Shown: positions 1 through 64,000 of the stretch, in pieces
How positions within the stretch are numbered: position 1 is the first letter of the stretch
Layout of the letters: each line of letters starts with the position of its first letter
Assembly (NCBI GenBank): GCA_030835135.1
Contig: JAUQWO010000046.1
Coordinates: forward strand, 124,001 to 188,000
DNA: 64,000 nt
Direction: 5' to 3'
DNA from: Bacteroidota bacterium
GTDB taxonomy: Bacteria > Bacteroidota > Ignavibacteria > UBA10030 > UBA6906
The notes under the pieces: model-generated
The model's input: only the letters and a program-made list of their open reading frames with translations
What the model was told of the DNA's origin: nothing
Database searches by the model: none
Program-made: the position numbers and the translations under genes

Positions 1-320
1 AGTCCGAGATCGTTCGTGAGGACCGTCCCGAAGTGCACCGCCTCCTTGCTCTGTCCACCACGGGTATACCGTGTGTAGCCAAAGGAGACCGTGACCGGTC
101 CCTGGTGAAAACTGAGCATCGGCATCCAGGCGCGGTACCCGATGGCGGCGGAATCGCCGAGGGGATTGCCGTTCCCCCGATGGAAATCACGGTCGAGGAC
201 CCCGGCCGTAAGGTACCGGGCTTCGATCTGCGCGAAATCGCGCGGCTCGTCATATTGCGCCATCGCCAGGGATCCCGTGAGGAATACCAGAGCGGCCGTT
301 GCGGTGCGTCGGACGATCAT
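1..320 (-). CDS. Outer-membrane beta-barrel-like protein, N-terminal part only
   Basis: The gene starts at an ATG at 320 and runs off the left edge, so only 106 residues are visible. Residues 1-21 form a Sec signal peptide (basic start, hydrophobic core, cut after Ala-Met-Ala). The mature part has alternating polar and aromatic stretches ending in SFGYTRYTRGG, which fits amphipathic beta-strands, and there is no further hydrophobic helix. A GGGGAG ribosome-binding site lies 7 nt before the ATG. It follows the CNNM-family gene after 17 bp and may be cotranscribed with it. I infer an outer-membrane barrel protein of unknown function, but the missing C-terminus prevents a check for the terminal aromatic residue of barrel proteins. 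Confidence 0.6.
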   Translation of the reverse strand, partial: MIVRRTATAALVFLTGSLAMAQYDEPRDFAQIEARYLTAGVLDRDFHRGNGNPLGDSAAIGYRAWMPMLSFHQGPVTVSFGYTRYTRGGQSKEAVHFGTVLTNDLG

Positions 321-337
321 GATCCACTCCCCGTTGC

Positions 338-1651
338 TCATTCTGCTTCCTGCTCCTGCAGCTGCTTCTTCATCCGCACGGTCTTCACCTTGATGCCATC
401 CACCGCTTCGATCGTCGCCTGCCACTCGCCGATGGGGACCGCCGCGCCACGCACCGGCACGGTCCCGATGAGATGGATCAGATACCCGCTCACGGTCACC
501 ACGTCGCGCGAATCGGGGGTGACGGTGAACATCCGCGAGAAGTCCAGCAGGGGCATGGCGCCATCCACCAGGAACTCGGTGTCGCTTACCTTCTGCACGA
601 GGATGGACTCGACATCGAACTCGTCGCGGATCTCTCCGACGAGCTCTTCGAGCACATTCTCGAGCGTCACCAGTCCCGCGGTCCCGCCATACTCATCCAC
701 GGCGATCGCCATCAGCATCCGTTTTGCGAGGAAGAGGTTGAGGGTGCGTTCGAGCGACATCGTCTCCGGCACGAACAGCATTTCGCGCTTGATATCGAGC
801 AGCCGCCCGCCCGGCCCCGTCTCGCTCTTCAGCTTGAACAGGTCCTTCAGGTGGATCATCCCCACGATGTTGTCCACGTCGCGCTCGCAGAGCGGGTACC
901 GGGTGAACTGGTTCTCCAGGGCGATCGCGATATTGTCCTCGATCGTGCGCAGGGTCGAGAGCGACACCAGCCCGGTGCGCGGCACCATCACCTCCCGCAC
1001 CGTGCGGTCGCGCAGCTCCATGGCCCGCAGGGAGATGCTCTTGCCGGTGGACGTGATCGTGGTCCCTTTGCTCAACAGGAGGCGGAGTTCTTCTTCGGAA
1101 TGGGCGATCTCGCTTTCGGACGCGGGGGCGATGCCGATCAGCCGGAGGAAGAAGTTCGCCGTGCCGTTGAGCGCCCAGATGAACGGCCGGAACACCAGGA
1201 AGAAGATGTGCAGCGGCGATGCGACCCCCAGGGTCACCGCCTGGGCACGCTGGATGGCAAGCGACTTCGGGGCGAGCTCGCCCAGCACGATGTGCAGGAA
1301 CGTGATGATCCCGAAGCCGATGGCGAAGGAAAGCGTCGTGATAACGGTGGGGTTGGAGACTCCCAGGGAGGCGAGCAGCGGCTCCAGCATATGGGCCACG
1401 AAGGGTTCGCCCATCCACCCCAGGCCGAGACTGGTCAGCGTGATGCCGAGCTGGGTGGCCGAGAGGTAGGCATCGAGGTGCGTGATCACATCCTGCGCGA
1501 TCCGGGCCCGTTTCGAGCCCTTCTTCGCGAGGGGCTCGATCTGTGTGGTTCGGACCTTGACAATAGCGAATTCAGCGGCAACGAAGAAGCCGTTGAGAAA
1601 GACCAGGGCGAACACGGCGCCCAGTTGCAGGACGATCGAGAAGAATTCCAT
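338..1651 (-). CDS. CNNM/CorC (HlyC) family transporter-like membrane protein
   Basis: This 437-residue protein has the full family layout. An N-terminal DUF21/CNNM membrane domain (about 1-190, with the FLNGFFVAAEFAIVKVR start typical of the family) is followed by a CBS-domain pair (about 205-330, containing REVMVPRTG and DEYGGTAGLVTLENVLEE) and a C-terminal CorC_HlyC domain (about 345-425). Relatives are linked to magnesium/cobalt efflux or homeostasis at the inner membrane. Older annotations call them hemolysins, which is misleading. The length is normal and no domain is broken. A promoter-like pair lies immediately upstream with its -10 box only 8 nt before the ATG, so the transcript may be leaderless. 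Confidence 0.93.
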   Translation of the reverse strand: MEFFSIVLQLGAVFALVFLNGFFVAAEFAIVKVRTTQIEPLAKKGSKRARIAQDVITHLDAYLSATQLGITLTSLGLGWMGEPFVAHMLEPLLASLGVSNPTVITTLSFAIGFGIITFLHIVLGELAPKSLAIQRAQAVTLGVASPLHIFFLVFRPFIWALNGTANFFLRLIGIAPASESEIAHSEEELRLLLSKGTTITSTGKSISLRAMELRDRTVREVMVPRTGLVSLSTLRTIEDNIAIALENQFTRYPLCERDVDNIVGMIHLKDLFKLKSETGPGGRLLDIKREMLFVPETMSLERTLNLFLAKRMLMAIAVDEYGGTAGLVTLENVLEELVGEIRDEFDVESILVQKVSDTEFLVDGAMPLLDFSRMFTVTPDSRDVVTVSGYLIHLIGTVPVRGAAVPIGEWQATIEAVDGIKVKTVRMKKQLQEQEAE

Positions 1652-1659
1652 AGGAACAA

Positions 1660-1688
1660 AAGGTACACCAAAAGGGCAGGGAAAGCAA
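1660..1688 (-). promoter_or_regulatory. Sigma70-like promoter for the CNNM gene, possibly leaderless
   Basis: Reading the minus strand, TTGCTT (1688-1683) is followed after exactly 17 nt by TACCTT (1665-1660). The start codon lies 8 nt further on, so transcription would begin at or next to the ATG. The box sits just past the stop codon of the upstream GH13 gene, and no Shine-Dalgarno sequence is visible. The call rests on sequence pattern only. Confidence 0.5.
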
Positions 1689-1690
1689 AC

Positions 1691-3520
1691 TCACCTGCCG
1701 GTCACGAATACCCGGTACCCCAGCGGTTCCAGCAACAAACGCACCTCCCCGCCCTTCACCGGCACATCCCAATCCATGTTCATGAAGATCTCGTGGAACC
1801 GGCACGTGGGCCCCGCCGTGCCCGTCAGGGCAGGCATCTGCAACTTCACCCCGCGCTCCTCCTTCGAAAAGTTCAGGACCACCAGCACACGCGACGTCCC
1901 CGAGGTCCGCAGGTACGCATATACGTCCTTCTCCCGGTTCCCGGCGATCCGCACGAAGTCCCCCTCCACAAGCGCCGGGTTCGAACGGCGGAGCGCATAC
2001 AGTGTCCGGTTCATCGCCCCCATGGCGCGGGGCCGTGACCAGTCGATGCTCACCTTCTCGAACAGACTGAGCGCAGTGTCGTTCGCCACTTCTTCACCGT
2101 TATAGAGCACCGGCACACCCGGCAGCGTGTTCACCAGCACGGTGGCCACCTGCAATCCCCCGGGTCCGAACTTCTTCACCGCCGGCGCATCCCACGCGTT
2201 CTTGTCGTGGTTCGTCACGAACCGCATGCGCAACGAGCCCTTCGGGAACTGCAGCCGCTCGGTCCCCAGTACCTGATCCAGCACTGCCAGCGGACGCTTT
2301 CCACTGAGTACCGGTTCGAGCGCATCATACACGTTCCACGCGTACGTCAGATCGAAGGCCTTCCGGTGATGCTCGGGGAGCGACCCCTCGGAAAGCATCA
2401 TCACCGGCTTCACGGCGTCGAGCGCATCGCGCACATCCTCCCAGAAATCCGTGGGCACCATCTCGGCCACATCGCACCGGAAGCCGTCGATGCCGATATC
2501 GCGCACCCACCACACCAGCATCTCTTTCATGTACGCCCGCAACCCGGGTTGACTGTAGTCCAGGTCCGCCACATCGTGCCAGTCGGCGTTCGGGGCGATG
2601 ATCTCGCCCTTCTCGTTCCTCGTGAACCAGTCCGGATGCTCGGCCATGAGCTTGCTGTCCCACGCAGTATGGTTCGCCACCATGTCGATGATGAGCTTCA
2701 TCCCCGCCGCATGCACCGTGGTAAGGAGCTGCTTGAAGTCGTCCATGGTCCCGAATTCAGGATTGATGCCGTAGTAGTCCTGCACGGCATACGGGCTTCC
2801 GAGCGTGCCCTTCCGGTTCTTCACCCCCACCGGATGGATGGGCAGAAGCCAGAGCGTGGTGATGCCGAGTTCCCTGAGTTCCGGGATGCGCTTCTCCAGC
2901 CCCTTGAACGTCCCCTCCGGAGAGAACGAGCGGAGATACACGGAGTAGATCACGGCATCGCGCACCCACGGGGCACTCGTGCGCGCCTGCGTGTCGGCGA
3001 ACGGCCCTTTAAGGAGTGCCTCCACGCCGGACGTCTCGATGATCGTGACCGGCCGGTAGATCCCGCCGCCGCCCGAGTAATCCTTCACGAGCACGGCGAT
3101 CGTGTTCTCGCCGGGCTTCACGGCCTTGCTGATATCCATCACGAACGGATCGCTGTAGCCCACGTGCTCGCCAACGGACATGCCGTTCACCCACACGTCG
3201 GCGTCATCGTCCACGCCCGCGAAGTGGAGGCTGAGCGGCTGCAGCGGCGCATCCACCCGGAACGTCCGGAAGAACCACCCCCAGCCGTCGTACGTCGCCA
3301 GACCGGGATACGCTTCCCAGAAATCCGGCGTCTGCACGTTCTGCCACGCCGTCCGGTCCACGTCGGGCCGGTACCACTGCTGCGTGACACCCGCATGCGT
3401 GGGATCCGCGGCGAAGAGCCAGGTGCCATCGAGAGAGATGCGAAGCGATTTCGGCTGTGCGGTACTCATGACAAGACCCCCCATGCAGAGCAGAACGAAG
3501 AGAGCGATGGACCTGCGCAT
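1691..3520 (-). CDS. Secreted GH13 alpha-amylase-family glycosidase with N-terminal GH2-type sugar-binding domain
   Basis: The 609-residue protein begins with a Sec signal peptide (about 1-21). Residues about 28-165 resemble the jelly-roll sugar-binding domain of GH2 enzymes (LDGTWLFA, VDDDADVWVNG, a GGGGIYRPV segment). The GH13 barrel follows from about 185, with region I DMVANH, region II GFRCDVAE carrying the nucleophile Asp, the acid/base Glu in SEGS, and region IV VTNHD. A C-terminal beta-domain runs from about 525 to 605. It should hydrolyse or transfer alpha-glucans in the periplasm or outside the cell; the exact substrate cannot be read. An AAAGGAG site precedes the ATG, and the gene lies 27 bp after the acyltransferase gene at 3548-4702. 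Confidence 0.9.
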   Translation of the reverse strand: MRRSIALFVLLCMGGLVMSTAQPKSLRISLDGTWLFAADPTHAGVTQQWYRPDVDRTAWQNVQTPDFWEAYPGLATYDGWGWFFRTFRVDAPLQPLSLHFAGVDDDADVWVNGMSVGEHVGYSDPFVMDISKAVKPGENTIAVLVKDYSGGGGIYRPVTIIETSGVEALLKGPFADTQARTSAPWVRDAVIYSVYLRSFSPEGTFKGLEKRIPELRELGITTLWLLPIHPVGVKNRKGTLGSPYAVQDYYGINPEFGTMDDFKQLLTTVHAAGMKLIIDMVANHTAWDSKLMAEHPDWFTRNEKGEIIAPNADWHDVADLDYSQPGLRAYMKEMLVWWVRDIGIDGFRCDVAEMVPTDFWEDVRDALDAVKPVMMLSEGSLPEHHRKAFDLTYAWNVYDALEPVLSGKRPLAVLDQVLGTERLQFPKGSLRMRFVTNHDKNAWDAPAVKKFGPGGLQVATVLVNTLPGVPVLYNGEEVANDTALSLFEKVSIDWSRPRAMGAMNRTLYALRRSNPALVEGDFVRIAGNREKDVYAYLRTSGTSRVLVVLNFSKEERGVKLQMPALTGTAGPTCRFHEIFMNMDWDVPVKGGEVRLLLEPLGYRVFVTGR

Positions 3521-3547
3521 TGCGGTACTCCTTTCATGGGCGCCACC

Positions 3548-4702
3548 CTACCGGAGGGGCCCGACGATGAACGCGATCACAACACTGGCGAACGCGACCC
3601 ACTGGATCCGCAGTTTCCATTTCGGATCGAGTTTCCGCACGCGGTCCCATCCCATCGCCAGCAGGAACATGAGCGCGAGCAGCACCAGGGTCCAGACGAG
3701 GGCCACCGGCAACGTGAAGGTATGGTCCGACCACCGCCGGAAATTGAACGATCCGTAGTCGCCGTAGATCAGCATCAGATGGACCGTATACACGAGGAGC
3801 GACTCCCTGCCGACCAGGGTGACCAGCGACGCCGGCGAGACGCCCCTCGTCGTTTCATATCGCATGGCCGCGGCGGTGAACACCAGGACGATGCCGAGCC
3901 GGAGCAGGACAAAGGCGGGACTGTACCGCCAGTAGTCATACGTCGGATACACCCGGGCCAGCGGGATCAGGATGAATGACAGCACGATGAGGCCGGCACC
4001 GACGGTCAGAAACGGGCGGACCGGGAACACCGGTCCGCCTTCAGGCGGTGCACCATCCTGCGACAGCGTAAAGGCATGGCCGGCGACCGTTCCCGCGAGG
4101 ATGAATGCCATCCAGGGAAAGAGCGGGAAGAGCGAGAAGTGAAGGCCGTTCATGTACGCGGCCAGCGGTGCCGGCATCACCGTGAGCCAATCCACGCCCC
4201 AGACGAAGGGCGTGGTGAACAGGATCACGACCGCACAACCTCCAGCCACACGGTAGAGGCGCTTCTCCGTCCGCACGAGGAACAAGACCGCCTGCAGCAG
4301 GAGCAGACTCACGGCGATGCAGTGCAGCACATCCGCCTGGAGGAACACCAGGACCTGCCGCTCGGTGAGTCCTTCCGTGATCGCCTTCAGACTGAACTTG
4401 GGCAGGTGAAGGATGTACGCGATGAAGAGGATGAACAGCAGCCGCCACACCTGCTTCACCAGCGGCGTCCCCAGCGAGAGATACCCATCGATCTTCCGCC
4501 GCGTGGTCACCGCGAACGCCATCCCCGATGCGAACAGGAACGTGGGCGCAACGAGTCCGTTGATGAAGTTGATCACCTCGAACCACGGCGCTTCAGCGAT
4601 GCCCCTCTGGATCGTGGCATTGACGATGTGGGTCTCGATCATCACGATCACGGCCCAGCCGCGGAGGAGATCGATGAACGCTAACCGCCGGGAAGGGGCC
4701 AT
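3548..4702 (-). CDS. HGSNAT/DUF1624-like integral membrane acyltransferase, copy 2
   Basis: A 384-residue polytopic membrane protein with roughly ten hydrophobic segments. It opens with RLAFIDLLRGWAVIVMIETH, the family signature (R, then ID-x-x-RG, then an active-site-type His in the first membrane helix) of heparan-alpha-glucosaminide acetyltransferase, DUF1624 and related acyltransferases. Such proteins move acyl groups from cytoplasmic donors to sugars or lipids across the inner membrane. The next gene upstream (4721-5860) is a clear paralogue 18 bp away, so the two are a tandem duplication. The secreted GH13 enzyme follows. The substrate is unknown; a glycan-related role is inferred from the neighbour only. 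Confidence 0.75.
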   Translation of the reverse strand: MAPSRRLAFIDLLRGWAVIVMIETHIVNATIQRGIAEAPWFEVINFINGLVAPTFLFASGMAFAVTTRRKIDGYLSLGTPLVKQVWRLLFILFIAYILHLPKFSLKAITEGLTERQVLVFLQADVLHCIAVSLLLLQAVLFLVRTEKRLYRVAGGCAVVILFTTPFVWGVDWLTVMPAPLAAYMNGLHFSLFPLFPWMAFILAGTVAGHAFTLSQDGAPPEGGPVFPVRPFLTVGAGLIVLSFILIPLARVYPTYDYWRYSPAFVLLRLGIVLVFTAAAMRYETTRGVSPASLVTLVGRESLLVYTVHLMLIYGDYGSFNFRRWSDHTFTLPVALVWTLVLLALMFLLAMGWDRVRKLDPKWKLRIQWVAFASVVIAFIVGPLR

Positions 4703-4720
4703 GGCCGGTCCGGATGGTGG

Positions 4721-5860
4721 TTACCAGGGTTTGGTCAGGAAGAAGTAGAGCAGGGTACTCACGGACCCCGCCTGGAACAACTTGAGCGGATAGTAATGGT
4801 GTTCGCGGAGAGTGTTGCGGGCATGAACCAGCGTGATCATGAGGAAGAGCACGCCGAGGGCGACGACCGCTGCCAGCGGGGCATCGAGCTGCTGGCCGAT
4901 GATCTGCATGAGCCCGGGGTTCACCGCGGAGCCGTACACCAGCAGCAGGTGCACGGCATACACCACGAGCGACGCCTGGCCGAGCGTGACGAGGTTCCGC
5001 GCAAGCACAGGCGGCAGACGGCGGATATGGAAGAAGCCCGCGGTCAGCGACGCGATGATGCCGAAACGGATCAGGAACCAATTCGGACTGGTCTTCCAGA
5101 AGTCGTGCGGAGGATAGACCGTCACCGGGACGATATCCAGCACCAGGCCGAGGATGCCGAGCACCACGCCGACCTGGAGGATCGCACGGAGATACAGCGA
5201 CTCTTCGCCGCGACGCCGGGCAAGCGTGTAGAGCGTGCCGATGACGGTGCCGGTGAACAGATAGCCCGCGAAGGGGAAGATCGGGAAGAGCGATGGGACA
5301 CTCTGATTGAAGAACGGCGCAAGCACCGGACCGACCACCGGCACGAAGCTCTGCTGCCACACGAGCGGCGACAGGAGGATGATCACGGTCGCCACCGAAC
5401 CCGTCACGACCGCGAACCTCTCCGGCGTGCGCGTGAGAGCCACCAACAGCTGCAGCAGGATGATGCTGACCGCGAGGCAGTGCAGGATGTCCACCTGCAC
5501 CATCATCGCGAACTCCGCCGGCTGCAGGTTCGTGAGGATCTTGTTCAGTGAGAAGAACGGGAAGTGCAGCACATACCCGAGCGCGAGCAGCATCAGCATC
5601 TTGCTCATCCGCTTGCGCGCGGCGGTCCCGAACGCGACGTACTCGTTCCAGCGGCGCATGGCCACCACCGCGAACGCGAACCCGGAGACGAACAGGAACA
5701 TCGGCGCCGTGAACCCGCGCACCGCATCGTACAGGCGGAACCACTCGGTGGCCCGTGAGGCGGGACTCAGGACGGAATCGATGCTGTGGCCGATCACCAT
5801 CACGATGACGGCGAAGCCACGCATGAAATCCAGGGATTGGACGCGTTGCATGTGATGCAT
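4721..5860 (-). CDS. HGSNAT/DUF1624-like integral membrane acyltransferase, copy 1
   Basis: This 379-residue protein is a paralogue of the downstream gene and shares its topology and N-terminal signature (RVQSLDFMRGFAVIVMVIGH). About ten transmembrane segments are visible, and conserved stretches recur in both copies, such as QVDILHCLAVS against QADVLHCIAVS and YAVHLLLVYG against YTVHLMLIYG. The annotated ATG at 5860 has no clear Shine-Dalgarno; a second ATG lies three codons in. It is probably the first gene of a short run ending with the GH13 enzyme. Acyltransferase activity follows from the family; donor and acceptor are unknown. Confidence 0.75.
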   Translation of the reverse strand: MHHMQRVQSLDFMRGFAVIVMVIGHSIDSVLSPASRATEWFRLYDAVRGFTAPMFLFVSGFAFAVVAMRRWNEYVAFGTAARKRMSKMLMLLALGYVLHFPFFSLNKILTNLQPAEFAMMVQVDILHCLAVSIILLQLLVALTRTPERFAVVTGSVATVIILLSPLVWQQSFVPVVGPVLAPFFNQSVPSLFPIFPFAGYLFTGTVIGTLYTLARRRGEESLYLRAILQVGVVLGILGLVLDIVPVTVYPPHDFWKTSPNWFLIRFGIIASLTAGFFHIRRLPPVLARNLVTLGQASLVVYAVHLLLVYGSAVNPGLMQIIGQQLDAPLAAVVALGVLFLMITLVHARNTLREHHYYPLKLFQAGSVSTLLYFFLTKPW

Positions 5861-5905
5861 TGAGTATTCAGGGTCCAGCTGAGGTACGGGTCCGGAAGGA
5901 CAGCT

Positions 5906-6274
5906 CTACGAACGGATCTTCTCGAGGATGATCCTCTCCAGCTCGTCGAGGTCGACGGGCTTGGTGATGTATGCCGCCCCACCCATCTCCCGGCCGAACT
6001 TCCGTGCATAGAAGTCATCGACCGCGGTGAGAAAGATGAAGGGCAACCCGGCGTGTTCCTTCTTCACGGTCTCAAACAGTTCGAACCCGTTGGTGACGGG
6101 CATGACCAGATCGGAGACCACGATACTGGGTTTGTGTGAGCGGATAGCCTGGATGGCCTCGTCCGCCCCGCCAACAGCCTCGACCCGGAATCCACGATCC
6201 ATCAGTCCGGCACGGGTGGTGGCCAGAATGGAGGGTTCGTCATCTACAAGCAGTACGAGCTTGTCTTTGTGCAT
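5906..6274 (-). CDS. Stand-alone response-regulator receiver protein (CheY-like)
   Basis: The 122-residue protein is a single receiver domain. The acidic pocket is VDDE near residues 11-14, the phosphoacceptor Asp is in VVSDLVMP near residue 55, the Thr/Ser switch is in FLTA near residue 83, and the conserved Lys is in YITKPVD near residue 105. There is no output domain, so it must act by protein contact or in a phosphorelay. No histidine kinase lies next to it. It sits 55 bp downstream of hpnE and may read through from that operon. An AAGGA ribosome site precedes the ATG. Confidence 0.9.
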   Translation of the reverse strand: MHKDKLVLLVDDEPSILATTRAGLMDRGFRVEAVGGADEAIQAIRSHKPSIVVSDLVMPVTNGFELFETVKKEHAGLPFIFLTAVDDFYARKFGREMGGAAYITKPVDLDELERIILEKIRS

Positions 6275-6329
6275 CCGGTTCCTTGAGGTCGAAGTATCTC
6301 AATATGCTCAATTTTCATCAGAAATGCAA

Positions 6330-7658
6330 TCAGCAGGGAGCCTGCGCATGCCGGGCGGCCGCCTCCCCGCTCCGGATCGCCCCCTCGATCGTCGCCGGCA
6401 AGCCGGTCGCGGTCCAATCGCCCGCCAAAAACAGGTTCCCGATGGGGGTTTTCACCCCCGGACGGTGACGCGCGACCTCCGGGGTCATGGACAGGGTCGC
6501 ACCTTTTTCCCTGATCGCCAGTGCATGGTACGGGGTTCCGACTCCCGGCCCGAATACCTCCCGCATCTCCCGGACCGCGATGGCGGTCAGCGCGTCCTTC
6601 GTCATGTCCACCATATCATAGGCCGCACTGATGGTGACCGCGATGTGCTTCGCACGGCGGAAGACCCAGTGGATCCTGCGCCCGATCAGTCCCACCGCAT
6701 CCTGTTCCATGAACTGCTCGCGGAACCAGAGATGCAACGATACGATCGGCGCGGAGGGCACCGTGGCCATGCGCACGAGGTCATCGGGTATCGACGCGCG
6801 ATCCGGATACAATCCGGCTGCCGCGGTGTGCGGCACCGCGAGGATGGCCGCACGGCAGCGGAACTCCGTATCATCGGCACAGCGGATGGACACGACACGC
6901 CCCTGTTCTATCGTGAGCGTGCGGACCTCGGCACCGGTGCGGACGATCCCGCCGTGTGTCTCGATGTGCCGCGTCGCCGGTTCGCCGAAGATCTCGCTGA
7001 GTCCGGCTTGCGGGAAGACCAGCGCCGCATGATGCCAGTGGCCGAGGAACGCAATGCGCACGGCATCGAGGAAGGCACCCGCGTGCGCGGTCTCCACACG
7101 CTCATTCATGATGGACACGGCGAGCGGACCCCAGAACGACCCGCGGACGGAGGCGGGTTGATGCGTCGCATCGAGCCACTCCGCAACAGTCCCTGCACCC
7201 TGCAGCGTGAACCGCGGGTCGGCATTCCGTTGCATGGCAAAGCCCGCGCGAAGCACCGCGATGCGTTCGCTGAACGAGAACAGGGACGACGAAAGGATGC
7301 CCCGGACAAGATTGAGCGGGGGTGCGAGACGGGGCAGGGTGAACTGCACGAAGCCGCGGGATGGGTGATGGTAGAGGAGCGCCGGCCGTTCCTGGACGCG
7401 CAGCAGGTGTCGCGATCCGATGGTCTCCGTCAGGGCAAGCGTATGGTCGTACCCGGCAATGAGCAGGTGCTGCCCATTGTCCACCACATCGCCGGTCACG
7501 CGGTCGGTAAAGGATGCGGCCCGGCCGCCCGTGCGGGCACGCTGCTCGAGAAGGACGACGGGGATGCCGGAGGAGGTAAGGCGGACGGCGGCGGCGAGGC
7601 CGCTCACGCCGCCACCCACGATCACGACGGGTTGGCTGTCGATGGGCGTTGCCACCAC
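6330..7658 (-). CDS. hpnE: Hydroxysqualene dehydroxylase HpnE (squalene-associated FAD-dependent desaturase)
   Basis: The 442-residue protein has an N-terminal FAD Rossmann motif (VVIVGGGVSGLAAA), an LLEQRARTGGRAASF segment typical of phytoene-desaturase-like amine oxidoreductases, and a C-terminal FAD motif around NLFLAGDWTATGLPATIEGAI. Gene order identifies it within the family: it follows hpnC and hpnD. HpnE reduces hydroxysqualene to squalene, the last of three steps from farnesyl diphosphate. The start is taken as GTG at 7658, giving a 37-bp overlap with hpnD. No squalene-hopene cyclase is present in the window, so the end product cannot be named. Confidence 0.9.
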   Translation of the reverse strand: MVATPIDSQPVVIVGGGVSGLAAAVRLTSSGIPVVLLEQRARTGGRAASFTDRVTGDVVDNGQHLLIAGYDHTLALTETIGSRHLLRVQERPALLYHHPSRGFVQFTLPRLAPPLNLVRGILSSSLFSFSERIAVLRAGFAMQRNADPRFTLQGAGTVAEWLDATHQPASVRGSFWGPLAVSIMNERVETAHAGAFLDAVRIAFLGHWHHAALVFPQAGLSEIFGEPATRHIETHGGIVRTGAEVRTLTIEQGRVVSIRCADDTEFRCRAAILAVPHTAAAGLYPDRASIPDDLVRMATVPSAPIVSLHLWFREQFMEQDAVGLIGRRIHWVFRRAKHIAVTISAAYDMVDMTKDALTAIAVREMREVFGPGVGTPYHALAIREKGATLSMTPEVARHRPGVKTPIGNLFLAGDWTATGLPATIEGAIRSGEAAARHAQAPC

Positions 7659-8515
7659 GGACCGCGTTTCAACCAGGAGTACTTGAGATTATGGCTCAAC
7701 CAGTAGCGGAACGCGATGAGCACCTTGAGGAATTTCGGGATGGAGATCCTGCGTTCGAACACGTTGAAGTCGGACGCGATGATGCGGTTGAGCGTGTGCG
7801 CATAGATCGACCACATGATGCGCGCGGCGAAGAAGTAGCGCTTGTCCTCGTCCTTCAGCGCAGCGCGCGCCAGATCGAAATACATGCTGGCACGGCGGCA
7901 TTCAAAGCGCATGAGTTCCACGAATGCCGGTGTGTAGCGGCTGTGCAGCAGGTCGTCCTCCGAATAGCCGAAACGCCGCATGTCTTCGAGCGGCAGATAG
8001 ATCCGCCCGCGCTTCGCATCATCCTGCAGGTCGCGGAGGATGTTGGTGAGCTGGAGTGCGATGCCGAGGTTCACGGCATAGTCGCGCGTGGATTCATTCC
8101 TGTAGCCGAAGATCTTCCGGCACATGAGCCCGACGGAAGACGCCACGAGATAGCAGTACTCCCTGAGCTCGTCGAAGGTCTGATAGCGCGTCTTGTGCAG
8201 GTCCATTTCCATCCCGCGGATGAGCTCATAGAAGTGCTCGACGGGGATATGGAAGGCGTTCGCCGTGACGCTCAGCTGGTTGAGGAGCGGGGAGGAGGAT
8301 GTCCCGCGGATCGCCTTGCCCAGCTCCATCCGCCACCGGCGCAGCATGACGGTCTTCTTCCGTTCGTCCCGTTCCTCGTCCACGATGTCATCGGTGGTCC
8401 GGCAGAACGCATAGACGGTATGGATCGCCTCACGCTCCCGGCGTGGGAGCAGGGAGAACGAGTAGTAGAAGCTGGTGTTGCTGCTTCGCGTTATGGCAGT
8501 GGCTGTCGCGCTCAT
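7622..8515 (-). CDS. hpnD: Presqualene diphosphate synthase HpnD
   Basis: A 297-residue trans-isoprenyl diphosphate synthase of the squalene/phytoene synthase family. Both Asp-rich Mg-binding motifs are intact: TTDDIVDEERD near residue 42 and LRDLQDDAKRGRIYLP near residue 165. YAFCR and NLGIALQLTNILRD are also typical. In HpnCDE pathways HpnD joins two farnesyl diphosphates to presqualene diphosphate. It lies between hpnC (4-bp overlap) and hpnE (37-bp overlap). Assignment as HpnD rather than phytoene synthase rests on this context, since motif reading alone cannot separate them. Confidence 0.88.
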   Translation of the reverse strand: MSATATAITRSSNTSFYYSFSLLPRREREAIHTVYAFCRTTDDIVDEERDERKKTVMLRRWRMELGKAIRGTSSSPLLNQLSVTANAFHIPVEHFYELIRGMEMDLHKTRYQTFDELREYCYLVASSVGLMCRKIFGYRNESTRDYAVNLGIALQLTNILRDLQDDAKRGRIYLPLEDMRRFGYSEDDLLHSRYTPAFVELMRFECRRASMYFDLARAALKDEDKRYFFAARIMWSIYAHTLNRIIASDFNVFERRISIPKFLKVLIAFRYWLSHNLKYSWLKRGPWWQRPSTANPS

Positions 8516-9381
8516 ATCGGTCGTTGCAGGACTGCGTCGATCAGGATCCTTGCCTTGTGCCGTTTCCTCAGCCTCGGCCGGGTGCGCCGGACGTCATAGT
8601 TGATGTCGGCGATCCGGTCCAGGATCGCGAGGCCGCCGCGGACGGTCAGGGAGAGTTCGAGTTTCAACCGCCCGGGTACAAGTCCGAGGATCGACGACCC
8701 TCCGCGCAGAAACTCCCGTGCCCGTTCCACCTGAAATGCCATCAGTTCGCGGAACCGGCCATCCTGGGATGCCCCCGGATTCTGAACCTCAGTATACCCA
8801 AATCGGGCCATTTCGTCAAGCGGCACGTAGCACCGGCCCCGGCCGAGGTCGACGGCATAATCCTGATAGAAATTCGCCAGCTGAAGCCCCGTACAGATCG
8901 CATCCGATGGCGCGGTGGTCTCGGCTCGTGATTGTCCGAAGAGATGGAGCACCAGCCGGCCGACCGGATTGGCGGAGTACCTGCAGTACCCCAGCACGTC
9001 CTCAAATGTCCGGTACCGTTGCACGTTCACATCCATGCGGAAGGCATGAAGGAGATCGAGGAGCAGTTGTTTGGGGATGCCGGTCTCTTCCACCGTCGCC
9101 ATGATCGCAATGAAGATCGGGTCGGTGGCGTCTCCTTCATAGGCACCGTGCAGTTTGGATTCCCACGCATCCAGCAGGGCCAGGCGTTCCCCGGGTGTCC
9201 GCTCACCCTCATCGGCGTAGTCGTCGGCCGTCCGGGCAAAGGCATAGATCGCGGCAACATACGGCCTGATCCGGGCGGGCAGAACCAGGGATGCCACCGG
9301 GAAATTCTCGTAGTGCGCCCGGGCAAGGGCCTCGCAATGGGCGAACGCGTCCCTGGCCGGCGATGGAGCAGAGGCCGTCAT
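8512..9381 (-). CDS. hpnC: Hydroxysqualene synthase HpnC
   Basis: From the ATG at 9381 the protein has 289 residues. The first Asp-rich motif is RTADDYADEGE; the second is altered to NFYQDYAVDLGRGRCYVP, as expected for HpnC, which hydrolyses and rearranges presqualene diphosphate to hydroxysqualene. An in-frame ATG at 9459 would add 26 residues running into the divergent tRNA promoter. I prefer 9381 because a TTGACC/TATCTT promoter ends 6 nt before it and the family similarity begins just after it. The mRNA would then be leaderless. It is the first gene of hpnC-hpnD-hpnE. Confidence 0.88.
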   Translation of the reverse strand: MTASAPSPARDAFAHCEALARAHYENFPVASLVLPARIRPYVAAIYAFARTADDYADEGERTPGERLALLDAWESKLHGAYEGDATDPIFIAIMATVEETGIPKQLLLDLLHAFRMDVNVQRYRTFEDVLGYCRYSANPVGRLVLHLFGQSRAETTAPSDAICTGLQLANFYQDYAVDLGRGRCYVPLDEMARFGYTEVQNPGASQDGRFRELMAFQVERAREFLRGGSSILGLVPGRLKLELSLTVRGGLAILDRIADINYDVRRTRPRLRKRHKARILIDAVLQRPI

Positions 9382-9387
9382 ACAATA

Positions 9388-9416
9388 AAGATATCCTTTG
9401 TCCGTCTCAAGGTCAA
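9388..9416 (-). promoter_or_regulatory. Promoter of hpnCDE, predicted leaderless
   Basis: On the minus strand TTGACC (9416-9411) and TATCTT (9393-9388) are 17 nt apart. The hpnC ATG lies 6 nt after the -10 box, so the transcript should begin at the start codon. The -35 box lies back to back with that of the divergent tRNA promoter, 5 bp away. Confidence 0.6.
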
Positions 9417-9421
9417 ACACC

Positions 9422-9450
9422 TTGCTCTTTTGACGGATTTCGCTTATATT
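9422..9450 (+). promoter_or_regulatory. Promoter of the tRNA(CAT)-tilS transcription unit
   Basis: TTGCTC (9422-9427) and TATATT (9445-9450) are separated by 17 nt. Transcription would start near 9457, about 10 nt before the mature tRNA 5' end at 9467. Confidence 0.6.
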
Positions 9451-9466
9451 ATGAGGCATTACCCGT

Positions 9467-9540
9467 GGCGGGATAGCTCAGCCGGTCAGAGCAGTGGAAT
9501 CATAATCCACGTGTCGGGGGTTCGAATCCCTCTCCCGCTA
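9467..9540 (+). tRNA. tRNA with CAT anticodon (elongator Met, or Ile2)
   Basis: A complete cloverleaf folds over 74 nt. The acceptor stem GGCGGGA pairs with TCCCGCT (a G1-U72 wobble, otherwise Watson-Crick), the D-stem is GCTC/GAGC, the anticodon stem is GTGGA/TCCAC with loop ATCATAA, and the T-arm is GGGGG-TTCGAAT-CCCTC. A73 is the discriminator and CCA is not encoded. The initiator is excluded: the anticodon stem lacks three consecutive G-C pairs and the D-stem is of elongator type. Elongator Met is favoured because B. subtilis elongator tRNA-Met also ends in GCTA with G1-U72. Ile2 with lysidine cannot be excluded, and tilS is the next gene. Confidence 0.93.
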
Positions 9541-9546
9541 CAAGAC

Positions 9547-10947
9547 ATGATGGCTGCGTCGTCGAATCTGCCCGCCCGCTTCCGTGCCTTTATCAGGCGC
9601 CATGCGCTGATCACACCGCATGACCGGGTTCTTGTGGCGGTGAGCGGAGGCATCGATTCCGCTGTTCTTTTGCACCTGCTGGCCGGGGAACGCACGCGTT
9701 CGCGGTACACACTGCTCGTCGCCCACTTCAACCACGGGTTGCGTGGGGCCGACGCAGACGCCGATGAAGCGTTCGTCCGCCAGCTCGCCGCTGAGTACGG
9801 CCTGCCCTTCGTTCCAGGCCGGGCAGATGTCAGAGCCATCGCTGCGTCCAGGGGGAGCGGGATCGAGGAGGCAGCGCGAACTCAGCGCTATTCCTTCCTC
9901 GAACACCAGCTCGCTGAACACTCCTGTACCCGTTGTGCCACAGGCCATAACGCAGACGACAACGCTGAAACTGTTCTGTTCCATCTGTTCCGTGGTTCGG
10001 GGTTGCGCGGACTTGCCGGCATCCCTCTCTCGCGGAACAGCGGCACCATCGTCAGGCCCCTGCTCTTCGCCACCCGCAGCGAGATCGCTGCGTATGCGGC
10101 ATCAGCAGGGATCCGGTTCCGCGAGGACGCGTCCAACGCATCGGACGATCACACACGGAATATCATCCGCCACCACATTCTCCCCGTGGTGCGCGAGCGG
10201 ATCCAGCCGGACGTTGCGCACACGATCCTGCGCACCTCCGCTCTGGCGCGTGACATTGATGCATTCGTCACCGACGTTGCACGCACCGGCCTCGACACGA
10301 TCCTGACGCGTCGCACCGGCGAGGAGGTGCTTCTGCCGCTCTCCCTCCTAGCGCCCCATCCCGATGCCGTCCGGTCAGCGATGATCGTCGAAGCCATTGC
10401 CCATGCAACAGGCCTCCGCCCCGGTTTCGAGACAACGCAGCGCGTGCTCGCCCTGCGTGCAGCGCGGACGGGAGCGCGGGCGTATCTTCAGAACGGATGG
10501 CTCGCGGCAAAGGTTCGCGCGGGGATCCGGATCGGACGGCTGACGCCAACAGCACCGTACGTGCTGCCGGTCACCTGCGGCATCCCGGTCGCCGTCCGCG
10601 GCGGGACCATCAGGTGTGACCCCGTGCCCCGGGCGATGTACGAGGCGCGCCCCCGGCCGCAGGGAGAATATGTGGACGCGGGCCGCACCGGACTGACGGG
10701 GCTGCAGGTGCGTTCCTGGCAGCGCGGCGATGCCTTCATGCCCCTCGGCATGCGGCGGCGCAAGAAACTGAGCGACCTGTTCGTCGACGCTGGGGTCCCG
10801 GCGCACGACAGGCACCGGACGCCGGTGGTGACCACCGCGGACGGCACGATCGTCTGGGTGTGCGGACTGCGCATCGACGACAGGTTCAAGATCACCGACA
10901 GCACGACCGACGTGCTGCGGCTTCAGTTCCAACGGGAGAACAGTTAG
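9547..10947 (+). CDS. tilS: tRNA(Ile)-lysidine synthase TilS
   Basis: The protein has 466 residues from the first of two adjacent ATGs (9547, 9550). The PP-loop ATPase motif SGGIDS lies near residue 35, followed by typical HFNHGLRG and ATGHNADDNAETVLFHLFRG segments. A C-terminal TilS domain (RSWQRGDAFMPLGM, KKLSDLFVDAGVP) closes it. TilS converts C34 of the CAU-anticodon tRNA-Ile to lysidine so that it reads AUA. The reading frame stays open upstream through the tRNA, but the start cannot lie there. Only 6 nt separate the tRNA end from the ATG, and no Shine-Dalgarno exists. hpt and ftsH follow, a widely conserved order. Confidence 0.95.
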   Translation: MMAASSNLPARFRAFIRRHALITPHDRVLVAVSGGIDSAVLLHLLAGERTRSRYTLLVAHFNHGLRGADADADEAFVRQLAAEYGLPFVPGRADVRAIAASRGSGIEEAARTQRYSFLEHQLAEHSCTRCATGHNADDNAETVLFHLFRGSGLRGLAGIPLSRNSGTIVRPLLFATRSEIAAYAASAGIRFREDASNASDDHTRNIIRHHILPVVRERIQPDVAHTILRTSALARDIDAFVTDVARTGLDTILTRRTGEEVLLPLSLLAPHPDAVRSAMIVEAIAHATGLRPGFETTQRVLALRAARTGARAYLQNGWLAAKVRAGIRIGRLTPTAPYVLPVTCGIPVAVRGGTIRCDPVPRAMYEARPRPQGEYVDAGRTGLTGLQVRSWQRGDAFMPLGMRRRKKLSDLFVDAGVPAHDRHRTPVVTTADGTIVWVCGLRIDDRFKITDSTTDVLRLQFQRENS

Positions 10948-10951
10948 AGGC

Positions 10952-11494
10952 ATGGCGAAGAATCTGAAGGTCAACGGCGATACGTTCGAGCTGATGATCA
11001 GCGAGCGTCGCATCAAAACCCGTATCAAAGCCCTCGCGAAGGACCTCAACAAGAGGTTCAAAGGGCAGACCCCGGTGTTCATCGGGATCCTGAACGGCTC
11101 CTTCATCTTCTTCGCCGACCTCATCCGCGAGATCACCATCGACTGCGAGGTCGATTTCCTCAAGCTGTCCTCCTACGGCGATGCCAAGATCAGCTCCGGG
11201 AATGTCCGGCTGCTCAAGGACCTCAACGCCGATATCGCCGGGCGTCACATCATTATAGTGGAAGACATCGTCGATTCCGGCCTGTCCATGCAATATATCC
11301 GGGATCTGGCCCTGAAGCAGAACCCCGCCTCCTTCACCGTTGTTACACTCCTGTACAAGCCCGCATCGGTCAAGAGCGATATCCAGTTGGATTACGTGGG
11401 CTTCACGATCGACCCGGAATTCGTGATCGGTTACGGCCTGGATTATGCGCAGCGCGAACGGAACCTCCGTGCGATCTACAGAATGAAATCCTGA
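10952..11494 (+). CDS. hpt: Hypoxanthine phosphoribosyltransferase
   Basis: The 180-residue length is normal for the family. The PRPP-binding motif is [14 protein letters not shown] near residues 106-119, and an early [13 protein letters not shown] segment contributes the pyrophosphate loop. The enzyme salvages hypoxanthine or guanine to IMP or GMP with PRPP in the cytosol. It begins 4 bp after the tilS stop, with AGAGG just before the ATG at an unusually short distance, and ends 9 bp before ftsH. The tilS-hpt-ftsH arrangement is also found in Bacillus. Confidence 0.95.
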
Positions 11495-11503
11495 TACGAG
11501 CAT

Positions 11504-13531
11504 ATGGACGACAACAAGAACACCGACAACGGCGGCCGCAAAGGCACCGACAATAAACGGAGTTTTCCGCGGGGGCCGCAGCGCCAGCGCAAGCCGGGGC
11601 AACAGCTCCGCCCCGAAGATGACTTCAACTGGAACAAGGTCCTGAAGGTCGTCCTCAGCTGGAGCGCGATCATCCTCCTGGTCTTCCTGGTCATGACCCT
11701 CTTCAAGGGGACCGAGCCCACGGAATTGGAGGTCTCGTACGCCGAGTACCAGTCGTTCCTCACGGCCGGACAGATCGAACGCGCCACCGTGAGAAAATCC
11801 GAGCTCACCAACTTCGACTTCCACGGCAAGCTCAAGACCCCGCAGCATGTGTCCCGCAACGGGCGCGAGGTGCCGTTGACGAACTTCGTGCTCACGCTCC
11901 CGATCATGGACAGCCAGGTCATCCAGAGCTGGAACGACCACAAGATCGATTTCACGGTGGAGAAAGAGGACAACACCTGGCTGAGCGCGCTGCTGAGCGC
12001 CCTGCCGTGGGTCCTCCTCCTCGTGGTATGGCTCATCATCATGCGCCGCATGCAGGGCACCGGCCCGAAGGGGATCTTCTCCTTCGGCAAGAGCCGCGCC
12101 AAGATGCTGAACGAAGGTGCTCCCAAGGTCACCTTCATCGATGTGGCCGGCGCGGATGAAGCGAAACAGGAGCTGATGGAGATCATCGAGTTCCTCAAGG
12201 AGCCCAGCAAATTCCAGAAGCTCGGCGGCAAGATCCCGCGCGGCGTCCTCCTCCTCGGCCCTCCCGGCACCGGCAAGACCCTGCTGGCCCGCGCCGTGGC
12301 CGGCGAAGCCGGCGTGCCGTTCTTCTCGATCTCCGGTGCCGACTTCGTCGAGATGTTCGTCGGCGTGGGCGCGAGCCGTGTGCGCGACCTGTTCGACCAG
12401 GGGAAGAAGAGTGCACCGTGCATCATCTTCATAGACGAGATCGATGCTGTCGGGCGTCACCGCGGCGCCGGTCTCGGCGGCGGTCACGATGAACGCGAAC
12501 AGACACTGAACCAGCTCCTCGTGGAGATGGATGGCTTCGAACAGAACAGCGGCGTGATCATCATCGCCGCCACCAACCGTCCGGACGTGCTCGACCCCGC
12601 GCTCATGCGCCCGGGCCGGTTCGACCGCCAGGTGGTCGTCGACCGCCCCGATGTGAAGGGCCGCGAAGGCATCCTCCGCGTGCATACGAAGAACATCCCG
12701 CTGGCCGACGACGTGCTGCTGGAAGTGCTCGCCAAAGGAACCCCCGGCCTGGCCGGCGCCGAACTGGCGAACCTCGTGAACGAAGCCGCCCTGCTGGCCG
12801 CCCGCCAGAACGCGCGCGCCGTCACGATGAAGCACTTCGAAGAGGCCAAGGACAAGGTGATGATGGGCACGGAACGGAAGAGCCTCATCATCTCCGAGAA
12901 GGAGAAAAAGATCACGTCGTACCACGAGATCGGCCACGTGCTTGTGGCACGCAAACTCCCCGAAGCCGATCCGGTGCACAAGGTCACGATCATCCCGCGC
13001 GGCCGCGCACTGGGACTCACGACCTACCTGCCCATCGACGAGAAGCATACGTACTCGAAGACGTATCTCGAGACGATGATCACGTACGCCCTCGGCGGAC
13101 GCGCGGCGGAGAAGATCATCTTCAAGGCACTCACGACGGGTGCCGGGAACGATATCGAACGCGCCACCGAGATCGCGCGCAAGATGGTGTGCGACTGGGG
13201 CATGAGCGACAAGCTGGGACCGCTGGCCTATGGCCAGAAGGACGAGGAGATCTTCCTCGGCCGGCAGATCCAGCGACACAAGAACTACAGTGAGGAGACC
13301 GCCATCGCCATCGACGATGAGATCAAGAAGATCGTCTCGTCGGGCATGAAGCGTGCAGAGAAGATCCTCACCGAGAACATGGACACGCTCCACCGCCTCG
13401 CGGCGGCACTCCTCGAGCGCGAGATCCTGGACGGCGCGGAGATCGACGCGGTGATCCGCGGCGAGGACCTCCCGCCGGTCGAACGGCGCGCTGCCGTGAA
13501 GCCCGCCGAATTGACGCCCGGGAAGAAATGA
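11504..13531 (+). CDS. ftsH: ATP-dependent zinc metalloprotease FtsH
   Basis: A 675-residue membrane AAA protease. After a basic, Asn/Arg-rich start come a transmembrane helix near 46-67, a periplasmic domain, and a second helix near 163-182. The AAA module has Walker A GPPGTGKT near 252, Walker [14 protein letters not shown], the pore loop in [10 protein letters not shown] and the SRH region [19 protein letters not shown]. The zinc site is HEIGH near 473, where HEAGH is usual, so HExxH is kept; the third ligand lies in GAGNDIERA. It degrades misassembled and regulatory membrane proteins. Its stop overlaps the next gene by ATGA. Confidence 0.97.
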
Positions 13532-14202
13532 ACGGGTTGCAGAGCGTCGAAACGAGTTACGGCACCGAGCTCATACGGAAGGGGATCCATATGAGCTCGC
13601 TTGCCATTCCGGTGGTGTATTATTTCATCACCCGGGAGACGGCGCTCAGCATCCTGGTCCCGCTCCTGCTGCTGTTCGGTGTCTCCGACCTCGCCCGCAT
13701 CTCCATCCCTGCCTTCGGTACATTCTATGAGCGGTGGTTCGGCTTCCTCCTGCGCCGCCACGAACGGGCCGAGCAGGGGCAGAAGCGACTGAACGGCGCC
13801 ACGTACGTGCTCCTTTCCGCCACGCTCTGCGTCTGGCTCTTCCCGAAGATGATCGTGCTCACGGCCTTCGCCATCCTGATCGTCTCGGACACCGCCGCGG
13901 CGCTCATCGGCCGGAAGTTCGGCAGGCACCCCCTGCTCCAGCACAAGTCGGTCGAAGGCTCCACCGCCTTCTTCGTCTCCGCGCTCATCGTGGTGGCCTT
14001 CGCCCCCAAGGTGCAGTACCTCTCCCTGGAATACGTGATCGGCGCGGTGGCTGCCCTCGTCGGCGCCGTGGTCGAGGCCGTGTCGGGCGAGATGGTCGAC
14101 GACAATCTCTCCATCCCCCTGAGCATCGCGCTCGTCATGTGGGGACTCTACGCACTCCTGCTTCCCTCCCTCGGCTTCGTGGCCCTCGAGGGTATCCGGT
14201 AA
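13528..14202 (+). CDS. Dolichol kinase/VTE5/DGK1-like CTP-dependent lipid kinase
   Basis: The 224-residue protein is almost wholly hydrophobic with about six or seven transmembrane helices. It carries the SEC59/DGK1/VTE5 signatures: an early ELIRKGIHMSS segment and, in the middle, SDTAAALIGRKFGRHPL followed by KSVEGSTAFF. Relatives phosphorylate polyprenols, phytol or diacylglycerol with CTP; the bacterial substrate is not established. Translation is probably coupled to ftsH (ATGA overlap) and to the next gene (TAATG, one-base overlap). A role in lipid-carrier recycling is inferred from the family only. Confidence 0.82.
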   Translation: MNGLQSVETSYGTELIRKGIHMSSLAIPVVYYFITRETALSILVPLLLLFGVSDLARISIPAFGTFYERWFGFLLRRHERAEQGQKRLNGATYVLLSATLCVWLFPKMIVLTAFAILIVSDTAAALIGRKFGRHPLLQHKSVEGSTAFFVSALIVVAFAPKVQYLSLEYVIGAVAALVGAVVEAVSGEMVDDNLSIPLSIALVMWGLYALLLPSLGFVALEGIR

Positions 14203-14678
14203 TGCGCGCCTACCTCTCCGGCGGCATGGAGTACGTCGGCGACGAAGGTCGCTCCTGGCGCGAGGAGATGGAAGAATGGCTGGCCTCAGCGCTTGGCTGG
14301 GAGAGTTTCAATCCGAACCGCAACAGCGACCTCCTCCTCGACCGTCTCACCCCCGATGTCCCGTTCCGCACGCTCAAGACCACCGACCGCGCACGCTACC
14401 AGAAGATCGTTGAAGAGATCGTTGCCGTGGACAGCCACGAGGTGGCGGAGGGATCGGACTGTGTGATCTGTTTGTGGGATGATGGGGCGACCCGCGGGGC
14501 TGGCACGAAGGGCGAGCTGACGATCGCCCGCTACTTCAACAAGCCGGTCTACCTGGTAACGACGATGCGATACGAAGAGATACCGGGGTGGGTCCTGGGG
14601 TGTACCACGAAGCAGTTCACATCATTTGAAGAGCTGAGGTCGTTTCTTCGACACGTGTCACGCGGCAAGTGCCCGTAG
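14202..14678 (+). CDS. Nucleoside 2-deoxyribosyltransferase-like protein
   Basis: The true start is the ATG at 14202, which shares one base with the preceding stop and gives 158 residues. The start MRAYLSGGMEY, the CVICLWDDGATRGAGTKGEL segment and the following FNKPVYLVT strand match the Rossmann-like nucleoside deoxyribosyltransferase/N-glycosidase fold, in which a Glu of the G-T-x-x-E type motif (here GTKGEL) is the nucleophile. A nucleotide-scavenging or nucleotide-hydrolysing role is possible. It ends the tRNA-tilS-hpt-ftsH-kinase run and faces the convergent gene at 14694 across 15 bp with no visible terminator. The fold call is fairly safe, the substrate is not. Confidence 0.65.
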   Translation: MRAYLSGGMEYVGDEGRSWREEMEEWLASALGWESFNPNRNSDLLLDRLTPDVPFRTLKTTDRARYQKIVEEIVAVDSHEVAEGSDCVICLWDDGATRGAGTKGELTIARYFNKPVYLVTTMRYEEIPGWVLGCTTKQFTSFEELRSFLRHVSRGKCP

Positions 14679-14693
14679 GCAACTGGTGGTGGT

Positions 14694-16235
14694 TCACATC
14701 ACTTCTCTCCCGCTTACTTCCTCCGCACCATTGGATTCCTGCAGTGCATCGAGGTTGTCCAGCGCCCACCCTGCCAGCCACAACAGCGTCGGCCCGGTGA
14801 TGTTCACCCCATGATGCGGCTCCGTATGCAGATCGCCGGCGAACTCCCGCCCGGTCGTCGCCGCACGCACGAATGCATCCAGTTTCCCCCGCAACGCGAA
14901 GATCGCCGCCTGGAATGTTGAGCAGGAGACCGGCGGGTTCTCCTCACCATGCACCACATACGCATCGGGCAGTTTCGCCTGATGCAGATAGCCATGCCAG
15001 TGCGCCAGGGCCATGCCGGAGGAGGTGAGGGTGGATGCGAACCGCGACGAGGGCATCATCATCTGCTGCAGCGCGGCAACCAACGCGTTCGCCACCGCGT
15101 GCGACAGGATCGTCTGCGTGTCATAGGACGGTTTGGAGTCGATCCCCGGCGCAACGCCCCGTGGCGTGGCAAAGATGATCCTCCCGCGCGACAACCCCAG
15201 CTTCACCAGGTCGCGGTGCGGATCGATGTTGGATTTGTCGCACCCCGAACGGGTCATCAGCACCCAGACGTCCGGCACCTGCATCCAGACATCTCCCGCG
15301 GGAAGATGCGCCCGCACCCAGAGCTGGTCATCGATCGCGATATCCTCACCCGCCGCTCGGCCGGCACCGAACCGCGCCGTGGCTTCCGCCATCGTCATCA
15401 CCGGCGCGGGTGCGACGGGGAGTTGACGTGAGAGGAAGCCGTAGCTCATCCCCGACCGGTGGTCGAGGTACGCCGCGGCGAGGCGCTTATAGTAGCGGTT
15501 GCGGAATTCCAGGCTTTCCAGCGATGTATGGAACAGGATCAGCCCGGTATCGGACCAGAGCTTCCCGCTCTCGGTGAAATCCTGGATGTACGGACGGTAC
15601 TGCGGCTCGCGGAGGTCCACCCCGCCCTCGCGCACATCGAAGTCGGACGCATGCGGCGGCACCACGGGCGCGGCGATCTTCGGCACGAGCACGTGAAAGA
15701 CATCGCGGTCGAAGGTCTCGTACGAACACCGGATGAGCGCCCCGTTCATCGTGCACACGGTCCACACCGCATCATCCACATAGACGACGACCTGCACGAT
15801 GTTCCATGCCAGCATCTTCACGATGCTGTTCAGCTTGTCCTGGGAATCCTTCTCCGAGGTCGCGGGACACGGCCCATCCACGATGCCCACCACCGTCGCG
15901 CGGCGGAGGTTCGTGACGTGGTCCACGGGCAGGTTGCCGGTTGCCAGATCGCCGGGGGCGATCACCACGATGCCCTCCCGGAGCTTGCCGGCCGCGGGAT
16001 CGCTGAGGGCATCGGCATACGGGATCACCGTCGTGCTGCACGCATGCAAGGATGCTTCCAGCCGTTCGCTGAATGCGCGGACGCGGTCCGAGGCCTCATG
16101 AACGGGGAAGAACGTGATCGTGAGACTGCGGGCAAGGGCGTCGGGAACGATCGGGACCGCCGTGGTGATGCCGAGAATGGCATGCACCGCTGCTTCCGAC
16201 AACACGGCTGTCCTGTTCTGTCCTGCCTTATCCAT
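14694..16235 (-). CDS. Unrecognised conserved-looking 513-residue cytosolic protein
   Basis: I do not recognise this family. From the ATG at 16235, whose first 8 bases overlap the end of the SDR gene, it has 513 residues. There is no signal peptide and no clear membrane helix. The composition looks globular, with no low complexity. Notable stretches are IVVIAPGDLATGNLPVDH near 90-110, VYVDDAVWTVCTMNGALIR near 155-172, a His-rich HWHGYLHQAKLPDAYVVHGEE near 430, and LHTEPHHGVNITGPTLLWLAGW near 475-496. Codon use looks like that of its neighbours. Tight coupling to the SDR oxidoreductase suggests a shared pathway. A longer frame to 16322 was rejected because it has no counterpart start signal. 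Confidence 0.7.
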   Translation of the reverse strand: MDKAGQNRTAVLSEAAVHAILGITTAVPIVPDALARSLTITFFPVHEASDRVRAFSERLEASLHACSTTVIPYADALSDPAAGKLREGIVVIAPGDLATGNLPVDHVTNLRRATVVGIVDGPCPATSEKDSQDKLNSIVKMLAWNIVQVVVYVDDAVWTVCTMNGALIRCSYETFDRDVFHVLVPKIAAPVVPPHASDFDVREGGVDLREPQYRPYIQDFTESGKLWSDTGLILFHTSLESLEFRNRYYKRLAAAYLDHRSGMSYGFLSRQLPVAPAPVMTMAEATARFGAGRAAGEDIAIDDQLWVRAHLPAGDVWMQVPDVWVLMTRSGCDKSNIDPHRDLVKLGLSRGRIIFATPRGVAPGIDSKPSYDTQTILSHAVANALVAALQQMMMPSSRFASTLTSSGMALAHWHGYLHQAKLPDAYVVHGEENPPVSCSTFQAAIFALRGKLDAFVRAATTGREFAGDLHTEPHHGVNITGPTLLWLAGWALDNLDALQESNGAEEVSGREVM

Positions 16236-17037
16236 GCGTTGTTCCCTTGTCCAACTCCACTCCCTGTAAACGGAATATCCGGACCAACAGATCGCCCAGC
16301 GCCGGCCAAACGGTCGATGCAACGATGAGAAGCTTCGGTCCGGCGAATGAAAGGATGATCTCCCGCCGCCGTTGCCGTACGGCCTTCACCGCCGCCCGTG
16401 CCACCGTCGCGGGTGGGAGGCGGCGCGACATCAGGGGCAGGTCCAGCGCGCCGATCATCGGCGTATCCACGCGTTCCGGAAAGATCGTGGACGCGTACAC
16501 GCCGGTGTCGTACAATTCCTGCCGCAGCACATCCATGAACCCCGCCAGCGCATGCTTCGACGCCGCATACGCGGCATCGGCAGGCAGACCCTTCTTGCCA
16601 TCCACGGACGAGACCGCAACGATATGACCTGACCGCCGTTCAAGCATCTGCGGCAGGACGGCACGGATCAGGTGCACCGCACCATAGTAATTCGTGTCCA
16701 TGCTCTGGCGGATGCTCTCCAGAGAGAGATCCTTCACCGCCCCGCGGATGTACACGCCGGCATTGCACACAACGATGTCGATCCCGCCCATGACCTTCGT
16801 TGCCCCGGCCACGAGCCGCTCGACGTCCGCCGGAGCCGTAACGTCGGACGCGACGGCCAGCACCTCGGCGCCGCCGCTCTTCAATTCTGCTGCGAGCGCA
16901 TCCAGCGCGGCGGCATTCCGCCCCGACAGGACAAGGCGCGCGCCTTCACGCGCGAATGCCCGGGCGATCTCGTTCCCGATCCCACCCGTCGCCCCGGTGA
17001 CACAGACGACCTTACCGCGTATCCTGTCCGTCCCCAA
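16228..17037 (-). CDS. Short-chain dehydrogenase/reductase (SDR)
   Basis: I place the start at a TTG (17037) because a GGAG ribosome site lies 7 nt upstream and the conserved core begins six residues later; no suitable ATG exists. The protein has 269 residues. The cofactor loop is VTGATGGIGNEIA, an Arg after the second strand (SGRNAAALD) suggests NADP(H), NAGVY is intact, and the catalytic set is Ser in VAVSSVDG, Tyr in DAAYAASKHAL and Lys four residues on. The C-terminus carries a hydrophobic stretch (LLIVASTVWPALGDLLVRIF) as in membrane-associated SDRs of the DltE/YqjQ type. The substrate is unknown. The stop overlaps the start of the unrecognised 513-residue protein. Confidence 0.88.
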   Translation of the reverse strand: MGTDRIRGKVVCVTGATGGIGNEIARAFAREGARLVLSGRNAAALDALAAELKSGGAEVLAVASDVTAPADVERLVAGATKVMGGIDIVVCNAGVYIRGAVKDLSLESIRQSMDTNYYGAVHLIRAVLPQMLERRSGHIVAVSSVDGKKGLPADAAYAASKHALAGFMDVLRQELYDTGVYASTIFPERVDTPMIGALDLPLMSRRLPPATVARAAVKAVRQRRREIILSFAGPKLLIVASTVWPALGDLLVRIFRLQGVELDKGTTHG

Positions 17038-17142
17038 TGATGTGCTCCATGATGCGCAACCCGATCGCTGTCCGTCCCCGCGTGTACCGTCTACCCTCGA
17101 CGTTCTTACCTCGTTCCCGCTCCACAAGAACCCCGGACCGCT

Positions 17143-17634
17143 TCATTCTTCCCGCCTCGGTCCTTTCTTCCACACCCATTCCTTCGACTTCACGACCCCC
17201 GCTTCCATCCCTTCGATCCGCGCCAGCAGCGATCCATCGTCGTTCAGTTGATAGATGATCCGCTGCGGGAAGTCGTTCTCCACGTTCTCGAAGACCACGC
17301 TATTCCGGCCGATCTCTTTCAACGGGAAGATGGTCGCGGGGCGGCCGCCAGGCATGGCGGCGTAGACGGTCGTGCCGTTACGGGTCTCGATGCGGAGGTA
17401 CTCGAACCAGACGAACCCTGCAGAATCGACATCGCGATGGACACCGAGCATCACGCCCGCCGCGGGGCGCATCCAGTGCTCCTCCACCTTCGTGGCGCCG
17501 TCCATCCCGGACCACATGCCGGCAAGCCATTCGAGGGAGGCCGTACCACTCCGATCCTGCCGTGGCCCGGACCCGGCGAACGCCCCGGACACAGCAATGC
17601 ATGCAACCATGACGTACCAGCGAAGATCACGCAT
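17143..17634 (-). CDS. Secreted DUF6265-like protein
   Basis: This 163-residue protein has a signal peptide (about 1-20, ending AFAGS). A single small domain starts at LEWLAGMWSG and continues with EEHWMRPAAGVMLGVHRDV, FEYLRIE, YAAMPGGRPATIFPL and VFENVENDFPQRIIY. That series is characteristic of the DUF6265 lipocalin-like family, whose function is unknown. A GGAG site lies 7 nt before the ATG. It is followed after 105 bp by the SDR/unknown-protein pair but need not be cotranscribed with it. Confidence 0.72.
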   Translation of the reverse strand: MRDLRWYVMVACIAVSGAFAGSGPRQDRSGTASLEWLAGMWSGMDGATKVEEHWMRPAAGVMLGVHRDVDSAGFVWFEYLRIETRNGTTVYAAMPGGRPATIFPLKEIGRNSVVFENVENDFPQRIIYQLNDDGSLLARIEGMEAGVVKSKEWVWKKGPRREE

Positions 17635-17789
17635 GGCGTACTCCGGCCGGCTTCATATCCGTACCCCGTAATTGCCTGCGTACAGGGGCACCGTTCGCAC
17701 GATCCAACGGCGCCTCGCACACCACTAACGTCTTTGCCATATCAAAACTGGGTTGTTCTGGAGAAATCCGGAAGTGCTGACCTCTGAGA

Positions 17790-17816
17790 AATATAGTGTA
17801 CGAACTCGCACGTCAA
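17790..17816 (-). promoter_or_regulatory. Candidate promoter upstream of the DUF6265-like gene
   Basis: On the minus strand TTGACG (17816-17811) is followed after 15 nt by TATATT (17795-17790). The spacing is shorter than the 16-17 nt seen elsewhere in this window. It leaves a 5' leader of about 150 nt before the ATG at 17634. A small hairpin (17832-17850, GAAGGG/CCCTTC) spans the stop codon of the upstream amidohydrolase gene and could be a weak terminator. The rest of 17635-17838 shows no gene. Confidence 0.4.
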
Positions 17817-17838
17817 AAATCAACGAAGGCAGAAGGGC

Positions 17839-19428
17839 CTAGCACCCTTCCCGATGCACGATGCGGCCGTCCACGACGGTCATCCGAACAGCCACATCCT
17901 GTATCCTCTCTGAAGGGATGGCGAAAATGTTCTCCTCCAGGACCACCAGATCCGCCAGCTTGCCGGGTGTGATGCTTCCCTTGATATCCTCCTCGAAGGA
18001 CGCATAGGCGTTGTTGATGGTGGTACAACGCACCGCCTCTTCCACGGAGACCTTCTGCTCCGGTACCCATCCACCCGGGTTCTTCCCGTCGAGTGTGCGG
18101 CGCGTGACGGCGGCACAGATCCCCGCGAGGGGATGCAGCGGGGCAACGGTCCAGTCGCTCCCGAAACACACATGCACCCCTGCATCCAGCATCGACCGGA
18201 ATGCATAGGTCGTCTTCACCCGCTCGGGCCCGATGCGTGATGCCGCCCAGACGCCATCATCGATGGCATGGTAGGGCTGCACGGAGGCGATCACCCCCAG
18301 CGCCGCAAAGCGCCCGATATCCTCCGGCCGGAGGTGCTGCGCATGTTCGATGCGGAACCGCCGGTCCCACGCCGGGTTGACGCGCACGACCTCCTCGAAG
18401 ATATCGAGCACCGCACTGTTCGCGCGGTCGCCGATCGCATGAATGGACAGCTGCAGCCCGTGCCGGTCGGCTTCGATCGCCCACGCACGCATGCGGCCAT
18501 CGCTCAGCGCTTCCATCGGCAGCCCACAGGTGTCCTCGTTCAGGTACCGGTCAAAGAACCACGCGGTGTTGGACCCCAGCGAGCCATCGGAGAACGCCTT
18601 CATCGAGCCCAACCGGAGGAATGCGTCTCCACGGTGGTGGGTGATCTTCTGATCTGCGAGCGCGCGATACCCGGCAAGCGGCAGGCGCGCAAAGATCCGG
18701 CAGGTGAGCTCGCCGGCGTCGGCAAGTTTCCGGTAGACCGGGATATGCGGCTGCTCCGCGATGTCGTGGATCGAGGTCACACCGTTCTTCCGCGCCACCG
18801 CCAGCGCATCACGGACACGGCGCTCGATCACCGCCGGCGTGGGCTTCGGGATGCACGCAAGCACGAGGTCCATCGCTGCGTCCTTCACGATACCCGTCGG
18901 CTCGCCGGTCGTCGGATCGCGTTCGATCTTTCCGCCCACCGGATCGGGGGTGGCCCGCGTGATGCCCGCGGCGGCAAGTGCGGCGCTGTTCACCAGCGCC
19001 ATATGCCAGTCGAAGCGCGGGAGGAATAGCGGCGTATCCTGTGAGAACGGGTCCACCCATTCCCTGCGCGGTAACGTTCGTTCCACCCAATGTTCGTGGT
19101 CCCAGTCCCCACCCTTCACCCATGACCCGCGGTGCGCGTCGACGAACACCCGCAACGCCGCAACGAACTCCGCCCTGCTCGCGCAGGCACGCGTATCCAG
19201 GCCGGTCGCGGCCTCGCCGCCCAGCACGAAGTGCACATGGTTATCGATGAATCCCGGAAGGAGAAGTCTCCCGCCGAGATCGATCATCTCCGCATCGCTG
19301 CCTGCGAAACGGCGGGCACCGGCGGTGGATCCAACGAAGACGATGTGCCGGTCCCTGACGACGACCGCTTCGGCCCACGGCCTGCGCGGGTCGACGGTAT
19401 GGACACGTGCATTGATGAAGCATATCAT
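17839..19428 (-). CDS. YtcJ-type metal-dependent amidohydrolase
   Basis: The start is the ATG at 19428, overlapping the upstream permease stop by ATGA, which gives 529 residues. A longer frame to 19602 has no support. The amidohydrolase-3 signatures are all present: the metal-binding [17 protein letters not shown] near 55-70, [11 protein letters not shown] near 300, HAIGDRAN near 345, RIEHAQHL near 382, and FGSDWTV with the catalytic Asp near 447. There is no signal peptide. The family hydrolyses amide or imine bonds; substrates are mostly unknown. Coupling to an APC amino-acid permease suggests uptake and hydrolysis of a nitrogenous compound. Confidence 0.88.
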
Positions 19429-20771
19429 GATGGGGACTCCGTACGGACACGTGTGCGGGATCTGTAATACAGGTACACCGGCAGACCGGACAGGATCAGT
19501 CCGAGCGAGGCCAGGAGACCGGCCTGCGGATAGGCGAGGAATGTGCCCACACCAACAAAGAGCTGCGAGATGATCGCCAGTGCGGCCATCCCCTGCCACC
19601 ACGGTGAACGGTACGATGGCCTGTAGTCCTCCCGCTTGCGCAGGAAGAAGATCGCTCCGTAGACGATGCCGTTCTGCAGTGCATACGACAGCGTGAAATA
19701 GCCGATCATGTTCTCGATATCGCCCAGAAGAAAGAGCACCACCGCGAGCACCGCCTGGATCAGGATCGAATAGTCGGGGGTCAGGTACTTCGGATGCAGA
19801 TGCCCGAACACCGAGAAGAACAACCCATCACGGGCGATGGCATATTCCAGCCGGGGCTGCACCATGAGGCTGGCATTCAGCACGCCCACCATCGAGATGA
19901 ACACGGCGATCGCGAAGACCGCGCCCGCCACCCCGGCGCCGATCCCGATGTACCGGAACGGGTTCACAAAATCTCCTTCGGCCGTCAGATCCTGCCATGG
20001 CACGATGGCGGACGTGCACAGGGAGATCAGTGTGTACGCCACCATGATGAAGATCAGCGAACCGATGAGGGCGAGCGGCAGTGTCCGCTCCGGCCGTTTC
20101 ACCTCTCCGGCCATGTACAGGATGTTCGTGAAGCCGGCATAGGACCACAGCGTGGAGGAGATCCCGGCGGTGATGACCGTGGCGAGTCCGAACGTCGTGG
20201 CCGGCATGGCGCCGCCCGCGAGATTCCCTGACCCCAGGAAGAACATGCCGATGACGACAATGCCGAAGAGCGGCGCCAGCTTCGCGACGGTGAGCAGGAT
20301 CTGGACATTCCCTCCCGTGCGCACGCTCCGGTAATGCAGCAACGCGAGTCCGATGATGAGCACGGCGGCCAGTCCGCGCGACACAACCGGATCGGCGAAC
20401 ACGGGCGAGAAAAATTTCAACGCGGCAATGGCGCCGAGCGCCACGATCGTGAGCGTCGGCGTGTCGCTGGTCAGGAATGCGGTCCAGGTATAGAAGAACG
20501 CCAGGAACGGCGAACCGGCTTTCTGCAGATAGTAGTACGCCCCGCCCTGGATCGGATACGCCGTGCCCATCTCGGCCAGGATGAGGATCTGGGGGATCCA
20601 CACGACGCCGCCCAGGAACCAGATCGCAACCGTGAGAAGGGGCGTCTGACCGATGCGGGCAACGATAGGAAGGCTGAGGAAGACGCCGGAGCCGATGACC
20701 GTGCCGACCACGAGAGAAGCGGTCTGCAGCAGCGAGAGTTCGCGGCGCGGGGCAGGAGTGTGTTCATTCAT
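19425..20771 (-). CDS. APC-superfamily amino-acid permease
   Basis: A 448-residue inner-membrane transporter with about twelve transmembrane helices. The first helix carries [19 protein letters not shown], the GSG-containing unwound-helix signature of APC transporters, and [21 protein letters not shown] matches the TM6 region. The start is ATG at 20771; a further 12 residues upstream lie in the promoter. That promoter (TTGCAG/TACTTT, 17 nt) ends 7 nt before the ATG, suggesting a leaderless mRNA. The YtcJ-type hydrolase gene is translationally coupled downstream. Substrate not determined. Confidence 0.88.
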
Positions 20772-20778
20772 GGTGTTC

Positions 20779-20807
20779 AAAGTAGTACAATGAGGACTGA
20801 CCTGCAA
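20779..20807 (-). promoter_or_regulatory. Promoter of the permease-amidohydrolase operon, predicted leaderless
   Basis: On the minus strand TTGCAG (20807-20802), 17 nt, TACTTT (20784-20779), then 7 nt to the ATG at 20771. No Shine-Dalgarno is present. It is divergent from the promoter at 20811-20839, with the two -35 boxes 3 bp apart. Confidence 0.55.
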
Positions 20808-20810
20808 CGC

Positions 20811-20839
20811 TTGCGTTTCGTTCCGCTTCTGGCTACTTT
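20811..20839 (+). promoter_or_regulatory. Promoter of the GlmU-like gene, predicted leaderless
   Basis: TTGCGT (20811-20816), 17 nt, TACTTT (20834-20839), then 9 nt to the ATG at 20849. Both genes of this divergent pair share the same -10 box and lack a ribosome-binding site. Confidence 0.5.
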
Positions 20840-20848
20840 CGGGTCACC

Positions 20849-22096
20849 ATGACGACGACACTCTGCATCTTTGAGGACGGGCAGTATGCGAACCTGCTGC
20901 CCCTTGCGGCCCTCCGGCCCGTGTGGGACCTCCGTTGCGGGATCCTGACACTCGGACAGAAGATCGAACTCACCTGGCCGGGCGCGAAGGTCCGCCTCGC
21001 CTGCCGTTCGTACCTCGCTGCCCTCGTGCAGGAAGAGCATCCCGACCGCCCGGTGAACCCCCCGGCGACGGGCTCCTGCCTCTTCGTGAACGGGCGCGTC
21101 CTCGCCAACGCTGCGCTCGCACGCCACATCATTCCCGAGGGCGCGGACACGGTGTTTGTGCACAACCACAGCATCGTCGCCGTCCGGGCGTCCGAACACA
21201 CGCTCCGCGGACTCGGAACGGATGCCGACGGCCTTCCCGACTTCACCTCGCTGTCCGGCCTGCCGCGGGTGGAGGTCCCGTGCACACTCATCCGCTACCC
21301 CTGGGACCTGGTGAACGCCAATGGCGCGCAGATCACCGGTGACGCGGCCCTGATCGCGACCACCACACCACACCTGGAAGGCGTGAAGCTGTACGACGGC
21401 GCACACCTGGTGAACCCCACGGCGATCACCGTCGGCCGCGGCAGCATCATCAAACCGGGCGCGGTGCTCGACGCCGAAAAGGGACCGATCGTCATCGGCG
21501 CGAATGTCCGCATCTTCCCGAATGCCGTGATCGAAGGACCGGCATTCATCGGCGGCGGATCGCTCATCAAGATCGGCGCGAAGATCTACGAGAACACATC
21601 CATCGGACCGATGTGCAAGGTGGGCGGCGAGGTGGAAGGATCGATCCTGCACGGCTTTGCCAACAAACAGCACGACGGCTTCCTCGGACACGCGTACCTG
21701 TGTCCGTGGGTGAACCTCGGGGCCGACACGAACAACAGCGACCTGAAGAACAACTACGGTACGGTGCGCGTCACGATCAACGGCGCGGAGGTGGACAGCG
21801 GTTCGTTGTTCGCCGGCCTGATCATGGGCGACCATGCCAAGAGCGCGATCAACTCCATGTTCAACACCGGAACGGTCGTGGGCGTGGGCAGCAATGTCTT
21901 CGGATCGGGGTTCCCGCCGAAATACATCCCGGCGTTCTCCTGGGGCGGCGCGGAAGGGTTGGCACCATATGCGATCGACAAGTGCATCGAGGTTGCGCGC
22001 AAAGTGATGCTGCGCCGGAATCAGACACTCACGGCCACCGCCGAAGCGCTGCTGCGGCATGTGTTCACGCTGACACAGAGCGAACGTCAGGGCTGA
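20849..22096 (+). CDS. GlmU-like sugar-1-phosphate nucleotidyltransferase/acyltransferase
   Basis: The 415-residue protein matches the GlmU-like family common in Bacteroidota. Its N-terminal half is a divergent nucleotidyltransferase-like domain (LCIFEDGQYANLLPLAALRPVWDLRCG) that lacks the usual GGxGTRL loop. The C-terminal half is a left-handed beta-helix of hexapeptide repeats, with runs such as GRGSIIKPGAVLDAEKGP, GANVRIFPNAVIEGP and GTVVGVGSNVFG. Members are annotated as putative sugar-phosphate nucleotidyltransferases, with UDP-GlcNAc synthesis one possibility. The true substrate is unproven. It stands alone between two divergently promoted or convergent operons. Confidence 0.8.
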   Translation: MTTTLCIFEDGQYANLLPLAALRPVWDLRCGILTLGQKIELTWPGAKVRLACRSYLAALVQEEHPDRPVNPPATGSCLFVNGRVLANAALARHIIPEGADTVFVHNHSIVAVRASEHTLRGLGTDADGLPDFTSLSGLPRVEVPCTLIRYPWDLVNANGAQITGDAALIATTTPHLEGVKLYDGAHLVNPTAITVGRGSIIKPGAVLDAEKGPIVIGANVRIFPNAVIEGPAFIGGGSLIKIGAKIYENTSIGPMCKVGGEVEGSILHGFANKQHDGFLGHAYLCPWVNLGADTNNSDLKNNYGTVRVTINGAEVDSGSLFAGLIMGDHAKSAINSMFNTGTVVGVGSNVFGSGFPPKYIPAFSWGGAEGLAPYAIDKCIEVARKVMLRRNQTLTATAEALLRHVFTLTQSERQG

Positions 22097-22118
22097 ACAA
22101 CTCCCTGCGTTCAGGCCC
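22090..22118 (+). terminator. Stem-loop at the 3' end of the GlmU-like gene
   Basis: GGGCTGAAC (22090-22098) can pair with GTTCAGGCCC (22109-22118) with one bulged base and a 10-nt loop. It contains the stop codon. No T-tract follows, so it may protect the 3' end rather than terminate on its own. The gap 22097-22223 holds no gene. Confidence 0.35.
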
Positions 22119-22223
22119 CAGACGGTGGTTCCCCGAACGACCCCCGCGCCAACGGGCTGGTCCACCCTCTCCTCGCCAGTACGCCTTTCCTCTGCGGACA
22201 CCTGGCCCCACACCTCCCGGGGC

Positions 22224-23666
22224 TCATTTCTTCGGCAACAGGAAATTCTCTTCCGCCTTGATCCGCGCCACCTTCCCGTCGGGACCCATCTCGAAATACA
22301 CCAGTTCCCCGCTCCCGTCTTCGCCGCCCACGCGAAACACGCCGTCGCGTTCGTACACCAGCGCCGACAGCGATCCCATCGGATCATCCTCGGGCGGGTA
22401 GCTGAATCCGTACATCATCAGCGTGTTGTCCATGATCAACACCTTCGTTTCCCACCCCGAAGGGTCGGTGTACGTCCCCACGTATCTCTGCCAGGCCGGA
22501 TCGAACGTCGCCGGCGGTGCGGTCACGGCCGTGATCTTCGCAATGGCCGGCGCAAGCATCGCCATCGCACGCGCGGCAAAGAACCCGGGCTCGCCATCAT
22601 CGGCATTCACCATCACGATCACCGCCACCTTCTCCTTCGGACTCACGGTGAATTGGGAACGGTTCCCACCGACCCACCCTCCATGGCCATACGTCGGGCG
22701 TCCGTCACCCTTCGACACCGAAAATCCCAGCCCGGCCCCACCCGTCCACGACCTGTTCACCCACTGCACGCGATGCATCTCGCGCAGCGTGCTCCCTTTC
22801 AGGATCTGTCCCGGCGAGTTCTTCCCTTCGAGCATATGGAACGACGCCCACCGGCCGAGGTCCTCTACCGTCGAGGAGATGTTCGCCGCGGACACCAGCC
22901 CGCGTGAGTCAAGCATGTCCACCGATGCACGCGATCCATCCTCCAACTTCCGGTCATACCCCGTGGCCCACCGCGTACGCAATGCCTCCTGCGGGTACAC
23001 ACTGGTGCCCGTCATCCCGAGTGGCTGCAGGATAGTCGTCGTGACGAACGCATCGTACGTCATGCCCGACGCCGCGGCGATGACCTCACCGAGGATCGCC
23101 ATGCCCAGGTTCGAATATTTGTACCGGGTCTCCGGTTCGAAGACGCTTTCCTGCTCATGGAACTCCGCGATCATCTGCTCCCGCGTCGGGAAGTTGTGAT
23201 CGGTCCAGTACGGGAACGCGGCCTCGCGGGGCAAGCCGGAGGTGTGCGTGAGCAGCTGACGGATCGTGACCGCCGGTCCATCGGTGTGCCGGTTCTTGTA
23301 CGTGAACCACGGCAGATGCATGCTCACCGGATCGTCGAGGCGGAGCCTGCCACGATCGCGCAGGATCATGACCGCGGTGGCGGTGAAGGTCTTGGTGATC
23401 GATGCGATGCGGAAGATGGTCGACGGCGTGACGGGCACCTTCGTGGTCAGATCGGCGACGCCAAACCCGCGCGACCAGACGAGTTCCTGGTCGTGCACGA
23501 CCGCGATGGAAAGTCCGGGGATGCCGCGGTAGGCACGCTGTGTCTCGATCCATTGCTCGAGCAGGGCGATCTTCGGCGCCAGGTCGGGATGCTGACGGAG
23601 CTCCCCGGCCCGGGTGGAGGGGATGCACAGGACGCAGAGCAGCAACACGATGAGCAGACGCTTCAT
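22224..23666 (-). CDS. Secreted serine hydrolase of the beta-lactamase (class C/PBP-like) family
   Basis: The 480-residue protein starts with a signal peptide (MKRLLIVLLLCVLC, cut after about residue 20). The active-site motifs of the family are intact: SxxK as SITK near 94, YxN as YSN in RYKYSNLGMAILG near 180, and HGG in TYGHGGWVGGN near 330. A C-terminal beta-rich domain (about 390-475) follows. Such enzymes are peptidases, esterases or D-amino-acid hydrolases rather than true beta-lactamases in most cases. It is the last gene of a run of four secreted proteins, 33 bp after the GH43-like gene, with a GGAGG ribosome site. Confidence 0.88.
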   Translation of the reverse strand: MKRLLIVLLLCVLCIPSTRAGELRQHPDLAPKIALLEQWIETQRAYRGIPGLSIAVVHDQELVWSRGFGVADLTTKVPVTPSTIFRIASITKTFTATAVMILRDRGRLRLDDPVSMHLPWFTYKNRHTDGPAVTIRQLLTHTSGLPREAAFPYWTDHNFPTREQMIAEFHEQESVFEPETRYKYSNLGMAILGEVIAAASGMTYDAFVTTTILQPLGMTGTSVYPQEALRTRWATGYDRKLEDGSRASVDMLDSRGLVSAANISSTVEDLGRWASFHMLEGKNSPGQILKGSTLREMHRVQWVNRSWTGGAGLGFSVSKGDGRPTYGHGGWVGGNRSQFTVSPKEKVAVIVMVNADDGEPGFFAARAMAMLAPAIAKITAVTAPPATFDPAWQRYVGTYTDPSGWETKVLIMDNTLMMYGFSYPPEDDPMGSLSALVYERDGVFRVGGEDGSGELVYFEMGPDGKVARIKAEENFLLPKK

Positions 23667-23699
23667 GGCGAACCTCCGGTGGTCAGGAAAGAGATGATG

Positions 23700-24746
23700 T
23701 CACCGCTTGGGGACCCAGGCCATGCAGATGGATGACCGTCCGCCCCAGAAATGATGTCCGACGCTCCCCTCGTACAGCAGCACGATCCAGGTATCGTTTT
23801 CGAACAGCGCCGGCGTCCAGATCGCACCGCCATCCGGGCCGCCATGGATGCCGGCGCCGAAGACCGGATTGCCGGGATGCCGTTCCCAGTGCGTGAGGTC
23901 CTTTGACCGCGCCAGCCCGAAGAATTCCGGTTCATCCGTGTCGCCGGCACTCCCGCCGTACAGCAGATAGACCCAGCCGCCGGACTGCCAGATCCGGGGA
24001 GACGTGATGGACTGGGCATCCCAGTCGCCGGGCTTCCCCTGGAAGACCGGCTGGTCGCCGATCTCGTAAAACTTCCGGCCATCCGTGGAGAACGCGAGAT
24101 GCATCCTGAAACCGTCGCGGTGCAGACGCTGGAATACCATGTACAGCGTATCGCCGATCACGATCACATCCGGGGCAGTGCCGCTCAGGATGGCGCCGAC
24201 CTTGACGTACTGATGCCCGTTCGCACTGACCGCAAGCCCGATGGTCCGCGTGCTGTCCTTCAAGCCGGAGTAGTACAGGTGGATCTGTCCTCTGAACAGC
24301 ACCGCTGCCGGGGAGGACGCGCCGTCATGGTCAAAGGCACCCTCAGCGCCGGCATCGATCACCGGAAGTCCACGGCTGATATCCTTGAGGGTGAGCCGGC
24401 CCGCGCCAAGGTCCTCGACCTCCACGACACCGATCCTGTTCATCGACGACGGCGAGTCGCCGAGCACCCCGGTCCCGTGAAAGAACAGCAGGGTCTTCGA
24501 CTGGAAGGTGAGCAATTCCGGACTCCCCACGTCACGGCTCTTCCAGGTGGTGCCCGACGGCCCGAGGACGGGATTGTCGTTATATCTGCTCCACGCGAGC
24601 ACGTTGGTCGTGAACCTGTTGGAGAACAGGTCCCACAGGTTTTGCGACGGACACCGGCCGGCCCCGAGCAGCAGCATGCTGCACAGCACAGCATACCGCA
24701 CGCGGCGATCGCCACAGGGACGCATATCCGACCGGTTCTGGTGCAT
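23700..24746 (-). CDS. Secreted five-bladed beta-propeller, GH43/GH32-like
   Basis: This 348-residue protein has a hydrophobic N-terminal export signal (VRYAVLCSMLLLGAG, about residues 16-30). Repeated propeller features follow: WSRYNDNPVLGPSG with DVGSPELL, LFFHGTG, GQIHLYYSGL, GDTLYMVFQRL, SITSPRIWQSGGWVYLLYGG and DLTHWERHPGNPVF. These fit the five-bladed fold of GH43/GH32/GH130-type enzymes acting on glycans. I cannot place all three catalytic acids with certainty, so a binding role remains possible. It lies 7 bp after the second GxGYxYP gene in the same run. Confidence 0.68.
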   Translation of the reverse strand: MHQNRSDMRPCGDRRVRYAVLCSMLLLGAGRCPSQNLWDLFSNRFTTNVLAWSRYNDNPVLGPSGTTWKSRDVGSPELLTFQSKTLLFFHGTGVLGDSPSSMNRIGVVEVEDLGAGRLTLKDISRGLPVIDAGAEGAFDHDGASSPAAVLFRGQIHLYYSGLKDSTRTIGLAVSANGHQYVKVGAILSGTAPDVIVIGDTLYMVFQRLHRDGFRMHLAFSTDGRKFYEIGDQPVFQGKPGDWDAQSITSPRIWQSGGWVYLLYGGSAGDTDEPEFFGLARSKDLTHWERHPGNPVFGAGIHGGPDGGAIWTPALFENDTWIVLLYEGSVGHHFWGGRSSICMAWVPKR

Positions 24747-24753
24747 CAGGGCC

Positions 24754-26817
24754 TCATGGCATGAGAAGATGTTCTTTGAAGGTCGGCGTCGTGCCGGCCA
24801 TCCTCAGGAACACATCGAGCGGCACCAGCTCGAAGTCGGCCCCCAGCTTGTCCAGGATGCCCTTCACGCGACGGATGTCGCTCCACTGGCGTACATGCAT
24901 CAACAGGAAATACGGACGCGCCGCATTGAGCGCGGCAAGTTCCTTCAGGTCATCCACCGCATCGGCTTCGAGCCGCGTCTCGGAAAGATAGTAATCGAAG
25001 GAGAGGAGCGGACGGCCATCGCGCACCATGAACGAATGCGACGGCGCATACCCATTGATGAACCCGATCGCCTCAGGCATCCCCGCATAGAACGCGTCCA
25101 TCACGGCAGGAGTGACGTCGGAATTGCCCTCCACCGTCGCGCCCTCGGAATAGTCCATGATCTCAAAAACGTTCAGGTCCAGTTGCTTCATCAGGTCACG
25201 TGCCTTCGCCACCGCAACCGGCAGCATCGCCGGCGGTATGGCCTTGGGATACAAGTACCCCGGACCTCCCAGCGAGCCAATGAAGTAATCGTTCGGGGTC
25301 GCCATGCCGTAGAAGTACTCGAGCATCGTGGGCGCGAGCCATACCCAGTTCATCGTCACTTCCCACGCATAGGGGATCTCCCCCCGCCCCGGCTTCACCC
25401 ACGCACCCAGACCGAGACAGTCGGTCTGAACACAGGTGATGTACACCTTCTTGCCTGGTGTGTACGTGACCCCCGGCTGCACGTTGTGGTTGTTCTTGAA
25501 CGTGAATCCCGGGGTCACGGTGGTCTGACTGCTGAAGCTCATGTTCGGGAGCGTGTGGAGGCCGTCCACGCGGAGACCGTAACTGGATGCGAGACGCACG
25601 TGATCCCGCTCCTTGTCCTTGGCGTAGGAATGCCATCCCATCACCATGGACATCGGTTTCTGGCCGGCCATGACCTTCTTCGCCAGCGCATATTCCGCGG
25701 AATCCGCCGGCTCGGTGGACAGGTCCGTGAAGAACGCCTGTTTCAGGATCCCGAAATCCGCGACGCCCGGCTTCATGATCTTCCCGCCTTCACCGCCCAT
25801 CCACACGACGAATTCACGGCTGCACCGGTCCCAGTACCTGTCATAGGCCCACCGATATATCTGAACATCGCTCTGACCGCTGAACGTTCCTCGCAGGTCC
25901 ATCACGGGCTTCAGACCCGCGGCTTCGACCATGGGGATCAGGTCCTCGCTCACCACGACCGCCTTTTCCAGTCCGGCAATGGTGAACGCCACGATGAGCG
26001 ACGTGCGCACGTTCCTGTCCCACACCACATACCCCTTGAGGTACTGCCGGAATGTGCTCAGCGCACTCTCGGGCGTGGTGAGTTCGGTGAATGCGTAGCG
26101 GTGCTTGCTCTTGTAGAACTCCAGCACCGAGGGTGTGAACAGAAAGTCCCATTTCTCCGGATACACGAAATACAGCCGCGGCCCGCCTGCGTTGGCGAGT
26201 CCCTGCAGACTGATCAGCATCGCCTGCACCGGCAGTTTCCCATCGATCGCCCAGTTGTCCGCGAGCTTCATCATGTATGCCTGACGCGTGTCGGCGCGCA
26301 TGAAGGTGTAGGTCGGCATGGTCGCCGCCGGACGCGTCGGACGCACCTGCTTCCATGTCAGCACCGCACCATGCTCCGACAGCACGAACCGGTGCTCGGT
26401 GGTGAGCGACCGTTCGCCCTGCGACACCAGCAGCGGGTACTTCTCGGTGACCACCAGCACCTCGCCCTTCTTCTCCCACGTCGCGGAGAGTTCGCGCACA
26501 GAGCCCGGCTTCATGCGGACACCCATGAACACGTTCGTCGGCCACACGCGGTCGCGCACGGCCGCTGTATGCACCTTGCCATCGATCGGCAGGGTGACCG
26601 TATCCCGGAACGCACGTCCACCACCCCACGTCTGCCGGATGGTCACAACGTTGTCCGTGAGCGTGATCGCGAGTGCCACGGTGTTGTACAATTCGATCCC
26701 GGAGCTCTTCTCCGGGACCATCTTCCAGTCGCCGTCGAGGCCCGCGGCACACGCGGGCGTCGCCAGCACCATCGCGGCCACGGCGGCCGCTGCAAGGAGA
26801 GCGGGGATGTGTTTCAT
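24754..26817 (-). CDS. Secreted GxGYxYP-family putative glycoside hydrolase, copy B
   Basis: The 687-residue protein has a signal peptide (about 1-25, ending in ACAAG). Residues about 28-160 form a lipocalin-like beta domain (LDGDWKMVPEKSSGIELYNT). The remainder is the GxGYxYP module, named for a motif seen here as GGPGYLYPKAIPP near 530, with FINGYAPSHSFMVRDGRP near 615 and a DYSEGATVEG segment near 575. The family is predicted to be a glycoside hydrolase; its activity is not established. The gene is a full-length paralogue of the one immediately upstream (26836-28896), separated by 18 bp. Confidence 0.82.
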   Translation of the reverse strand: MKHIPALLAAAAVAAMVLATPACAAGLDGDWKMVPEKSSGIELYNTVALAITLTDNVVTIRQTWGGGRAFRDTVTLPIDGKVHTAAVRDRVWPTNVFMGVRMKPGSVRELSATWEKKGEVLVVTEKYPLLVSQGERSLTTEHRFVLSEHGAVLTWKQVRPTRPAATMPTYTFMRADTRQAYMMKLADNWAIDGKLPVQAMLISLQGLANAGGPRLYFVYPEKWDFLFTPSVLEFYKSKHRYAFTELTTPESALSTFRQYLKGYVVWDRNVRTSLIVAFTIAGLEKAVVVSEDLIPMVEAAGLKPVMDLRGTFSGQSDVQIYRWAYDRYWDRCSREFVVWMGGEGGKIMKPGVADFGILKQAFFTDLSTEPADSAEYALAKKVMAGQKPMSMVMGWHSYAKDKERDHVRLASSYGLRVDGLHTLPNMSFSSQTTVTPGFTFKNNHNVQPGVTYTPGKKVYITCVQTDCLGLGAWVKPGRGEIPYAWEVTMNWVWLAPTMLEYFYGMATPNDYFIGSLGGPGYLYPKAIPPAMLPVAVAKARDLMKQLDLNVFEIMDYSEGATVEGNSDVTPAVMDAFYAGMPEAIGFINGYAPSHSFMVRDGRPLLSFDYYLSETRLEADAVDDLKELAALNAARPYFLLMHVRQWSDIRRVKGILDKLGADFELVPLDVFLRMAGTTPTFKEHLLMP

Positions 26818-26835
26818 GGTCGTCTCACTGTCAGG

Positions 26836-28896
26836 TCAATGGCCGGTGGTCTTGAATCGCTCCTTGAAGGTCGGTTGCGCACCGGCCATCACCAGGAACG
26901 TGTCGAGTGGTACGACCTCGTATTCGGGCCCGAGTTTATCCAGGATGCCCTTCACCCGTTTGATGTCGCTGGACTCGCGGATGTGGACGAGCAGGAAGTA
27001 CGGCCTGGCCGGGTTCACGCGGGCCAGCTCCTGCAGATCGGCCACGGCATCGGCCTCCGGACGCTCCGGGGAGAGATAGTAGTCATACGACATGAAGGGA
27101 CGTCCGTTACGCACGGCGAACGTGTGCGACGGCGCATACCCGTTGATGAACCCGATCGCTTCCGGCAGCCCCTCGTAGTACATGGTCACGATATCCTCCG
27201 GCAGGTCGGTGTTTCCTTCCACCGTCGCTCCCTCGGAGTAATCCATCGTCTCGAAGACCCGCAGGTCGAGCTGCTTCATCTGTTCGCGCGAGATGGCGAT
27301 GAGCTGCGTGAGCAGTTGCGGCGGCACCGCCTTGGGGTACATGTACCCCGGGCCGGAGAGACACCCGATGAAATAGTCGTTCGGGGTGGCCAGCGTATAG
27401 AAGTATTCCGCCATCGCCGGCGCCATCCAGGTGTAGTTGGTCAGCACTTCCCATGCATATGGGATCTCGCCGCGGCCCGGCTTCAGCCATGCGCCGAGTC
27501 CGATGCCGTCGGTCTGGACGCACGTGACATAGACCTTCTTCTCCGCCGTGTACGTCTTCCCGGGCACGACGGAGTGATTGTTCTTGTACGCGAAGCCGGG
27601 CGACGCCGGCACCTGCGCGCTGAAGCTCAGGTCCGGCAGTGTATGGAGGCCTTCCACACGATGGCCGTACCGGGAGGTGAGCGTCACATACTCCCGCTCG
27701 AGGTCCTTCTTGTACGAATGCCATCCCATCACCAGCGACATCGGCTTCATTTCCGACAGCAGGCGGTCGGCAAGCCGGTACTCCGTGGTGTCGGTGAGCC
27801 GGCACGACAGGTCGCTGAAGAACGCGCCCTTGTAGATCCCCCAGTCGGCGACAGCGGGCTTCATCACCTCGCCGAACTCGCCGCCCATCCAGATGATGAA
27901 CTCCTTGTTGCACCGTGCCCAGTACCGGTCATACGCCCACGTGTAGATCTGCGTGTCATTCATCCCCGCGAACGTCCCGCGGAGGTCCACCACCTTCTTC
28001 AGCCCGGCCCGTTCCATCATCGGGATCAGCTCCTCGCTCACCACCACCGCGCTCTCCAGCCCTGCGATGGTGAACGCGACCGTCAGCGAGTTGCGCACGT
28101 TCTTGTCCCACACGATGTAGCCCCTGACGTACCGCTTCAGCGTCGCGATGGCATTCTCAGCGGTCCGGAGTTCCTGGAAGGAATAGTTCCGCGTATCGCG
28201 GTAGAACCCGTACACGGAGGTGACGTACGTGAACGGCCAGTCCTCCGGGTACAGGAGATACATGAGGGGTCCGTTCTTGTTCACCACGCCCTGCAGACTG
28301 ATCAGCATGGCGTTCACCGGAAGCTTGCCGCCGATCTCCCAGTTGTCCTCCAGCGTCAGGACATACGCCTGCTTCCACCCGACCTTCTTCAGCTGATAGA
28401 CCGTCGGCGGGCCCGACGTGCGCGTCGACCGTTCCAGCGCATAGGTCAGCACCTCACCGGTACCGGATGTGGTGAAGCGATGGCGTGCCGTGACGGGTGT
28501 CTCGCCCTGCGATCCGCGCAGGCGGAACGTCTCTTCAACCACCACTCCGTCCTTCCCCGGCACCACATGCACAGCCCGCCGCGAACCGGCCACCATCGAG
28601 AGACCCATGAAGACGTTGGTCGGAAACGCGCGTTCGGTGACCGGCACCTGGACGACGCTGCCGTTCAGGGGGAGTACCAGGGAATCCACGAAACGCCGGA
28701 CGGTGCCGAACTGGCGGACGAGGGTGACATGCGAGGAGGTTGTGGTGATGCGGACGAACAGGGTGCCATAGAGGTCGATGTCGGTGCTCTTCGCCTTCAT
28801 CGCTTCCCAGGAGCCATCCAGGGACGGACCGGCGCTGAAGGCCAGCGAAGAGGCAAGGATCGTGAGAGCAACGAGTCTGCGTACGACGGAGGACAT
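26836..28896 (-). CDS. Secreted GxGYxYP-family putative glycoside hydrolase, copy A
   Basis: A 686-residue paralogue of the next gene with the same design: signal peptide (about 1-22), lipocalin-like domain starting LDGSWEAMKAKSTDIDLYGT, and GxGYxYP module with GPGYMYPKAVPP near 530 and FINGYAPSHTFAVRNGRP near 620. Many stretches are identical between copies, for example KPGRGEIPYAWEV, ATPNDYFIG and DYSEGATVEGN. An AAGGA ribosome site is 8 nt before the ATG, and a clear promoter lies at 28983-29010. This is the first gene of the four-gene secreted run ending at 22224. Confidence 0.82.
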   Translation of the reverse strand: MSSVVRRLVALTILASSLAFSAGPSLDGSWEAMKAKSTDIDLYGTLFVRITTTSSHVTLVRQFGTVRRFVDSLVLPLNGSVVQVPVTERAFPTNVFMGLSMVAGSRRAVHVVPGKDGVVVEETFRLRGSQGETPVTARHRFTTSGTGEVLTYALERSTRTSGPPTVYQLKKVGWKQAYVLTLEDNWEIGGKLPVNAMLISLQGVVNKNGPLMYLLYPEDWPFTYVTSVYGFYRDTRNYSFQELRTAENAIATLKRYVRGYIVWDKNVRNSLTVAFTIAGLESAVVVSEELIPMMERAGLKKVVDLRGTFAGMNDTQIYTWAYDRYWARCNKEFIIWMGGEFGEVMKPAVADWGIYKGAFFSDLSCRLTDTTEYRLADRLLSEMKPMSLVMGWHSYKKDLEREYVTLTSRYGHRVEGLHTLPDLSFSAQVPASPGFAYKNNHSVVPGKTYTAEKKVYVTCVQTDGIGLGAWLKPGRGEIPYAWEVLTNYTWMAPAMAEYFYTLATPNDYFIGCLSGPGYMYPKAVPPQLLTQLIAISREQMKQLDLRVFETMDYSEGATVEGNTDLPEDIVTMYYEGLPEAIGFINGYAPSHTFAVRNGRPFMSYDYYLSPERPEADAVADLQELARVNPARPYFLLVHIRESSDIKRVKGILDKLGPEYEVVPLDTFLVMAGAQPTFKERFKTTGH

Positions 28897-28982
28897 GGAA
28901 GCGTTCCTTACATGATCAGGTGCGATGGCGGCAGGGGGTGAAGGGAGTGTCGCCGGAAGGATCCCCTTGTCGGGATCATCGC

Positions 28983-29010
28983 AAGATACAGGTTTTCACG
29001 GGGTTTTCAA
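28983..29010 (-). promoter_or_regulatory. Promoter of the GxGYxYP operon
   Basis: On the minus strand TTGAAA (29010-29005) is followed after 16 nt by TATCTT (28988-28983). The predicted start leaves a leader of about 80 nt with a ribosome site before the ATG at 28896. It lies in the 141-bp gap after the UroD-like gene. Confidence 0.6.
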
Positions 29011-29037
29011 ATGCACCGCACACCAACAGTGAAACGC

Positions 29038-30120
29038 TCAGCGGCGCGATCGGATGGCCACGGCGTTGCCGAAGATCTCTTCGCCTGCGATGCCCGCGGC
29101 GGCGTACATCGCGAAGATGTTCGCGATGGGTGTCTCCGGCGGTATGGTGTGCGACGCAGCGAGAATGAACCCGCCGCCATCCGCGGTCATGGTGTCGATG
29201 AGTTCGCGTGTCGCGGCGTACACCTCGGCGGCACTCCCGCGGGGGATGAGCCCGATGGTGTCGAGCCCGCCCATGAACGTGAGCGAGGACCCGAAGTCGC
29301 GCTTGAGCGCCGCCGCCTCCATGCCTGTGCAGCCGTACTGGATGGGGTTGAGAACCGTGATGCCGATCTCGATGAGGTCGGGGATGATGTCGCGCATGGC
29401 CCCGCAGCAATGATACGCGACCGGCACACCGTGTCCGGTCCCCGCCGCCACGATCCGCACGAGGTTGGGCTTGATGAGCGCGCGCCACTGCCGGGGATTC
29501 ATCATCATGCACTGTTGCCCGGCCACATCATCGCCCGTCCAGAGCCAGTCCAGCGGCAGCGTCCTGAACGCCGCATCGGCAAGCGCCAGCGAGAACGTCG
29601 TGGCGCGTTCGAACAGCGCAACGGAGATCTCCGGCTGGAGCGCGAGATCTTCGATCGCCTGTTCCATCCCCCGGACGCGGCAGAGCAGTTCGAAGAGACA
29701 GGGGGAGACGTCGGCCCCGATGAAACGGGTGCCCACGTGCGGCCGCAACCGCTCGAGCTGCTGCATCAGCTCCGGTATCGCACCGTACGGGAAGCTGTAG
29801 GATCCGATCTGGTCCTCGGAGGCATGCGCAAGAGGCGATCGCTGCACCTGGTTGAACTGCCCTTCGCGCACCCAGGTGATCCCCCACGCATCGGTGTGCG
29901 TCTCTCCGTCGTGCTCGTGGACGATCCCTTCCATGGCATAATTGTTCCCCACCCATACCTGCCGCACGTCATTGCCCATCGCTTCATCCACCTGATGGGG
30001 CGCAATGCCGAGATGCTGCGCAAGGATGGCCGCGGTGTCGGGGTGGAACCACATGAAGACGGGTACACGGTCCACCGGTTGACGCCGGATGGCTGCGGTG
30101 ACGCGTTCGCGCGATGTCAT
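29038..30120 (-). CDS. Uroporphyrinogen decarboxylase/MtaA-family protein (probable methyltransferase-like)
   Basis: The start is the ATG at 30120, inside the rhomboid stop (ATGA), giving 360 residues. The protein has the UroD-superfamily TIM-barrel pattern: MTSRERVTAAIRRQPVDRVPVF at the start and PVAYHCCGAM near 230, where His and Cys sit as in the zinc site of corrinoid:CoM methyltransferases. It also has IQYGCTGMEAAALKRDFG, TFMGGLDTIGLIPRG, and FILAASHTIPPETPIANIFAMY at the end. The last segment has Ser-His where MtaA has a zinc-binding Cys. This subfamily is widespread and uncharacterised. True haem-pathway UroD activity is unlikely. Confidence 0.8.
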   Translation of the reverse strand: MTSRERVTAAIRRQPVDRVPVFMWFHPDTAAILAQHLGIAPHQVDEAMGNDVRQVWVGNNYAMEGIVHEHDGETHTDAWGITWVREGQFNQVQRSPLAHASEDQIGSYSFPYGAIPELMQQLERLRPHVGTRFIGADVSPCLFELLCRVRGMEQAIEDLALQPEISVALFERATTFSLALADAAFRTLPLDWLWTGDDVAGQQCMMMNPRQWRALIKPNLVRIVAAGTGHGVPVAYHCCGAMRDIIPDLIEIGITVLNPIQYGCTGMEAAALKRDFGSSLTFMGGLDTIGLIPRGSAAEVYAATRELIDTMTADGGGFILAASHTIPPETPIANIFAMYAAAGIAGEEIFGNAVAIRSRR

Positions 30121-30863
30121 AGACGGCTGAACCGTTCGAGGAACTGCTGTTCCTGGGGGGTGAGACTTTCGATGCCGGCGGTGTCGATCTTCGTCATGAT
30201 GCGGTCGAATTCCGAACGGTTCACTTCGTGCATACCGGTCCGGTCGATGGACCGCCAGCGATGGATGTCCGACTGCCCGAAGGACGGCAACGGGACGACG
30301 AACTTCATCCGGCGCGCCCGCACCTTCCGGTCGCGCAGCACGAGATACAGGTACCCGCCTACGAACCCACCGAGGTGCGCCCAGTGCGCCGTCGTGCCGC
30401 CGCCGCTGAATCCGCCCCAGACGCTCATCGCGGTCATGATGATGACCAGCGTGCGCGCCTCCACAGGGATGATGCCCCAGATGAGGATCTGTTCGCGCGG
30501 CCAGAAACGTGCGAACGCGAGGAAGACGCCATACACACCGCCCGACGCACCGATGATGGGCGTGTGGGGGGTGATCGAGGACAGCAGGGCGCCGCTCATC
30601 CCGGCGATGAAATACAGCAGGAGGAAATCCCGGCCGCCCATTTCCAGCTCGAGCCGCGGACCGAAGAAGAACAGGCCGAGCATATTGAAGAGCAGATGGA
30701 ACATATCGGCATGGAGGAACATGTACGTGATAAGCGTCCACGGATACTGCAGGATCTCCGCCGGGACGAGCGCAAATTGTTCCCGCAGCCCCGGGGCCGC
30801 GGACGACAGGATGAAGATCACCACGTTTACCAGGATCAACCGTATGGTCCACGACTGCATCAT
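30117..30863 (-). CDS. Rhomboid-family intramembrane serine protease
   Basis: The 248-residue protein has six or more transmembrane helices and the complete rhomboid set: HADMFHLLFNMLGLFFFG (oxyanion Asn region), catalytic Ser in IIGASGGVYGVF near residue 110, and catalytic His in TTAHWAHLGGFVGGYLY near residue 162. A soluble tail follows from about 180, ending in a QEQQFLERFSRL helix. It cleaves transmembrane substrates within the inner membrane. A GAGGTGATGG sequence precedes two adjacent ATGs. The stop overlaps the UroD-like gene by four bases. Confidence 0.93.
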   Translation of the reverse strand: MMQSWTIRLILVNVVIFILSSAAPGLREQFALVPAEILQYPWTLITYMFLHADMFHLLFNMLGLFFFGPRLELEMGGRDFLLLYFIAGMSGALLSSITPHTPIIGASGGVYGVFLAFARFWPREQILIWGIIPVEARTLVIIMTAMSVWGGFSGGGTTAHWAHLGGFVGGYLYLVLRDRKVRARRMKFVVPLPSFGQSDIHRWRSIDRTGMHEVNRSEFDRIMTKIDTAGIESLTPQEQQFLERFSRL

Positions 30864-30917
30864 ACCATCACCTCGAGTGCGTAGAAGAATGTCTCAATGG
30901 CCGCCGCACGGCCACGA

Positions 30918-31448
30918 TCATTGTCCGGATTGCGGTTGTGCTTTCGGTGTGCCGGAACGCGCCTGGAAGAGGATCCCGCCCACCACCAGGGCGATGAAGA
31001 TGATCGATTCCAGGAAGCCGCCCACATGGATCGCATGGACGACCAGGTAGGCGCCGAAGAGCGACGACAGCAGGATGAGCGCCCACTTCACGATGAAGAA
31101 GGCGAGGATCACGCCGATCACCGCACCCACCCCCATGGGGATCCACGGGATGCTCTCCGCACCCCACCCCGCCTGGAGCGCGATCACATAGCCGGTGTAG
31201 GCGCCGCCCAGGACACCGGCCACCACCACGGCGATCTTCTGCACGAAGAACGCGATGAAAACCCCGATGCCGCCACCCACGAGCGCCGTGAGGATCAGCA
31301 TGGTCGACGGCGCATCGCCGAAGATGTGCGTGGCGATCGTGAGCCCCGCGAAGAACCCCACCGCCCCGAGGAGCAATCCGAGCCCCCTCCTGCCAAACGC
31401 AAGCAGCGCGAAGCCGACGACGATCTCAACGATGGACACAGTGGTCAT
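30918..31448 (-). CDS. Small polytopic membrane protein, TMEM198/DUF4203-like
   Basis: The 176-residue protein has about six to seven closely spaced hydrophobic helices rich in Gly, Val and Ile (LLLGAVGFFAGLTIATHIFG, VGGGIGVFIAFFV, VLGGAYTGYVIAL) and a short polar tail with Pro and Gln. This resembles TMEM198/DUF4203 membrane proteins of unknown role. Family identity is tentative because the sequence is low in distinctive residues. It lies 54 bp upstream of the rhomboid gene on the same strand. Confidence 0.6.
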   Translation of the reverse strand: MTTVSIVEIVVGFALLAFGRRGLGLLLGAVGFFAGLTIATHIFGDAPSTMLILTALVGGGIGVFIAFFVQKIAVVVAGVLGGAYTGYVIALQAGWGAESIPWIPMGVGAVIGVILAFFIVKWALILLSSLFGAYLVVHAIHVGGFLESIIFIALVVGGILFQARSGTPKAQPQSGQ

Positions 31449-31492
31449 GGGTGGCCTTCCGTCTCAAAGGTTTTGTGCATACGCGTGAACGG

Positions 31493-32728
31493 TCAGGGCC
31501 GTGCCCCATAGTGGGCACAGACCTTCTCCAGGAATGTATCGAACACATTGCCATACCGCCCGACGTCCAGGAACTCGGTGATCATCGCACGCTCCCGCTG
31601 ACCGTAATCCGGACAGGCGAACGGATTCTCATGGATGCCCAGCGGCAACTCGAGGAGCGGAACGCCGGTATCGCGCCGGATCCCCTGCAGCGCGTTCATC
31701 ATCGCACCCGCGGGCATCACCTGGTCCTCCGTCCCCGCGATCGCCAGCAGCCGCGGCCCGAGCTCCTTCAACCGCGCATCCAGACGCGTGCGGTTCGGCA
31801 TGAGACCGAGGAAGGCGTTGAACCACGCCGCCTCACGATGATGCTCGAGCCAGTGCTTGATGCGCCCGGACATCATCTTGTCGCGGTACTTCACATACAT
31901 CTTCATCAGCGACACTTCCGCGGCATGGTCCAGGATCAGGAGCGACGACAGGTTCACGTCCCTGATCGCGGCACACGAGGCGAAGATCACGCCCCGGCTC
32001 CGCTCGAACCACCCCTTGTGGTTCTCCAGCAGGAGCGCCAGCGCCACATACCCGCCCGCCGAGAATCCGAGCACATCCACCCGCGCATCGGGGGTGAAGT
32101 GCGGATGCCGTCCGGCCCGGATCTCCGCCACGAGGTCGATGAGGTCCCAGTAGGCCTGCAGCGCACCCCAGATGAACCGTTCGGGGTGCACGCCGAGGCG
32201 CTCGCTGATCACCGCATTGAAGCGGTGCGCGAACTCATTCCCCGGGATCTCCTGACGCCGGCGATACATGTCCTGCTGCTCCACCGCCCACTCCCGGCGC
32301 ACCCGGTTGATGTGGAACGGCAGCGGGAACATCGCCACCGGGATCTGCGCGTTCGTCCAGATCTGATATGCCCACGGAATGTACTTCGTGAAGCTCCGCT
32401 CATTCAGGCCGTGCAGCAGGATCACCAGATGGTCGTGCCTGCGCAACGGCCCGGTGCTGTGTTCGCGCAGCAACGGGAAGCGGAACACGCTGTTCTCCCC
32501 GATCCGGCAGTCGATCGGCTCCCCGATCGTCGGTTCGGCAGGGAACGTCAACCCGTGCTCGCGACACACATACCCGTCCTGTCCCAGGAGGTATGATGCA
32601 TGCCGCGACCGGTGTTCCAGATAGTACAGGTCCACGTTCTCGTCGGCGTACGACAGCGGCACCGCATCCGACCACTCGTCGTTGCGGCGGAACCGCTTGC
32701 TGATCTCTCTATAGTCGGGATGTTTCAC
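31493..32728 (-). CDS. DUF6051-like alpha/beta hydrolase
   Basis: This 411-residue cytosolic protein is an alpha/beta hydrolase. The oxyanion strand is LVILLHGLNERSFTKYIPWA near residue 100, the nucleophile elbow is GFSAGGYVAL near 222, and the acid and His are likely in IAGTEDQVMPAG near 335 and LGIHENPF near 365. The HGLNERS and MFPLPFHINR pattern matches the DUF6051 family, whose substrates are unknown. It has no signal peptide. It follows the iron-sulfur membrane protein by only 7 bp and is probably cotranscribed with it. Confidence 0.78.
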   Translation of the reverse strand: MKHPDYREISKRFRRNDEWSDAVPLSYADENVDLYYLEHRSRHASYLLGQDGYVCREHGLTFPAEPTIGEPIDCRIGENSVFRFPLLREHSTGPLRRHDHLVILLHGLNERSFTKYIPWAYQIWTNAQIPVAMFPLPFHINRVRREWAVEQQDMYRRRQEIPGNEFAHRFNAVISERLGVHPERFIWGALQAYWDLIDLVAEIRAGRHPHFTPDARVDVLGFSAGGYVALALLLENHKGWFERSRGVIFASCAAIRDVNLSSLLILDHAAEVSLMKMYVKYRDKMMSGRIKHWLEHHREAAWFNAFLGLMPNRTRLDARLKELGPRLLAIAGTEDQVMPAGAMMNALQGIRRDTGVPLLELPLGIHENPFACPDYGQRERAMITEFLDVGRYGNVFDTFLEKVCAHYGARP

Positions 32729-32735
32729 CTGATCC

Positions 32736-34751
32736 TCATGCCCGGGCGGGCGGCTCCACGGCCTCCAGCAGCAGTTCGGCGATGTCCTTCACGGCCACCT
32801 GCTCCGCCGCGCCCTTTTCCTTGATGCCGTCGGTCAACATGGTCATACAGAACGGACACCCGGTGCCGATCACGTCCGGTTTCACGCCGAGTGCTTCTTC
32901 CGTGCGTTCGATGTTCACGCGCTTCCCTTCGCGCTCCTCCATCCACATGCGCCCACCACCTGCGCCGCAGCAGAAGCTCTTGTCGTGCGATCGCCGCATC
33001 TCCACCGGCTGCGACCCGTTGGCCGCGGCGATGAGTTCCCGCGGTGCATCGTATTCGCCGTTATACCGGCCCAGATAGCACGGGTCATGGAAGGTGATCG
33101 TCCCCTGCGCCTGCGGACGCAGCGTCAATTTCCCTTCCTTCACGAGCTGTTCGAGGAATGTCGCATGATGCACCACCTCGTACGCGCCGCCGAACTGGCG
33201 GTATTCCTTGCCGAGCGACTGCAGACAGTGGGGACACGTGACCACGATCTTCTTCACGCCGTAGCCGTTGAGCGTGGCGATATTGTCGGTCATGAGCGTC
33301 TGGGCGAGATACTCGTTCCCCATGCGCCGTGCCGGATCGCCGTTGCACTTCTCTTCGTTCCCGAGGATGGCGAAGTTCACGCCGGCCATTGTCATGAGCT
33401 GCACAAAAGCGCGGGACACCTTCTGATACCGTGCATCGTAGGAGCCTGCACATCCCACCCAGAACAACACATCGGCCGTACGCACATTCGCCATCACCGG
33501 CACATCCAGCCCCTGCGCCCAATCCGCGCGGCTGGAATGGCTGAAATTCCACGGCGTGAAGTTCCGTTCCAGATTCGAGAACGTGACCTTCAGTTCGTCG
33601 GGGAACCGCGATTCATTCAGCACCAGACCGCGGCGCAGCTCCACGATCGCATCCACATGTTCGATCATCACCGGGCACTCCTGCACGCAGGCCATACAGG
33701 TGGTGCACGCCCAGAGCTCCTGCTCGGTGATGAAGTTGTCCAGAAGCTGGTGTCCCAGGACCTCCTGGACCTCCGCGGGGGCCGTGTCCGCCGCCACACC
33801 GGCAAGCGGGGCCTTCTCCATCGTACGGGCGCGGATGTCCACGAAGACCTTCCGCGGGTTGAGGAGTTTGCCTGTTGTGTTGGCCGGACAGGACGCAGTG
33901 CAGCGTCCGCACTCGGTACAGGTGTACCCGTTGAACAACTGTTTCCAGCTCAGGTCGTCCACGTCCGTGGCGCCGAACTTCGTGGCCGTCTCATCCGCAA
34001 GGTTGATGGGCTTCAACGCGCCGCGCGGTTCGAGATTCGTGAAGTACACGTTGGGCACGGAGGTGAGGACGTGCAGATGCTTGGAGTACGGGAGATAGTT
34101 CAGGAACCCGAGCACGGCCAGCATGTGTGCCCAGAAGAAGATGCCGTACCACACGCCCACGCTGCCGGTATCCATGCCCGCGAACATCGCGCCGAGCGGC
34201 GAGGAGAGGAAGCGCGCACCATCGGCGAACGACGGATGCAGGATCGTCCGCGTGGCATTCTGTCCGAACATCGTGACCATCACGGTGAGGATGAGACCGA
34301 GGATCAGAATGGCGTCCCATTTGGCGTGCCCCTCCACCTGCAGCCGTTTCGGCGGCGCGATGAGACGGCGGAGGATGGATGTGACGACCGACAGGATCAC
34401 GAGTCCCCCGATGAGGTCCTGGAGGAACACGAGCGGCGGATAGAGCGGTCCGAGGAACGCAAAACTTGCGCCGGGGGCGAGGCCTTCCAGGACGGATTCC
34501 ACGATGGCGGAGAGGAGGATGACGAACCCCCAGAAGATCATGAAGTGCAGAAGTCCGGCCACGGGCTCGCGCAGCAGCTTGGACTGTCCGAAGGCGATCT
34601 TCAGGACCACGCCGATGCGCTCCCCGATGCGGTCGAAGCGGTTCTCGGCCTTCCCGATGCGGAGGTATCCGATCAGGCGGAGGGCGCTGCGGCCGAAGAG
34701 CGTGAGTGCGGCTGCGAGCACGAGGCCGAAGAGGACCGATTGTACTGGCAT
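32736..34751 (-). CDS. NarI-HdrD-like membrane iron-sulfur oxidoreductase
   Basis: The 671-residue protein fuses an N-terminal membrane part (about 1-255, five to six helices, NarI-like) to a ferredoxin domain with two [4Fe-4S] motifs and then two CCG domains. The cluster motifs are CTECGRCTASCPA near 276 and CTTCMACVQECPV near 350. The CCG domains show CPHCLQSLG with FHDPCYLGRYNGEYD, and a final SFCCGAGGGRMW. This layout is that of HdrD/FadF-type quinone- or menaquinone-linked electron carriers. No heterodisulfide reductase or electron-transfer-flavoprotein gene lies nearby, so the partner is unknown. An AAGGAG site precedes the ATG. Confidence 0.88.
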   Translation of the reverse strand: MPVQSVLFGLVLAAALTLFGRSALRLIGYLRIGKAENRFDRIGERIGVVLKIAFGQSKLLREPVAGLLHFMIFWGFVILLSAIVESVLEGLAPGASFAFLGPLYPPLVFLQDLIGGLVILSVVTSILRRLIAPPKRLQVEGHAKWDAILILGLILTVMVTMFGQNATRTILHPSFADGARFLSSPLGAMFAGMDTGSVGVWYGIFFWAHMLAVLGFLNYLPYSKHLHVLTSVPNVYFTNLEPRGALKPINLADETATKFGATDVDDLSWKQLFNGYTCTECGRCTASCPANTTGKLLNPRKVFVDIRARTMEKAPLAGVAADTAPAEVQEVLGHQLLDNFITEQELWACTTCMACVQECPVMIEHVDAIVELRRGLVLNESRFPDELKVTFSNLERNFTPWNFSHSSRADWAQGLDVPVMANVRTADVLFWVGCAGSYDARYQKVSRAFVQLMTMAGVNFAILGNEEKCNGDPARRMGNEYLAQTLMTDNIATLNGYGVKKIVVTCPHCLQSLGKEYRQFGGAYEVVHHATFLEQLVKEGKLTLRPQAQGTITFHDPCYLGRYNGEYDAPRELIAAANGSQPVEMRRSHDKSFCCGAGGGRMWMEEREGKRVNIERTEEALGVKPDVIGTGCPFCMTMLTDGIKEKGAAEQVAVKDIAELLLEAVEPPARA

Positions 34752-34793
34752 GTCGTGGGCTCCTTACGTTGAAGACTTCTTCTAGCGTCGGAA

Positions 34794-35010
34794 TTGCGGA
34801 GTAGACCCGGAGGTTTACTCTCCGTCAAGCACAATCCGAAGCCTTTGCGGAATGGACCCGGAGGTATGTCCCTCCATCGGAAATCCCACCCGATGAATGC
34901 GCTTGCCTACGCGGGATTTCCGCTGGAGGGACATACCCCCGGGTCTCCAACCAGATTTACATCCCCACACGGTGAAGATCTCCGCTGGAGGGGCATACCC
35001 CCGGGTCTCC
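34794..35010. repeat. Palindromic intergenic repeat cluster, four copies
   Basis: The 332-bp gap 34752-35083 has no gene but holds four copies of one element. Copies at 34794-34823 and 34845-34881 run one way (GACCCGGAGGT core, preceded by TTGCGGA). Copies at 34919-34948 and 34981-35010 run the other way (TCCGCTGGAGGGRCATACC core) and differ from each other at one of 30 positions. The second and third copies form inverted arms extended by AAATCCC (34881-34887) and GGGATTT (34913-34919), giving a hairpin of about 30 bp with a 25-nt loop. A related pair occurs at 39321-39439. Confidence 0.85.
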
Positions 35011-35083
35011 CACGTGTGCGCCATCCCGTACGCGCAATTTCTCACCACCCGCGATCGTTCACCTGCCGATCCCAGGTCCGGTG

Positions 35084-35884
35084 TTACAGCCTATGCAGGC
35101 ACAGCCGGTTCTTCTCCTGCACGTACACGAGGGTTCCCTTCTGTACGAAGCACGATTCCATCACGGCACCTTTGGCTTCGCGCGCGAGGACCACATCATG
35201 GACGATCTTCCCCTTCTTCTTCTCCACCACCGCAAGGACATGCTCGATCCGCACGGTGCCGAGGAGCTTGCGCCGGACGGCGGTAGCGGCGATGAAGAAG
35301 TCCGGAAGATCGATGGTCTCGACGGGCCCGACGACCTCGCCACCGCTCCACTCCTTCAGCACCACAGCACCCTGCGGATGGGCGCCGCACCGCTCCACCG
35401 CGACCGGTTCGGGATACGACACGCCCGTCCACCACTCCCCGCCACTGTCACTGCCCTGCTCGGGCTCGCCGAACACTTCCTCGCCCGTCCGCGCATCCAC
35501 AAGGATCGTTGGCTCGTGATCCCTGCCGTCCGTCAGGACGCGGAGCACCGTGCCGCGCACAACGTCGAGGGTCCACAGCGGTTGCGACCAGAGCTGCTTC
35601 CCCGTGGTGATGTCCACCACAGTGATCCCGCGGTGCATGGGCATATCCGGTGCAACGAACCCGTGGATGAACAGCAGGTCGCCTTCCACGCGCTCGATGC
35701 CGGTCCACCACTGCTCATCCACCGCGAGCCCTTCCCAGAGCACCGTTCCTTCCGGGAATGCGAGGGCAAAGAATGCCACGCGGCGGTTCCCGGTGTCGCG
35801 CAGTTCGCCAACCAGCCGGCCGTTCACCGCGGGGTGCACCCGCCACACGTGCGCCCCCGGCGCATAGATCACGGTGCGTTTCAC
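35084..35884 (-). CDS. Probable DUF4905-family protein
   Basis: The start is a GTG at 35884 that overlaps the rdgB stop (GTGA) and gives 266 residues. There is no signal peptide. The sequence is beta-rich with repeating Trp-containing turns (HVWRVHPAVNGRLVGELRD, DEQWWTGIERVEGDLLFIHGF, PMHRGITVVDITTGKQLWSQP, WWTGVSYPEPV). That suits a small propeller-like fold and fits my recollection of DUF4905, an uncharacterised FCB-group family. It is the last gene of a radA-deaminase-rdgB unit. The function is unknown and the family name is tentative. Confidence 0.6.
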   Translation of the reverse strand: MKRTVIYAPGAHVWRVHPAVNGRLVGELRDTGNRRVAFFALAFPEGTVLWEGLAVDEQWWTGIERVEGDLLFIHGFVAPDMPMHRGITVVDITTGKQLWSQPLWTLDVVRGTVLRVLTDGRDHEPTILVDARTGEEVFGEPEQGSDSGGEWWTGVSYPEPVAVERCGAHPQGAVVLKEWSGGEVVGPVETIDLPDFFIAATAVRRKLLGTVRIEHVLAVVEKKKGKIVHDVVLAREAKGAVMESCFVQKGTLVYVQEKNRLCLHRL

Positions 35885-36477
35885 CAGGCAACCCCGGCGA
35901 GCTTCTTCTTCATCGCCATGATCGCCCTGCCACGGTGGCTCAGGGTGTTCTTCAAGGCAACGCTCATTTCCGCGAAGGTCTGCGTGTAGCCATCGGGCAG
36001 AAAGATCGGATCGTATCCGAACCCGCCTCCGCCTGAAGGGGCCTCGGTGATGACGCCGACGCACACACCCTCGACGCAGTGGACGTTCTTCCCATCAGGA
36101 ACGAATGCAAGCACGCACCGGAATTGCGCCTTCCGGCGGCGTGGTGCAACACCCTTCATCTCTGCGATGAGCTTCCTGCAGTTGTCCGCATACGTCGCCC
36201 CTTCACCGGCGAAGCGTGACGAGTACACTCCCGGACGCCCGTCGAGATAGAACACCTCGAGGCCGGTATCATCGGCCAGCGACGGCAGCTTCGTCCGCTC
36301 CCAGGCCTCCATGGCCTTCTTGATCGCATTTCCTTCCAGCGTCGGAGCATCCTCCTCGGTGGGGGGGAACTGCGGAAAATCCTTGAGCGTCTTCAACGTG
36401 ATCGACAGCTCCGCGAAAGCCGAACGGAATTCTGTCGCCTTGTCTGCATTGTTGGATGCGAGGAGCAACTGCTTCAT
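35881..36477 (-). CDS. rdgB: dITP/XTP pyrophosphatase (RdgB/HAM1)
   Basis: The start is the ATG at 36477, overlapping the deaminase stop, which gives 198 residues, normal for the family. Signatures are LLLASNNADKATEFRSAF at the N-terminus, TLEGNAIKKA, LADDTGLEVFYLDGRPGVYSSRF, GGFGYDPIFLPDG and LSHRGRAIM. The enzyme hydrolyses non-canonical purine nucleoside triphosphates (ITP, dITP, XTP) and keeps deaminated bases out of DNA. It is coupled on both sides by 4-nt overlaps. Confidence 0.95.
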   Translation of the reverse strand: MKQLLLASNNADKATEFRSAFAELSITLKTLKDFPQFPPTEEDAPTLEGNAIKKAMEAWERTKLPSLADDTGLEVFYLDGRPGVYSSRFAGEGATYADNCRKLIAEMKGVAPRRRKAQFRCVLAFVPDGKNVHCVEGVCVGVITEAPSGGGGFGYDPIFLPDGYTQTFAEMSVALKNTLSHRGRAIMAMKKKLAGVAW

Positions 36478-37829
36478 GTGGTCCGTATCCTGGTGAGAAG
36501 TGATGCCAATTCCGTGCGCGCGGCTTCCACCGCCCGGGGGAGGTCCAGCGTGCGGTGCATGCCGTCGCGGTACAACCACGCGCCATCCACCATCACCGCG
36601 GCCACGTTCTCCGGGCTGCCGGTGTGCACGATGTTCCCTGCGATGGCGTCCGCCTCAAGCGTCTGCGGCGCATTCCAGTAGCGCGCGAGGTCCAGAAGGA
36701 GGAGATCCGCCTTCTTCCCCGCTTCGATCGATCCCACCTCGTGCGCGATGCCGAGGGCCGCGGCCCCGCCCATCGTGGCAAGCCGGAGAACGTCCAGCGC
36801 CCGCATCGCGGTCGGCCCGTGCACCGGCTTCTGGATCAACGCCGCAAGCCGCATCTCCTGGAACATGTCCAGTGTATTGTTGCATGGCGCCCCGTCGGCC
36901 CCGAGGGAGACCGTGATGCCACGCTGCATGTAGCGCGGGATGGCGGCGATGCCGGACCCGAGCTTCAGATTGGACGACGGGCAATGGAGCACCTTCGCCT
37001 GCGCCCCGGCCATGAGATCCACTTCGTGGTCGTTCAGCCAGATGCAGTGCGCCAGACAGGTGACGTGGTTCAGGATACCGAGGGCATCGAAGTACTCCAC
37101 GTTCTCCATGCCGCACCGCTTCCGCACGGCGTCCAGTTCGTGCCGGTTCTCGGACGCATGCGTATGAAAGAGCATCCCGGGGAACGCCCGCGTCATCGCA
37201 TGGGCTTCCGTGAGCAACGGGTCGGTGCACGACAGGATGAACCGCGGCGCCACGGCATACCGGATGCGCCCGTTGGCGCTGCCGTGCCATTGCTCTGCCT
37301 GCCGCTGCGCGGAGGTGATGGCCGCGTCGGTGCTCTCCCGGAGCGGCGGATACATCTCATTCACATCCATGAGCGCTTTCCCGAGGAACGCACGGATGCC
37401 GGATTCCGTGACCGCACGCACCACATCCTCTTCGTGATGCACGCTTCCCATATCCATGATGGTGGTCGTCCCGGAGCGGATGAGCTCCGCGAGGCCGATG
37501 CGTGCCGAGGCATACATGGACGATGGCGAGTGCGCTGCTTCGAACGGGAAGATCCGCCCCTGCAACCAGTCCAGTAACTCCACATCCTCCGCATGTCCAC
37601 GGAAGAGCGTCTGACAGAGATGCACATGCGTCTGCACGAAGCCGGGTACCGCGATGAGATCCGGCACGTCCACCACCTGCCAGTCGTCCCGCCGCACCGT
37701 GCGCAGATCCTCCGCCGTGTACACCCGGCTGATGACGCCACCTTCGACGGCAATGCCGCCGCCCGTCAGCACGGCACTCCGCGCATCCATGGCCATGATG
37801 GCGCGGGGGAGGATCAGCGTGCGCGTCAT
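36474..37829 (-). CDS. mtaD: 5-methylthioadenosine/S-adenosylhomocysteine deaminase-type amidohydrolase
   Basis: The start is the ATG at 37829, overlapping the radA stop, giving 451 residues. Metal and catalytic motifs of the MTA/SAH deaminase (TrzN/AtzB-related) group are present: GFVQTHVHLCQTLFRG near 62, HTHASENRHE near 225, HCIWLNDHEVDLMAGAQAKVLHCPSSN near 268-294, and LGADGAPCNN near 318. It likely deaminates adenosine-derived compounds or a related amino-purine. Placement between radA and rdgB, the latter cleaning up deaminated purine triphosphates, is suggestive. A broader amidohydrolase role cannot be excluded. Confidence 0.82.
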   Translation of the reverse strand: MTRTLILPRAIMAMDARSAVLTGGGIAVEGGVISRVYTAEDLRTVRRDDWQVVDVPDLIAVPGFVQTHVHLCQTLFRGHAEDVELLDWLQGRIFPFEAAHSPSSMYASARIGLAELIRSGTTTIMDMGSVHHEEDVVRAVTESGIRAFLGKALMDVNEMYPPLRESTDAAITSAQRQAEQWHGSANGRIRYAVAPRFILSCTDPLLTEAHAMTRAFPGMLFHTHASENRHELDAVRKRCGMENVEYFDALGILNHVTCLAHCIWLNDHEVDLMAGAQAKVLHCPSSNLKLGSGIAAIPRYMQRGITVSLGADGAPCNNTLDMFQEMRLAALIQKPVHGPTAMRALDVLRLATMGGAAALGIAHEVGSIEAGKKADLLLLDLARYWNAPQTLEADAIAGNIVHTGSPENVAAVMVDGAWLYRDGMHRTLDLPRAVEAARTELASLLTRIRTT

Positions 37830-39202
37830 TGGCCTCTCCCGAGCAGCGCATCGAGCGCAGCAGTGATCGTGTCGACCTCCACGAGCGTGATGCCCGGCGG
37901 CGACGTCCGGCCCTTCTGTATGTTCCGGCACGGCACGATGCACCGCGCGAAGCCCATCTTGCGCGCTTCTGCGAGCCGCTTCTCCATCTGATGGATCGAG
38001 CGGATCTCTCCGCCCAGTCCGATCTCGCCGATGATCGCGGCATCGGCACGCACGGGTGTATCGCGGAGACTCGATGCGATGGCGACCGCCATGCCCAGAT
38101 CCGCTGCCGGCTCGTCGATGCGCACGCCGCCTGCCACGTTCACGAACACGTCATACTGCCCGAGCCTGAGCCCTGCGCGCTTCTCCAGCACAGCGAGGAT
38201 CATCTGCAACCGTTTGCTGTCGAATCCCGTCGCCGTCCGTTGCGGCACGCCATAACTCGTCGGCGCCACGAGCGCCTGCACCTCCACAAGGAGCGGACGG
38301 GTCCCTTCCATGGCCGCGACCACAGCGGAGCCGGACCCGTCCGTGCGGCGCTCGGCCAGGAACACGGCCGACGGGTTCTCCACTTCGCGCAGGCCGGTGT
38401 CGTGCATCTCGAAGATGCCGATCTCGTTCGTCGACCCGAACCTGTTCTTGATCGCGCGGATGATGCGGTACGAATAATGCCGCTCGCCCTCGAACATCAC
38501 CACGGCATCCACCATATGCTCCACGACCTTCGGACCGGCGATGACGCCTTCCTTGGTGACGTGCCCGACGAGGAACACGGGAACGTTCTTCGCCTTCGCA
38601 TGGCGCATGAAGAGCGTGGTGGCTTCGCGGACCTGACTCACCGTCCCGGGCGCACTTTCGAGCTGCGGATGGTACATCGTCTGGACGGAGTCCACGATGA
38701 TGAGGTCTGCGGGCGTGTCGTCGATCGCGGCGGCGATCAATTGCAGATCGGTCTCCGCCAGCAACAGGACACGGTCCGAGGGCTTCGGATCGAGACGTTC
38801 GGCGCGCAGGCGGATCTGGGATGCGGACTCTTCCCCCGTAATATAGAGCGTGGTCACATTCTTGACGGTGGCCGCAAGCTGCATCATGAGCGTCGATTTC
38901 CCGATGCCGGGATCGCCGCCGATCAGGACCACGGAGCCGGGCACGATGCCGCCGCCAAGCACACGGTCCAGTTCGGGGATATGTGTGCGGATCCGGGGTT
39001 CAGGGGCAACGGGGATGTCGCCGATGGGAACTGCCGCGGCCGCACCACCTTTCCGGCGCTCGGCTTTGCCGCGGGCAGGCGTAGCGGCGCGGGTCTCCTC
39101 GACGAGGGAATTCCAGGCACTGCAGTTGGGGCACCGTCCGACCCAGCGGGGGGACTCGTATGCGCATGCCTGGCACACAAACATGGAATGATCGCGGGCC
39201 AT
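37826..39202 (-). CDS. radA: DNA repair protein RadA
   Basis: The 458-residue protein has the full RadA/Sms plan: an N-terminal four-Cys zinc finger (CQACAYESPRWVGRCPNC), a RecA-like ATPase with Walker A GGDPGIGKST near 95, the RadA-specific KNRFGSTNEIGIF near 255, and a Lon-like C-terminal domain ending at about 455. It acts in branch migration and recombinational repair. A TATATT -10-like box lies 11 nt before the ATG, but no good -35 is seen. It is the first gene of a four-gene unit with rdgB. Confidence 0.96.
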   Translation of the reverse strand: MARDHSMFVCQACAYESPRWVGRCPNCSAWNSLVEETRAATPARGKAERRKGGAAAAVPIGDIPVAPEPRIRTHIPELDRVLGGGIVPGSVVLIGGDPGIGKSTLMMQLAATVKNVTTLYITGEESASQIRLRAERLDPKPSDRVLLLAETDLQLIAAAIDDTPADLIIVDSVQTMYHPQLESAPGTVSQVREATTLFMRHAKAKNVPVFLVGHVTKEGVIAGPKVVEHMVDAVVMFEGERHYSYRIIRAIKNRFGSTNEIGIFEMHDTGLREVENPSAVFLAERRTDGSGSAVVAAMEGTRPLLVEVQALVAPTSYGVPQRTATGFDSKRLQMILAVLEKRAGLRLGQYDVFVNVAGGVRIDEPAADLGMAVAIASSLRDTPVRADAAIIGEIGLGGEIRSIHQMEKRLAEARKMGFARCIVPCRNIQKGRTSPPGITLVEVDTITAALDALLGRGQ

Positions 39203-39320
39203 AGAAGTCTTTCAATATAGCGAAAGGGCGGTATTTTTGCATGACCAATTCACGGGGAAATATCGTACATTGTGTCTCGTTTGCAGCATCACGAGAGTAT
39301 ACGAATGCTCCACTGGCGGG

Positions 39321-39439
39321 CGCCCCGGAGATATACCCCTCCCGCGGAGACTCGCGCCGGGTCCGGCTGGATGTGTGGGAGCCCCGGTGCGGTCTCCATA
39401 CGATCCGGGCTTCCGCTGGAGGGACAGAGCCCCGGGGCC
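39321..39439. repeat. Palindromic intergenic repeat pair, second locus
   Basis: In the 307-bp gap between radA and the GHL10 gene, CCCCGGAGATATACCCCTCC (within 39321-39348) and TTCCGCTGGAGGGACAGAGC (start of 39411-39439) are inverted relatives of the elements at 34794-35010. They share the core TCCGC-GGAGGG and CCCCGG ends. About 60 bp lie between the arms, including a weaker copy-like stretch near 39375-39397. The rest of 39203-39509 shows no gene. Confidence 0.7.
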
Positions 39440-39509
39440 AACGTAGATGCGCCGGCTCGTTGCACACGATGTGCATGGTCAACCCTGACACGAACGTGAT
39501 ACCGACCGC

Positions 39510-41291
39510 ATGGTGCTTTTCCGACATACCGTTGTCCTGATCCTCCTGGCCGTCCTCCCCGCGGGCGCATCGTCCGCATCAGCATCCCGACCCATCGCTC
39601 CCCCGAAGAACGAGGTGCGCGCGATCTGGGTGACCACCGCCGCCGGGCTCGATTGGCCACACTCCACGGACAGGCGCCAGCAACAGGAATCGCTCCGCTC
39701 GATCATTCTCACGGCGAAGCGAATGGGATTCAACACGATCTTCTTCCAGGTGCGTCCGCGCGGCGATACGTACTTCCGGTCGAAATACGAGCCGTGGGCC
39801 GACCGCCTCACCGGGACGATCGGGAAGGACCCCGGATGGGATCCGCTCGCCACGCTCCTCACCATGGCCCACGCCGAAGGCATGGACGTCCATGCCTGGT
39901 TCAACGTCTTCAAGATCCGCGGACCGAACCCCGTCGGCGAAAGCACGCCCCGTCATCCTTCGCGCGCGCTGGCGGCATGGTGCGTCGCGGACGCGGGCGA
40001 GATCTGGCTCGACCCCGGCCGCCCCGAAGTGCGCACGTACCTGGTCAGCGTGGTCATGGACCTCGTGCGCTCCTACGACATCGACGGTCTCAACTTCGAT
40101 TTCATCCGCTATCCCGGTCAGAAGTTCGATGACGCGGAAACCTATGCGCGCTACGGCAAGGGGATGTCGTTGCACGACTGGCGCCGCGCAAACATCACCG
40201 CGTTCGTGCGCGACGCCTACTCGCAGGCGACCGCGGCAAAACCCCGCCTGCGCATCGGTTCGTCACCGCTCGGCGTCTACCGCGACGATGCCAACAGCGA
40301 CCGCCGCGGCAGTTACTACTGGGTGTTCCAGGATTCCTACGGATGGCTCAGGGAAGGGATCCACGATTACGTGTCGCCGCAGATCTACTGGATGAACGAA
40401 CCGTGGAACCGCGAACCGCCATTCCACCGGGTTGTGAAGGACTGGAAAGGATTGACCGGCGGACGTCACGTGTATCCTGGCATCGCGGCCTACCGCCCGG
40501 AGATCCGGAAGGACCTGGGTGCCTACATCGATACCGTCCGGTCGTCGGGGTTGCAGGGAGAGGTGTTCTTCCGGTGGGAGAACATGCTCGGGCCCGGTGC
40601 GCACACGGACCGCTACCGGATGCCGGCCAACATCCCGGCCATGCCATGGAAGGACCCCGTGCCTCCGATGCCGGTCACCGACCTGACGGTCGAGGAGACC
40701 GTGCCCGGGGTCTATCGCCTGCAGTGGACCCTGCCGCCGCCCGCGGCGGACGGCGATACAGCGGCGTATTACAATGTGTACCGGTGGACGAACGCGCAGA
40801 TCCCGATGCATCTCCCCGAATCGCGCATCGCGATCACGCGCCCCGGCACACACACGCTGGTCGACTCGACCAACTCCGACGGGAAGGCGCGCTTCTACTA
40901 TGCCGTCACGGCATTCGACCGTTCGCATAACGAAAGCGCGTCTTCGCCTGTCATCTGCAGCATCACCGAACGCGTGATGGGACCGGCCCTGACACCCCTG
41001 CCGCCGACACCATCCAGGCCCGTGACGCTCGCTATCACCATCGAACACTCGACCGGACGCCCGACGGTGGTGCACTATTCGATCCCGGACCGGACACGCG
41101 TGGCCGTGGACATCATCCGCCGGCGCGACGGCATCCCCGATACGCTGCACTCCATGCTCGTCCGCGCCGTCCAGGACGGCGGCACGTATGCCGTCTCACT
41201 CACCGGCGTCGCCCTCGATCCCGGCGCGTACACGATCCGGCTCACGACGAGCGAGAAGAGCATCGATCAACAGATACGGGTGGGACCCTAA
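39510..41291 (+). CDS. Secreted GHL10-type glycoside hydrolase
   Basis: The 593-residue protein has a signal peptide (about 1-24). From residue 33 it shows the GHL10 (DUF187) TIM-barrel pattern: EVRAIWVTTAAGLDWPHS, RMGFNTIFFQVRPRGDTYF, GMDVHAWFNVFKIRG, IWLDPGRPEVRTYL, and YDIDGLNFDFIRYPG with probable catalytic Asp residues. A fibronectin-III-like domain follows (about 390-490), then a short C-terminal beta domain. Relatives act on cell-surface or extracellular polysaccharides, possibly peptidoglycan-linked glycans. No strong ribosome site is seen. Its stop overlaps that of the convergent leuA-like gene. Confidence 0.87.
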   Translation: MVLFRHTVVLILLAVLPAGASSASASRPIAPPKNEVRAIWVTTAAGLDWPHSTDRRQQQESLRSIILTAKRMGFNTIFFQVRPRGDTYFRSKYEPWADRLTGTIGKDPGWDPLATLLTMAHAEGMDVHAWFNVFKIRGPNPVGESTPRHPSRALAAWCVADAGEIWLDPGRPEVRTYLVSVVMDLVRSYDIDGLNFDFIRYPGQKFDDAETYARYGKGMSLHDWRRANITAFVRDAYSQATAAKPRLRIGSSPLGVYRDDANSDRRGSYYWVFQDSYGWLREGIHDYVSPQIYWMNEPWNREPPFHRVVKDWKGLTGGRHVYPGIAAYRPEIRKDLGAYIDTVRSSGLQGEVFFRWENMLGPGAHTDRYRMPANIPAMPWKDPVPPMPVTDLTVEETVPGVYRLQWTLPPPAADGDTAAYYNVYRWTNAQIPMHLPESRIAITRPGTHTLVDSTNSDGKARFYYAVTAFDRSHNESASSPVICSITERVMGPALTPLPPTPSRPVTLAITIEHSTGRPTVVHYSIPDRTRVAVDIIRRRDGIPDTLHSMLVRAVQDGGTYAVSLTGVALDPGAYTIRLTTSEKSIDQQIRVGP

Positions 41292-42784
41292 CCTCTTCTT
41301 CTCCTGGCCTGCATCGCCCTGTTCAACGTCTCCAGATACCCCCGCGCCGAACTCTCGATGACGTCCGTGCTCACGCCGCGGCCGTGATACTCTTCACCTT
41401 CGACGCGCACACGGACGAACACTTCCACCAGCGCATCGCCGCCGCCACTCACCGCCTTGGTCAGATATTCGGTGAGTTCCCCGCTGATCCCCGTCGCCTT
41501 CCCGATCGCACGGTAGGCAGCATCCACCGGCCCGTCACCCGTCGCGGATTCACGGAACCGCTCGTTCCCCCGCCGGATCTCCACGGTGGCCTCGGGACGC
41601 AACCGTGTACCGCTCTGCACCTGCAGCAACTCGAGATGGAACTGGTTCTCCGTCTCATTCTCCACGCCGCCGAGCAATGCGAACAGGTCCTCGTCCAGCA
41701 CTTCATGCTTCTGTTCCGCCAGCTGCCTGAACAGCGGGAACACGCGGCCGAGGTCCTCCGGGGTGAGCGCACACCCCAGTTCCGCGTAGCGGGCCTGGAG
41801 CGCAGAAGCATCGCTGTCCTTGCCCAACACCGTGTGCTCCTCGATCATCCCCACCAGTCCTGGCGTAAGGCGGCGCGCGCCATCCCGGTGCACTGCCCCG
41901 GGCTTCCCTGCTGCATGGAAGACCCCGGCACCGACCACCGGCTTCATGCGCGGCACAGGCATGCCGGTCATGCGACCCACCAGACGGCTGGCAGCGGCCA
42001 GCTCCCCGGTATGCAGATCGGCACTGCACCCCCAGTAGCCCGGGTTGACCCATGCGGCAAGGGCGACCTCCTCGAGCGGCGCGATCCCCGCCCGCTCACC
42101 GACGCCATGCATGCTGCACACGATCTCCCGCGCACCGGAACGCACGGCACTCAGACTGTTGGCCACGGCCAGACCGAGGTCATTGCGACACAGGGCACCG
42201 AGGACGACGTCCTCGGCCCCGGCAAGTCTGTCGCGCACGGCGCGGAACATCGCGCCGAAATTCTCGGGCAACGCGTACCCGTCCCCATCGGCCAGCACGA
42301 TGGTCGTGGCACCGGCACCCACCGCCCGATAGACATACTGCATCAGTTCTTCCGGGGAGAACGACGTTGCCTGTGTGAAATGCGCCGCGACATCCTCACA
42401 ATGACCGATGGCAGCGCTGACACCTTCCTGTACCGCACCCAGCGCACGGTCCTTCTCTTCCTGCGGAAGCCCGCCGGGGGCATCCACGATCACGCAGAGC
42501 CGCGGCATCCGCGCCGCCTGCAACGCTTCCCATGCGCGGTCCACATCCGCCCGCATGGGCCGGCAGCGTGCGCTCACACCGCACCCGGTGACCGTCTCCG
42601 CGATGCGCCGCACCGCCTCGAAATCCTCGGTCGACGCCATCGGTTCGCCGGCGTCGATGGTACTCACGCAGAGCCGTTCGATCTGCCGGGCGATGCGGAG
42701 CTTCTCCTCCGCATTCATCGCACACCCCGGCACCTTCTCGCCTTCGCTGATCGTTGCGTCATGGATCTTCAATGCGTCGATCAT
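41288..42784 (-). CDS. LeuA-like protein with degenerate active site
   Basis: From the ATG at 42784 it has 498 residues. The overall plan is that of 2-isopropylmalate synthase: TIM barrel (about 1-280), linker subdomains (LVGRMTGMPVPRMKPVVGA, HRDG, LGKDSDASAL) and a complete LeuA_dimer regulatory domain (about 395-495). The catalytic motif normally D-T-T-L-R-D-G-E-Q reads DATISEGEK (Arg to Ser, metal-binding Asp to Glu). The HCH metal motif reads LCR in GALCRNDLG, so both His are lost. NGxGERxG survives as HGVGERAG. Canonical synthase activity is therefore unlikely. It lies 37 bp after cimA and may be regulatory. Confidence 0.85.
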   Translation of the reverse strand: MIDALKIHDATISEGEKVPGCAMNAEEKLRIARQIERLCVSTIDAGEPMASTEDFEAVRRIAETVTGCGVSARCRPMRADVDRAWEALQAARMPRLCVIVDAPGGLPQEEKDRALGAVQEGVSAAIGHCEDVAAHFTQATSFSPEELMQYVYRAVGAGATTIVLADGDGYALPENFGAMFRAVRDRLAGAEDVVLGALCRNDLGLAVANSLSAVRSGAREIVCSMHGVGERAGIAPLEEVALAAWVNPGYWGCSADLHTGELAAASRLVGRMTGMPVPRMKPVVGAGVFHAAGKPGAVHRDGARRLTPGLVGMIEEHTVLGKDSDASALQARYAELGCALTPEDLGRVFPLFRQLAEQKHEVLDEDLFALLGGVENETENQFHLELLQVQSGTRLRPEATVEIRRGNERFRESATGDGPVDAAYRAIGKATGISGELTEYLTKAVSGGGDALVEVFVRVRVEGEEYHGRGVSTDVIESSARGYLETLNRAMQARRRRG

Positions 42785-42821
42785 GACCGTCCCCCCGCGA
42801 GGCACCGATGGAGGAAGGCGC

Positions 42822-44393
42822 TCATCGCGCGTCCGCCTTCGGCGCGACCACCAGCAGACCGTACTCCACGCTGTCCACGAGCGCACGCCAGCTCGCTTCG
42901 ATGATGTTCGCGCTCGCACCCACGGTGCTCCAGCGGTTCACGCCGTCCTGCATATCGATGAGCACGCGCGTGATCGCCTCGGTGCCATTGTGACTGTCCA
43001 GGATACGCACCTTGTAATCCGCGAGATGGAAGCGCTCGATCGCCGGATAGTGCGGCGCGAGCGCCTTGCGCAGCGCACGGTCGAGCGCGTTCACCGGCCC
43101 GTTCCCCTCGGCGGCGGTGTGCGCAAGCTCGCCCTGCACACGGATCTTCACGGTCGCTTCGGCGAAAGTTCCGCGCCCTTCGCGGTGCTCCACGTTCGCG
43201 ACGTGGTCCACGAGTTCGAAGAGCGGTACGTAGGCCGGGTCCTGGCGCTTGAGCATCATGGCCACGGATGCCTCGGCGGATTCGAACGAGAACCCGCGCG
43301 ATTCGAGCTCCTTGATCTCGGACAGGACGTTGGAGATCGCTGCGTCTTTGTGCCCTTCCAGTCCGTGCTCCTCGGCCTTGGCAGCCACGTTCCCGCGTCC
43401 GGAAAGTTCGGAGACCACGATGCGCATCCGGTTCCCCACCACTTCGGGTTCGCAGTGCTGGTACGACTTCGTGGTGCGGCGCATCGCGGCGACGTGGATG
43501 CCGCCCTTGTGCGCGAAGGCCGATTTCCCGACGAAAGGCAGGTGCTCGTCCGGCGCGAGGTTCGCGATCTCCGCGACGAAGTGCGAAATGTCGGTGAGCT
43601 GCGCCAGATGTCCTGCGGGCAGACAGTGTTCGCCCAGTTTGAGTTCGAGGTCGGCCATCACGGAGATGAGGTTCGCGTTGCCGCACCGCTCGCCGTAGCC
43701 ATTGATCGTCCCCTGCACCTGCGTCGCACCGGCACGCACCGCCGCCAGCGAATTGCTCACGGCGCATTCACCGTCGTTGTGGCAATGGATCCCCAGCTGT
43801 CCCTGGACCCGGGACCGCACGGTACTGACGACGGCCTCCACGTCCCACGGCAGACTCCCGCCGTTGGTGTCGCACAGGATCACCACTTCCGCGCCGCCCG
43901 TGAACGCGGCCTGCACCGTCCGCACGGCGTACGCCGGGTCCTCCTTGTAGCCGTCGAAGAAGTGTTCGGCATCATAGAATACGCGCCGCCCCTGGCCGAC
44001 GAGATGGGCGATGCTCTGTTCGATGATCCGCAGGTTTTCCTCCGGCTCGGTCCGGAGCACTTCGCGCACATGCAGCATGGAGGTCTTCCCCACCACCGTG
44101 CACACCGGCGTCCGGGCATCGAGCAGGGCGATCACATTGGGATCGGTGGCGGGATCGCCACCCACCCGGCAGGTGGAGCCGAACGATGCGATGGCGGCAT
44201 GCTTCCAGTGCATCGCCGCGGCGCGCTGGAAGAACTCCACGTCCTTCGGGTTCGAGCCGGGCCATCCGCCTTCGATGAAGGCCACGCCGAGGTCGTCGAG
44301 CCGCTGCGCGATGCGGATCTTGTCGTCACAGGACAATGAGATCCCTTCGCGCTGGGTCCCATCCCGAAGCGTGGTATCATAGATGCTGATCAT
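42822..44393 (-). CDS. cimA: (R)-citramalate synthase CimA
   Basis: The 523-residue length fits CimA. All catalytic motifs are canonical: YDTTLRDGTQREG at residues 5-17, IEGGWPGSNPKD near 39, the HCHND metal motif in GIHCHNDGECAVSNS near 203, and NGYGERCGNANL near 232, followed by AFAHKGGIHVAA. The C-terminal LeuA_dimer domain runs from about 395. The enzyme condenses pyruvate and acetyl-CoA to citramalate, opening the threonine-independent isoleucine route. AGAGGAG lies 5 nt before the ATG. A structured leader of about 295 nt with its own peptide gene precedes it. Confidence 0.94.
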   Translation of the reverse strand: MISIYDTTLRDGTQREGISLSCDDKIRIAQRLDDLGVAFIEGGWPGSNPKDVEFFQRAAAMHWKHAAIASFGSTCRVGGDPATDPNVIALLDARTPVCTVVGKTSMLHVREVLRTEPEENLRIIEQSIAHLVGQGRRVFYDAEHFFDGYKEDPAYAVRTVQAAFTGGAEVVILCDTNGGSLPWDVEAVVSTVRSRVQGQLGIHCHNDGECAVSNSLAAVRAGATQVQGTINGYGERCGNANLISVMADLELKLGEHCLPAGHLAQLTDISHFVAEIANLAPDEHLPFVGKSAFAHKGGIHVAAMRRTTKSYQHCEPEVVGNRMRIVVSELSGRGNVAAKAEEHGLEGHKDAAISNVLSEIKELESRGFSFESAEASVAMMLKRQDPAYVPLFELVDHVANVEHREGRGTFAEATVKIRVQGELAHTAAEGNGPVNALDRALRKALAPHYPAIERFHLADYKVRILDSHNGTEAITRVLIDMQDGVNRWSTVGASANIIEASWRALVDSVEYGLLVVAPKADAR

Positions 44394-44398
44394 CGCAA

Positions 44399-44525
44399 CT
44401 CCTCTGTGGTGATGTCGCCGCTGTGTTTATGACAACGCATGACCGCCCTGCGCTCACCAGAGGCGAACTGTGCAGTGACCGTGACAGAAGAATCGTGTGG
44501 GGGTGTGCGCTGCCGTCCTCTGGTG
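44399..44525 (-). promoter_or_regulatory. Candidate translational attenuator hiding the cimA Shine-Dalgarno
   Basis: In mRNA order, arm 1 CACCAGAGG (44525-44517) is a perfect 9-bp complement of arm 2 CCTCTGGTG (44463-44455). Arm 2 can instead pair with CACCACAGAGGAG at the cimA ribosome site (44411-44399): six pairs plus three across a 2-nt bulge. The two pairings exclude each other. Arm 1 begins 6 nt after the stop codon of the leader peptide, so a ribosome finishing the peptide would cover it. An unrelated perfect 8-bp hairpin GGAGGCGC/GCGCCTCC lies within the peptide gene (44617-44639). Confidence 0.55.
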
Positions 44526-44531
44526 CTGCTA

Positions 44532-44678
44532 TCAGCCGATGCTATAAATAGACGGCGAGGCCAGCGACAGGGATGGCGCGGTAATTCGGATGATGCTGCT
44601 GGAACGAACAACGCCGGGGAGGCGCTGGGAGCGCGCCTCCGGCCGCAGGAGCGTGGCGTTATGGACGTTGTTCTTCAT
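44532..44678 (-). CDS. Putative leader peptide of the cimA operon
   Basis: A 48-codon frame starts at an ATG about 10-12 nt after the predicted transcription start and ends 6 nt before the first attenuator arm. It contains LL, VV and II doublets (codons 10-11, 23-24, 29-30) and five Ile in all. Ile frequency is above what a high-GC proteome would normally show, while total branched-chain content is only about a quarter. No strong ribosome site precedes it. Position, size and content fit an isoleucine/valine-sensing leader, but the peptide may be chance. Confidence 0.45.
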   Translation of the reverse strand: MKNNVHNATLLRPEARSQRLPGVVRSSSIIRITAPSLSLASPSIYSIG

Positions 44679-44694
44679 GATCGTTACTGCTTAC

Positions 44695-44722
44695 AATATA
44701 CGACTCCGGGGGGCGATGTCAA
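44695..44722 (-). promoter_or_regulatory. Promoter of the cimA operon
   Basis: On the minus strand TTGACA (44722-44717), a perfect -35 box, and TATATT (44700-44695) are 16 nt apart. The predicted start near 44688 gives a cimA leader of about 295 nt. The gap 44394-44731 otherwise holds only the leader peptide and hairpins. The promoter lies just 10 bp beyond the dctM stop. Confidence 0.75.
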
Positions 44723-44731
44723 GAACAAAGA

Positions 44732-46012
44732 TCATTGCACCCCGAACGCCCGTACGAGGAACAGACTGAGTTCCGGCACATAGGTGATGACCAGCAGCGC
44801 CAGCAACAGGATGATCGTGAACGGGATGATCGACCGGACCACGGTGAAAACCGGCGTGTGGAACCGGAGGCTCGAAATGAACAGGTTCAGGCCCACCGGC
44901 GGGGTCAGATACCCGATCTCCAGGTTGGCCAGGAAAATGATCCCGAGATGCACCGGGTTGATCCCGTACGCATTGGCGATCGGGATGATGAGCGGTACCA
45001 CCACGATGATCGCCGAGAAGATGTCCATCATCATGCCCACCACGATCAGGAACACGTTCAGGACCACCAGGAACAGGACAGGACTATCGATGAAGGTCTT
45101 GGTGTATTCGAAGAGCTGCATCGGTACCTCTTCGTCCACCAGATAGTTCGTCAGACCCATGGCGGTCCCGATGATCATCAGGATCGCGCCCACCAGCAGC
45201 ATGCTCTCCCGCATCACGCGCGGCACGTCCGAGAAGAACTTGATATCCTTGTAGACGAAGACCTCGACCACGAGCACGTAGAACGCCGTCACGGCCGCCG
45301 CCTCGGTGGCGGTGAACAGGCCGGTATAGATGCCGCCGATCACCAGGACCGGCAGCGGCACTTCCCATGCCGTGGCCCGCAAGGCAACGAACACCTCGCG
45401 CCAGGAGAATGGGGTCCGCGGCACGCGCTGCGCGATCCCCTGCCGGATGCTGTACGCCCCCAGCGCAAGCACGAGGATGATGCCGGGGATGATACCCGCC
45501 GCGAAGAGCTGATCCACACTGATCTTCGCGATCACGGCATACAGGATCAGCGGCAGACTCGGCGGGAACAGGAGCCCGAGACTCCCGGACGTGGTGACGA
45601 GGCCGAGCGAGAACCGCTCACCGTATTTCTCATTCATCAGGATCGGATACAGCAATCCCCCCAGCGCCACGATCGTGACACCGGAGGCACCGGTGAACGC
45701 CGTGAAGACCGCACAGGTGACCAGCGCAACGACACCGAGTCCGCCGGGGATCCAGCCGAACAGCGCGCGGGAAAGATTCACCAATCGCGTCGGCGCCTTG
45801 CTCTCCGCCAGCATGTAGCCGGCGAACGTGAACAGCGGAATGGCAACGAGCGTCGGGTTGCTGCCGATGCGGTACAACTCCACGATCACCGCGGATGCAT
45901 CGATCTCCTGCGCGGTGAACGCAAGCATCGCCGCCGCGCCGATGATCGTGAACAGCGGTGCGCCGAACAGCGCAAGAAGGACGAAGCCTGCAGCGATCAG
46001 CCATGTCGCCAT
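44732..46012 (-). CDS. dctM: TRAP transporter large membrane subunit DctM
   Basis: The start is the ATG at 46012, two bases after the dctQ stop, giving 426 residues; a longer open frame runs through dctQ in another phase and is not real. The protein has about twelve helices and family signatures: VAIPLFTFAGYMLAES near 58, FTAFTGASGVTIVALGGLLYP near 90-110, SGSLGLLFPPSLPLILYAV near 127, and IFLANLEIGYLTPPVGLNLF near 370. DctM is the ion-coupled translocation subunit, powered by sodium or proton gradients. It is the last gene of tatT-dctP-dctQ-dctM. Confidence 0.93.
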   Translation of the reverse strand: MATWLIAAGFVLLALFGAPLFTIIGAAAMLAFTAQEIDASAVIVELYRIGSNPTLVAIPLFTFAGYMLAESKAPTRLVNLSRALFGWIPGGLGVVALVTCAVFTAFTGASGVTIVALGGLLYPILMNEKYGERFSLGLVTTSGSLGLLFPPSLPLILYAVIAKISVDQLFAAGIIPGIILVLALGAYSIRQGIAQRVPRTPFSWREVFVALRATAWEVPLPVLVIGGIYTGLFTATEAAAVTAFYVLVVEVFVYKDIKFFSDVPRVMRESMLLVGAILMIIGTAMGLTNYLVDEEVPMQLFEYTKTFIDSPVLFLVVLNVFLIVVGMMMDIFSAIIVVVPLIIPIANAYGINPVHLGIIFLANLEIGYLTPPVGLNLFISSLRFHTPVFTVVRSIIPFTIILLLALLVITYVPELSLFLVRAFGVQ

Positions 46013-46014
46013 GC

Positions 46015-46518
46015 TCAGGCACCCCCTTCCGCCGGCGGACGGACGGTCCACCAGCCATGCTCGATCACCTTCAGCCCGAAGTGGAGCATGATCATCACAT
46101 ACCCGGCGGGGATGATGGCCATCGCGGTCCACCCTGGCAGCCCGAGCACAAACTCCCCTCCCGCCTCCATCTCCGCGGTCAGGAACGTCCACGACGCCAC
46201 GGCGAGGTAATAGCACACGATGGTGCCAAAGAGATGCGTGATCGCCGCCGTGCCATGCTTGACGCGCCGCGAGAGGAACTTCGTCAAAGCATCGATGCTG
46301 ATGTGCCGCCCCTCGAATGCTGCCAGGGCACCACCCACGAACCCGGCCCAGAGGACCATGTGGCGCACGATGGTATCGCCCCAGACCAGCCCGGTGCCGA
46401 ACACATTCCGCAGAACGACCTGCGCGAAGGCGAGGAGGACCATGGTGCCGAGAAAGATCACCAGCAGGACCGTCTCGGCCTTTGCCAGGCCCCGGTCCAC
46501 CGCGAGGACATATCTCAT
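46015..46518 (-). CDS. dctQ: TRAP transporter small membrane subunit DctQ
   Basis: The ATG at 46518 shares one base with the dctP stop (TGATG) and has GGAG 9 nt upstream. A GTG one codon earlier is possible. The 167-residue protein has four transmembrane helices with the usual LLVIFLGTMVLLAFAQVVLRN first segment and WGDTIVRHMVLWAGFVGGALA second segment. DctQ pairs with DctM in the inner membrane. It ends two bases before dctM. Confidence 0.92.
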   Translation of the reverse strand: MRYVLAVDRGLAKAETVLLVIFLGTMVLLAFAQVVLRNVFGTGLVWGDTIVRHMVLWAGFVGGALAAFEGRHISIDALTKFLSRRVKHGTAAITHLFGTIVCYYLAVASWTFLTAEMEAGGEFVLGLPGWTAMAIIPAGYVMIMLHFGLKVIEHGWWTVRPPAEGGA

Positions 46519-47555
46519 CACTTTTTGCTCCGCTGGGTGGCACGGAAGTCGGCAACGGCCTTCTCCACGCGGTTCAGGAAATCCTGGTCGTACAGCTTCC
46601 CGACGAGCGACTGCCGCGCCTTCTTCCCCGTGGCGGCGAATTCCTTCAGCATCTTCGGGTCCGCTACCTCCAGCACCGTTACACCATTCCTCCGCATCGT
46701 CTGGATGGCCGCGGCGTTCTCGTCACGGCTCTTGCGCGTGAGCTCGCCCATGTACTTCCGTCCGTTCCGCAGCAGGATCTCCTGCAGGTCCGCTGGCAAC
46801 GTATCGAATTTCTTCTTGGACACCACGACCGCACCCGACGCATCCGCGAGCGGCACGTTCAGCATGTATTTCACGCGCGTGTTCCACTGCAGCGCCACGG
46901 CCGCGAGCGGCGACGTGTAGGCGCCGTTGATCAGGCCGGTCTGCAGCGACGTGAGCACGTCCGTCACCGAGAGCGGGATCGGGCTGATGCCGAGCGACTG
47001 GAACGCGGCGGCGGCGATCGGATCGCCCTCCCACGCCCACATCTTCACGCCATTCATGTCGGCCACGGAACGGACGGGTTTGTTGGTGAGCACGTACACG
47101 AACCCGACCTCGGCCCAGCCGAGGTTCACAAAGTCGTTCTTCGTGAACTCGGCACTGAGTTCGTTTTCGAAGGTCTTCAGGAAGAAGTCCACCTCTTCCG
47201 GACCCTCAAACAGGAACGGGGCGTCATGGATGCGCAGCTTCGATGAGATCTCGCCGACGCCGACGCCGGTGATGCCGGCGCTGTGCAGCTGACCGAGACG
47301 GATCTTCCGCATGACGTCCTTGTCCTCGCCCTGCACGCCGCCGGCGTACAGCTTGAAGCCCAGACGCCCGCCGCTTTCCTTCCGGACCGCGGCGTCGAAT
47401 TCCCGCATGACGTTCAGCCACGTCGTGCCATCGGTGGCCAACGTGGCGAACTTGATGGTGTACTGCTGCGCGGACAGCGGCAGCGCGGTCACGACGGCCA
47501 GACACACCACGGCCATGAACTTCACCACGTTCTTCACTTGGTTATCCTTTCTCAT
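46518..47555 (-). CDS. dctP: TRAP transporter solute-binding protein DctP
   Basis: From the ATG at 47555 (TGATG overlap with tatT) it has 345 residues. A signal peptide spans about 1-30 (ending ALPLSAQ). The mature protein shows the DctP fold: IKFATLATDGTTWLNVMREF at its start, LFEGPEEVDFFLKTF near 120, and the substrate-contact region MNGVKMWAWEGDPIAAAAFQSLG near 168, followed by VTDVLTSLQTGLINGAYTSP. Most DctP proteins use an Arg near this strand to hold a carboxylate, here not obvious (VKMWAW). The ligand may not be a simple carboxylate. Confidence 0.9.
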   Translation of the reverse strand: MRKDNQVKNVVKFMAVVCLAVVTALPLSAQQYTIKFATLATDGTTWLNVMREFDAAVRKESGGRLGFKLYAGGVQGEDKDVMRKIRLGQLHSAGITGVGVGEISSKLRIHDAPFLFEGPEEVDFFLKTFENELSAEFTKNDFVNLGWAEVGFVYVLTNKPVRSVADMNGVKMWAWEGDPIAAAAFQSLGISPIPLSVTDVLTSLQTGLINGAYTSPLAAVALQWNTRVKYMLNVPLADASGAVVVSKKKFDTLPADLQEILLRNGRKYMGELTRKSRDENAAAIQTMRRNGVTVLEVADPKMLKEFAATGKKARQSLVGKLYDQDFLNRVEKAVADFRATQRSKK

Positions 47556-48433
47556 CAAAACAGATCGCCACGGCGATCGATCAGCAGCCGGGCCTTTTTC
47601 TTGGCAAATGCGTTGGCGAGCCGGAACTCAGGGAGGATGTCAATGGAGGCGTGCTCGACCTGCGCCAGGCTCTCGTCGAAGAGGGTCTCGTCGAGCGTCT
47701 GCACCGCGACCGAGCGGGCGAGATACACATACGTCATCAGGAACTTCCCGCCGTTGATGCGCAGCGCGGCATCAAAATGCTTCCGGGCGAGGTCCACATT
47801 GCCGCCCAGCATCTTCGGACGGCTTCCATACAGCGTGCCGAGGAACACATGCGCACCACCATAATAGTAGGTGCTGTCGTGGCGGACCACGAACTCCATC
47901 AGCGCTTCGGCCCGCGGAAGATCCCCGATGGCATCCGGGTTGTTCAAACTCAGATAGATGAAGCTCCCCCATCCGAAGGCCGTCCAGAACGCACCCGGCA
48001 CCAGATCCTTGTCCTTCTTCGCCAGCACCGCCTTCAGATCGTCCACAGTCCCATCCAACGCCTTCGCCACATCCTTGTCCTGGCGGAGGATCCGGAGGCC
48101 GTAGTCCCTCCCGCGGAGATAGAAATCGCGGGCGCGGTCCTGCAACGTATCCTCGAGGTACCCCAGCGCATAGCTGCTGTACCCCTGGCTGCAGAGGGTG
48201 AGCAGGGTGGTGTTGTTGGGATCGCTCTTCAGCATCACTTCCAGCAGCTTGATGTTGCCGGGGAGTGCCTGACCGGCGAAATCCATGTCAGCATCGGAGG
48301 TGATGGCCGAGAACCCGTCATTGACGATGTTGCCGACCGTGGAGACGGCAATGGTCTGCACACACCCGGTGAACAGGAGCATGCCGGAGAGAAGGATGAA
48401 AAGGACAGGACGCATATGGGAGCTCAAAGTCAT
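47555..48433 (-). CDS. tatT: TatT-family lipoprotein of a TPAT (TRAP-associated) transporter
   Basis: The 292-residue protein has a lipoprotein signal peptide with lipobox LFTGC (lipidated Cys near 24). The mature part is helical with repeated tetratricopeptide-like units, for example SQGYSSYALGYLEDT, AFGWGSFIYLSLNNPDAIGDLPRAEALMEFV and GAHVFLGTLYGSRPKMLGGNVDLARKHFDAAL. This matches the TatT component first defined in Treponema (Tp0956), which binds its DctP partner in the periplasm. Being first in the tatT-dctPQM unit fits that role. A TTGCTA/TATATT promoter ends 12 nt before the ATG; a second ATG at 48415 is possible. Confidence 0.87.
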   Translation of the reverse strand: MTLSSHMRPVLFILLSGMLLFTGCVQTIAVSTVGNIVNDGFSAITSDADMDFAGQALPGNIKLLEVMLKSDPNNTTLLTLCSQGYSSYALGYLEDTLQDRARDFYLRGRDYGLRILRQDKDVAKALDGTVDDLKAVLAKKDKDLVPGAFWTAFGWGSFIYLSLNNPDAIGDLPRAEALMEFVVRHDSTYYYGGAHVFLGTLYGSRPKMLGGNVDLARKHFDAALRINGGKFLMTYVYLARSVAVQTLDETLFDESLAQVEHASIDILPEFRLANAFAKKKARLLIDRRGDLF

Positions 48434-48445
48434 GGGAATACGAAA

Positions 48446-48474
48446 AATATACGCAGAAGGGCAGAGTATAGCAA
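48446..48474 (-). promoter_or_regulatory. Promoter of the TPAT transporter operon
   Basis: On the minus strand TTGCTA (48474-48469) and TATATT (48451-48446) are 17 nt apart, with the tatT ATG 12 nt downstream. It is back to back with the response-regulator promoter at 48496-48524. Confidence 0.6.
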
Positions 48475-48495
48475 CACGCGACGGCGCCCCGGCCT

Positions 48496-48524
48496 TTGCA
48501 AATCGCTCAAAAAACCCCTAACTT
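48496..48524 (+). promoter_or_regulatory. Promoter of the two-component system, predicted leaderless
   Basis: TTGCAA (48496-48501), 17 nt, TAACTT (48519-48524), then only 5 nt to the ATG at 48530. Transcription should start at or within the start codon. No Shine-Dalgarno is present. Confidence 0.58.
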
Positions 48525-48529
48525 TTCGC

Positions 48530-49201
48530 ATGCGCATTCTGGTGGTGGAAGACGAGAAAAAGGTGGCGCGTTTCATCCAGCAGGGATTGGAAGAAGAGCA
48601 CTACTCCGTGGATGTGGCCCACGACGGCCTCAGCGGGCTCGCCATGGCCGAAGGACAGTCCTACGACGCGATCGTCCTGGATGTGATGCTTCCCGGCAAG
48701 GACGGCGTGGAGGTGACGCGCGAGCTGCGCGCGAAGCACAAGTCCACCCCGATCCTCATGCTTACCGCCAAGACCTCCACCGAGGATAAGGTCGCGGGAC
48801 TCGACAGCGGTGCGGACGATTACCTCACCAAGCCGTTCGCGTTCGCCGAACTCCTCGCACGCCTTCGCTCCCTGCTCCGCCGCGGAACGCAGGAGAAGAC
48901 CACGGTCCTCTCCCTCGCCGACCTCGTCCTGGACACCGTCTCGCACAAGGCACGCCGCGGCGACCGCGGCATCGAGCTCACCGCGAAGGAATATGCCCTG
49001 CTCGAATTCTTCCTCCGCAACAAGGACCGCGTGCTCAGCCGCACGATCATTGCCGAGCATATCTGGGATTATCACTTCGACACCGGCACGAACCTGATCG
49101 ACGTCTACATCAACCACCTCCGGAACAAGGTGGACACGGGGTTCGAGAAGAAACTCATCCACACCGTTCGCGGCGTGGGGTACGTCATGAAAGAGGACTG
49201 A
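48530..49201 (+). CDS. OmpR/PhoB-family response regulator
   Basis: The start is the ATG at 48530, giving 223 residues; the frame is open far upstream but only as antisense to tatT. The receiver domain has VVEDE at the N-terminus, the phosphoacceptor Asp in IVLDVMLPG near 51, and Lys in YLTKPF near 101. A winged-helix DNA-binding domain follows, with ELTAKEYALLEFFLRN near 152 and the end motif TVRGVGYVM. The partner kinase gene begins 4 bp after the stop. The closest well-known relatives are metal- or envelope-stress regulators such as CusR, but the signal is unknown. Confidence 0.94.
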   Translation: MRILVVEDEKKVARFIQQGLEEEHYSVDVAHDGLSGLAMAEGQSYDAIVLDVMLPGKDGVEVTRELRAKHKSTPILMLTAKTSTEDKVAGLDSGADDYLTKPFAFAELLARLRSLLRRGTQEKTTVLSLADLVLDTVSHKARRGDRGIELTAKEYALLEFFLRNKDRVLSRTIIAEHIWDYHFDTGTNLIDVYINHLRNKVDTGFEKKLIHTVRGVGYVMKED

Positions 49202-49205
49202 GCCG

Positions 49206-50678
49206 ATGGCCTTCATCTTCCGGTCGGTCCGCACCCGCCTCACCCTGTGGTACACGCTCCTCCTCCTCTCCACCCTCGTCGTGTTCGGGATCCTCGCATA
49301 CTACGTCACGGGCGAGACGCTTTCGGAGAACCTCGACTTCTCGCTGCGCGCGGAGGCACGGTGGATGCGCGACTTCATCCAGCCGCAGGCGAGCAAGATC
49401 AAACCGGGGAAGCGCTCCATCGACATGATCCTCAATCCGCGGACGCGCAAGCCGGGACCCATCGCCCCCACGGGTGAGGACAGCCTTGCGGCGGAGTCCG
49501 ACGAGATCTGGAACCAGATCTTCCGGCACAGCCTGCAGAACACGAAGAAGACCTACTTCCAGTTCAGCGATGCCCGCGGCCGGATCCTCCACCGCTCGTA
49601 CAGTCTCGGCACCGACAGCCTCGCGGTGCCGGACACCCTGCAACCGGGCAACATCATGCTCACCACGGTATACCTGAACGGCGAGCCGGTGCGGGTGGCG
49701 GCAACGCGCGACCGCAACTTCACCTACACCGTCGGCTACCCGATCGGAGACCTCCGGGAACTGCTCGACAACCTGTTCTCCATCTTCCTCATCCTGATCC
49801 CGGGCGCCGTGGCGATCTCGGTGTTCGGCGGCCTCGCCCTCGCGAAGAAGGCACTCCAGCCGGTGGATGAGATCGCCACCGCCGCGCGCCGCATCACCGC
49901 CGAGAACCTGGACCAGGTGATCCCGGTCCGCACCGGCGACGATGAGATAGGCCGCCTGACCGTCACGATCAACGATATGATCCGCCGTCTGCACGGCTCC
50001 TTCGCGCAGGTCCGGCAGTTCTCCGCCGATGCCTCCCACGAACTCCGTACGCCGCTGACCGTGGTGCGCGGCGAGATCGAACTCGCCCTGCGCAGCAAGA
50101 AGACCCCGGAGGAATACCGGCGCGTGCTCGAAAGCGCCCTCGAGGAGATACTCCGGCTGACAACGATCATCGACAATCTGCTGACGCTTGCGAAGGCGGA
50201 GCAGGGACTCACGCAGCCGAATTTCTCCGCGGTGGACCTGAAGGATCTGGTGGAGGAACTCTACGAGGACAGCACGATCCTCGCGCAGTGGAAGCACATC
50301 ACGGTCTCCCTCGAGTCGCTCTCCTCCATGACGATCGTGGGCGACCGCGTCCGCCTGCATCAGCTGTTCCTGAACCTGATCGACAACGCGATCAAGTATA
50401 CGCCGGAAGGCGGTGCCGTCGTGCTTGCGATGGAACGGAAGAACGGCGCCGCCGTTTTCAGCGTGCGCGATACCGGCATCGGCATCCCGGCGGAAGACCA
50501 GGGGAAGATCTTCGACAGGTTCTACAGGGTGGACAAGGCCCGCTCACGCGAGCTCGGGGGCACGGGACTCGGACTCTCCATCGCGAAGTGGATCGTGGAG
50601 CTGCACCGCGGGACCATCACGGTGACAAGCGAGCCGGGCGTGGGGTCGACGTTCGTGGTGCGTTTGCCGCTGGGGTGA
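49206..50678 (+). CDS. Membrane sensor histidine kinase with HAMP domain
   Basis: The 490-residue protein has a first helix near 12-35 (LWYTLLLLSTLVVFGILAYYV), a periplasmic sensor of about 145 residues with no recognised domain, a second helix near 185-208, and a HAMP linker (LQPVDEIATAARRITAENLDQ). The phosphorylated His lies in ASHELRTPLTVVRGEIELAL near 280. The ATPase domain has LIDNAIKYTPEGG (N box), DTGIGIP (G1) and GTGLGLSIAKWIV (G2). It pairs with the response regulator 4 bp upstream. A strong hairpin follows at 50706-50756. Confidence 0.95.
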   Translation: MAFIFRSVRTRLTLWYTLLLLSTLVVFGILAYYVTGETLSENLDFSLRAEARWMRDFIQPQASKIKPGKRSIDMILNPRTRKPGPIAPTGEDSLAAESDEIWNQIFRHSLQNTKKTYFQFSDARGRILHRSYSLGTDSLAVPDTLQPGNIMLTTVYLNGEPVRVAATRDRNFTYTVGYPIGDLRELLDNLFSIFLILIPGAVAISVFGGLALAKKALQPVDEIATAARRITAENLDQVIPVRTGDDEIGRLTVTINDMIRRLHGSFAQVRQFSADASHELRTPLTVVRGEIELALRSKKTPEEYRRVLESALEEILRLTTIIDNLLTLAKAEQGLTQPNFSAVDLKDLVEELYEDSTILAQWKHITVSLESLSSMTIVGDRVRLHQLFLNLIDNAIKYTPEGGAVVLAMERKNGAAVFSVRDTGIGIPAEDQGKIFDRFYRVDKARSRELGGTGLGLSIAKWIVELHRGTITVTSEPGVGSTFVVRLPLG

Positions 50679-50705
50679 AGGACAACGACGAAGGAATGAA
50701 CGACG

Positions 50706-50756
50706 GAGGCCCCGGACCATGTGCTCGTACGATCCGAGCACACCGTCCGGGGCCTC
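50706..50756 (+). terminator. Strong stem-loop terminator after the two-component system
   Basis: GAGGCCCCGGAC pairs perfectly (12 bp) with GTCCGGGGCCTC. Inside lies a second 7-bp stem GTGCTCG/CGAGCAC with a 7-nt loop, separated by a 3x3 internal loop. A short TCTCTT follows. It sits between convergent genes and may serve both. The rest of 50679-50834 shows nothing else. Confidence 0.65.
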
Positions 50757-50834
50757 TCTTATGGTATCCTGGAGCACGCTGACGAGCGCCTTCTCCCCAT
50801 CGCCTGCTTCCCTCTCCCCGCTCCCGTGGTTCTC

Positions 50835-53800
50835 TTAGAAATCCAGCCCCAGTGAGAAGTAGTACTTCGGCGGCGAGAACGAATCGTAGTACCATGCCCA
50901 CGCCACGTCGAACCGGAGCAGGAACGCCAGGAAGAACACCCGCGCACCGGTCCCCATGCCCATCAGCAGGTCACGCGTCACCGTCGATCCTCGTTCATTC
51001 GTCGTGAACGCCACGTAGTCGCGCTCCTTGTTCCACGCACTCCCCGCATCGAAGAACATCACGCCACCCAGACTCTGCAAGCCGAGCGGCAGCGGTCCCG
51101 CCTGCAGGAACGCGAACAACGGATACCGGAGTTCGAAGTTGAACAGCGTATACTTGGAACCGATCGCCGCATTATAATTGTGGCCGCGCAACGGCAGGCC
51201 GGCCTGCAGGAAGATGTAATCCTCGGCGTTCTCCAGCGGAATGTACCCGCCTTCGAACGTGTGGTTGATCCAGTTATCCACGCCACCGATGATGAACTTC
51301 TGCGGGTTCTTCCCGAAGCTGCCGCCGCCCGCCAGACGAAGCGCGATGCTGTAGCCGCGCCCCAGACGCAGGTAGGTCCGGTAGTCCCCCGTGGCGTTCA
51401 CGAAACTCAACCCGTCCGCCCCGAGCTTCGGCGTCCCGTACAGGTCGAACCGGTAGCGCGTGCCCGCAACGGGATTCAGCAAGCCCCAGAGCGAGGTGTC
51501 GTGCGTGTAGCTGACGCTCGGCACCACCACGCTGCGCGACTGCGACGGATCGGATGACACGTCCAGATTCTCGCGGGAGATGCTGAACCAGCTCAGCCCC
51601 ATCTCCAGCCGGCGGTAGCGGTCGAACGGATACAACGCCATCACGTTCGCGCCATACGTCCGGAAACGGTAGAGACTCCCGCCGTACACATCGTTCACGA
51701 TCACGAACCGCGCGCTGTGGAACCCGCCGAAGCCGAAGTCCCAGCGGTTCGGCAGATAATAGTACTGCAAGGCATAGTCGCTGTTCTTCAGGTCCAGCAG
51801 CAGGTTGGTCGAGAACACGATCTGATGGTCGCCCAGCATGTCGCTGAACGCCATGATCGTGGACCCCGTCACGCCATAGAACGTGTCATACCCCGCGTTG
51901 CCGTACACGATATCCGGCGAGAAATTCAACTTGTACTTGTTCACCCGGTACTTCCCATCCTCGGTCAGGTTCCCGGCGATCCGCGGCAGCCGCGCGATGG
52001 CGGAATCCTTCGGCACCGATTCGGGCCGCGACTCCGCAAAGACGTAATTCGAGAAGTCCAGCTGGATGTCCTGCCCGTACAACCCGCTCGTATCCTTCGA
52101 TGCTGCCGCCGGTGTGGGCGTTGCCGGAGCCGCCGCAACGGTCTGGCCGTCGGCGGTGACGGAATCCTTCACGGCCGCCGCAACGCTGACAGAATCCGTC
52201 ACGGTCCCGGCAGCCGCGGTCACCGTCGTATCCTTCATGGTCATCGGCACCGCGCCCAATTTCCGGAAGATGGTGGGCTCCACCTGCGCGATCCTGATGT
52301 CGCGCTCGAACGGGCTGCGCATCACGAAGATGTCGAAGCCGGACTGGTTCAGCGACGAGAAGGCGAGCTTCGACCCGTCCGCCGACAGCGACAACTGATA
52401 CACGCCGCTGAGGGAGTTGGTGAGCGGACGGATGACGCCCGATGCGATGGTCAGCTCATAGATGTTGTTGATGCCGTTGTGGTCCGACACGAACAACAGC
52501 TTCGTCCCGTCGGGCGATGCCACCGGCGACGTTTCGTTGCTCCCCATCCACTCCGAGAGACGCGTCACGCTCTTCCCCGCCACATCGATGCTGAACAGGT
52601 CCAGCTGATGACGCAACCGCGTCAGGTAGGCCCCCGGGGTGCCCGCCATCTCGCTCGCACGGTCCGAGGAGAAGAAGATCGTGGTGCCATCGGCGGACCA
52701 GCACGGCTGCTCGTCGCTGTACACGTCGTTGGTCAGATTAACGATCTCACGGGTCGTTAGATCATACGTGAAGATGTCCGACTGCCGCGCGGAATTGCCG
52801 ACGAATGCCAGCTTGTCGCCCTTCGGCGACCAGTCCACGGAGAAGATCCCCTCGAGGTCGAAGCTCAGCTTCTCCATCGCACCGCTCTTCACATCCACCA
52901 GCATGATCGCATCCCGCTCGCCGGCCTTCGTCGCGATCGCCAGCCGCTTCCCGTCCGGCGACCACCCGATGCCCGGCGTCAACAGGTGCAGCTCTTCAAA
53001 GTTGTTCGTCTGCTGCCCGTCGATCAGCTTGTCCAGGTCCTTCCCGTCCACGGCGTTCATCACGAACACATCGAAGAAATCGTTCCGGTTCGAGATGAAT
53101 GCGACCCGGTCGCCCTGGGGCGAGATGGCCGGACTCGTGTTGTAGAACCCGCCTTCTTTCTTGTGCTGGGTCAGCCGCCGCGCGTAGTCACCCGGATCCT
53201 CGCGGTGCGCGATGTCCGGCCAGTAGGTCACCTTCTGGTCCTTCTGCCACCGTTCGGACAGTTCTTCCACCGTGAGGCCGATCGACGCCCGGAACCCCTG
53301 GTCCACGTTCCGTGCGCTCTTGATCTTGTTCAGCAGCTCGCCGATCTTCTGCTCGCCGTACTTGCGCGCAATATAATAGAAGACGGACTGGCCGCCGCGG
53401 TACGCGAAGTAGCCATACAGCTGATTGATCGGCGGCAGATACTCGTGCACGGTGGCATCACGGAGGAACATGTCCGAATCCGTGTCCCATTGGAGTGCCG
53501 CATATTCCGCGAGCCCTTCGCTGAACCAGAGGGGGAGCTGCAGCGAGATGTTGTTGGAGATGATCGATTGGATGCTGCCGCCGTAGAACATGTCGTTCAT
53601 CACGGCGTGCACGAGTTCATGGTGGATGACGTGGCGGAATTTGCCGTAGTCCCCCTCGAAGGGCACCACGACCCTGTTCTTGAAGAGCTCGGTCACGCCG
53701 CCGATCCCTTCTTCCATGTACTCACTGATGACGTTCGTCTGCTGGAACTCGTTGTGCGAGTTATAGATGACGAACGGGACACGATTCACCAGTTGATACC

Positions 53801-54038
53801 GGAAGAGAGTGCTGATCGAGGCATACGCGGACTCCGCCGCCATCGCCGTGAACTGGGCGAGCGGTTCACCGTCGCCGGCGAAGTATACGTCGAAGTGATC
53901 GGACTGGATGAAGGACCAGGTAAAATGCTTGTACTGGACCTTGTTCTTGCCGAAATTATCGGGCTGCGCCGTTGCGGCCGCGCATAGCACGGCCGCGAGA
54001 GCCAGCGCTCCCGCGATTCTCCTCACATGATGCGTCAT
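50835..54038 (-). CDS. Fusion of HExxH metalloprotease-like, TolB-like propeller and Omp85-like barrel
   Basis: From the ATG at 54038 (GGTGGG ribosome site) it has 1067 residues. A signal peptide spans about 1-25. Residues about 35-270 form a gluzincin-like domain with HELVH near 138 and EGLAEY near 172 as the third-ligand Glu. A TolB/WD40-type propeller follows (about 285-580; SPQGDRVAFISNRNDFFDVFVM, WSPDGKRLAIAT, WSADGTTIFFSSDR). An Ala/Thr/Pro-rich linker (about 595-655) leads to a C-terminal BamA-like barrel (about 690-1067) containing GGVDNWINHTF and FFDAGSAW, ending in YYFSLGLDF. The final Phe fits an outer-membrane barrel. It may process or insert surface proteins. Confidence 0.85.
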   Translation of the reverse strand: MTHHVRRIAGALALAAVLCAAATAQPDNFGKNKVQYKHFTWSFIQSDHFDVYFAGDGEPLAQFTAMAAESAYASISTLFRYQLVNRVPFVIYNSHNEFQQTNVISEYMEEGIGGVTELFKNRVVVPFEGDYGKFRHVIHHELVHAVMNDMFYGGSIQSIISNNISLQLPLWFSEGLAEYAALQWDTDSDMFLRDATVHEYLPPINQLYGYFAYRGGQSVFYYIARKYGEQKIGELLNKIKSARNVDQGFRASIGLTVEELSERWQKDQKVTYWPDIAHREDPGDYARRLTQHKKEGGFYNTSPAISPQGDRVAFISNRNDFFDVFVMNAVDGKDLDKLIDGQQTNNFEELHLLTPGIGWSPDGKRLAIATKAGERDAIMLVDVKSGAMEKLSFDLEGIFSVDWSPKGDKLAFVGNSARQSDIFTYDLTTREIVNLTNDVYSDEQPCWSADGTTIFFSSDRASEMAGTPGAYLTRLRHQLDLFSIDVAGKSVTRLSEWMGSNETSPVASPDGTKLLFVSDHNGINNIYELTIASGVIRPLTNSLSGVYQLSLSADGSKLAFSSLNQSGFDIFVMRSPFERDIRIAQVEPTIFRKLGAVPMTMKDTTVTAAAGTVTDSVSVAAAVKDSVTADGQTVAAAPATPTPAAASKDTSGLYGQDIQLDFSNYVFAESRPESVPKDSAIARLPRIAGNLTEDGKYRVNKYKLNFSPDIVYGNAGYDTFYGVTGSTIMAFSDMLGDHQIVFSTNLLLDLKNSDYALQYYYLPNRWDFGFGGFHSARFVIVNDVYGGSLYRFRTYGANVMALYPFDRYRRLEMGLSWFSISRENLDVSSDPSQSRSVVVPSVSYTHDTSLWGLLNPVAGTRYRFDLYGTPKLGADGLSFVNATGDYRTYLRLGRGYSIALRLAGGGSFGKNPQKFIIGGVDNWINHTFEGGYIPLENAEDYIFLQAGLPLRGHNYNAAIGSKYTLFNFELRYPLFAFLQAGPLPLGLQSLGGVMFFDAGSAWNKERDYVAFTTNERGSTVTRDLLMGMGTGARVFFLAFLLRFDVAWAWYYDSFSPPKYYFSLGLDF

Positions 54039-54062
54039 CTTCCCACCTTTGGTTGCCACTCT

Positions 54063-54090
54063 AATATATGAAAACCTCCCCTTGTGTCAA
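54063..54090 (-). promoter_or_regulatory. Promoter of the protease-propeller-barrel gene
   Basis: On the minus strand TTGACA (54090-54085) and TATATT (54068-54063) are 16 nt apart, identical in boxes and spacing to the cimA promoter. The -35 box overlaps the stop codon of rnr. A ribosome site and ATG follow within 25 nt. Confidence 0.7.
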
Positions 54091-56252
54091 AAGTTCCGCC
54101 GGGGTTTGGGCGTGGGAACGATGGTCAGGTTGAGCTCCCGCTGCTCCGGATCCACACTCACCGTGCGCACCCGGATATGGTCCCCCAGCCGGTACTGCCG
54201 TCCGCGGGACCGGCCCCGGAGGGCATACTGGCGTTCATCGTACATATAATAGTCATCGTCCAGCTCACGGACGTGCACGAGCCCCTGGATCAGCAGGTCG
54301 CGCAATTCCACGAACAGCCCGAATTCCATGACCCCGGTGATCACCCCGTCGAATTCGTCGCCGATATGGCGTTTCATGTACTCCATCTGCATCACCTTCA
54401 CCGACGCCCGTTCCGCATCCACCGCAACGCGCTCCCGTTCCGACGACTGCCGGGCGACATCCGGCAGGGTCCCCTGGAGCTCATTGAGCCGCTGGGGAGA
54501 CATCTGACCGCTGTACTCCGCCAGCAACCGGTGAACGATCAGGTCCGGATACCGCCGGATCGGCGAGGTGAAATGCGTGTAGTGCTTGAACGCGAGTCCG
54601 AAGTGACCGATGTTCTTCTCGGCATACACGGCCTTGGCCATGGACCGGAGCGCCACCTCATTGATCACGTCCTCCACCTCACTCCCCTGTACCTGGTCCA
54701 GCAGTTTTTGCAGCTCCCGGGAGGTCACACCACTCTTCACATCCAGCGAGAACCCGAACTGCTTCACGAATTTCCCGAGGTCGGCAAGCCGCTCGGGGTT
54801 CGGCAGGTCGTGCACGCGATAGATGAACGGGGCCGTCCCACCGGGTACCTTGAGATGCGCGATATGCGCCGCCACGATCTTGTTCGCAAGCAGCATGCAC
54901 TCTTCCACGAGCCGGTGCGCGTCCAGCCGCTCCTTGCGGATGATCTTGTCGGGAAACCCCTGCGCATCGAACGTGAACTTCGCCTCGGGCGTCTCGAAAT
55001 CCAGACTCCCGTTCTTGTGCCGGCGCTTGTACAGGGCGCGGGCCAGCGCGCGGAGCCGGAGCAACTCCTCCACGTACTCGCCCTTCCCCGCTTCGATGAT
55101 CGCCTGCGCCTCCTCGTATGCGAAACGGCGCTTGCTGTGGATCACGGAACGGGCGAACTCGTACGTCTCCACCTTCCCGTCCGCGGTCACGTCGATCATC
55201 ACGCTGTACGTGAGACGGTCGGTGGCCGGCCGGAGACTGCACAGGTCATTGGATAGCCTCTCCGGCAGCATGGGCACCACTTCGTTCACGAGATAGACAC
55301 TCGTCCCGCGCGCATACGCCTCGTCATCCAGCACCCCTTCGGTCACGTAGTGACTGACATCGGCGATGTGCACGCCGAGACGCAGCATGCCGTTGCCAAG
55401 GTCTTCGCACGACAACGCATCGTCGAAGTCCTTCGCATCGAACGGATCGATGGTGAAGCAGACCCGGTCGCGGAGGTCAAGCCGCCGCGCGATCTCCGCG
55501 GCAGGGATGGTGCCGGGCAGCACTGCCGCCGCATGCTCCACCTCGTCCGGGAACGACGGCGGCAGGCCGAAGCTCCGCGCGACGCTGAGCACCTCCACCC
55601 GGACATCGCCCGAGGGGCCAAGCACCTCGACGATGGTCCCTTCGGGGTTCAGGTGCTCGTCTTCCCACGGCTCGAGTTCCACCACCACCTTGTCGCCCGG
55701 CTTCGCCTTCCGCGCTTCCTCGGCCGTCACGTAGATGTCCCGCGCGATGCGCGCGTCATCCGGTATCACGAACGCGAAATCCTTCCGCTGTTCGATCCGC
55801 CCGGTGATGCGCGTGACAGTACGCTCGACCACGCGCACGATCTCGCCTTCCGGCCCTTCGTCGCGCCGGGGGTTCCGCGGCCGGGCGAAGAGCGACACCT
55901 CCACGAGATCGCCGGAGAGCGCCGTGTGCTGGAACTTCGGCGCGATGCGGATGTCCTTCTCGACACCCTCCACGCGCACGAAGCCGAGGCCACGGCGCGT
56001 GACCATGAGCCGCCCGGTCATCACGCGCGGCTGCGCGTGCGTGCCTTTCTTGCGTTGGACCACATAGCCGAAGCGGCCGCGGTCATCAGCATCCAGGGTC
56101 CCCTTCCGTTCCAGCTCATCGATGAGGGCACGGAGGTCCTGGTACTGTTCTTTGCCATTCACCTTCAATTTCCGTGCAAGGTCCTTGAGGGTGATACGTG
56201 TACGGGAATGGCCGGCAAAATGGGCCATCACCTGCTTTTTGAGATCGCGCAA
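54087..56252 (-). CDS. rnr: Ribonuclease R
   Basis: I take the TTG at 56252 as start because AGGG lies 7 nt upstream; an ATG eight codons later is the alternative. The protein has 721 residues. An N-terminal winged-helix domain (RTRITLKDLARKL) is followed by cold-shock domains, the RNB catalytic domain with FTIDPFDAKDFDDALS near 266 (the clustered Asp residues bind Mg), and a C-terminal S1 domain (FDGVITGVMEFGLFVEL) with a short basic tail. RNase R degrades structured RNA 3' to 5'. It lies 28 bp after the TamB-like gene. Confidence 0.95.
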   Translation of the reverse strand: MRDLKKQVMAHFAGHSRTRITLKDLARKLKVNGKEQYQDLRALIDELERKGTLDADDRGRFGYVVQRKKGTHAQPRVMTGRLMVTRRGLGFVRVEGVEKDIRIAPKFQHTALSGDLVEVSLFARPRNPRRDEGPEGEIVRVVERTVTRITGRIEQRKDFAFVIPDDARIARDIYVTAEEARKAKPGDKVVVELEPWEDEHLNPEGTIVEVLGPSGDVRVEVLSVARSFGLPPSFPDEVEHAAAVLPGTIPAAEIARRLDLRDRVCFTIDPFDAKDFDDALSCEDLGNGMLRLGVHIADVSHYVTEGVLDDEAYARGTSVYLVNEVVPMLPERLSNDLCSLRPATDRLTYSVMIDVTADGKVETYEFARSVIHSKRRFAYEEAQAIIEAGKGEYVEELLRLRALARALYKRRHKNGSLDFETPEAKFTFDAQGFPDKIIRKERLDAHRLVEECMLLANKIVAAHIAHLKVPGGTAPFIYRVHDLPNPERLADLGKFVKQFGFSLDVKSGVTSRELQKLLDQVQGSEVEDVINEVALRSMAKAVYAEKNIGHFGLAFKHYTHFTSPIRRYPDLIVHRLLAEYSGQMSPQRLNELQGTLPDVARQSSERERVAVDAERASVKVMQMEYMKRHIGDEFDGVITGVMEFGLFVELRDLLIQGLVHVRELDDDYYMYDERQYALRGRSRGRQYRLGDHIRVRTVSVDPEQRELNLTIVPTPKPRRNF

Positions 56253-56280
56253 TGCGCATCCCTTTCAGAAAAAATGAATA

Positions 56281-59200
56281 TCAGAATGAAAAACGATAGA
56301 AAAGACGTGCGGAGTTCGTCCGCTTGAGGTCGTTGGTCTGTCCGAAGCTCCCGCGTTCCACCTTGCTCTCGAGCTCCATCATCAGATTCCGGAGTGTTGG
56401 AGTATTGAAGACACGGCCAAGAGAGTACAGGACACTGAAGTTCGCGTTGCCCAGAGGGTCATCGAGGATCTGCCCGCCGTAACGCCAGTAGCCGTTCCAG
56501 GCCTGCCCGCTCAAACGGATGTCCGCGGTCTCCCCGGCACCGGCCCGGTTGTTCCAGTTCAGCTCCACCTGGTTGATGACACCCGTCTGCGCCCGCAGGA
56601 ACTCGGAGAGCGTTCCGGTGAGCAACGACGACGCGCCGGTGAGAACGGACTTGGTGAGGGTATTCCCGACCTCCGCGGACACCTCACCACGCTCGGCCAC
56701 GGTCAAAGGGAACGAACCGTACAGGATGAATCCGATGGCATCGGATTGCACATCGTTCGACTTCAGCCCGCGGTACGATGCATAGTCAACCTCATCGATG
56801 GTCATGTTCATCGCCAGGCGCGGCGACTGCCGCGGCCCTTTGATATCCACGGTCACGATCACGCGTTCCTCCCGGTCCGAGATCGTATCCCGCACCGCGC
56901 GTGCTCCTTTGTACGTCGCCCGGATGTCGAGTTCCGGATTCATGAACGGTCCCGTGAACGTGATGCGCCCCTCCGCATCGAACCGGCGGTAGAAGTTGTA
57001 GTACGCGCGCGTGATCGCAAGGTCGCCCAACCACCACCGGCCGTCGCCGGTGATCCCGAAGCGTCCGTCGATCGTTGCCACGAGCTCCTCGCTGGAGATC
57101 GGGTTGAAGATCATGCGGATCTCGGTCGTCCCGCCGGTCGCATCGATGTTCAGATCGTACCGCAGACCGTCCATGAACGACACGGTCCCCTGAATGTCCT
57201 CCACCTTCCGGGGTCCACCCACGGACCGCGCCGCCCCGAAGTACCGGTCTGCCGCGGACAACACGGCCTTCTCACCGTACTTGGACGTGTCGTCGTACAC
57301 AATGATCGGCACGGACAGCGCCGACTCTTCCACCACCACCTGCTGGGTGGGCGGGAAGATGAGGTTGGAGTTCCTGATCAGCACGCGCCCCGTGATCAGT
57401 GAGCGGTCGATGTTCCCCGTGAACTTCAGTCCGCCGGGTCCGATCTCCACGAACAGGTCGCCGTACATATCGAGCGAGGACTTGCGCGTGGCTTCCTTCA
57501 CCGCATGCAGTGTGCCGGTCGCGGTCAGATTGAAATCCCCCGGCGTGAAGTTCCGGAGCGCGAAATCGCCACCGAGGTGCACGATCCCCTTGTCGCCCTT
57601 CCGCTCATCGGCCGGCACGTTCCTCAGCGTGGCCTGCGTGACGGCGATGCGCTCGCCCGACGCATGAAAGGACCCGTCGAGGATGTACTCCATGTTGTTC
57701 GGCTCGAAGAGGAACTGGCATTCGGAGAGCGTCAGATCCCCCGCATACCGCGGACGCTCCGCGGTCCCGCCCAGGGTGAGATCGCATTCCAGCATGCCCG
57801 AGAGATCGTTGAAGTTCGGGAGCAACGGATCCAGGATGGCGATCGGCGTTCCCGCGGACCTGATGGTCAGCCGGAACTGTCGCTTGTCATCCAGCGGCTC
57901 GCTCTCATCCGAGATCAACGGGATCGAACCTTCGGCGATCAGCTCGGGACCGTCCGCCACGCGGCCGTTCGTGACATCCGCCTTCACCGAGAGGTCCAGC
58001 ACATCGTTCCCGTACCCGATCGTGCCGCGGACCTGCCCGAACGGTATCCCGCGCAATGCGATGCTGTCGGCCGCCACGGCCGCGGAGAACGTCGGATGTA
58101 CGAACGTGCCGCCCAGCGTCATGTCGGCATCCATGACGCCCGAGAACGCATGCTCCGTCGACTGCTGTTCCGACTGCGGCAGCACGTAGTCCAGGTCGCC
58201 AAGATCGAGATGCGTGCCCCGTGCCTGCGCACGCAACACGCCCTGCAACCCGATCAGGCCGTGCACCTTCACCCGGGCATCGCCACGGTGCAACACCATG
58301 CTGTCGACCGCGATGTGATCGGTGCCGATCGACATGCGCGCCCCCGGGTCGGCATCCCACCGGAAATCGCGGTGGGCGATGGAGAACCCCGACACCGTGC
58401 ACTGGATCGAGTCGCCCTGCAGCCGCGCCTCGCCCATGGTATATGCACGCGAATCCTTGTTCAGCGCGCCGCTCAGCACGTACCGGAGCCGGCGGTCCTT
58501 GAGATGGATGTCCACACTGGCACTATCCAGCTCCGTGCCACTGATGTCCAGACGCCGCGCCTCGGAGACCACATGGATATCTGCATCCGCATAGCTGCGG
58601 TACGGGCCGATATCCGCGGCCTCCACGCGCACCGAACCGCCTTCCACGAGCAGTCCGGCAGTGGCGTCACCATAATAGAACTCCTTGACCCCCAGACGGG
58701 TGGAGGATGTCAGCCCGGTGATATCGCCCTGGAGTGTGCCCTCGAGGTCAGCCATGCCATCGAAGCTCCGTGCACCCACCACCCGCGAGATGAGCTGCAG
58801 GTCCTTCACGTGCAGATCGTACCGGCACTCCACCGGCAACCGTTCCCGTTCGAGCTGCGTGCGCAGAGCCGTCAATGCCACCGTGTCCACGGCGAACTGG
58901 AACGTGGAATCGAACCGCCCGAAGTTCTCCTTCAGCGCCTGCGCGGTGTTGTTCACCTGGAAGCGGACCAGCTTCGCCAGGTTGGCGATCGAGAACCTCC
59001 CGGTCAGCGATGCGTCCAGTGCCGGCGACGCGATGGTGAAACTCTTCGCCGTGGAATCCGACTGGTCGAGCACGATGTGCACATCGCCATCCTCCATCGG
59101 GTAGTCGCCATACCGCGAATTGACGACGCCGAAATGGAAATCGCCGCCGAGGGTCTCCAGCGTGAGTCCGTGACCGTTCAGCCCGAGTGCCATGGTGAGG

Positions 59201-60828
59201 GAACTCCGGTGATGCTCATCGCCCGTCAGTTCGGCGAGGTCGACGCCCGTTGCATCGCCATGCACGGAGAACGTGGGCAGCGGAAGGGCACCTTCATCGA
59301 GTGCGGCGCTCAGATGGTACTCGGCGGCACTGATGCCGAGCTGGAGCACGGCATCCACCTTCCGGTCGCGCGCGCGCACCTGCATGTCGGCATTCCGCAC
59401 GGCGAATCCGCGGAACGTGGAGGAATCCAGCTTCGCGTGCATGGTCCCGAGGATACGCCGGAGGTCGACCCCCGCGCCATCGAGTTCGATCGTGCCGTTG
59501 AGCCGCGATGCCAGTCCCGGACGGTCGAGCACGCGCCCGAGGTCGAGCGCCCGCACCGCCACCGTACCGGCATACCGCAGCTTGCGCGGCCCGCCGATGG
59601 CGAGCGCAAAGTCATCCGTGCGCACGGCACCCGCCTCGGTCTCCAGCGCCAGCATCGTGCGGAAGTCGAGCGGCGTGCCACGGTAGTCCACCGTGAGGCG
59701 GGTGAGCCCCAGCGACCGGAAGTCCGGCAGATGGAACGACGGCATCAGTGCGAGCGGGTCCGCCGGATCGATGACACTCTCCCGCATCCGCACATCGAGG
59801 GCGAGGTCCTCCGGCGTGTGCAGGTTCTTCACCACCCCATCCAGATGGATCGCGCTCCGGCCGAACTGCAGGTCGAGCAGCTCCACCGGCAACGCCCCGA
59901 ACCGTCCGGCCGCCTTGAGATGACCGCGGATGGTCCCGTTCAGGAACGATGTCGGCGGCAACACGCGGCCGAGTTCCCCGAAGTTCAATGGCTCGATGCG
60001 CAGGTCCACCATGGTCGAACAGTGCCGCATCCCTTCAAGCACGACACCACCGAGAAGGTCCACACCGTCCACCGCCGCCTGCAGCCGGACGTCCGAACTG
60101 TCCGTCCGGATCCGCATATCGGCAACGCGTGCGCCCTTCGGCGAGGTCTGGAACTTCCCCGAGAGCTCGTGCAGGTGCAGGGGGGTGCCACGCACATCGA
60201 ACCGCAGACTCGCGACGTCGGCCGTGTGCACATCCTTCTTCGATGAGAACGACAGCGCAAGCCAGAAGTTATCGAGGAACACCTCATCGTAGTCCACCGC
60301 GTTGCGGGGACGGTCGGGATCGGCGGGATGGATCAGCGACGTGGAATCCACGAGCACGACCATGCCGTTGCGGAGTTCGAGACTCTTCACCACGATCGCC
60401 CAGTCGAAGCGGGATGTGGTGGTATCGTCGTCGGTGGTACGGGCGATGCGCCCGATGTTCCAGCTCCCGTTGTGTGACCGGAGCAGACGCACCACCGGCC
60501 GGTCGAGTGCGAGGCTGTGGACCGCTATCGTCTTGCCGGGGATCTCAAACAGGTCGTACTTGAGGTCGAGGCGCGACGTGCTCACGATCGTATCGCCGTC
60601 GAGCGTCATCGCCATGCCGTCGATCTGGAAGCCGGTGACGAGATTGCCATGGATCTCGCCGAGCGAGACTTTGGCAACGAGGGCGGAATCGAGTTCGGCA
60701 AGGACAAAGGAGCGCAGACGGTCGCGGAACATCTGCGTCTGCGTGAGACCGGCGACCACGAGGAGGAGAAGGACGAATCCCCCCGCCGCATACAGGGCGA
60801 AGCGCAGTATGCGTTTCAGCGTTCTCAT
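56281..60828 (-). CDS. tamB: TamB-like translocation/assembly protein (DUF490)
   Basis: The very long 1515-residue protein has one N-terminal transmembrane anchor (about 9-29) and then a repetitive beta-rich body (AsmA/TamB-like) running through the periplasm. The C-terminal DUF490 domain (about 1150-1515) shows RKVEDIQGTVSFMDGLRYDLNID, YNFYRRFDAEGRITFTGPFMNPELDIRATY and VIVTVDIKGPRQSPRL, ending RLFYRFSF. TamB spans the periplasm and helps insert outer-membrane proteins or move phospholipids. No tamA gene adjoins it, although the barrel fusion encoded two genes downstream could be a partner. Its ATG is 3 bp after the rfaE2 stop. Confidence 0.88.
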   Translation of the reverse strand: MRTLKRILRFALYAAGGFVLLLLVVAGLTQTQMFRDRLRSFVLAELDSALVAKVSLGEIHGNLVTGFQIDGMAMTLDGDTIVSTSRLDLKYDLFEIPGKTIAVHSLALDRPVVRLLRSHNGSWNIGRIARTTDDDTTTSRFDWAIVVKSLELRNGMVVLVDSTSLIHPADPDRPRNAVDYDEVFLDNFWLALSFSSKKDVHTADVASLRFDVRGTPLHLHELSGKFQTSPKGARVADMRIRTDSSDVRLQAAVDGVDLLGGVVLEGMRHCSTMVDLRIEPLNFGELGRVLPPTSFLNGTIRGHLKAAGRFGALPVELLDLQFGRSAIHLDGVVKNLHTPEDLALDVRMRESVIDPADPLALMPSFHLPDFRSLGLTRLTVDYRGTPLDFRTMLALETEAGAVRTDDFALAIGGPRKLRYAGTVAVRALDLGRVLDRPGLASRLNGTIELDGAGVDLRRILGTMHAKLDSSTFRGFAVRNADMQVRARDRKVDAVLQLGISAAEYHLSAALDEGALPLPTFSVHGDATGVDLAELTGDEHHRSSLTMALGLNGHGLTLETLGGDFHFGVVNSRYGDYPMEDGDVHIVLDQSDSTAKSFTIASPALDASLTGRFSIANLAKLVRFQVNNTAQALKENFGRFDSTFQFAVDTVALTALRTQLERERLPVECRYDLHVKDLQLISRVVGARSFDGMADLEGTLQGDITGLTSSTRLGVKEFYYGDATAGLLVEGGSVRVEAADIGPYRSYADADIHVVSEARRLDISGTELDSASVDIHLKDRRLRYVLSGALNKDSRAYTMGEARLQGDSIQCTVSGFSIAHRDFRWDADPGARMSIGTDHIAVDSMVLHRGDARVKVHGLIGLQGVLRAQARGTHLDLGDLDYVLPQSEQQSTEHAFSGVMDADMTLGGTFVHPTFSAAVAADSIALRGIPFGQVRGTIGYGNDVLDLSVKADVTNGRVADGPELIAEGSIPLISDESEPLDDKRQFRLTIRSAGTPIAILDPLLPNFNDLSGMLECDLTLGGTAERPRYAGDLTLSECQFLFEPNNMEYILDGSFHASGERIAVTQATLRNVPADERKGDKGIVHLGGDFALRNFTPGDFNLTATGTLHAVKEATRKSSLDMYGDLFVEIGPGGLKFTGNIDRSLITGRVLIRNSNLIFPPTQQVVVEESALSVPIIVYDDTSKYGEKAVLSAADRYFGAARSVGGPRKVEDIQGTVSFMDGLRYDLNIDATGGTTEIRMIFNPISSEELVATIDGRFGITGDGRWWLGDLAITRAYYNFYRRFDAEGRITFTGPFMNPELDIRATYKGARAVRDTISDREERVIVTVDIKGPRQSPRLAMNMTIDEVDYASYRGLKSNDVQSDAIGFILYGSFPLTVAERGEVSAEVGNTLTKSVLTGASSLLTGTLSEFLRAQTGVINQVELNWNNRAGAGETADIRLSGQAWNGYWRYGGQILDDPLGNANFSVLYSLGRVFNTPTLRNLMMELESKVERGSFGQTNDLKRTNSARLFYRFSF

Positions 60829-60831
60829 CGA

Positions 60832-61335
60832 TCACCGGACCGGTGGTGGATCCGTCGGACCATGATACACATCGAGGACGCGTTGAATGACATTCGTGGT
60901 GGAACGGCCTTTGGTGAGGCGGATGCGGCGCACCGCACCGCCATGGGCTTCCACAATATCACCCCCAACGATCTCACCCTTCTTCCAGTCGGCACCTTTC
61001 ACGAGCACATCCGGTATCAATGTGCGGATCAACCGTTCGGGGGTATCGTCCCCGAACAGCACAACAAAATCGACGCATCCCAGGGCGGCGAGTACTGCGG
61101 CACGGTCGGCGTTGGGATTGATCGGGCGTTTCGGTCCTTTGATGCGGCGGATGGACGCATCGGTATTCAACCCGACGATCAGCACGTCGCCCAGCTTCCG
61201 CGCCGCCTGCAGGTACGCCACATGCCCGCGGTGCAGGATATCGAACGTACCGTTGGTGAACACCACGGTCTTGCGCTTCTTCTTCAGCGACTGCCGCATA
61301 CGCCGCATCGCGGCCAGGGAGAGGATCACGCCCAT
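60832..61335 (-). CDS. rfaE2: D-glycero-beta-D-manno-heptose 1-phosphate adenylyltransferase
   Basis: The 167-residue nucleotidyltransferase has the family signature TNGTFDILHRGHVAYLQAAR with the HxGH motif near residues 35-38 and a later DVLVKGADW. It transfers AMP to heptose-1-phosphate in ADP-heptose synthesis for the LPS core. It is a separate gene here, whereas enterobacteria fuse it to the kinase as HldE. Start and upstream stop share one base (TGATG). Confidence 0.93.
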   Translation of the reverse strand: MGVILSLAAMRRMRQSLKKKRKTVVFTNGTFDILHRGHVAYLQAARKLGDVLIVGLNTDASIRRIKGPKRPINPNADRAAVLAALGCVDFVVLFGDDTPERLIRTLIPDVLVKGADWKKGEIVGGDIVEAHGGAVRRIRLTKGRSTTNVIQRVLDVYHGPTDPPPVR

Positions 61336-62345
61336 CAGTGCGTCCCTCCCGCCGCAGCATGCAGCAGCGCCGACGCACGGAGTTCCGCCGGACGGATCGG
61401 CACGATGCCTACAGCTCCAACAACGACCCCGCTCGCGCAGTTCGCCAGGGTGCAGGCCGTGCGCATCGGGGCGCCGCTCGCGAGGGCCATGGTCAGCGTC
61501 GCGATCACCGTATCTCCCGCCCCCGAGACATCCTGCACATTCGTGGCCACGGTGGGCGTATGGGTGATGGTGCCATCGGCCTCGAACAACGTCATGCCGT
61601 CCTCGCCGCGCGTGAGCAGCACGTTCTCCGCACGCAACACATCGAGCAGCTGCCTGCCGGCACGCTCGATGTCCTGCACGGTGCGAAGCCGTCCGCCCAG
61701 TGCCTCTTCCGCCTCACGGCGGTTCGGCTTGAACACGGTCACGTTCCGGTACTCCAGAAAGTTGTCGAATTTCGGGTCCACCGTCACCGGCACCGTGTGC
61801 TCCCGGGCCAGGGTGATGATCTCCTCGATCAGCTCCTTGCTCAGCACTCCTTTATTATAGTCTTCGAGCACGATCCCGTCGAGCTGCGCGATCTCGGCCC
61901 GCAGGACCTTCATCATCGCCGCGCGGAGCGCGGGCGTGCACGGGAGTTTCGACTCATTGTCGATCCGCACCACATGCTGGCTCTGCGCGATGACGCGCGT
62001 CTTGATCGTCGTCGGCCGCGCACCGTCGCGGATGATGCCGTGTGTCGGGAATCCCTGCTCCCGCACCAGATCGACAAGGATGCCGCCCGTGTGATCGTCA
62101 CCGATCAACCCGACCAGCACCGGCACGCCGCCGAGCGCGTGGATGTTGTTCGCGACGTTCGCCGCGCCGCCGAGTCGCGTGGATTCCGACTCCACCTCCA
62201 CTACCGGCACCGGGGCCTCGGGGGAAACGCGCCGCACCGCGCCCCAGGTATAATGGTCGACCATCAGGTCGCCCAGGACGGCGATCTTCTTCCCCGCGAA
62301 CCTTGCGAGGATCGTATCAAGTTCTTGTTCAGTGAATGTGGTCAT
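61335..62345 (-). CDS. rfaE1: D-glycero-beta-D-manno-heptose-7-phosphate kinase
   Basis: The start is the ATG at 62345 (336 residues). This PfkB-family kinase has an N-terminal GDLMVDHYTWG, the sugar-binding ESTRLGGAANVANNI segment, IVLEDYNKGVLS, and the catalytic anion-hole motif DVSGAGDTVIA near 255-265. It phosphorylates heptose-7-phosphate at C1, the step before RfaE2. The paired rfaE1-rfaE2 genes imply an LPS inner core with heptose. Confidence 0.94.
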   Translation of the reverse strand: MTTFTEQELDTILARFAGKKIAVLGDLMVDHYTWGAVRRVSPEAPVPVVEVESESTRLGGAANVANNIHALGGVPVLVGLIGDDHTGGILVDLVREQGFPTHGIIRDGARPTTIKTRVIAQSQHVVRIDNESKLPCTPALRAAMMKVLRAEIAQLDGIVLEDYNKGVLSKELIEEIITLAREHTVPVTVDPKFDNFLEYRNVTVFKPNRREAEEALGGRLRTVQDIERAGRQLLDVLRAENVLLTRGEDGMTLFEADGTITHTPTVATNVQDVSGAGDTVIATLTMALASGAPMRTACTLANCASGVVVGAVGIVPIRPAELRASALLHAAAGGTH

Positions 62346-62394
62346 AAGGCTCTGCAATCAATATAGAGATGCCGGCTGCCAGACGCAAGAAGGG

Positions 62395-62955
62395 CTATTT
62401 CAACACGGGGATCAACATCCGCACGAGATGGTCCACCGTCAACCCCAGCCGCTGCTCGTCCGCGAACACGATGATATCCGCCTGCTCGTACAACGGCTCC
62501 CTCCGCTTGAACAGCGCCATCATCCGCTCCCGCAGCGCGGCTTCGGGGAGGCGATCCCCATGCTCATCCATGAGGAGCGGACGGTCGGTCTTGTGTTGCA
62601 GCCGTTTGAGGAGCTCGTCCGGAGGCACCTTCAGATAGATGAGAATGCCGGAGCGGGCGATGCTCGCCATCGCCGCGGGTTCGGCCAGCGTCCCACCGCC
62701 GAGCGCGACCACCATCTTTTCGTGCAGCGCGAGATCTTCCAGCACTGCAAGCTCTTCACGCCGGAAGAATGTCTCGCCCTCCTCCTGAAAGATGCGCTTC
62801 ACTGACCTGTTGTTGCGCTGTTCGATGAGCCGGTCAAGGTCGGCGAACTGATAGCCGATGGAGTTCGCAAGGATGGGGCCGATGGTGCTCTTGCCGCATC
62901 CCATGAACCCGGTGAGGAAGATCCTGCCTTTGCGCGGACGCAGATCCGTGGTCAT
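62395..62955 (-). CDS. aroK: Shikimate kinase
   Basis: The start is the ATG at 62955, overlapping the methyltransferase stop by ATGA, giving 186 residues, normal for AroK. Motifs are the Walker A loop LTGFMGCGKSTIG near 17, the substrate Asp in FADLDRLIE near 38, VVALGGGT near 88, and the lid Arg in KTDRPLL near 125. It phosphorylates shikimate in the aromatic amino acid route. A 49-bp gap separates it from rfaE1. Confidence 0.95.
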   Translation of the reverse strand: MTTDLRPRKGRIFLTGFMGCGKSTIGPILANSIGYQFADLDRLIEQRNNRSVKRIFQEEGETFFRREELAVLEDLALHEKMVVALGGGTLAEPAAMASIARSGILIYLKVPPDELLKRLQHKTDRPLLMDEHGDRLPEAALRERMMALFKRREPLYEQADIIVFADEQRLGLTVDHLVRMLIPVLK

Positions 62956-63677
62956 GCTGCACCTGCGGAACGGAGGCGGGCAACCCGCACGGTGGAGGTC
63001 CTGCCGCGACGTTCGACGGTGCGTCCATCGACGTCCACATGCCAGCCATCCTGCGCCGCCAGTGCGAAGAAGTCCTGTCCGAGCGTGCGGTCGGGTTCGG
63101 CAAGCCACGCTTCTCCATGCTCGCCGACCGTTGCGCGGAGACAGGCAAGCAGCGGGAGAAAATTGCGCCGCTCATACACGATGTCCGCGCCGAGCACGAC
63201 ATCGTGCACACCGAACTCTTCCGGCGCGCGCCAGTCGCCCGTGCGGAAGGTACACCGGGCGAACTCCGGGGCGGTCAGGTTCTCGCGCGCATTCCATGCG
63301 GCGAACGCCATCGCATCCTCCTCATGGTCCGAGAAGAGCACGCGGGCGCCGGCTGCCGCCGCACACACGCCGGTGAGCCCGAGTCCGCACCCGAGATCGA
63401 GCACGCGCTTGCCCGCAAGGTCCGGCGACGCGAGGCAACGTTCCGCCAGGACGAGCGCGGACGTCCAGAGCTCGGCCCAGTACGGCAGACGTTCATCGAT
63501 GGCGAATGTTGCCGGCGTGATGGCGTCGAGAAGCACATTGGGATCGCGCACGGTCAGGACCCGGAAGGAGCGTCCACCGATGCGGTGGTCGCCGATGACC
63601 GTATCGAAGCGGGAGCGGATGTCCCGGAAGGTATCGTCAGAAACTGTATGCTGCTCCAAGCTGAATGACCATCCCAT
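62952..63677 (-). CDS. SAM-dependent methyltransferase (methyltransferase-16-like)
   Basis: I place the start at the ATG at 63677 (241 residues), which overlaps the outer-membrane gene upstream by 41 bp; a TTG at 63659 is the alternative. The sequence fits the family that includes eukaryotic protein-lysine methyltransferases: LPYWAELWTSALVLAERCL near 64, the SAM loop VLDLGCGLGLTGVCAAAAGARVLFSD near 92, and VVLGADIVYERRNFLPLL near 160. The substrate is unknown, possibly a protein Lys. It is coupled to aroK. Confidence 0.82.
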   Translation of the reverse strand: MGWSFSLEQHTVSDDTFRDIRSRFDTVIGDHRIGGRSFRVLTVRDPNVLLDAITPATFAIDERLPYWAELWTSALVLAERCLASPDLAGKRVLDLGCGLGLTGVCAAAAGARVLFSDHEEDAMAFAAWNARENLTAPEFARCTFRTGDWRAPEEFGVHDVVLGADIVYERRNFLPLLACLRATVGEHGEAWLAEPDRTLGQDFFALAAQDGWHVDVDGRTVERRGRTSTVRVARLRSAGAA

Positions 63678-64000
63678 CCGAATGAATACGTGACTCCAGT
63701 GGCCTGGCGGGAAGTGTGACCTGTGTGGCGCCATAGCGGACGGATGGCGTGGCGAAGACATTGGTCGTTGCGAACTGCGCATCGCGGAATTTCAATTCCG
63801 CGGACAGCGAGAACGCCCCGGTGAACCGGTATCCGACACCGCCGAGGACATGGATGCCGTACCCCGGACGCGAGAGTGTGGTCACGGCTGTGGCACCCGC
63901 AAGCGCATACTGCCGCTCGCCGAAGTACACACCCGCCCCTCCCCCCATGAACACGCCGAACGCGCCGTCCGTGATCGGGATGTGAAAGTACCCTGTCACC
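63637..64000 (-). CDS. Outer-membrane beta-barrel protein, C-terminal part
   Basis: The frame enters from the right edge of the window, and about 120 C-terminal residues are visible. They show alternating beta-strand patterns with Gly-rich turns (FGVFMGGGAGVYFG, YGIHVLGGVGYRFTGAFSLSAELKFRDAQF) and end in IQLGAAYSF, the terminal Phe typical of BAM-assembled barrels. The N-terminus lies outside the window. Its last 41 bp overlap the methyltransferase gene. Confidence 0.75.
   Translation of the reverse strand, partial: VTGYFHIPITDGAFGVFMGGGAGVYFGERQYALAGATAVTTLSRPGYGIHVLGGVGYRFTGAFSLSAELKFRDAQFATTNVFATPSVRYGATQVTLPARPLESRIHSDGMVIQLGAAYSF

What the first reader, a model, noticed from the sequence alone, without database searches (positions are those of the whole stretch)
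44394..44722. Structured leader of cimA with a leader peptide and mutually exclusive hairpins at the ribosome site
Seen: a TTGACA-16-TATATT promoter, a 48-codon frame with VV and II doublets and five Ile, then arm 1 (44525-44517), arm 2 (44463-44455, perfect 9-bp match to arm 1) and a copy of arm 1 at the Shine-Dalgarno (44411-44399) that can also pair with arm 2. Inference: when Ile or Val is plentiful the ribosome reaches the peptide stop, covers arm 1, and arm 2 hides the ribosome site. When it stalls earlier, arm 1 takes arm 2 and cimA is translated. This would be translational attenuation of isoleucine synthesis rather than the classical terminator type; no T-tract is present.
Basis: partly seen in the sequence, partly recalled or inferred. 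Interest (0 to 1): 0.66.

Follow-up and report, generated by a model that had tools for sequence, protein, structure and literature searches.

The report
Conserved leader-peptide switch before cimA
In this uncultured Ignavibacteria-type bacterium the isoleucine gene cimA carries a 'leader peptide plus folding RNA' switch that also sits, with matching base-pair changes, in front of the ilvD and gltB amino-acid operons of about 36 related species, and it most likely turns on translation when ribosomes stall for lack of branched-chain amino acids.

Summary
Closest cimA orthologues have no leader because their cimA lies directly behind leuD, so comparing cimA leaders alone finds nothing. The decisive comparison was elsewhere: the same genome's ilvD operon has the same leader, and so do ilvD and gltB(-gltD-cimA) operons in about 36 genomes of the order. 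The arm1:arm2 stem covaries (A-U, G-C, U-A, C-G at one pair; cimA itself is a G-C to A-U change). Leader-peptide stops lie 6-9 nt before arm 1 (8 in cimA); ilvD peptides end in a Leu/Ile/Val run, gltB peptides are Ile-rich. A model built without cimA finds it (26.3 bits, E 1.5e-4). Folding predicts that the cimA SD opens only when a ribosome sits just before the stop (0 of 1,700 shuffles; 1 of 213 upstream frames). Corrections: the predicted fold hides the cimA SD mainly with 44494-44484 rather than arm 2, the untranslated state is also closed, and isoleucine rather than valine is the likely signal. The family is absent from Rfam 15. Nothing here is experimental.

The parts
44695..44722 (-). 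sigma-70-type promoter TTGACA-16-TATATT; the ilvD leader of the same genome has the same hexamers and spacing
44532..44678 (-). leader-peptide frame, 48 codons, MKNNVHNATLLRPEARSQRLPGVVRSSSIIRITAPSLSLASPSIYSIG*; shares start region M-x-N-x-x-H-x-A with family leaders; stop 8 nt before CCAGAGG
   Evidence: His codon 6 in 19 of 24 leaders
44602..44675 (-). 5' hairpin inside the leader frame (GAACAACG/CGTTGTTC plus GGAGGCGC/GCGCCTCC); similar hairpin at codons 2-4 and about 25 in most family leaders
44508..44580 (-). predicted protector stem that takes up arm 1 when no ribosome is on the leader
   Evidence: z -1.9
44453..44526 (-). conserved core element (arm 1, loop, arm 2) matched by the family covariance model
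   Evidence: 42.2 bits; leave-one-out (26.3 bits, E 1.5e-4)
44517..44525 (-). arm 1 CACCAGAGG
44455..44463 (-). arm 2 CCTCTGGTG
44484..44494 (-). predicted anti-SD segment GATTCTTCTGT, pairs with 44407-44397 when arm 1 is unavailable
   Evidence: pair probability about 0.86-1.0; domain 44494-44397 z -3.4
44397..44411 (-). Shine-Dalgarno region CACCACAGAGGAGTT of cimA, with the arm 1-like copy
42822..44393 (-). cimA, (R)-citramalate synthase
   Evidence: TIGR00977, 673 bits against cut-off 450
41291..42784 (-). divergent 2-isopropylmalate synthase-like gene downstream of cimA, likely co-transcribed
   Evidence: 49-50% identity to nearest, below family cut-offs

Best explanation
The leader is a ribosome-mediated translational attenuator and a member of a family, not in Rfam, that controls branched-chain amino-acid operons in this order. 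A promoter gives a short transcript whose first frame encodes a 42-50-codon peptide with the regulatory codons at its end. Arm 1 starts 6-9 nt after the peptide stop. A ribosome slowed at late Ile codons (44, 47 in cimA) leaves arm 1 free: arm 1 pairs with arm 2, the anti-SD segment is looped away and the cimA SD is exposed. A ribosome that reaches the stop covers arm 1, and arm 2/anti-SD sequences hide the SD. With no ribosome, arm 1 is held by an upstream stem and the SD is hidden too. Shown: anatomy, conservation, covariation, spacing, peptide composition. Computed only: the open and closed states. Inferred: translation of the peptide, the amino acid sensed, the effect on cimA. In this genome cimA lies outside the operon that holds it in relatives and carries its own copy of the leader, with Leu and Val codons largely lost and Ile kept.
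For: Same-genome ilvD leader, core about 75% identical, same promoter, stop 8 nt before CCAGAGG in both. Leader found upstream of ilvD in 25 of 30 loci. RNAalifold recovers the arm stem unprompted with 4 pairs changed on both sides; 39 members: 97.3% of cells paired, 19 double-changed cells against 3.7 in shuffles, covariation 0.175 against 0.080 (0/500) and at most 0.049 when slid. Leave-one-out model finds the cimA leader. Last 22 residues of ilvD peptides are 67% Ile/Leu/Val; Ile share of Ile+Leu+Val 0.26 in ilvD, 0.55 in family-f1 gltB, 0.71 in cimA. gltB-gltD-cimA follow such a leader in G002 and G016. Ribosome-edge folding: cimA SD accessibility about 0.005 unoccupied, 0.5-0.57 stalled before stop, 0.01-0.03 at stop; 0/1,700 shuffles; 1 of 213 frames in 142 leaders; family mean 0.53 stalled against 0.30-0.35 at stop. 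Own arm2:SD duplex -14.3 against -13.0 kcal/mol swapped, 8/5,000. Terminator-like site in 1 of 24.
Against: No expression data. The cimA peptide is poorer in regulatory codons than any ilvD leader (32% against 55-77%), and Ser codons also fall in the open window. The leader frame has no SD and starts at the foot of a stable hairpin. The edge simulation shows a clear drop at the stop in only about 10 of 24 members. arm1:arm2 and anti-SD:SD could coexist as a pseudoknot of similar rough energy, which would keep the SD closed. Codon-position bias in close leader pairs is weak (87 third-position changes against 62 and 63).
Confidence: 0.8

Rival explanations
1. The conserved stem is a binding site for a regulatory protein or a small molecule (riboswitch-like) and the upstream frame is secondary, as was argued for the actinobacterial LEU element.
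For: Sequence conservation is high in the stem and its internal loops. For LEU the authors preferred a protein because leucine-codon changes had little effect (PMC1262725).
Against: Stop-to-arm spacing (6-9 nt) and the BCAA-rich C-terminus of the frame are conserved, and the amino-acid content follows the downstream gene: Leu-rich for ilvD, Ile-rich for gltB-gltD-cimA and cimA. Most conserved positions are explained by a long stem with small internal loops.
Confidence: 0.1
2. Transcription attenuation: stalling changes termination (intrinsic or Rho-dependent) rather than access to the SD.
For: This is the usual mode for ilv operons; Rho-dependent variants leave no clear sequence signature. A coupled effect on both levels is possible.
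Against: A terminator-like stem with a T-run lies between peptide stop and gene in 1 of 24 leaders, none on this strand in the cimA leader. Arm 2 complementarity to its own SD region is above that of swapped pairs.
Confidence: 0.12
3. The ilvD and gltB leaders are functional attenuators but the cimA copy is a decaying relic of a leader carried along when cimA moved.
For: The cimA leader has the lowest BCAA content of the set and one of the lowest model scores; nearest cimA orthologues have no leader.
Against: Its arm stem has a compensatory G-C to A-U change and is perfect; its predicted switch is among the sharpest of the family (drop 0.51) and absent from 1,700 shuffles; its remaining BCAA codons are mostly Ile, as fits cimA.
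Confidence: 0.15
4. Chance pattern in a GC-rich leader.
For: The arm region alone is no more stable than shuffles (z -0.5 to -0.9).
Against: Homologous, covarying element in about 36 genomes and leave-one-out recovery.
Confidence: 0.02

Closest known systems
Classical ribosome-mediated attenuators of ilv operons (ilvGMEDA type; ilvBNC of Corynebacterium, PMC11857589, PMC10272879)
   Same: Short upstream frame rich in Ile/Leu/Val codons, stalling decides between exclusive hairpins, branched-chain operon
   Different: No terminator with T-run; the exposed or hidden part is the ribosome site of the first gene; arm 1 lies after the peptide stop
LEU element upstream of leuA in Actinobacteria (PMC1262725)
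   Same: Leader frame with leucine codons, structure that can include the SD of the downstream gene, no terminator
   Different: In LEU the Leu codon run itself pairs with the SD and a pseudoknot is conserved; here the arms lie after the stop. The sequences were not compared directly
Translational attenuators of antibiotic-resistance genes (erm, cat type; from general knowledge)
   Same: Ribosome stalled on a leader peptide frees the SD of the next gene
   Different: Those sense a drug in the ribosome; here low charged tRNA for Ile/Leu/Val is the likely signal
T-box leaders
   Same: RNA control of amino-acid genes
   Different: No T-box match in Rfam scans; here a translated peptide frame is conserved

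Membership tests
ilvD/gltB leader family defined here | Match to a covariance model of the core built without this sequence | tested here: met
   26.3 bits, E 1.5e-4 in 64 kb, next hit 11.3 bits
ilvD/gltB leader family defined here | Arm1:arm2 stem paired, with compensatory change | tested here: met
   G-C to A-U at columns 3/78 in cimA
ilvD/gltB leader family defined here | Upstream frame of 42-50 codons whose stop lies 6-9 nt before CCnGAGG | tested here: met
   48 codons, 8 nt
ilvD/gltB leader family defined here | BCAA-rich last 22 residues of the peptide | tested here: inconclusive
   32% Ile/Leu/Val against 50-77% in the others; Ile enriched, P 0.006
ilvD/gltB leader family defined here | Arm 2 pairs with the SD region as the alternative state | tested here: inconclusive
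   Coevolution in the family (8/5,000); in cimA the duplex exists (-12.1 kcal/mol) but the fold prefers 44494-44484
Classical transcription attenuator of ilv operons | Intrinsic terminator in the leader | tested here: not met
Classical transcription attenuator of ilv operons | Response to charged tRNA of the regulatory amino acid | not testable with these tools
   needs reporter or expression data
LEU element (Actinobacteria) | Leucine codon run pairs with the SD of leuA; conserved pseudoknot | not tested
   described in PMC1262725; here the arms lie after the stop, but LEU sequences were not compared directly
Any Rfam 15 family, T-box included | Match to a covariance model | tested here: not met
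   no match at gathering score in the leader, none at E 5 in the cimA leader, none at E 0.5 in seven ilvD loci

The most novel reading that the evidence does not exclude
A lineage-wide family of leader-peptide translational attenuators, unrecorded in Rfam, whose amino-acid specificity is retuned when the element is placed before a new gene (Leu/Ile/Val for ilvD, Ile-rich for gltB-gltD-cimA, Ile for free-standing cimA), so that isoleucine controls both citramalate synthase and glutamate synthase.
Probability: 0.55. Interest if true: 0.72.

Novelty: new variant of a known kind. Interest (0 to 1): 0.6.

Why it matters
Leader-peptide control of branched-chain operons is known mainly as transcription attenuation in Proteobacteria, Actinobacteria and Firmicutes (general knowledge). 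Here is a compact, covarying family in an Ignavibacteria order that appears to act on translation, shared by three gene contexts (ilvD, gltB-gltD-cimA, cimA). It ties isoleucine supply to the citramalate route and to glutamate synthase, and gives a natural series in which codon content and target gene change together, so the rule linking stall codon, arm position and SD access can be tested.

Tried and rejected
(1) cimA orthologue leaders: nearest orthologues (65-74% identity) have cimA 0-25 nt behind the preceding gene, no leader to compare. (2) Leader as DNA query in 391 genomes and in the own genome: only short matches; those inspected lie in coding regions (for example DNA polymerase X) and are judged chance; blastn missed the ilvD copy. 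(3) Pseudogene origin of the leader: no Pfam hit above cut-off in three frames; not a remnant of the dctM-GHL10 junction. (4) Rfam: nothing. (5) leuA upstream regions: no such leader seen. (6) A first model alignment mixed both strands of the element; redone with one strand. (7) A first script for the arm2:SD test failed on a lookup and was rerun. (8) In an early fold script the anti-SD register was off by one and its pair probability read 0; corrected. (9) Literature: no paper found on cimA or Ignavibacteria leaders; Lopatovskaya 2010, cited in PMC4833913, could not be read and may cover related cases.

Full report
OBSERVATION. The promoter class is credible in this genome: near-perfect TTGACA/TATAAT pairs (11/12 or better) occur 4 times in 36.7 kb of upstream regions and once in 480 kb of coding strands. 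The arms plus an SD-proximal copy are rarer than chance (0.1-0.2% of shuffles, no other of 34 leaders), though the inverted repeat alone is not (11%). The 48-codon frame does not look like an ordinary gene (coding score 0.05 per codon against 0.28 +- 0.08), and its overall Ile content is unremarkable (P 0.12).

FIRST COMPARATIVE ROUND. cimA is a citramalate synthase (TIGR00977, 673 bits). In the family and order, the orthologues at 65-74% identity lie 0-25 nt behind the preceding gene, so there is no leader to compare. In relatives such as G015 ilvD, leuA and cimA lie in one stretch (C217: 29377, 34468, 38083). G015 is, from its contig length, probably the 'Ignavibacteriae bacterium isolate fen_1277', which places the window's family. 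In G002, a genome of the same genus, dctM is directly convergent with the GHL10-like gene seen at window 39510-41291; here the cimA-leuA-like block with its leader (41288-44731) sits between them.

IN-SILICO SWITCH. I folded the transcript with its 5' part removed up to the leading edge of a ribosome at each position. The cimA SD (44406-44399) is closed with no ribosome (accessibility about 0.005), open when the ribosome is just before the stop (0.5-0.57; P-site codons about 38-47, thus with Ile 44 or 47 in the A site), and closed again when it reaches the stop (0.01-0.03). The drop is not seen in 1,700 dinucleotide shuffles and in only this one of 213 upstream frames in 142 leaders from 665 kb of the genome. 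In the closed state the SD pairs with 44494-44484, an 11-bp helix at probability about 0.86-1.0, not with arm 2. Since that segment lies between arm 1 and arm 2, the arm stem and the SD helix exclude each other unless they form a pseudoknot, which a rough energy sum cannot exclude.

DECISIVE COMPARISON. Looking at other branched-chain genes of the same genome, the leader of ilvD has the same promoter hexamers and spacing, an upstream frame ending TILLHLGNLLALGLIL*, CCAGAGG 8 nt after the stop (as in cimA) and CCTCTGG about 60 nt later. Of 30 ilvD loci in the order, 25 have this leader. RNAalifold finds the arm stem without being told. Over 39 members (37 distinct) 97.3% of cells are paired, 19 cells changed on both sides against 3.7 in shuffles, covariation 0.175 against 0.080, and at most 0.049 when partners are slid (this alignment was fitted to the structure, whereas the MAFFT alignment A2 gives the same picture). 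One pair occurs as A-U, G-C, U-A and C-G. Nearly every member folds alone into the same long stem, CCAGAGG:CCTCTGG, AACC:GGTT, GC:GC, ACC:GGT. A model built without cimA finds the cimA leader at 26.3 bits, E 1.5e-4, the next window hit being 11.3 bits.

DISTRIBUTION. The model hits about 36 of 391 genomes of the class at E below 1e-4, all in the window's own order. Besides ilvD (including a distant, about 45% identical ilvD type), it precedes gltB; in G002 the genes leader, gltB, gltD, cimA follow one another with overlapping frames, and gltB, gltD and cimA follow the leader likewise in G016. Peptide ends follow the target: 67% Ile/Leu/Val and Leu-dominated for ilvD; Ile- and Thr-rich for gltB; Ile-dominated but sparse (32%) for cimA. 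Most leaders share a start M-x-[NT]-x-x-H (His codon 6 in 19 of 24) and a hairpin in the first part of the frame.

MECHANISM. Across 24 leaders the mean SD accessibility is 0.32 without a ribosome, 0.53 just before the stop and 0.30-0.35 at or past the stop; individual members vary and about 10 show a clear drop. Only 1 of 24 leaders has a terminator-like site. The best-supported reading is translational attenuation. Shown: anatomy, conservation, covariation, spacing, composition. Computed: open and closed states. Inferred: that the peptide is translated, that Ile-tRNA is the signal, and that cimA output changes.

RELATION TO KNOWN SYSTEMS. It works like the ilv leader-peptide attenuators but lacks a terminator. 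The nearest described case is the actinobacterial LEU element of leuA, where the Leu codon run itself pairs with the SD (PMC1262725); here the arms lie after the stop. Those LEU results are a warning, since leucine-codon changes there had little effect. No Rfam 15 family matches. I found no prior description in the papers searched, but the main comparative survey (Lopatovskaya 2010) was not available.

VERDICT. The finding is real and larger than reported: a covarying leader family in one order, with the cimA copy as a relocated member. New variant of a known kind; interest 0.6.

Noticed in passing
window 41288-44731: The cimA plus leuA-like block with its leader lies between dctM and a GHL10-like gene that are directly convergent in same-genus genome G002, so it looks like an insertion (or a loss in G002).
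   Followed up: partly
window 41291-42784: Divergent 2-isopropylmalate synthase-like gene behind cimA, only 49-50% identical to the nearest relatives and below all family cut-offs; the genome has a second, operon-borne leuA on contig C28. Substrate unclear.
   Followed up: partly
L266, L267, L268, L269, L271: gltB leaders with Ile/Thr-rich peptides and the same arm stem, suggesting that glutamate synthase is controlled together with cimA by isoleucine supply.
   Followed up: partly
L212, L214, L218, L234, L235 (upstream of ilvD): Five ilvD loci lack this leader but have long upstream regions; L214 and L218 share a different leader sequence.
   Followed up: no
window 34721-35083, minus strand: Another 362-nt upstream region with a local fold of z -4.3 in the intergenic scan.
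   Followed up: no
G000 contig C12 near 112,100, minus strand: Strongest intergenic hairpin of the contig scan (z -6.4), upstream of a minus-strand gene.
   Followed up: no
genome-wide (C12 sample): Only about 40% of predicted genes have an SD-like 4-mer (13% background), so many starts, such as that of the leader peptide, may be SD-independent.
   Followed up: no
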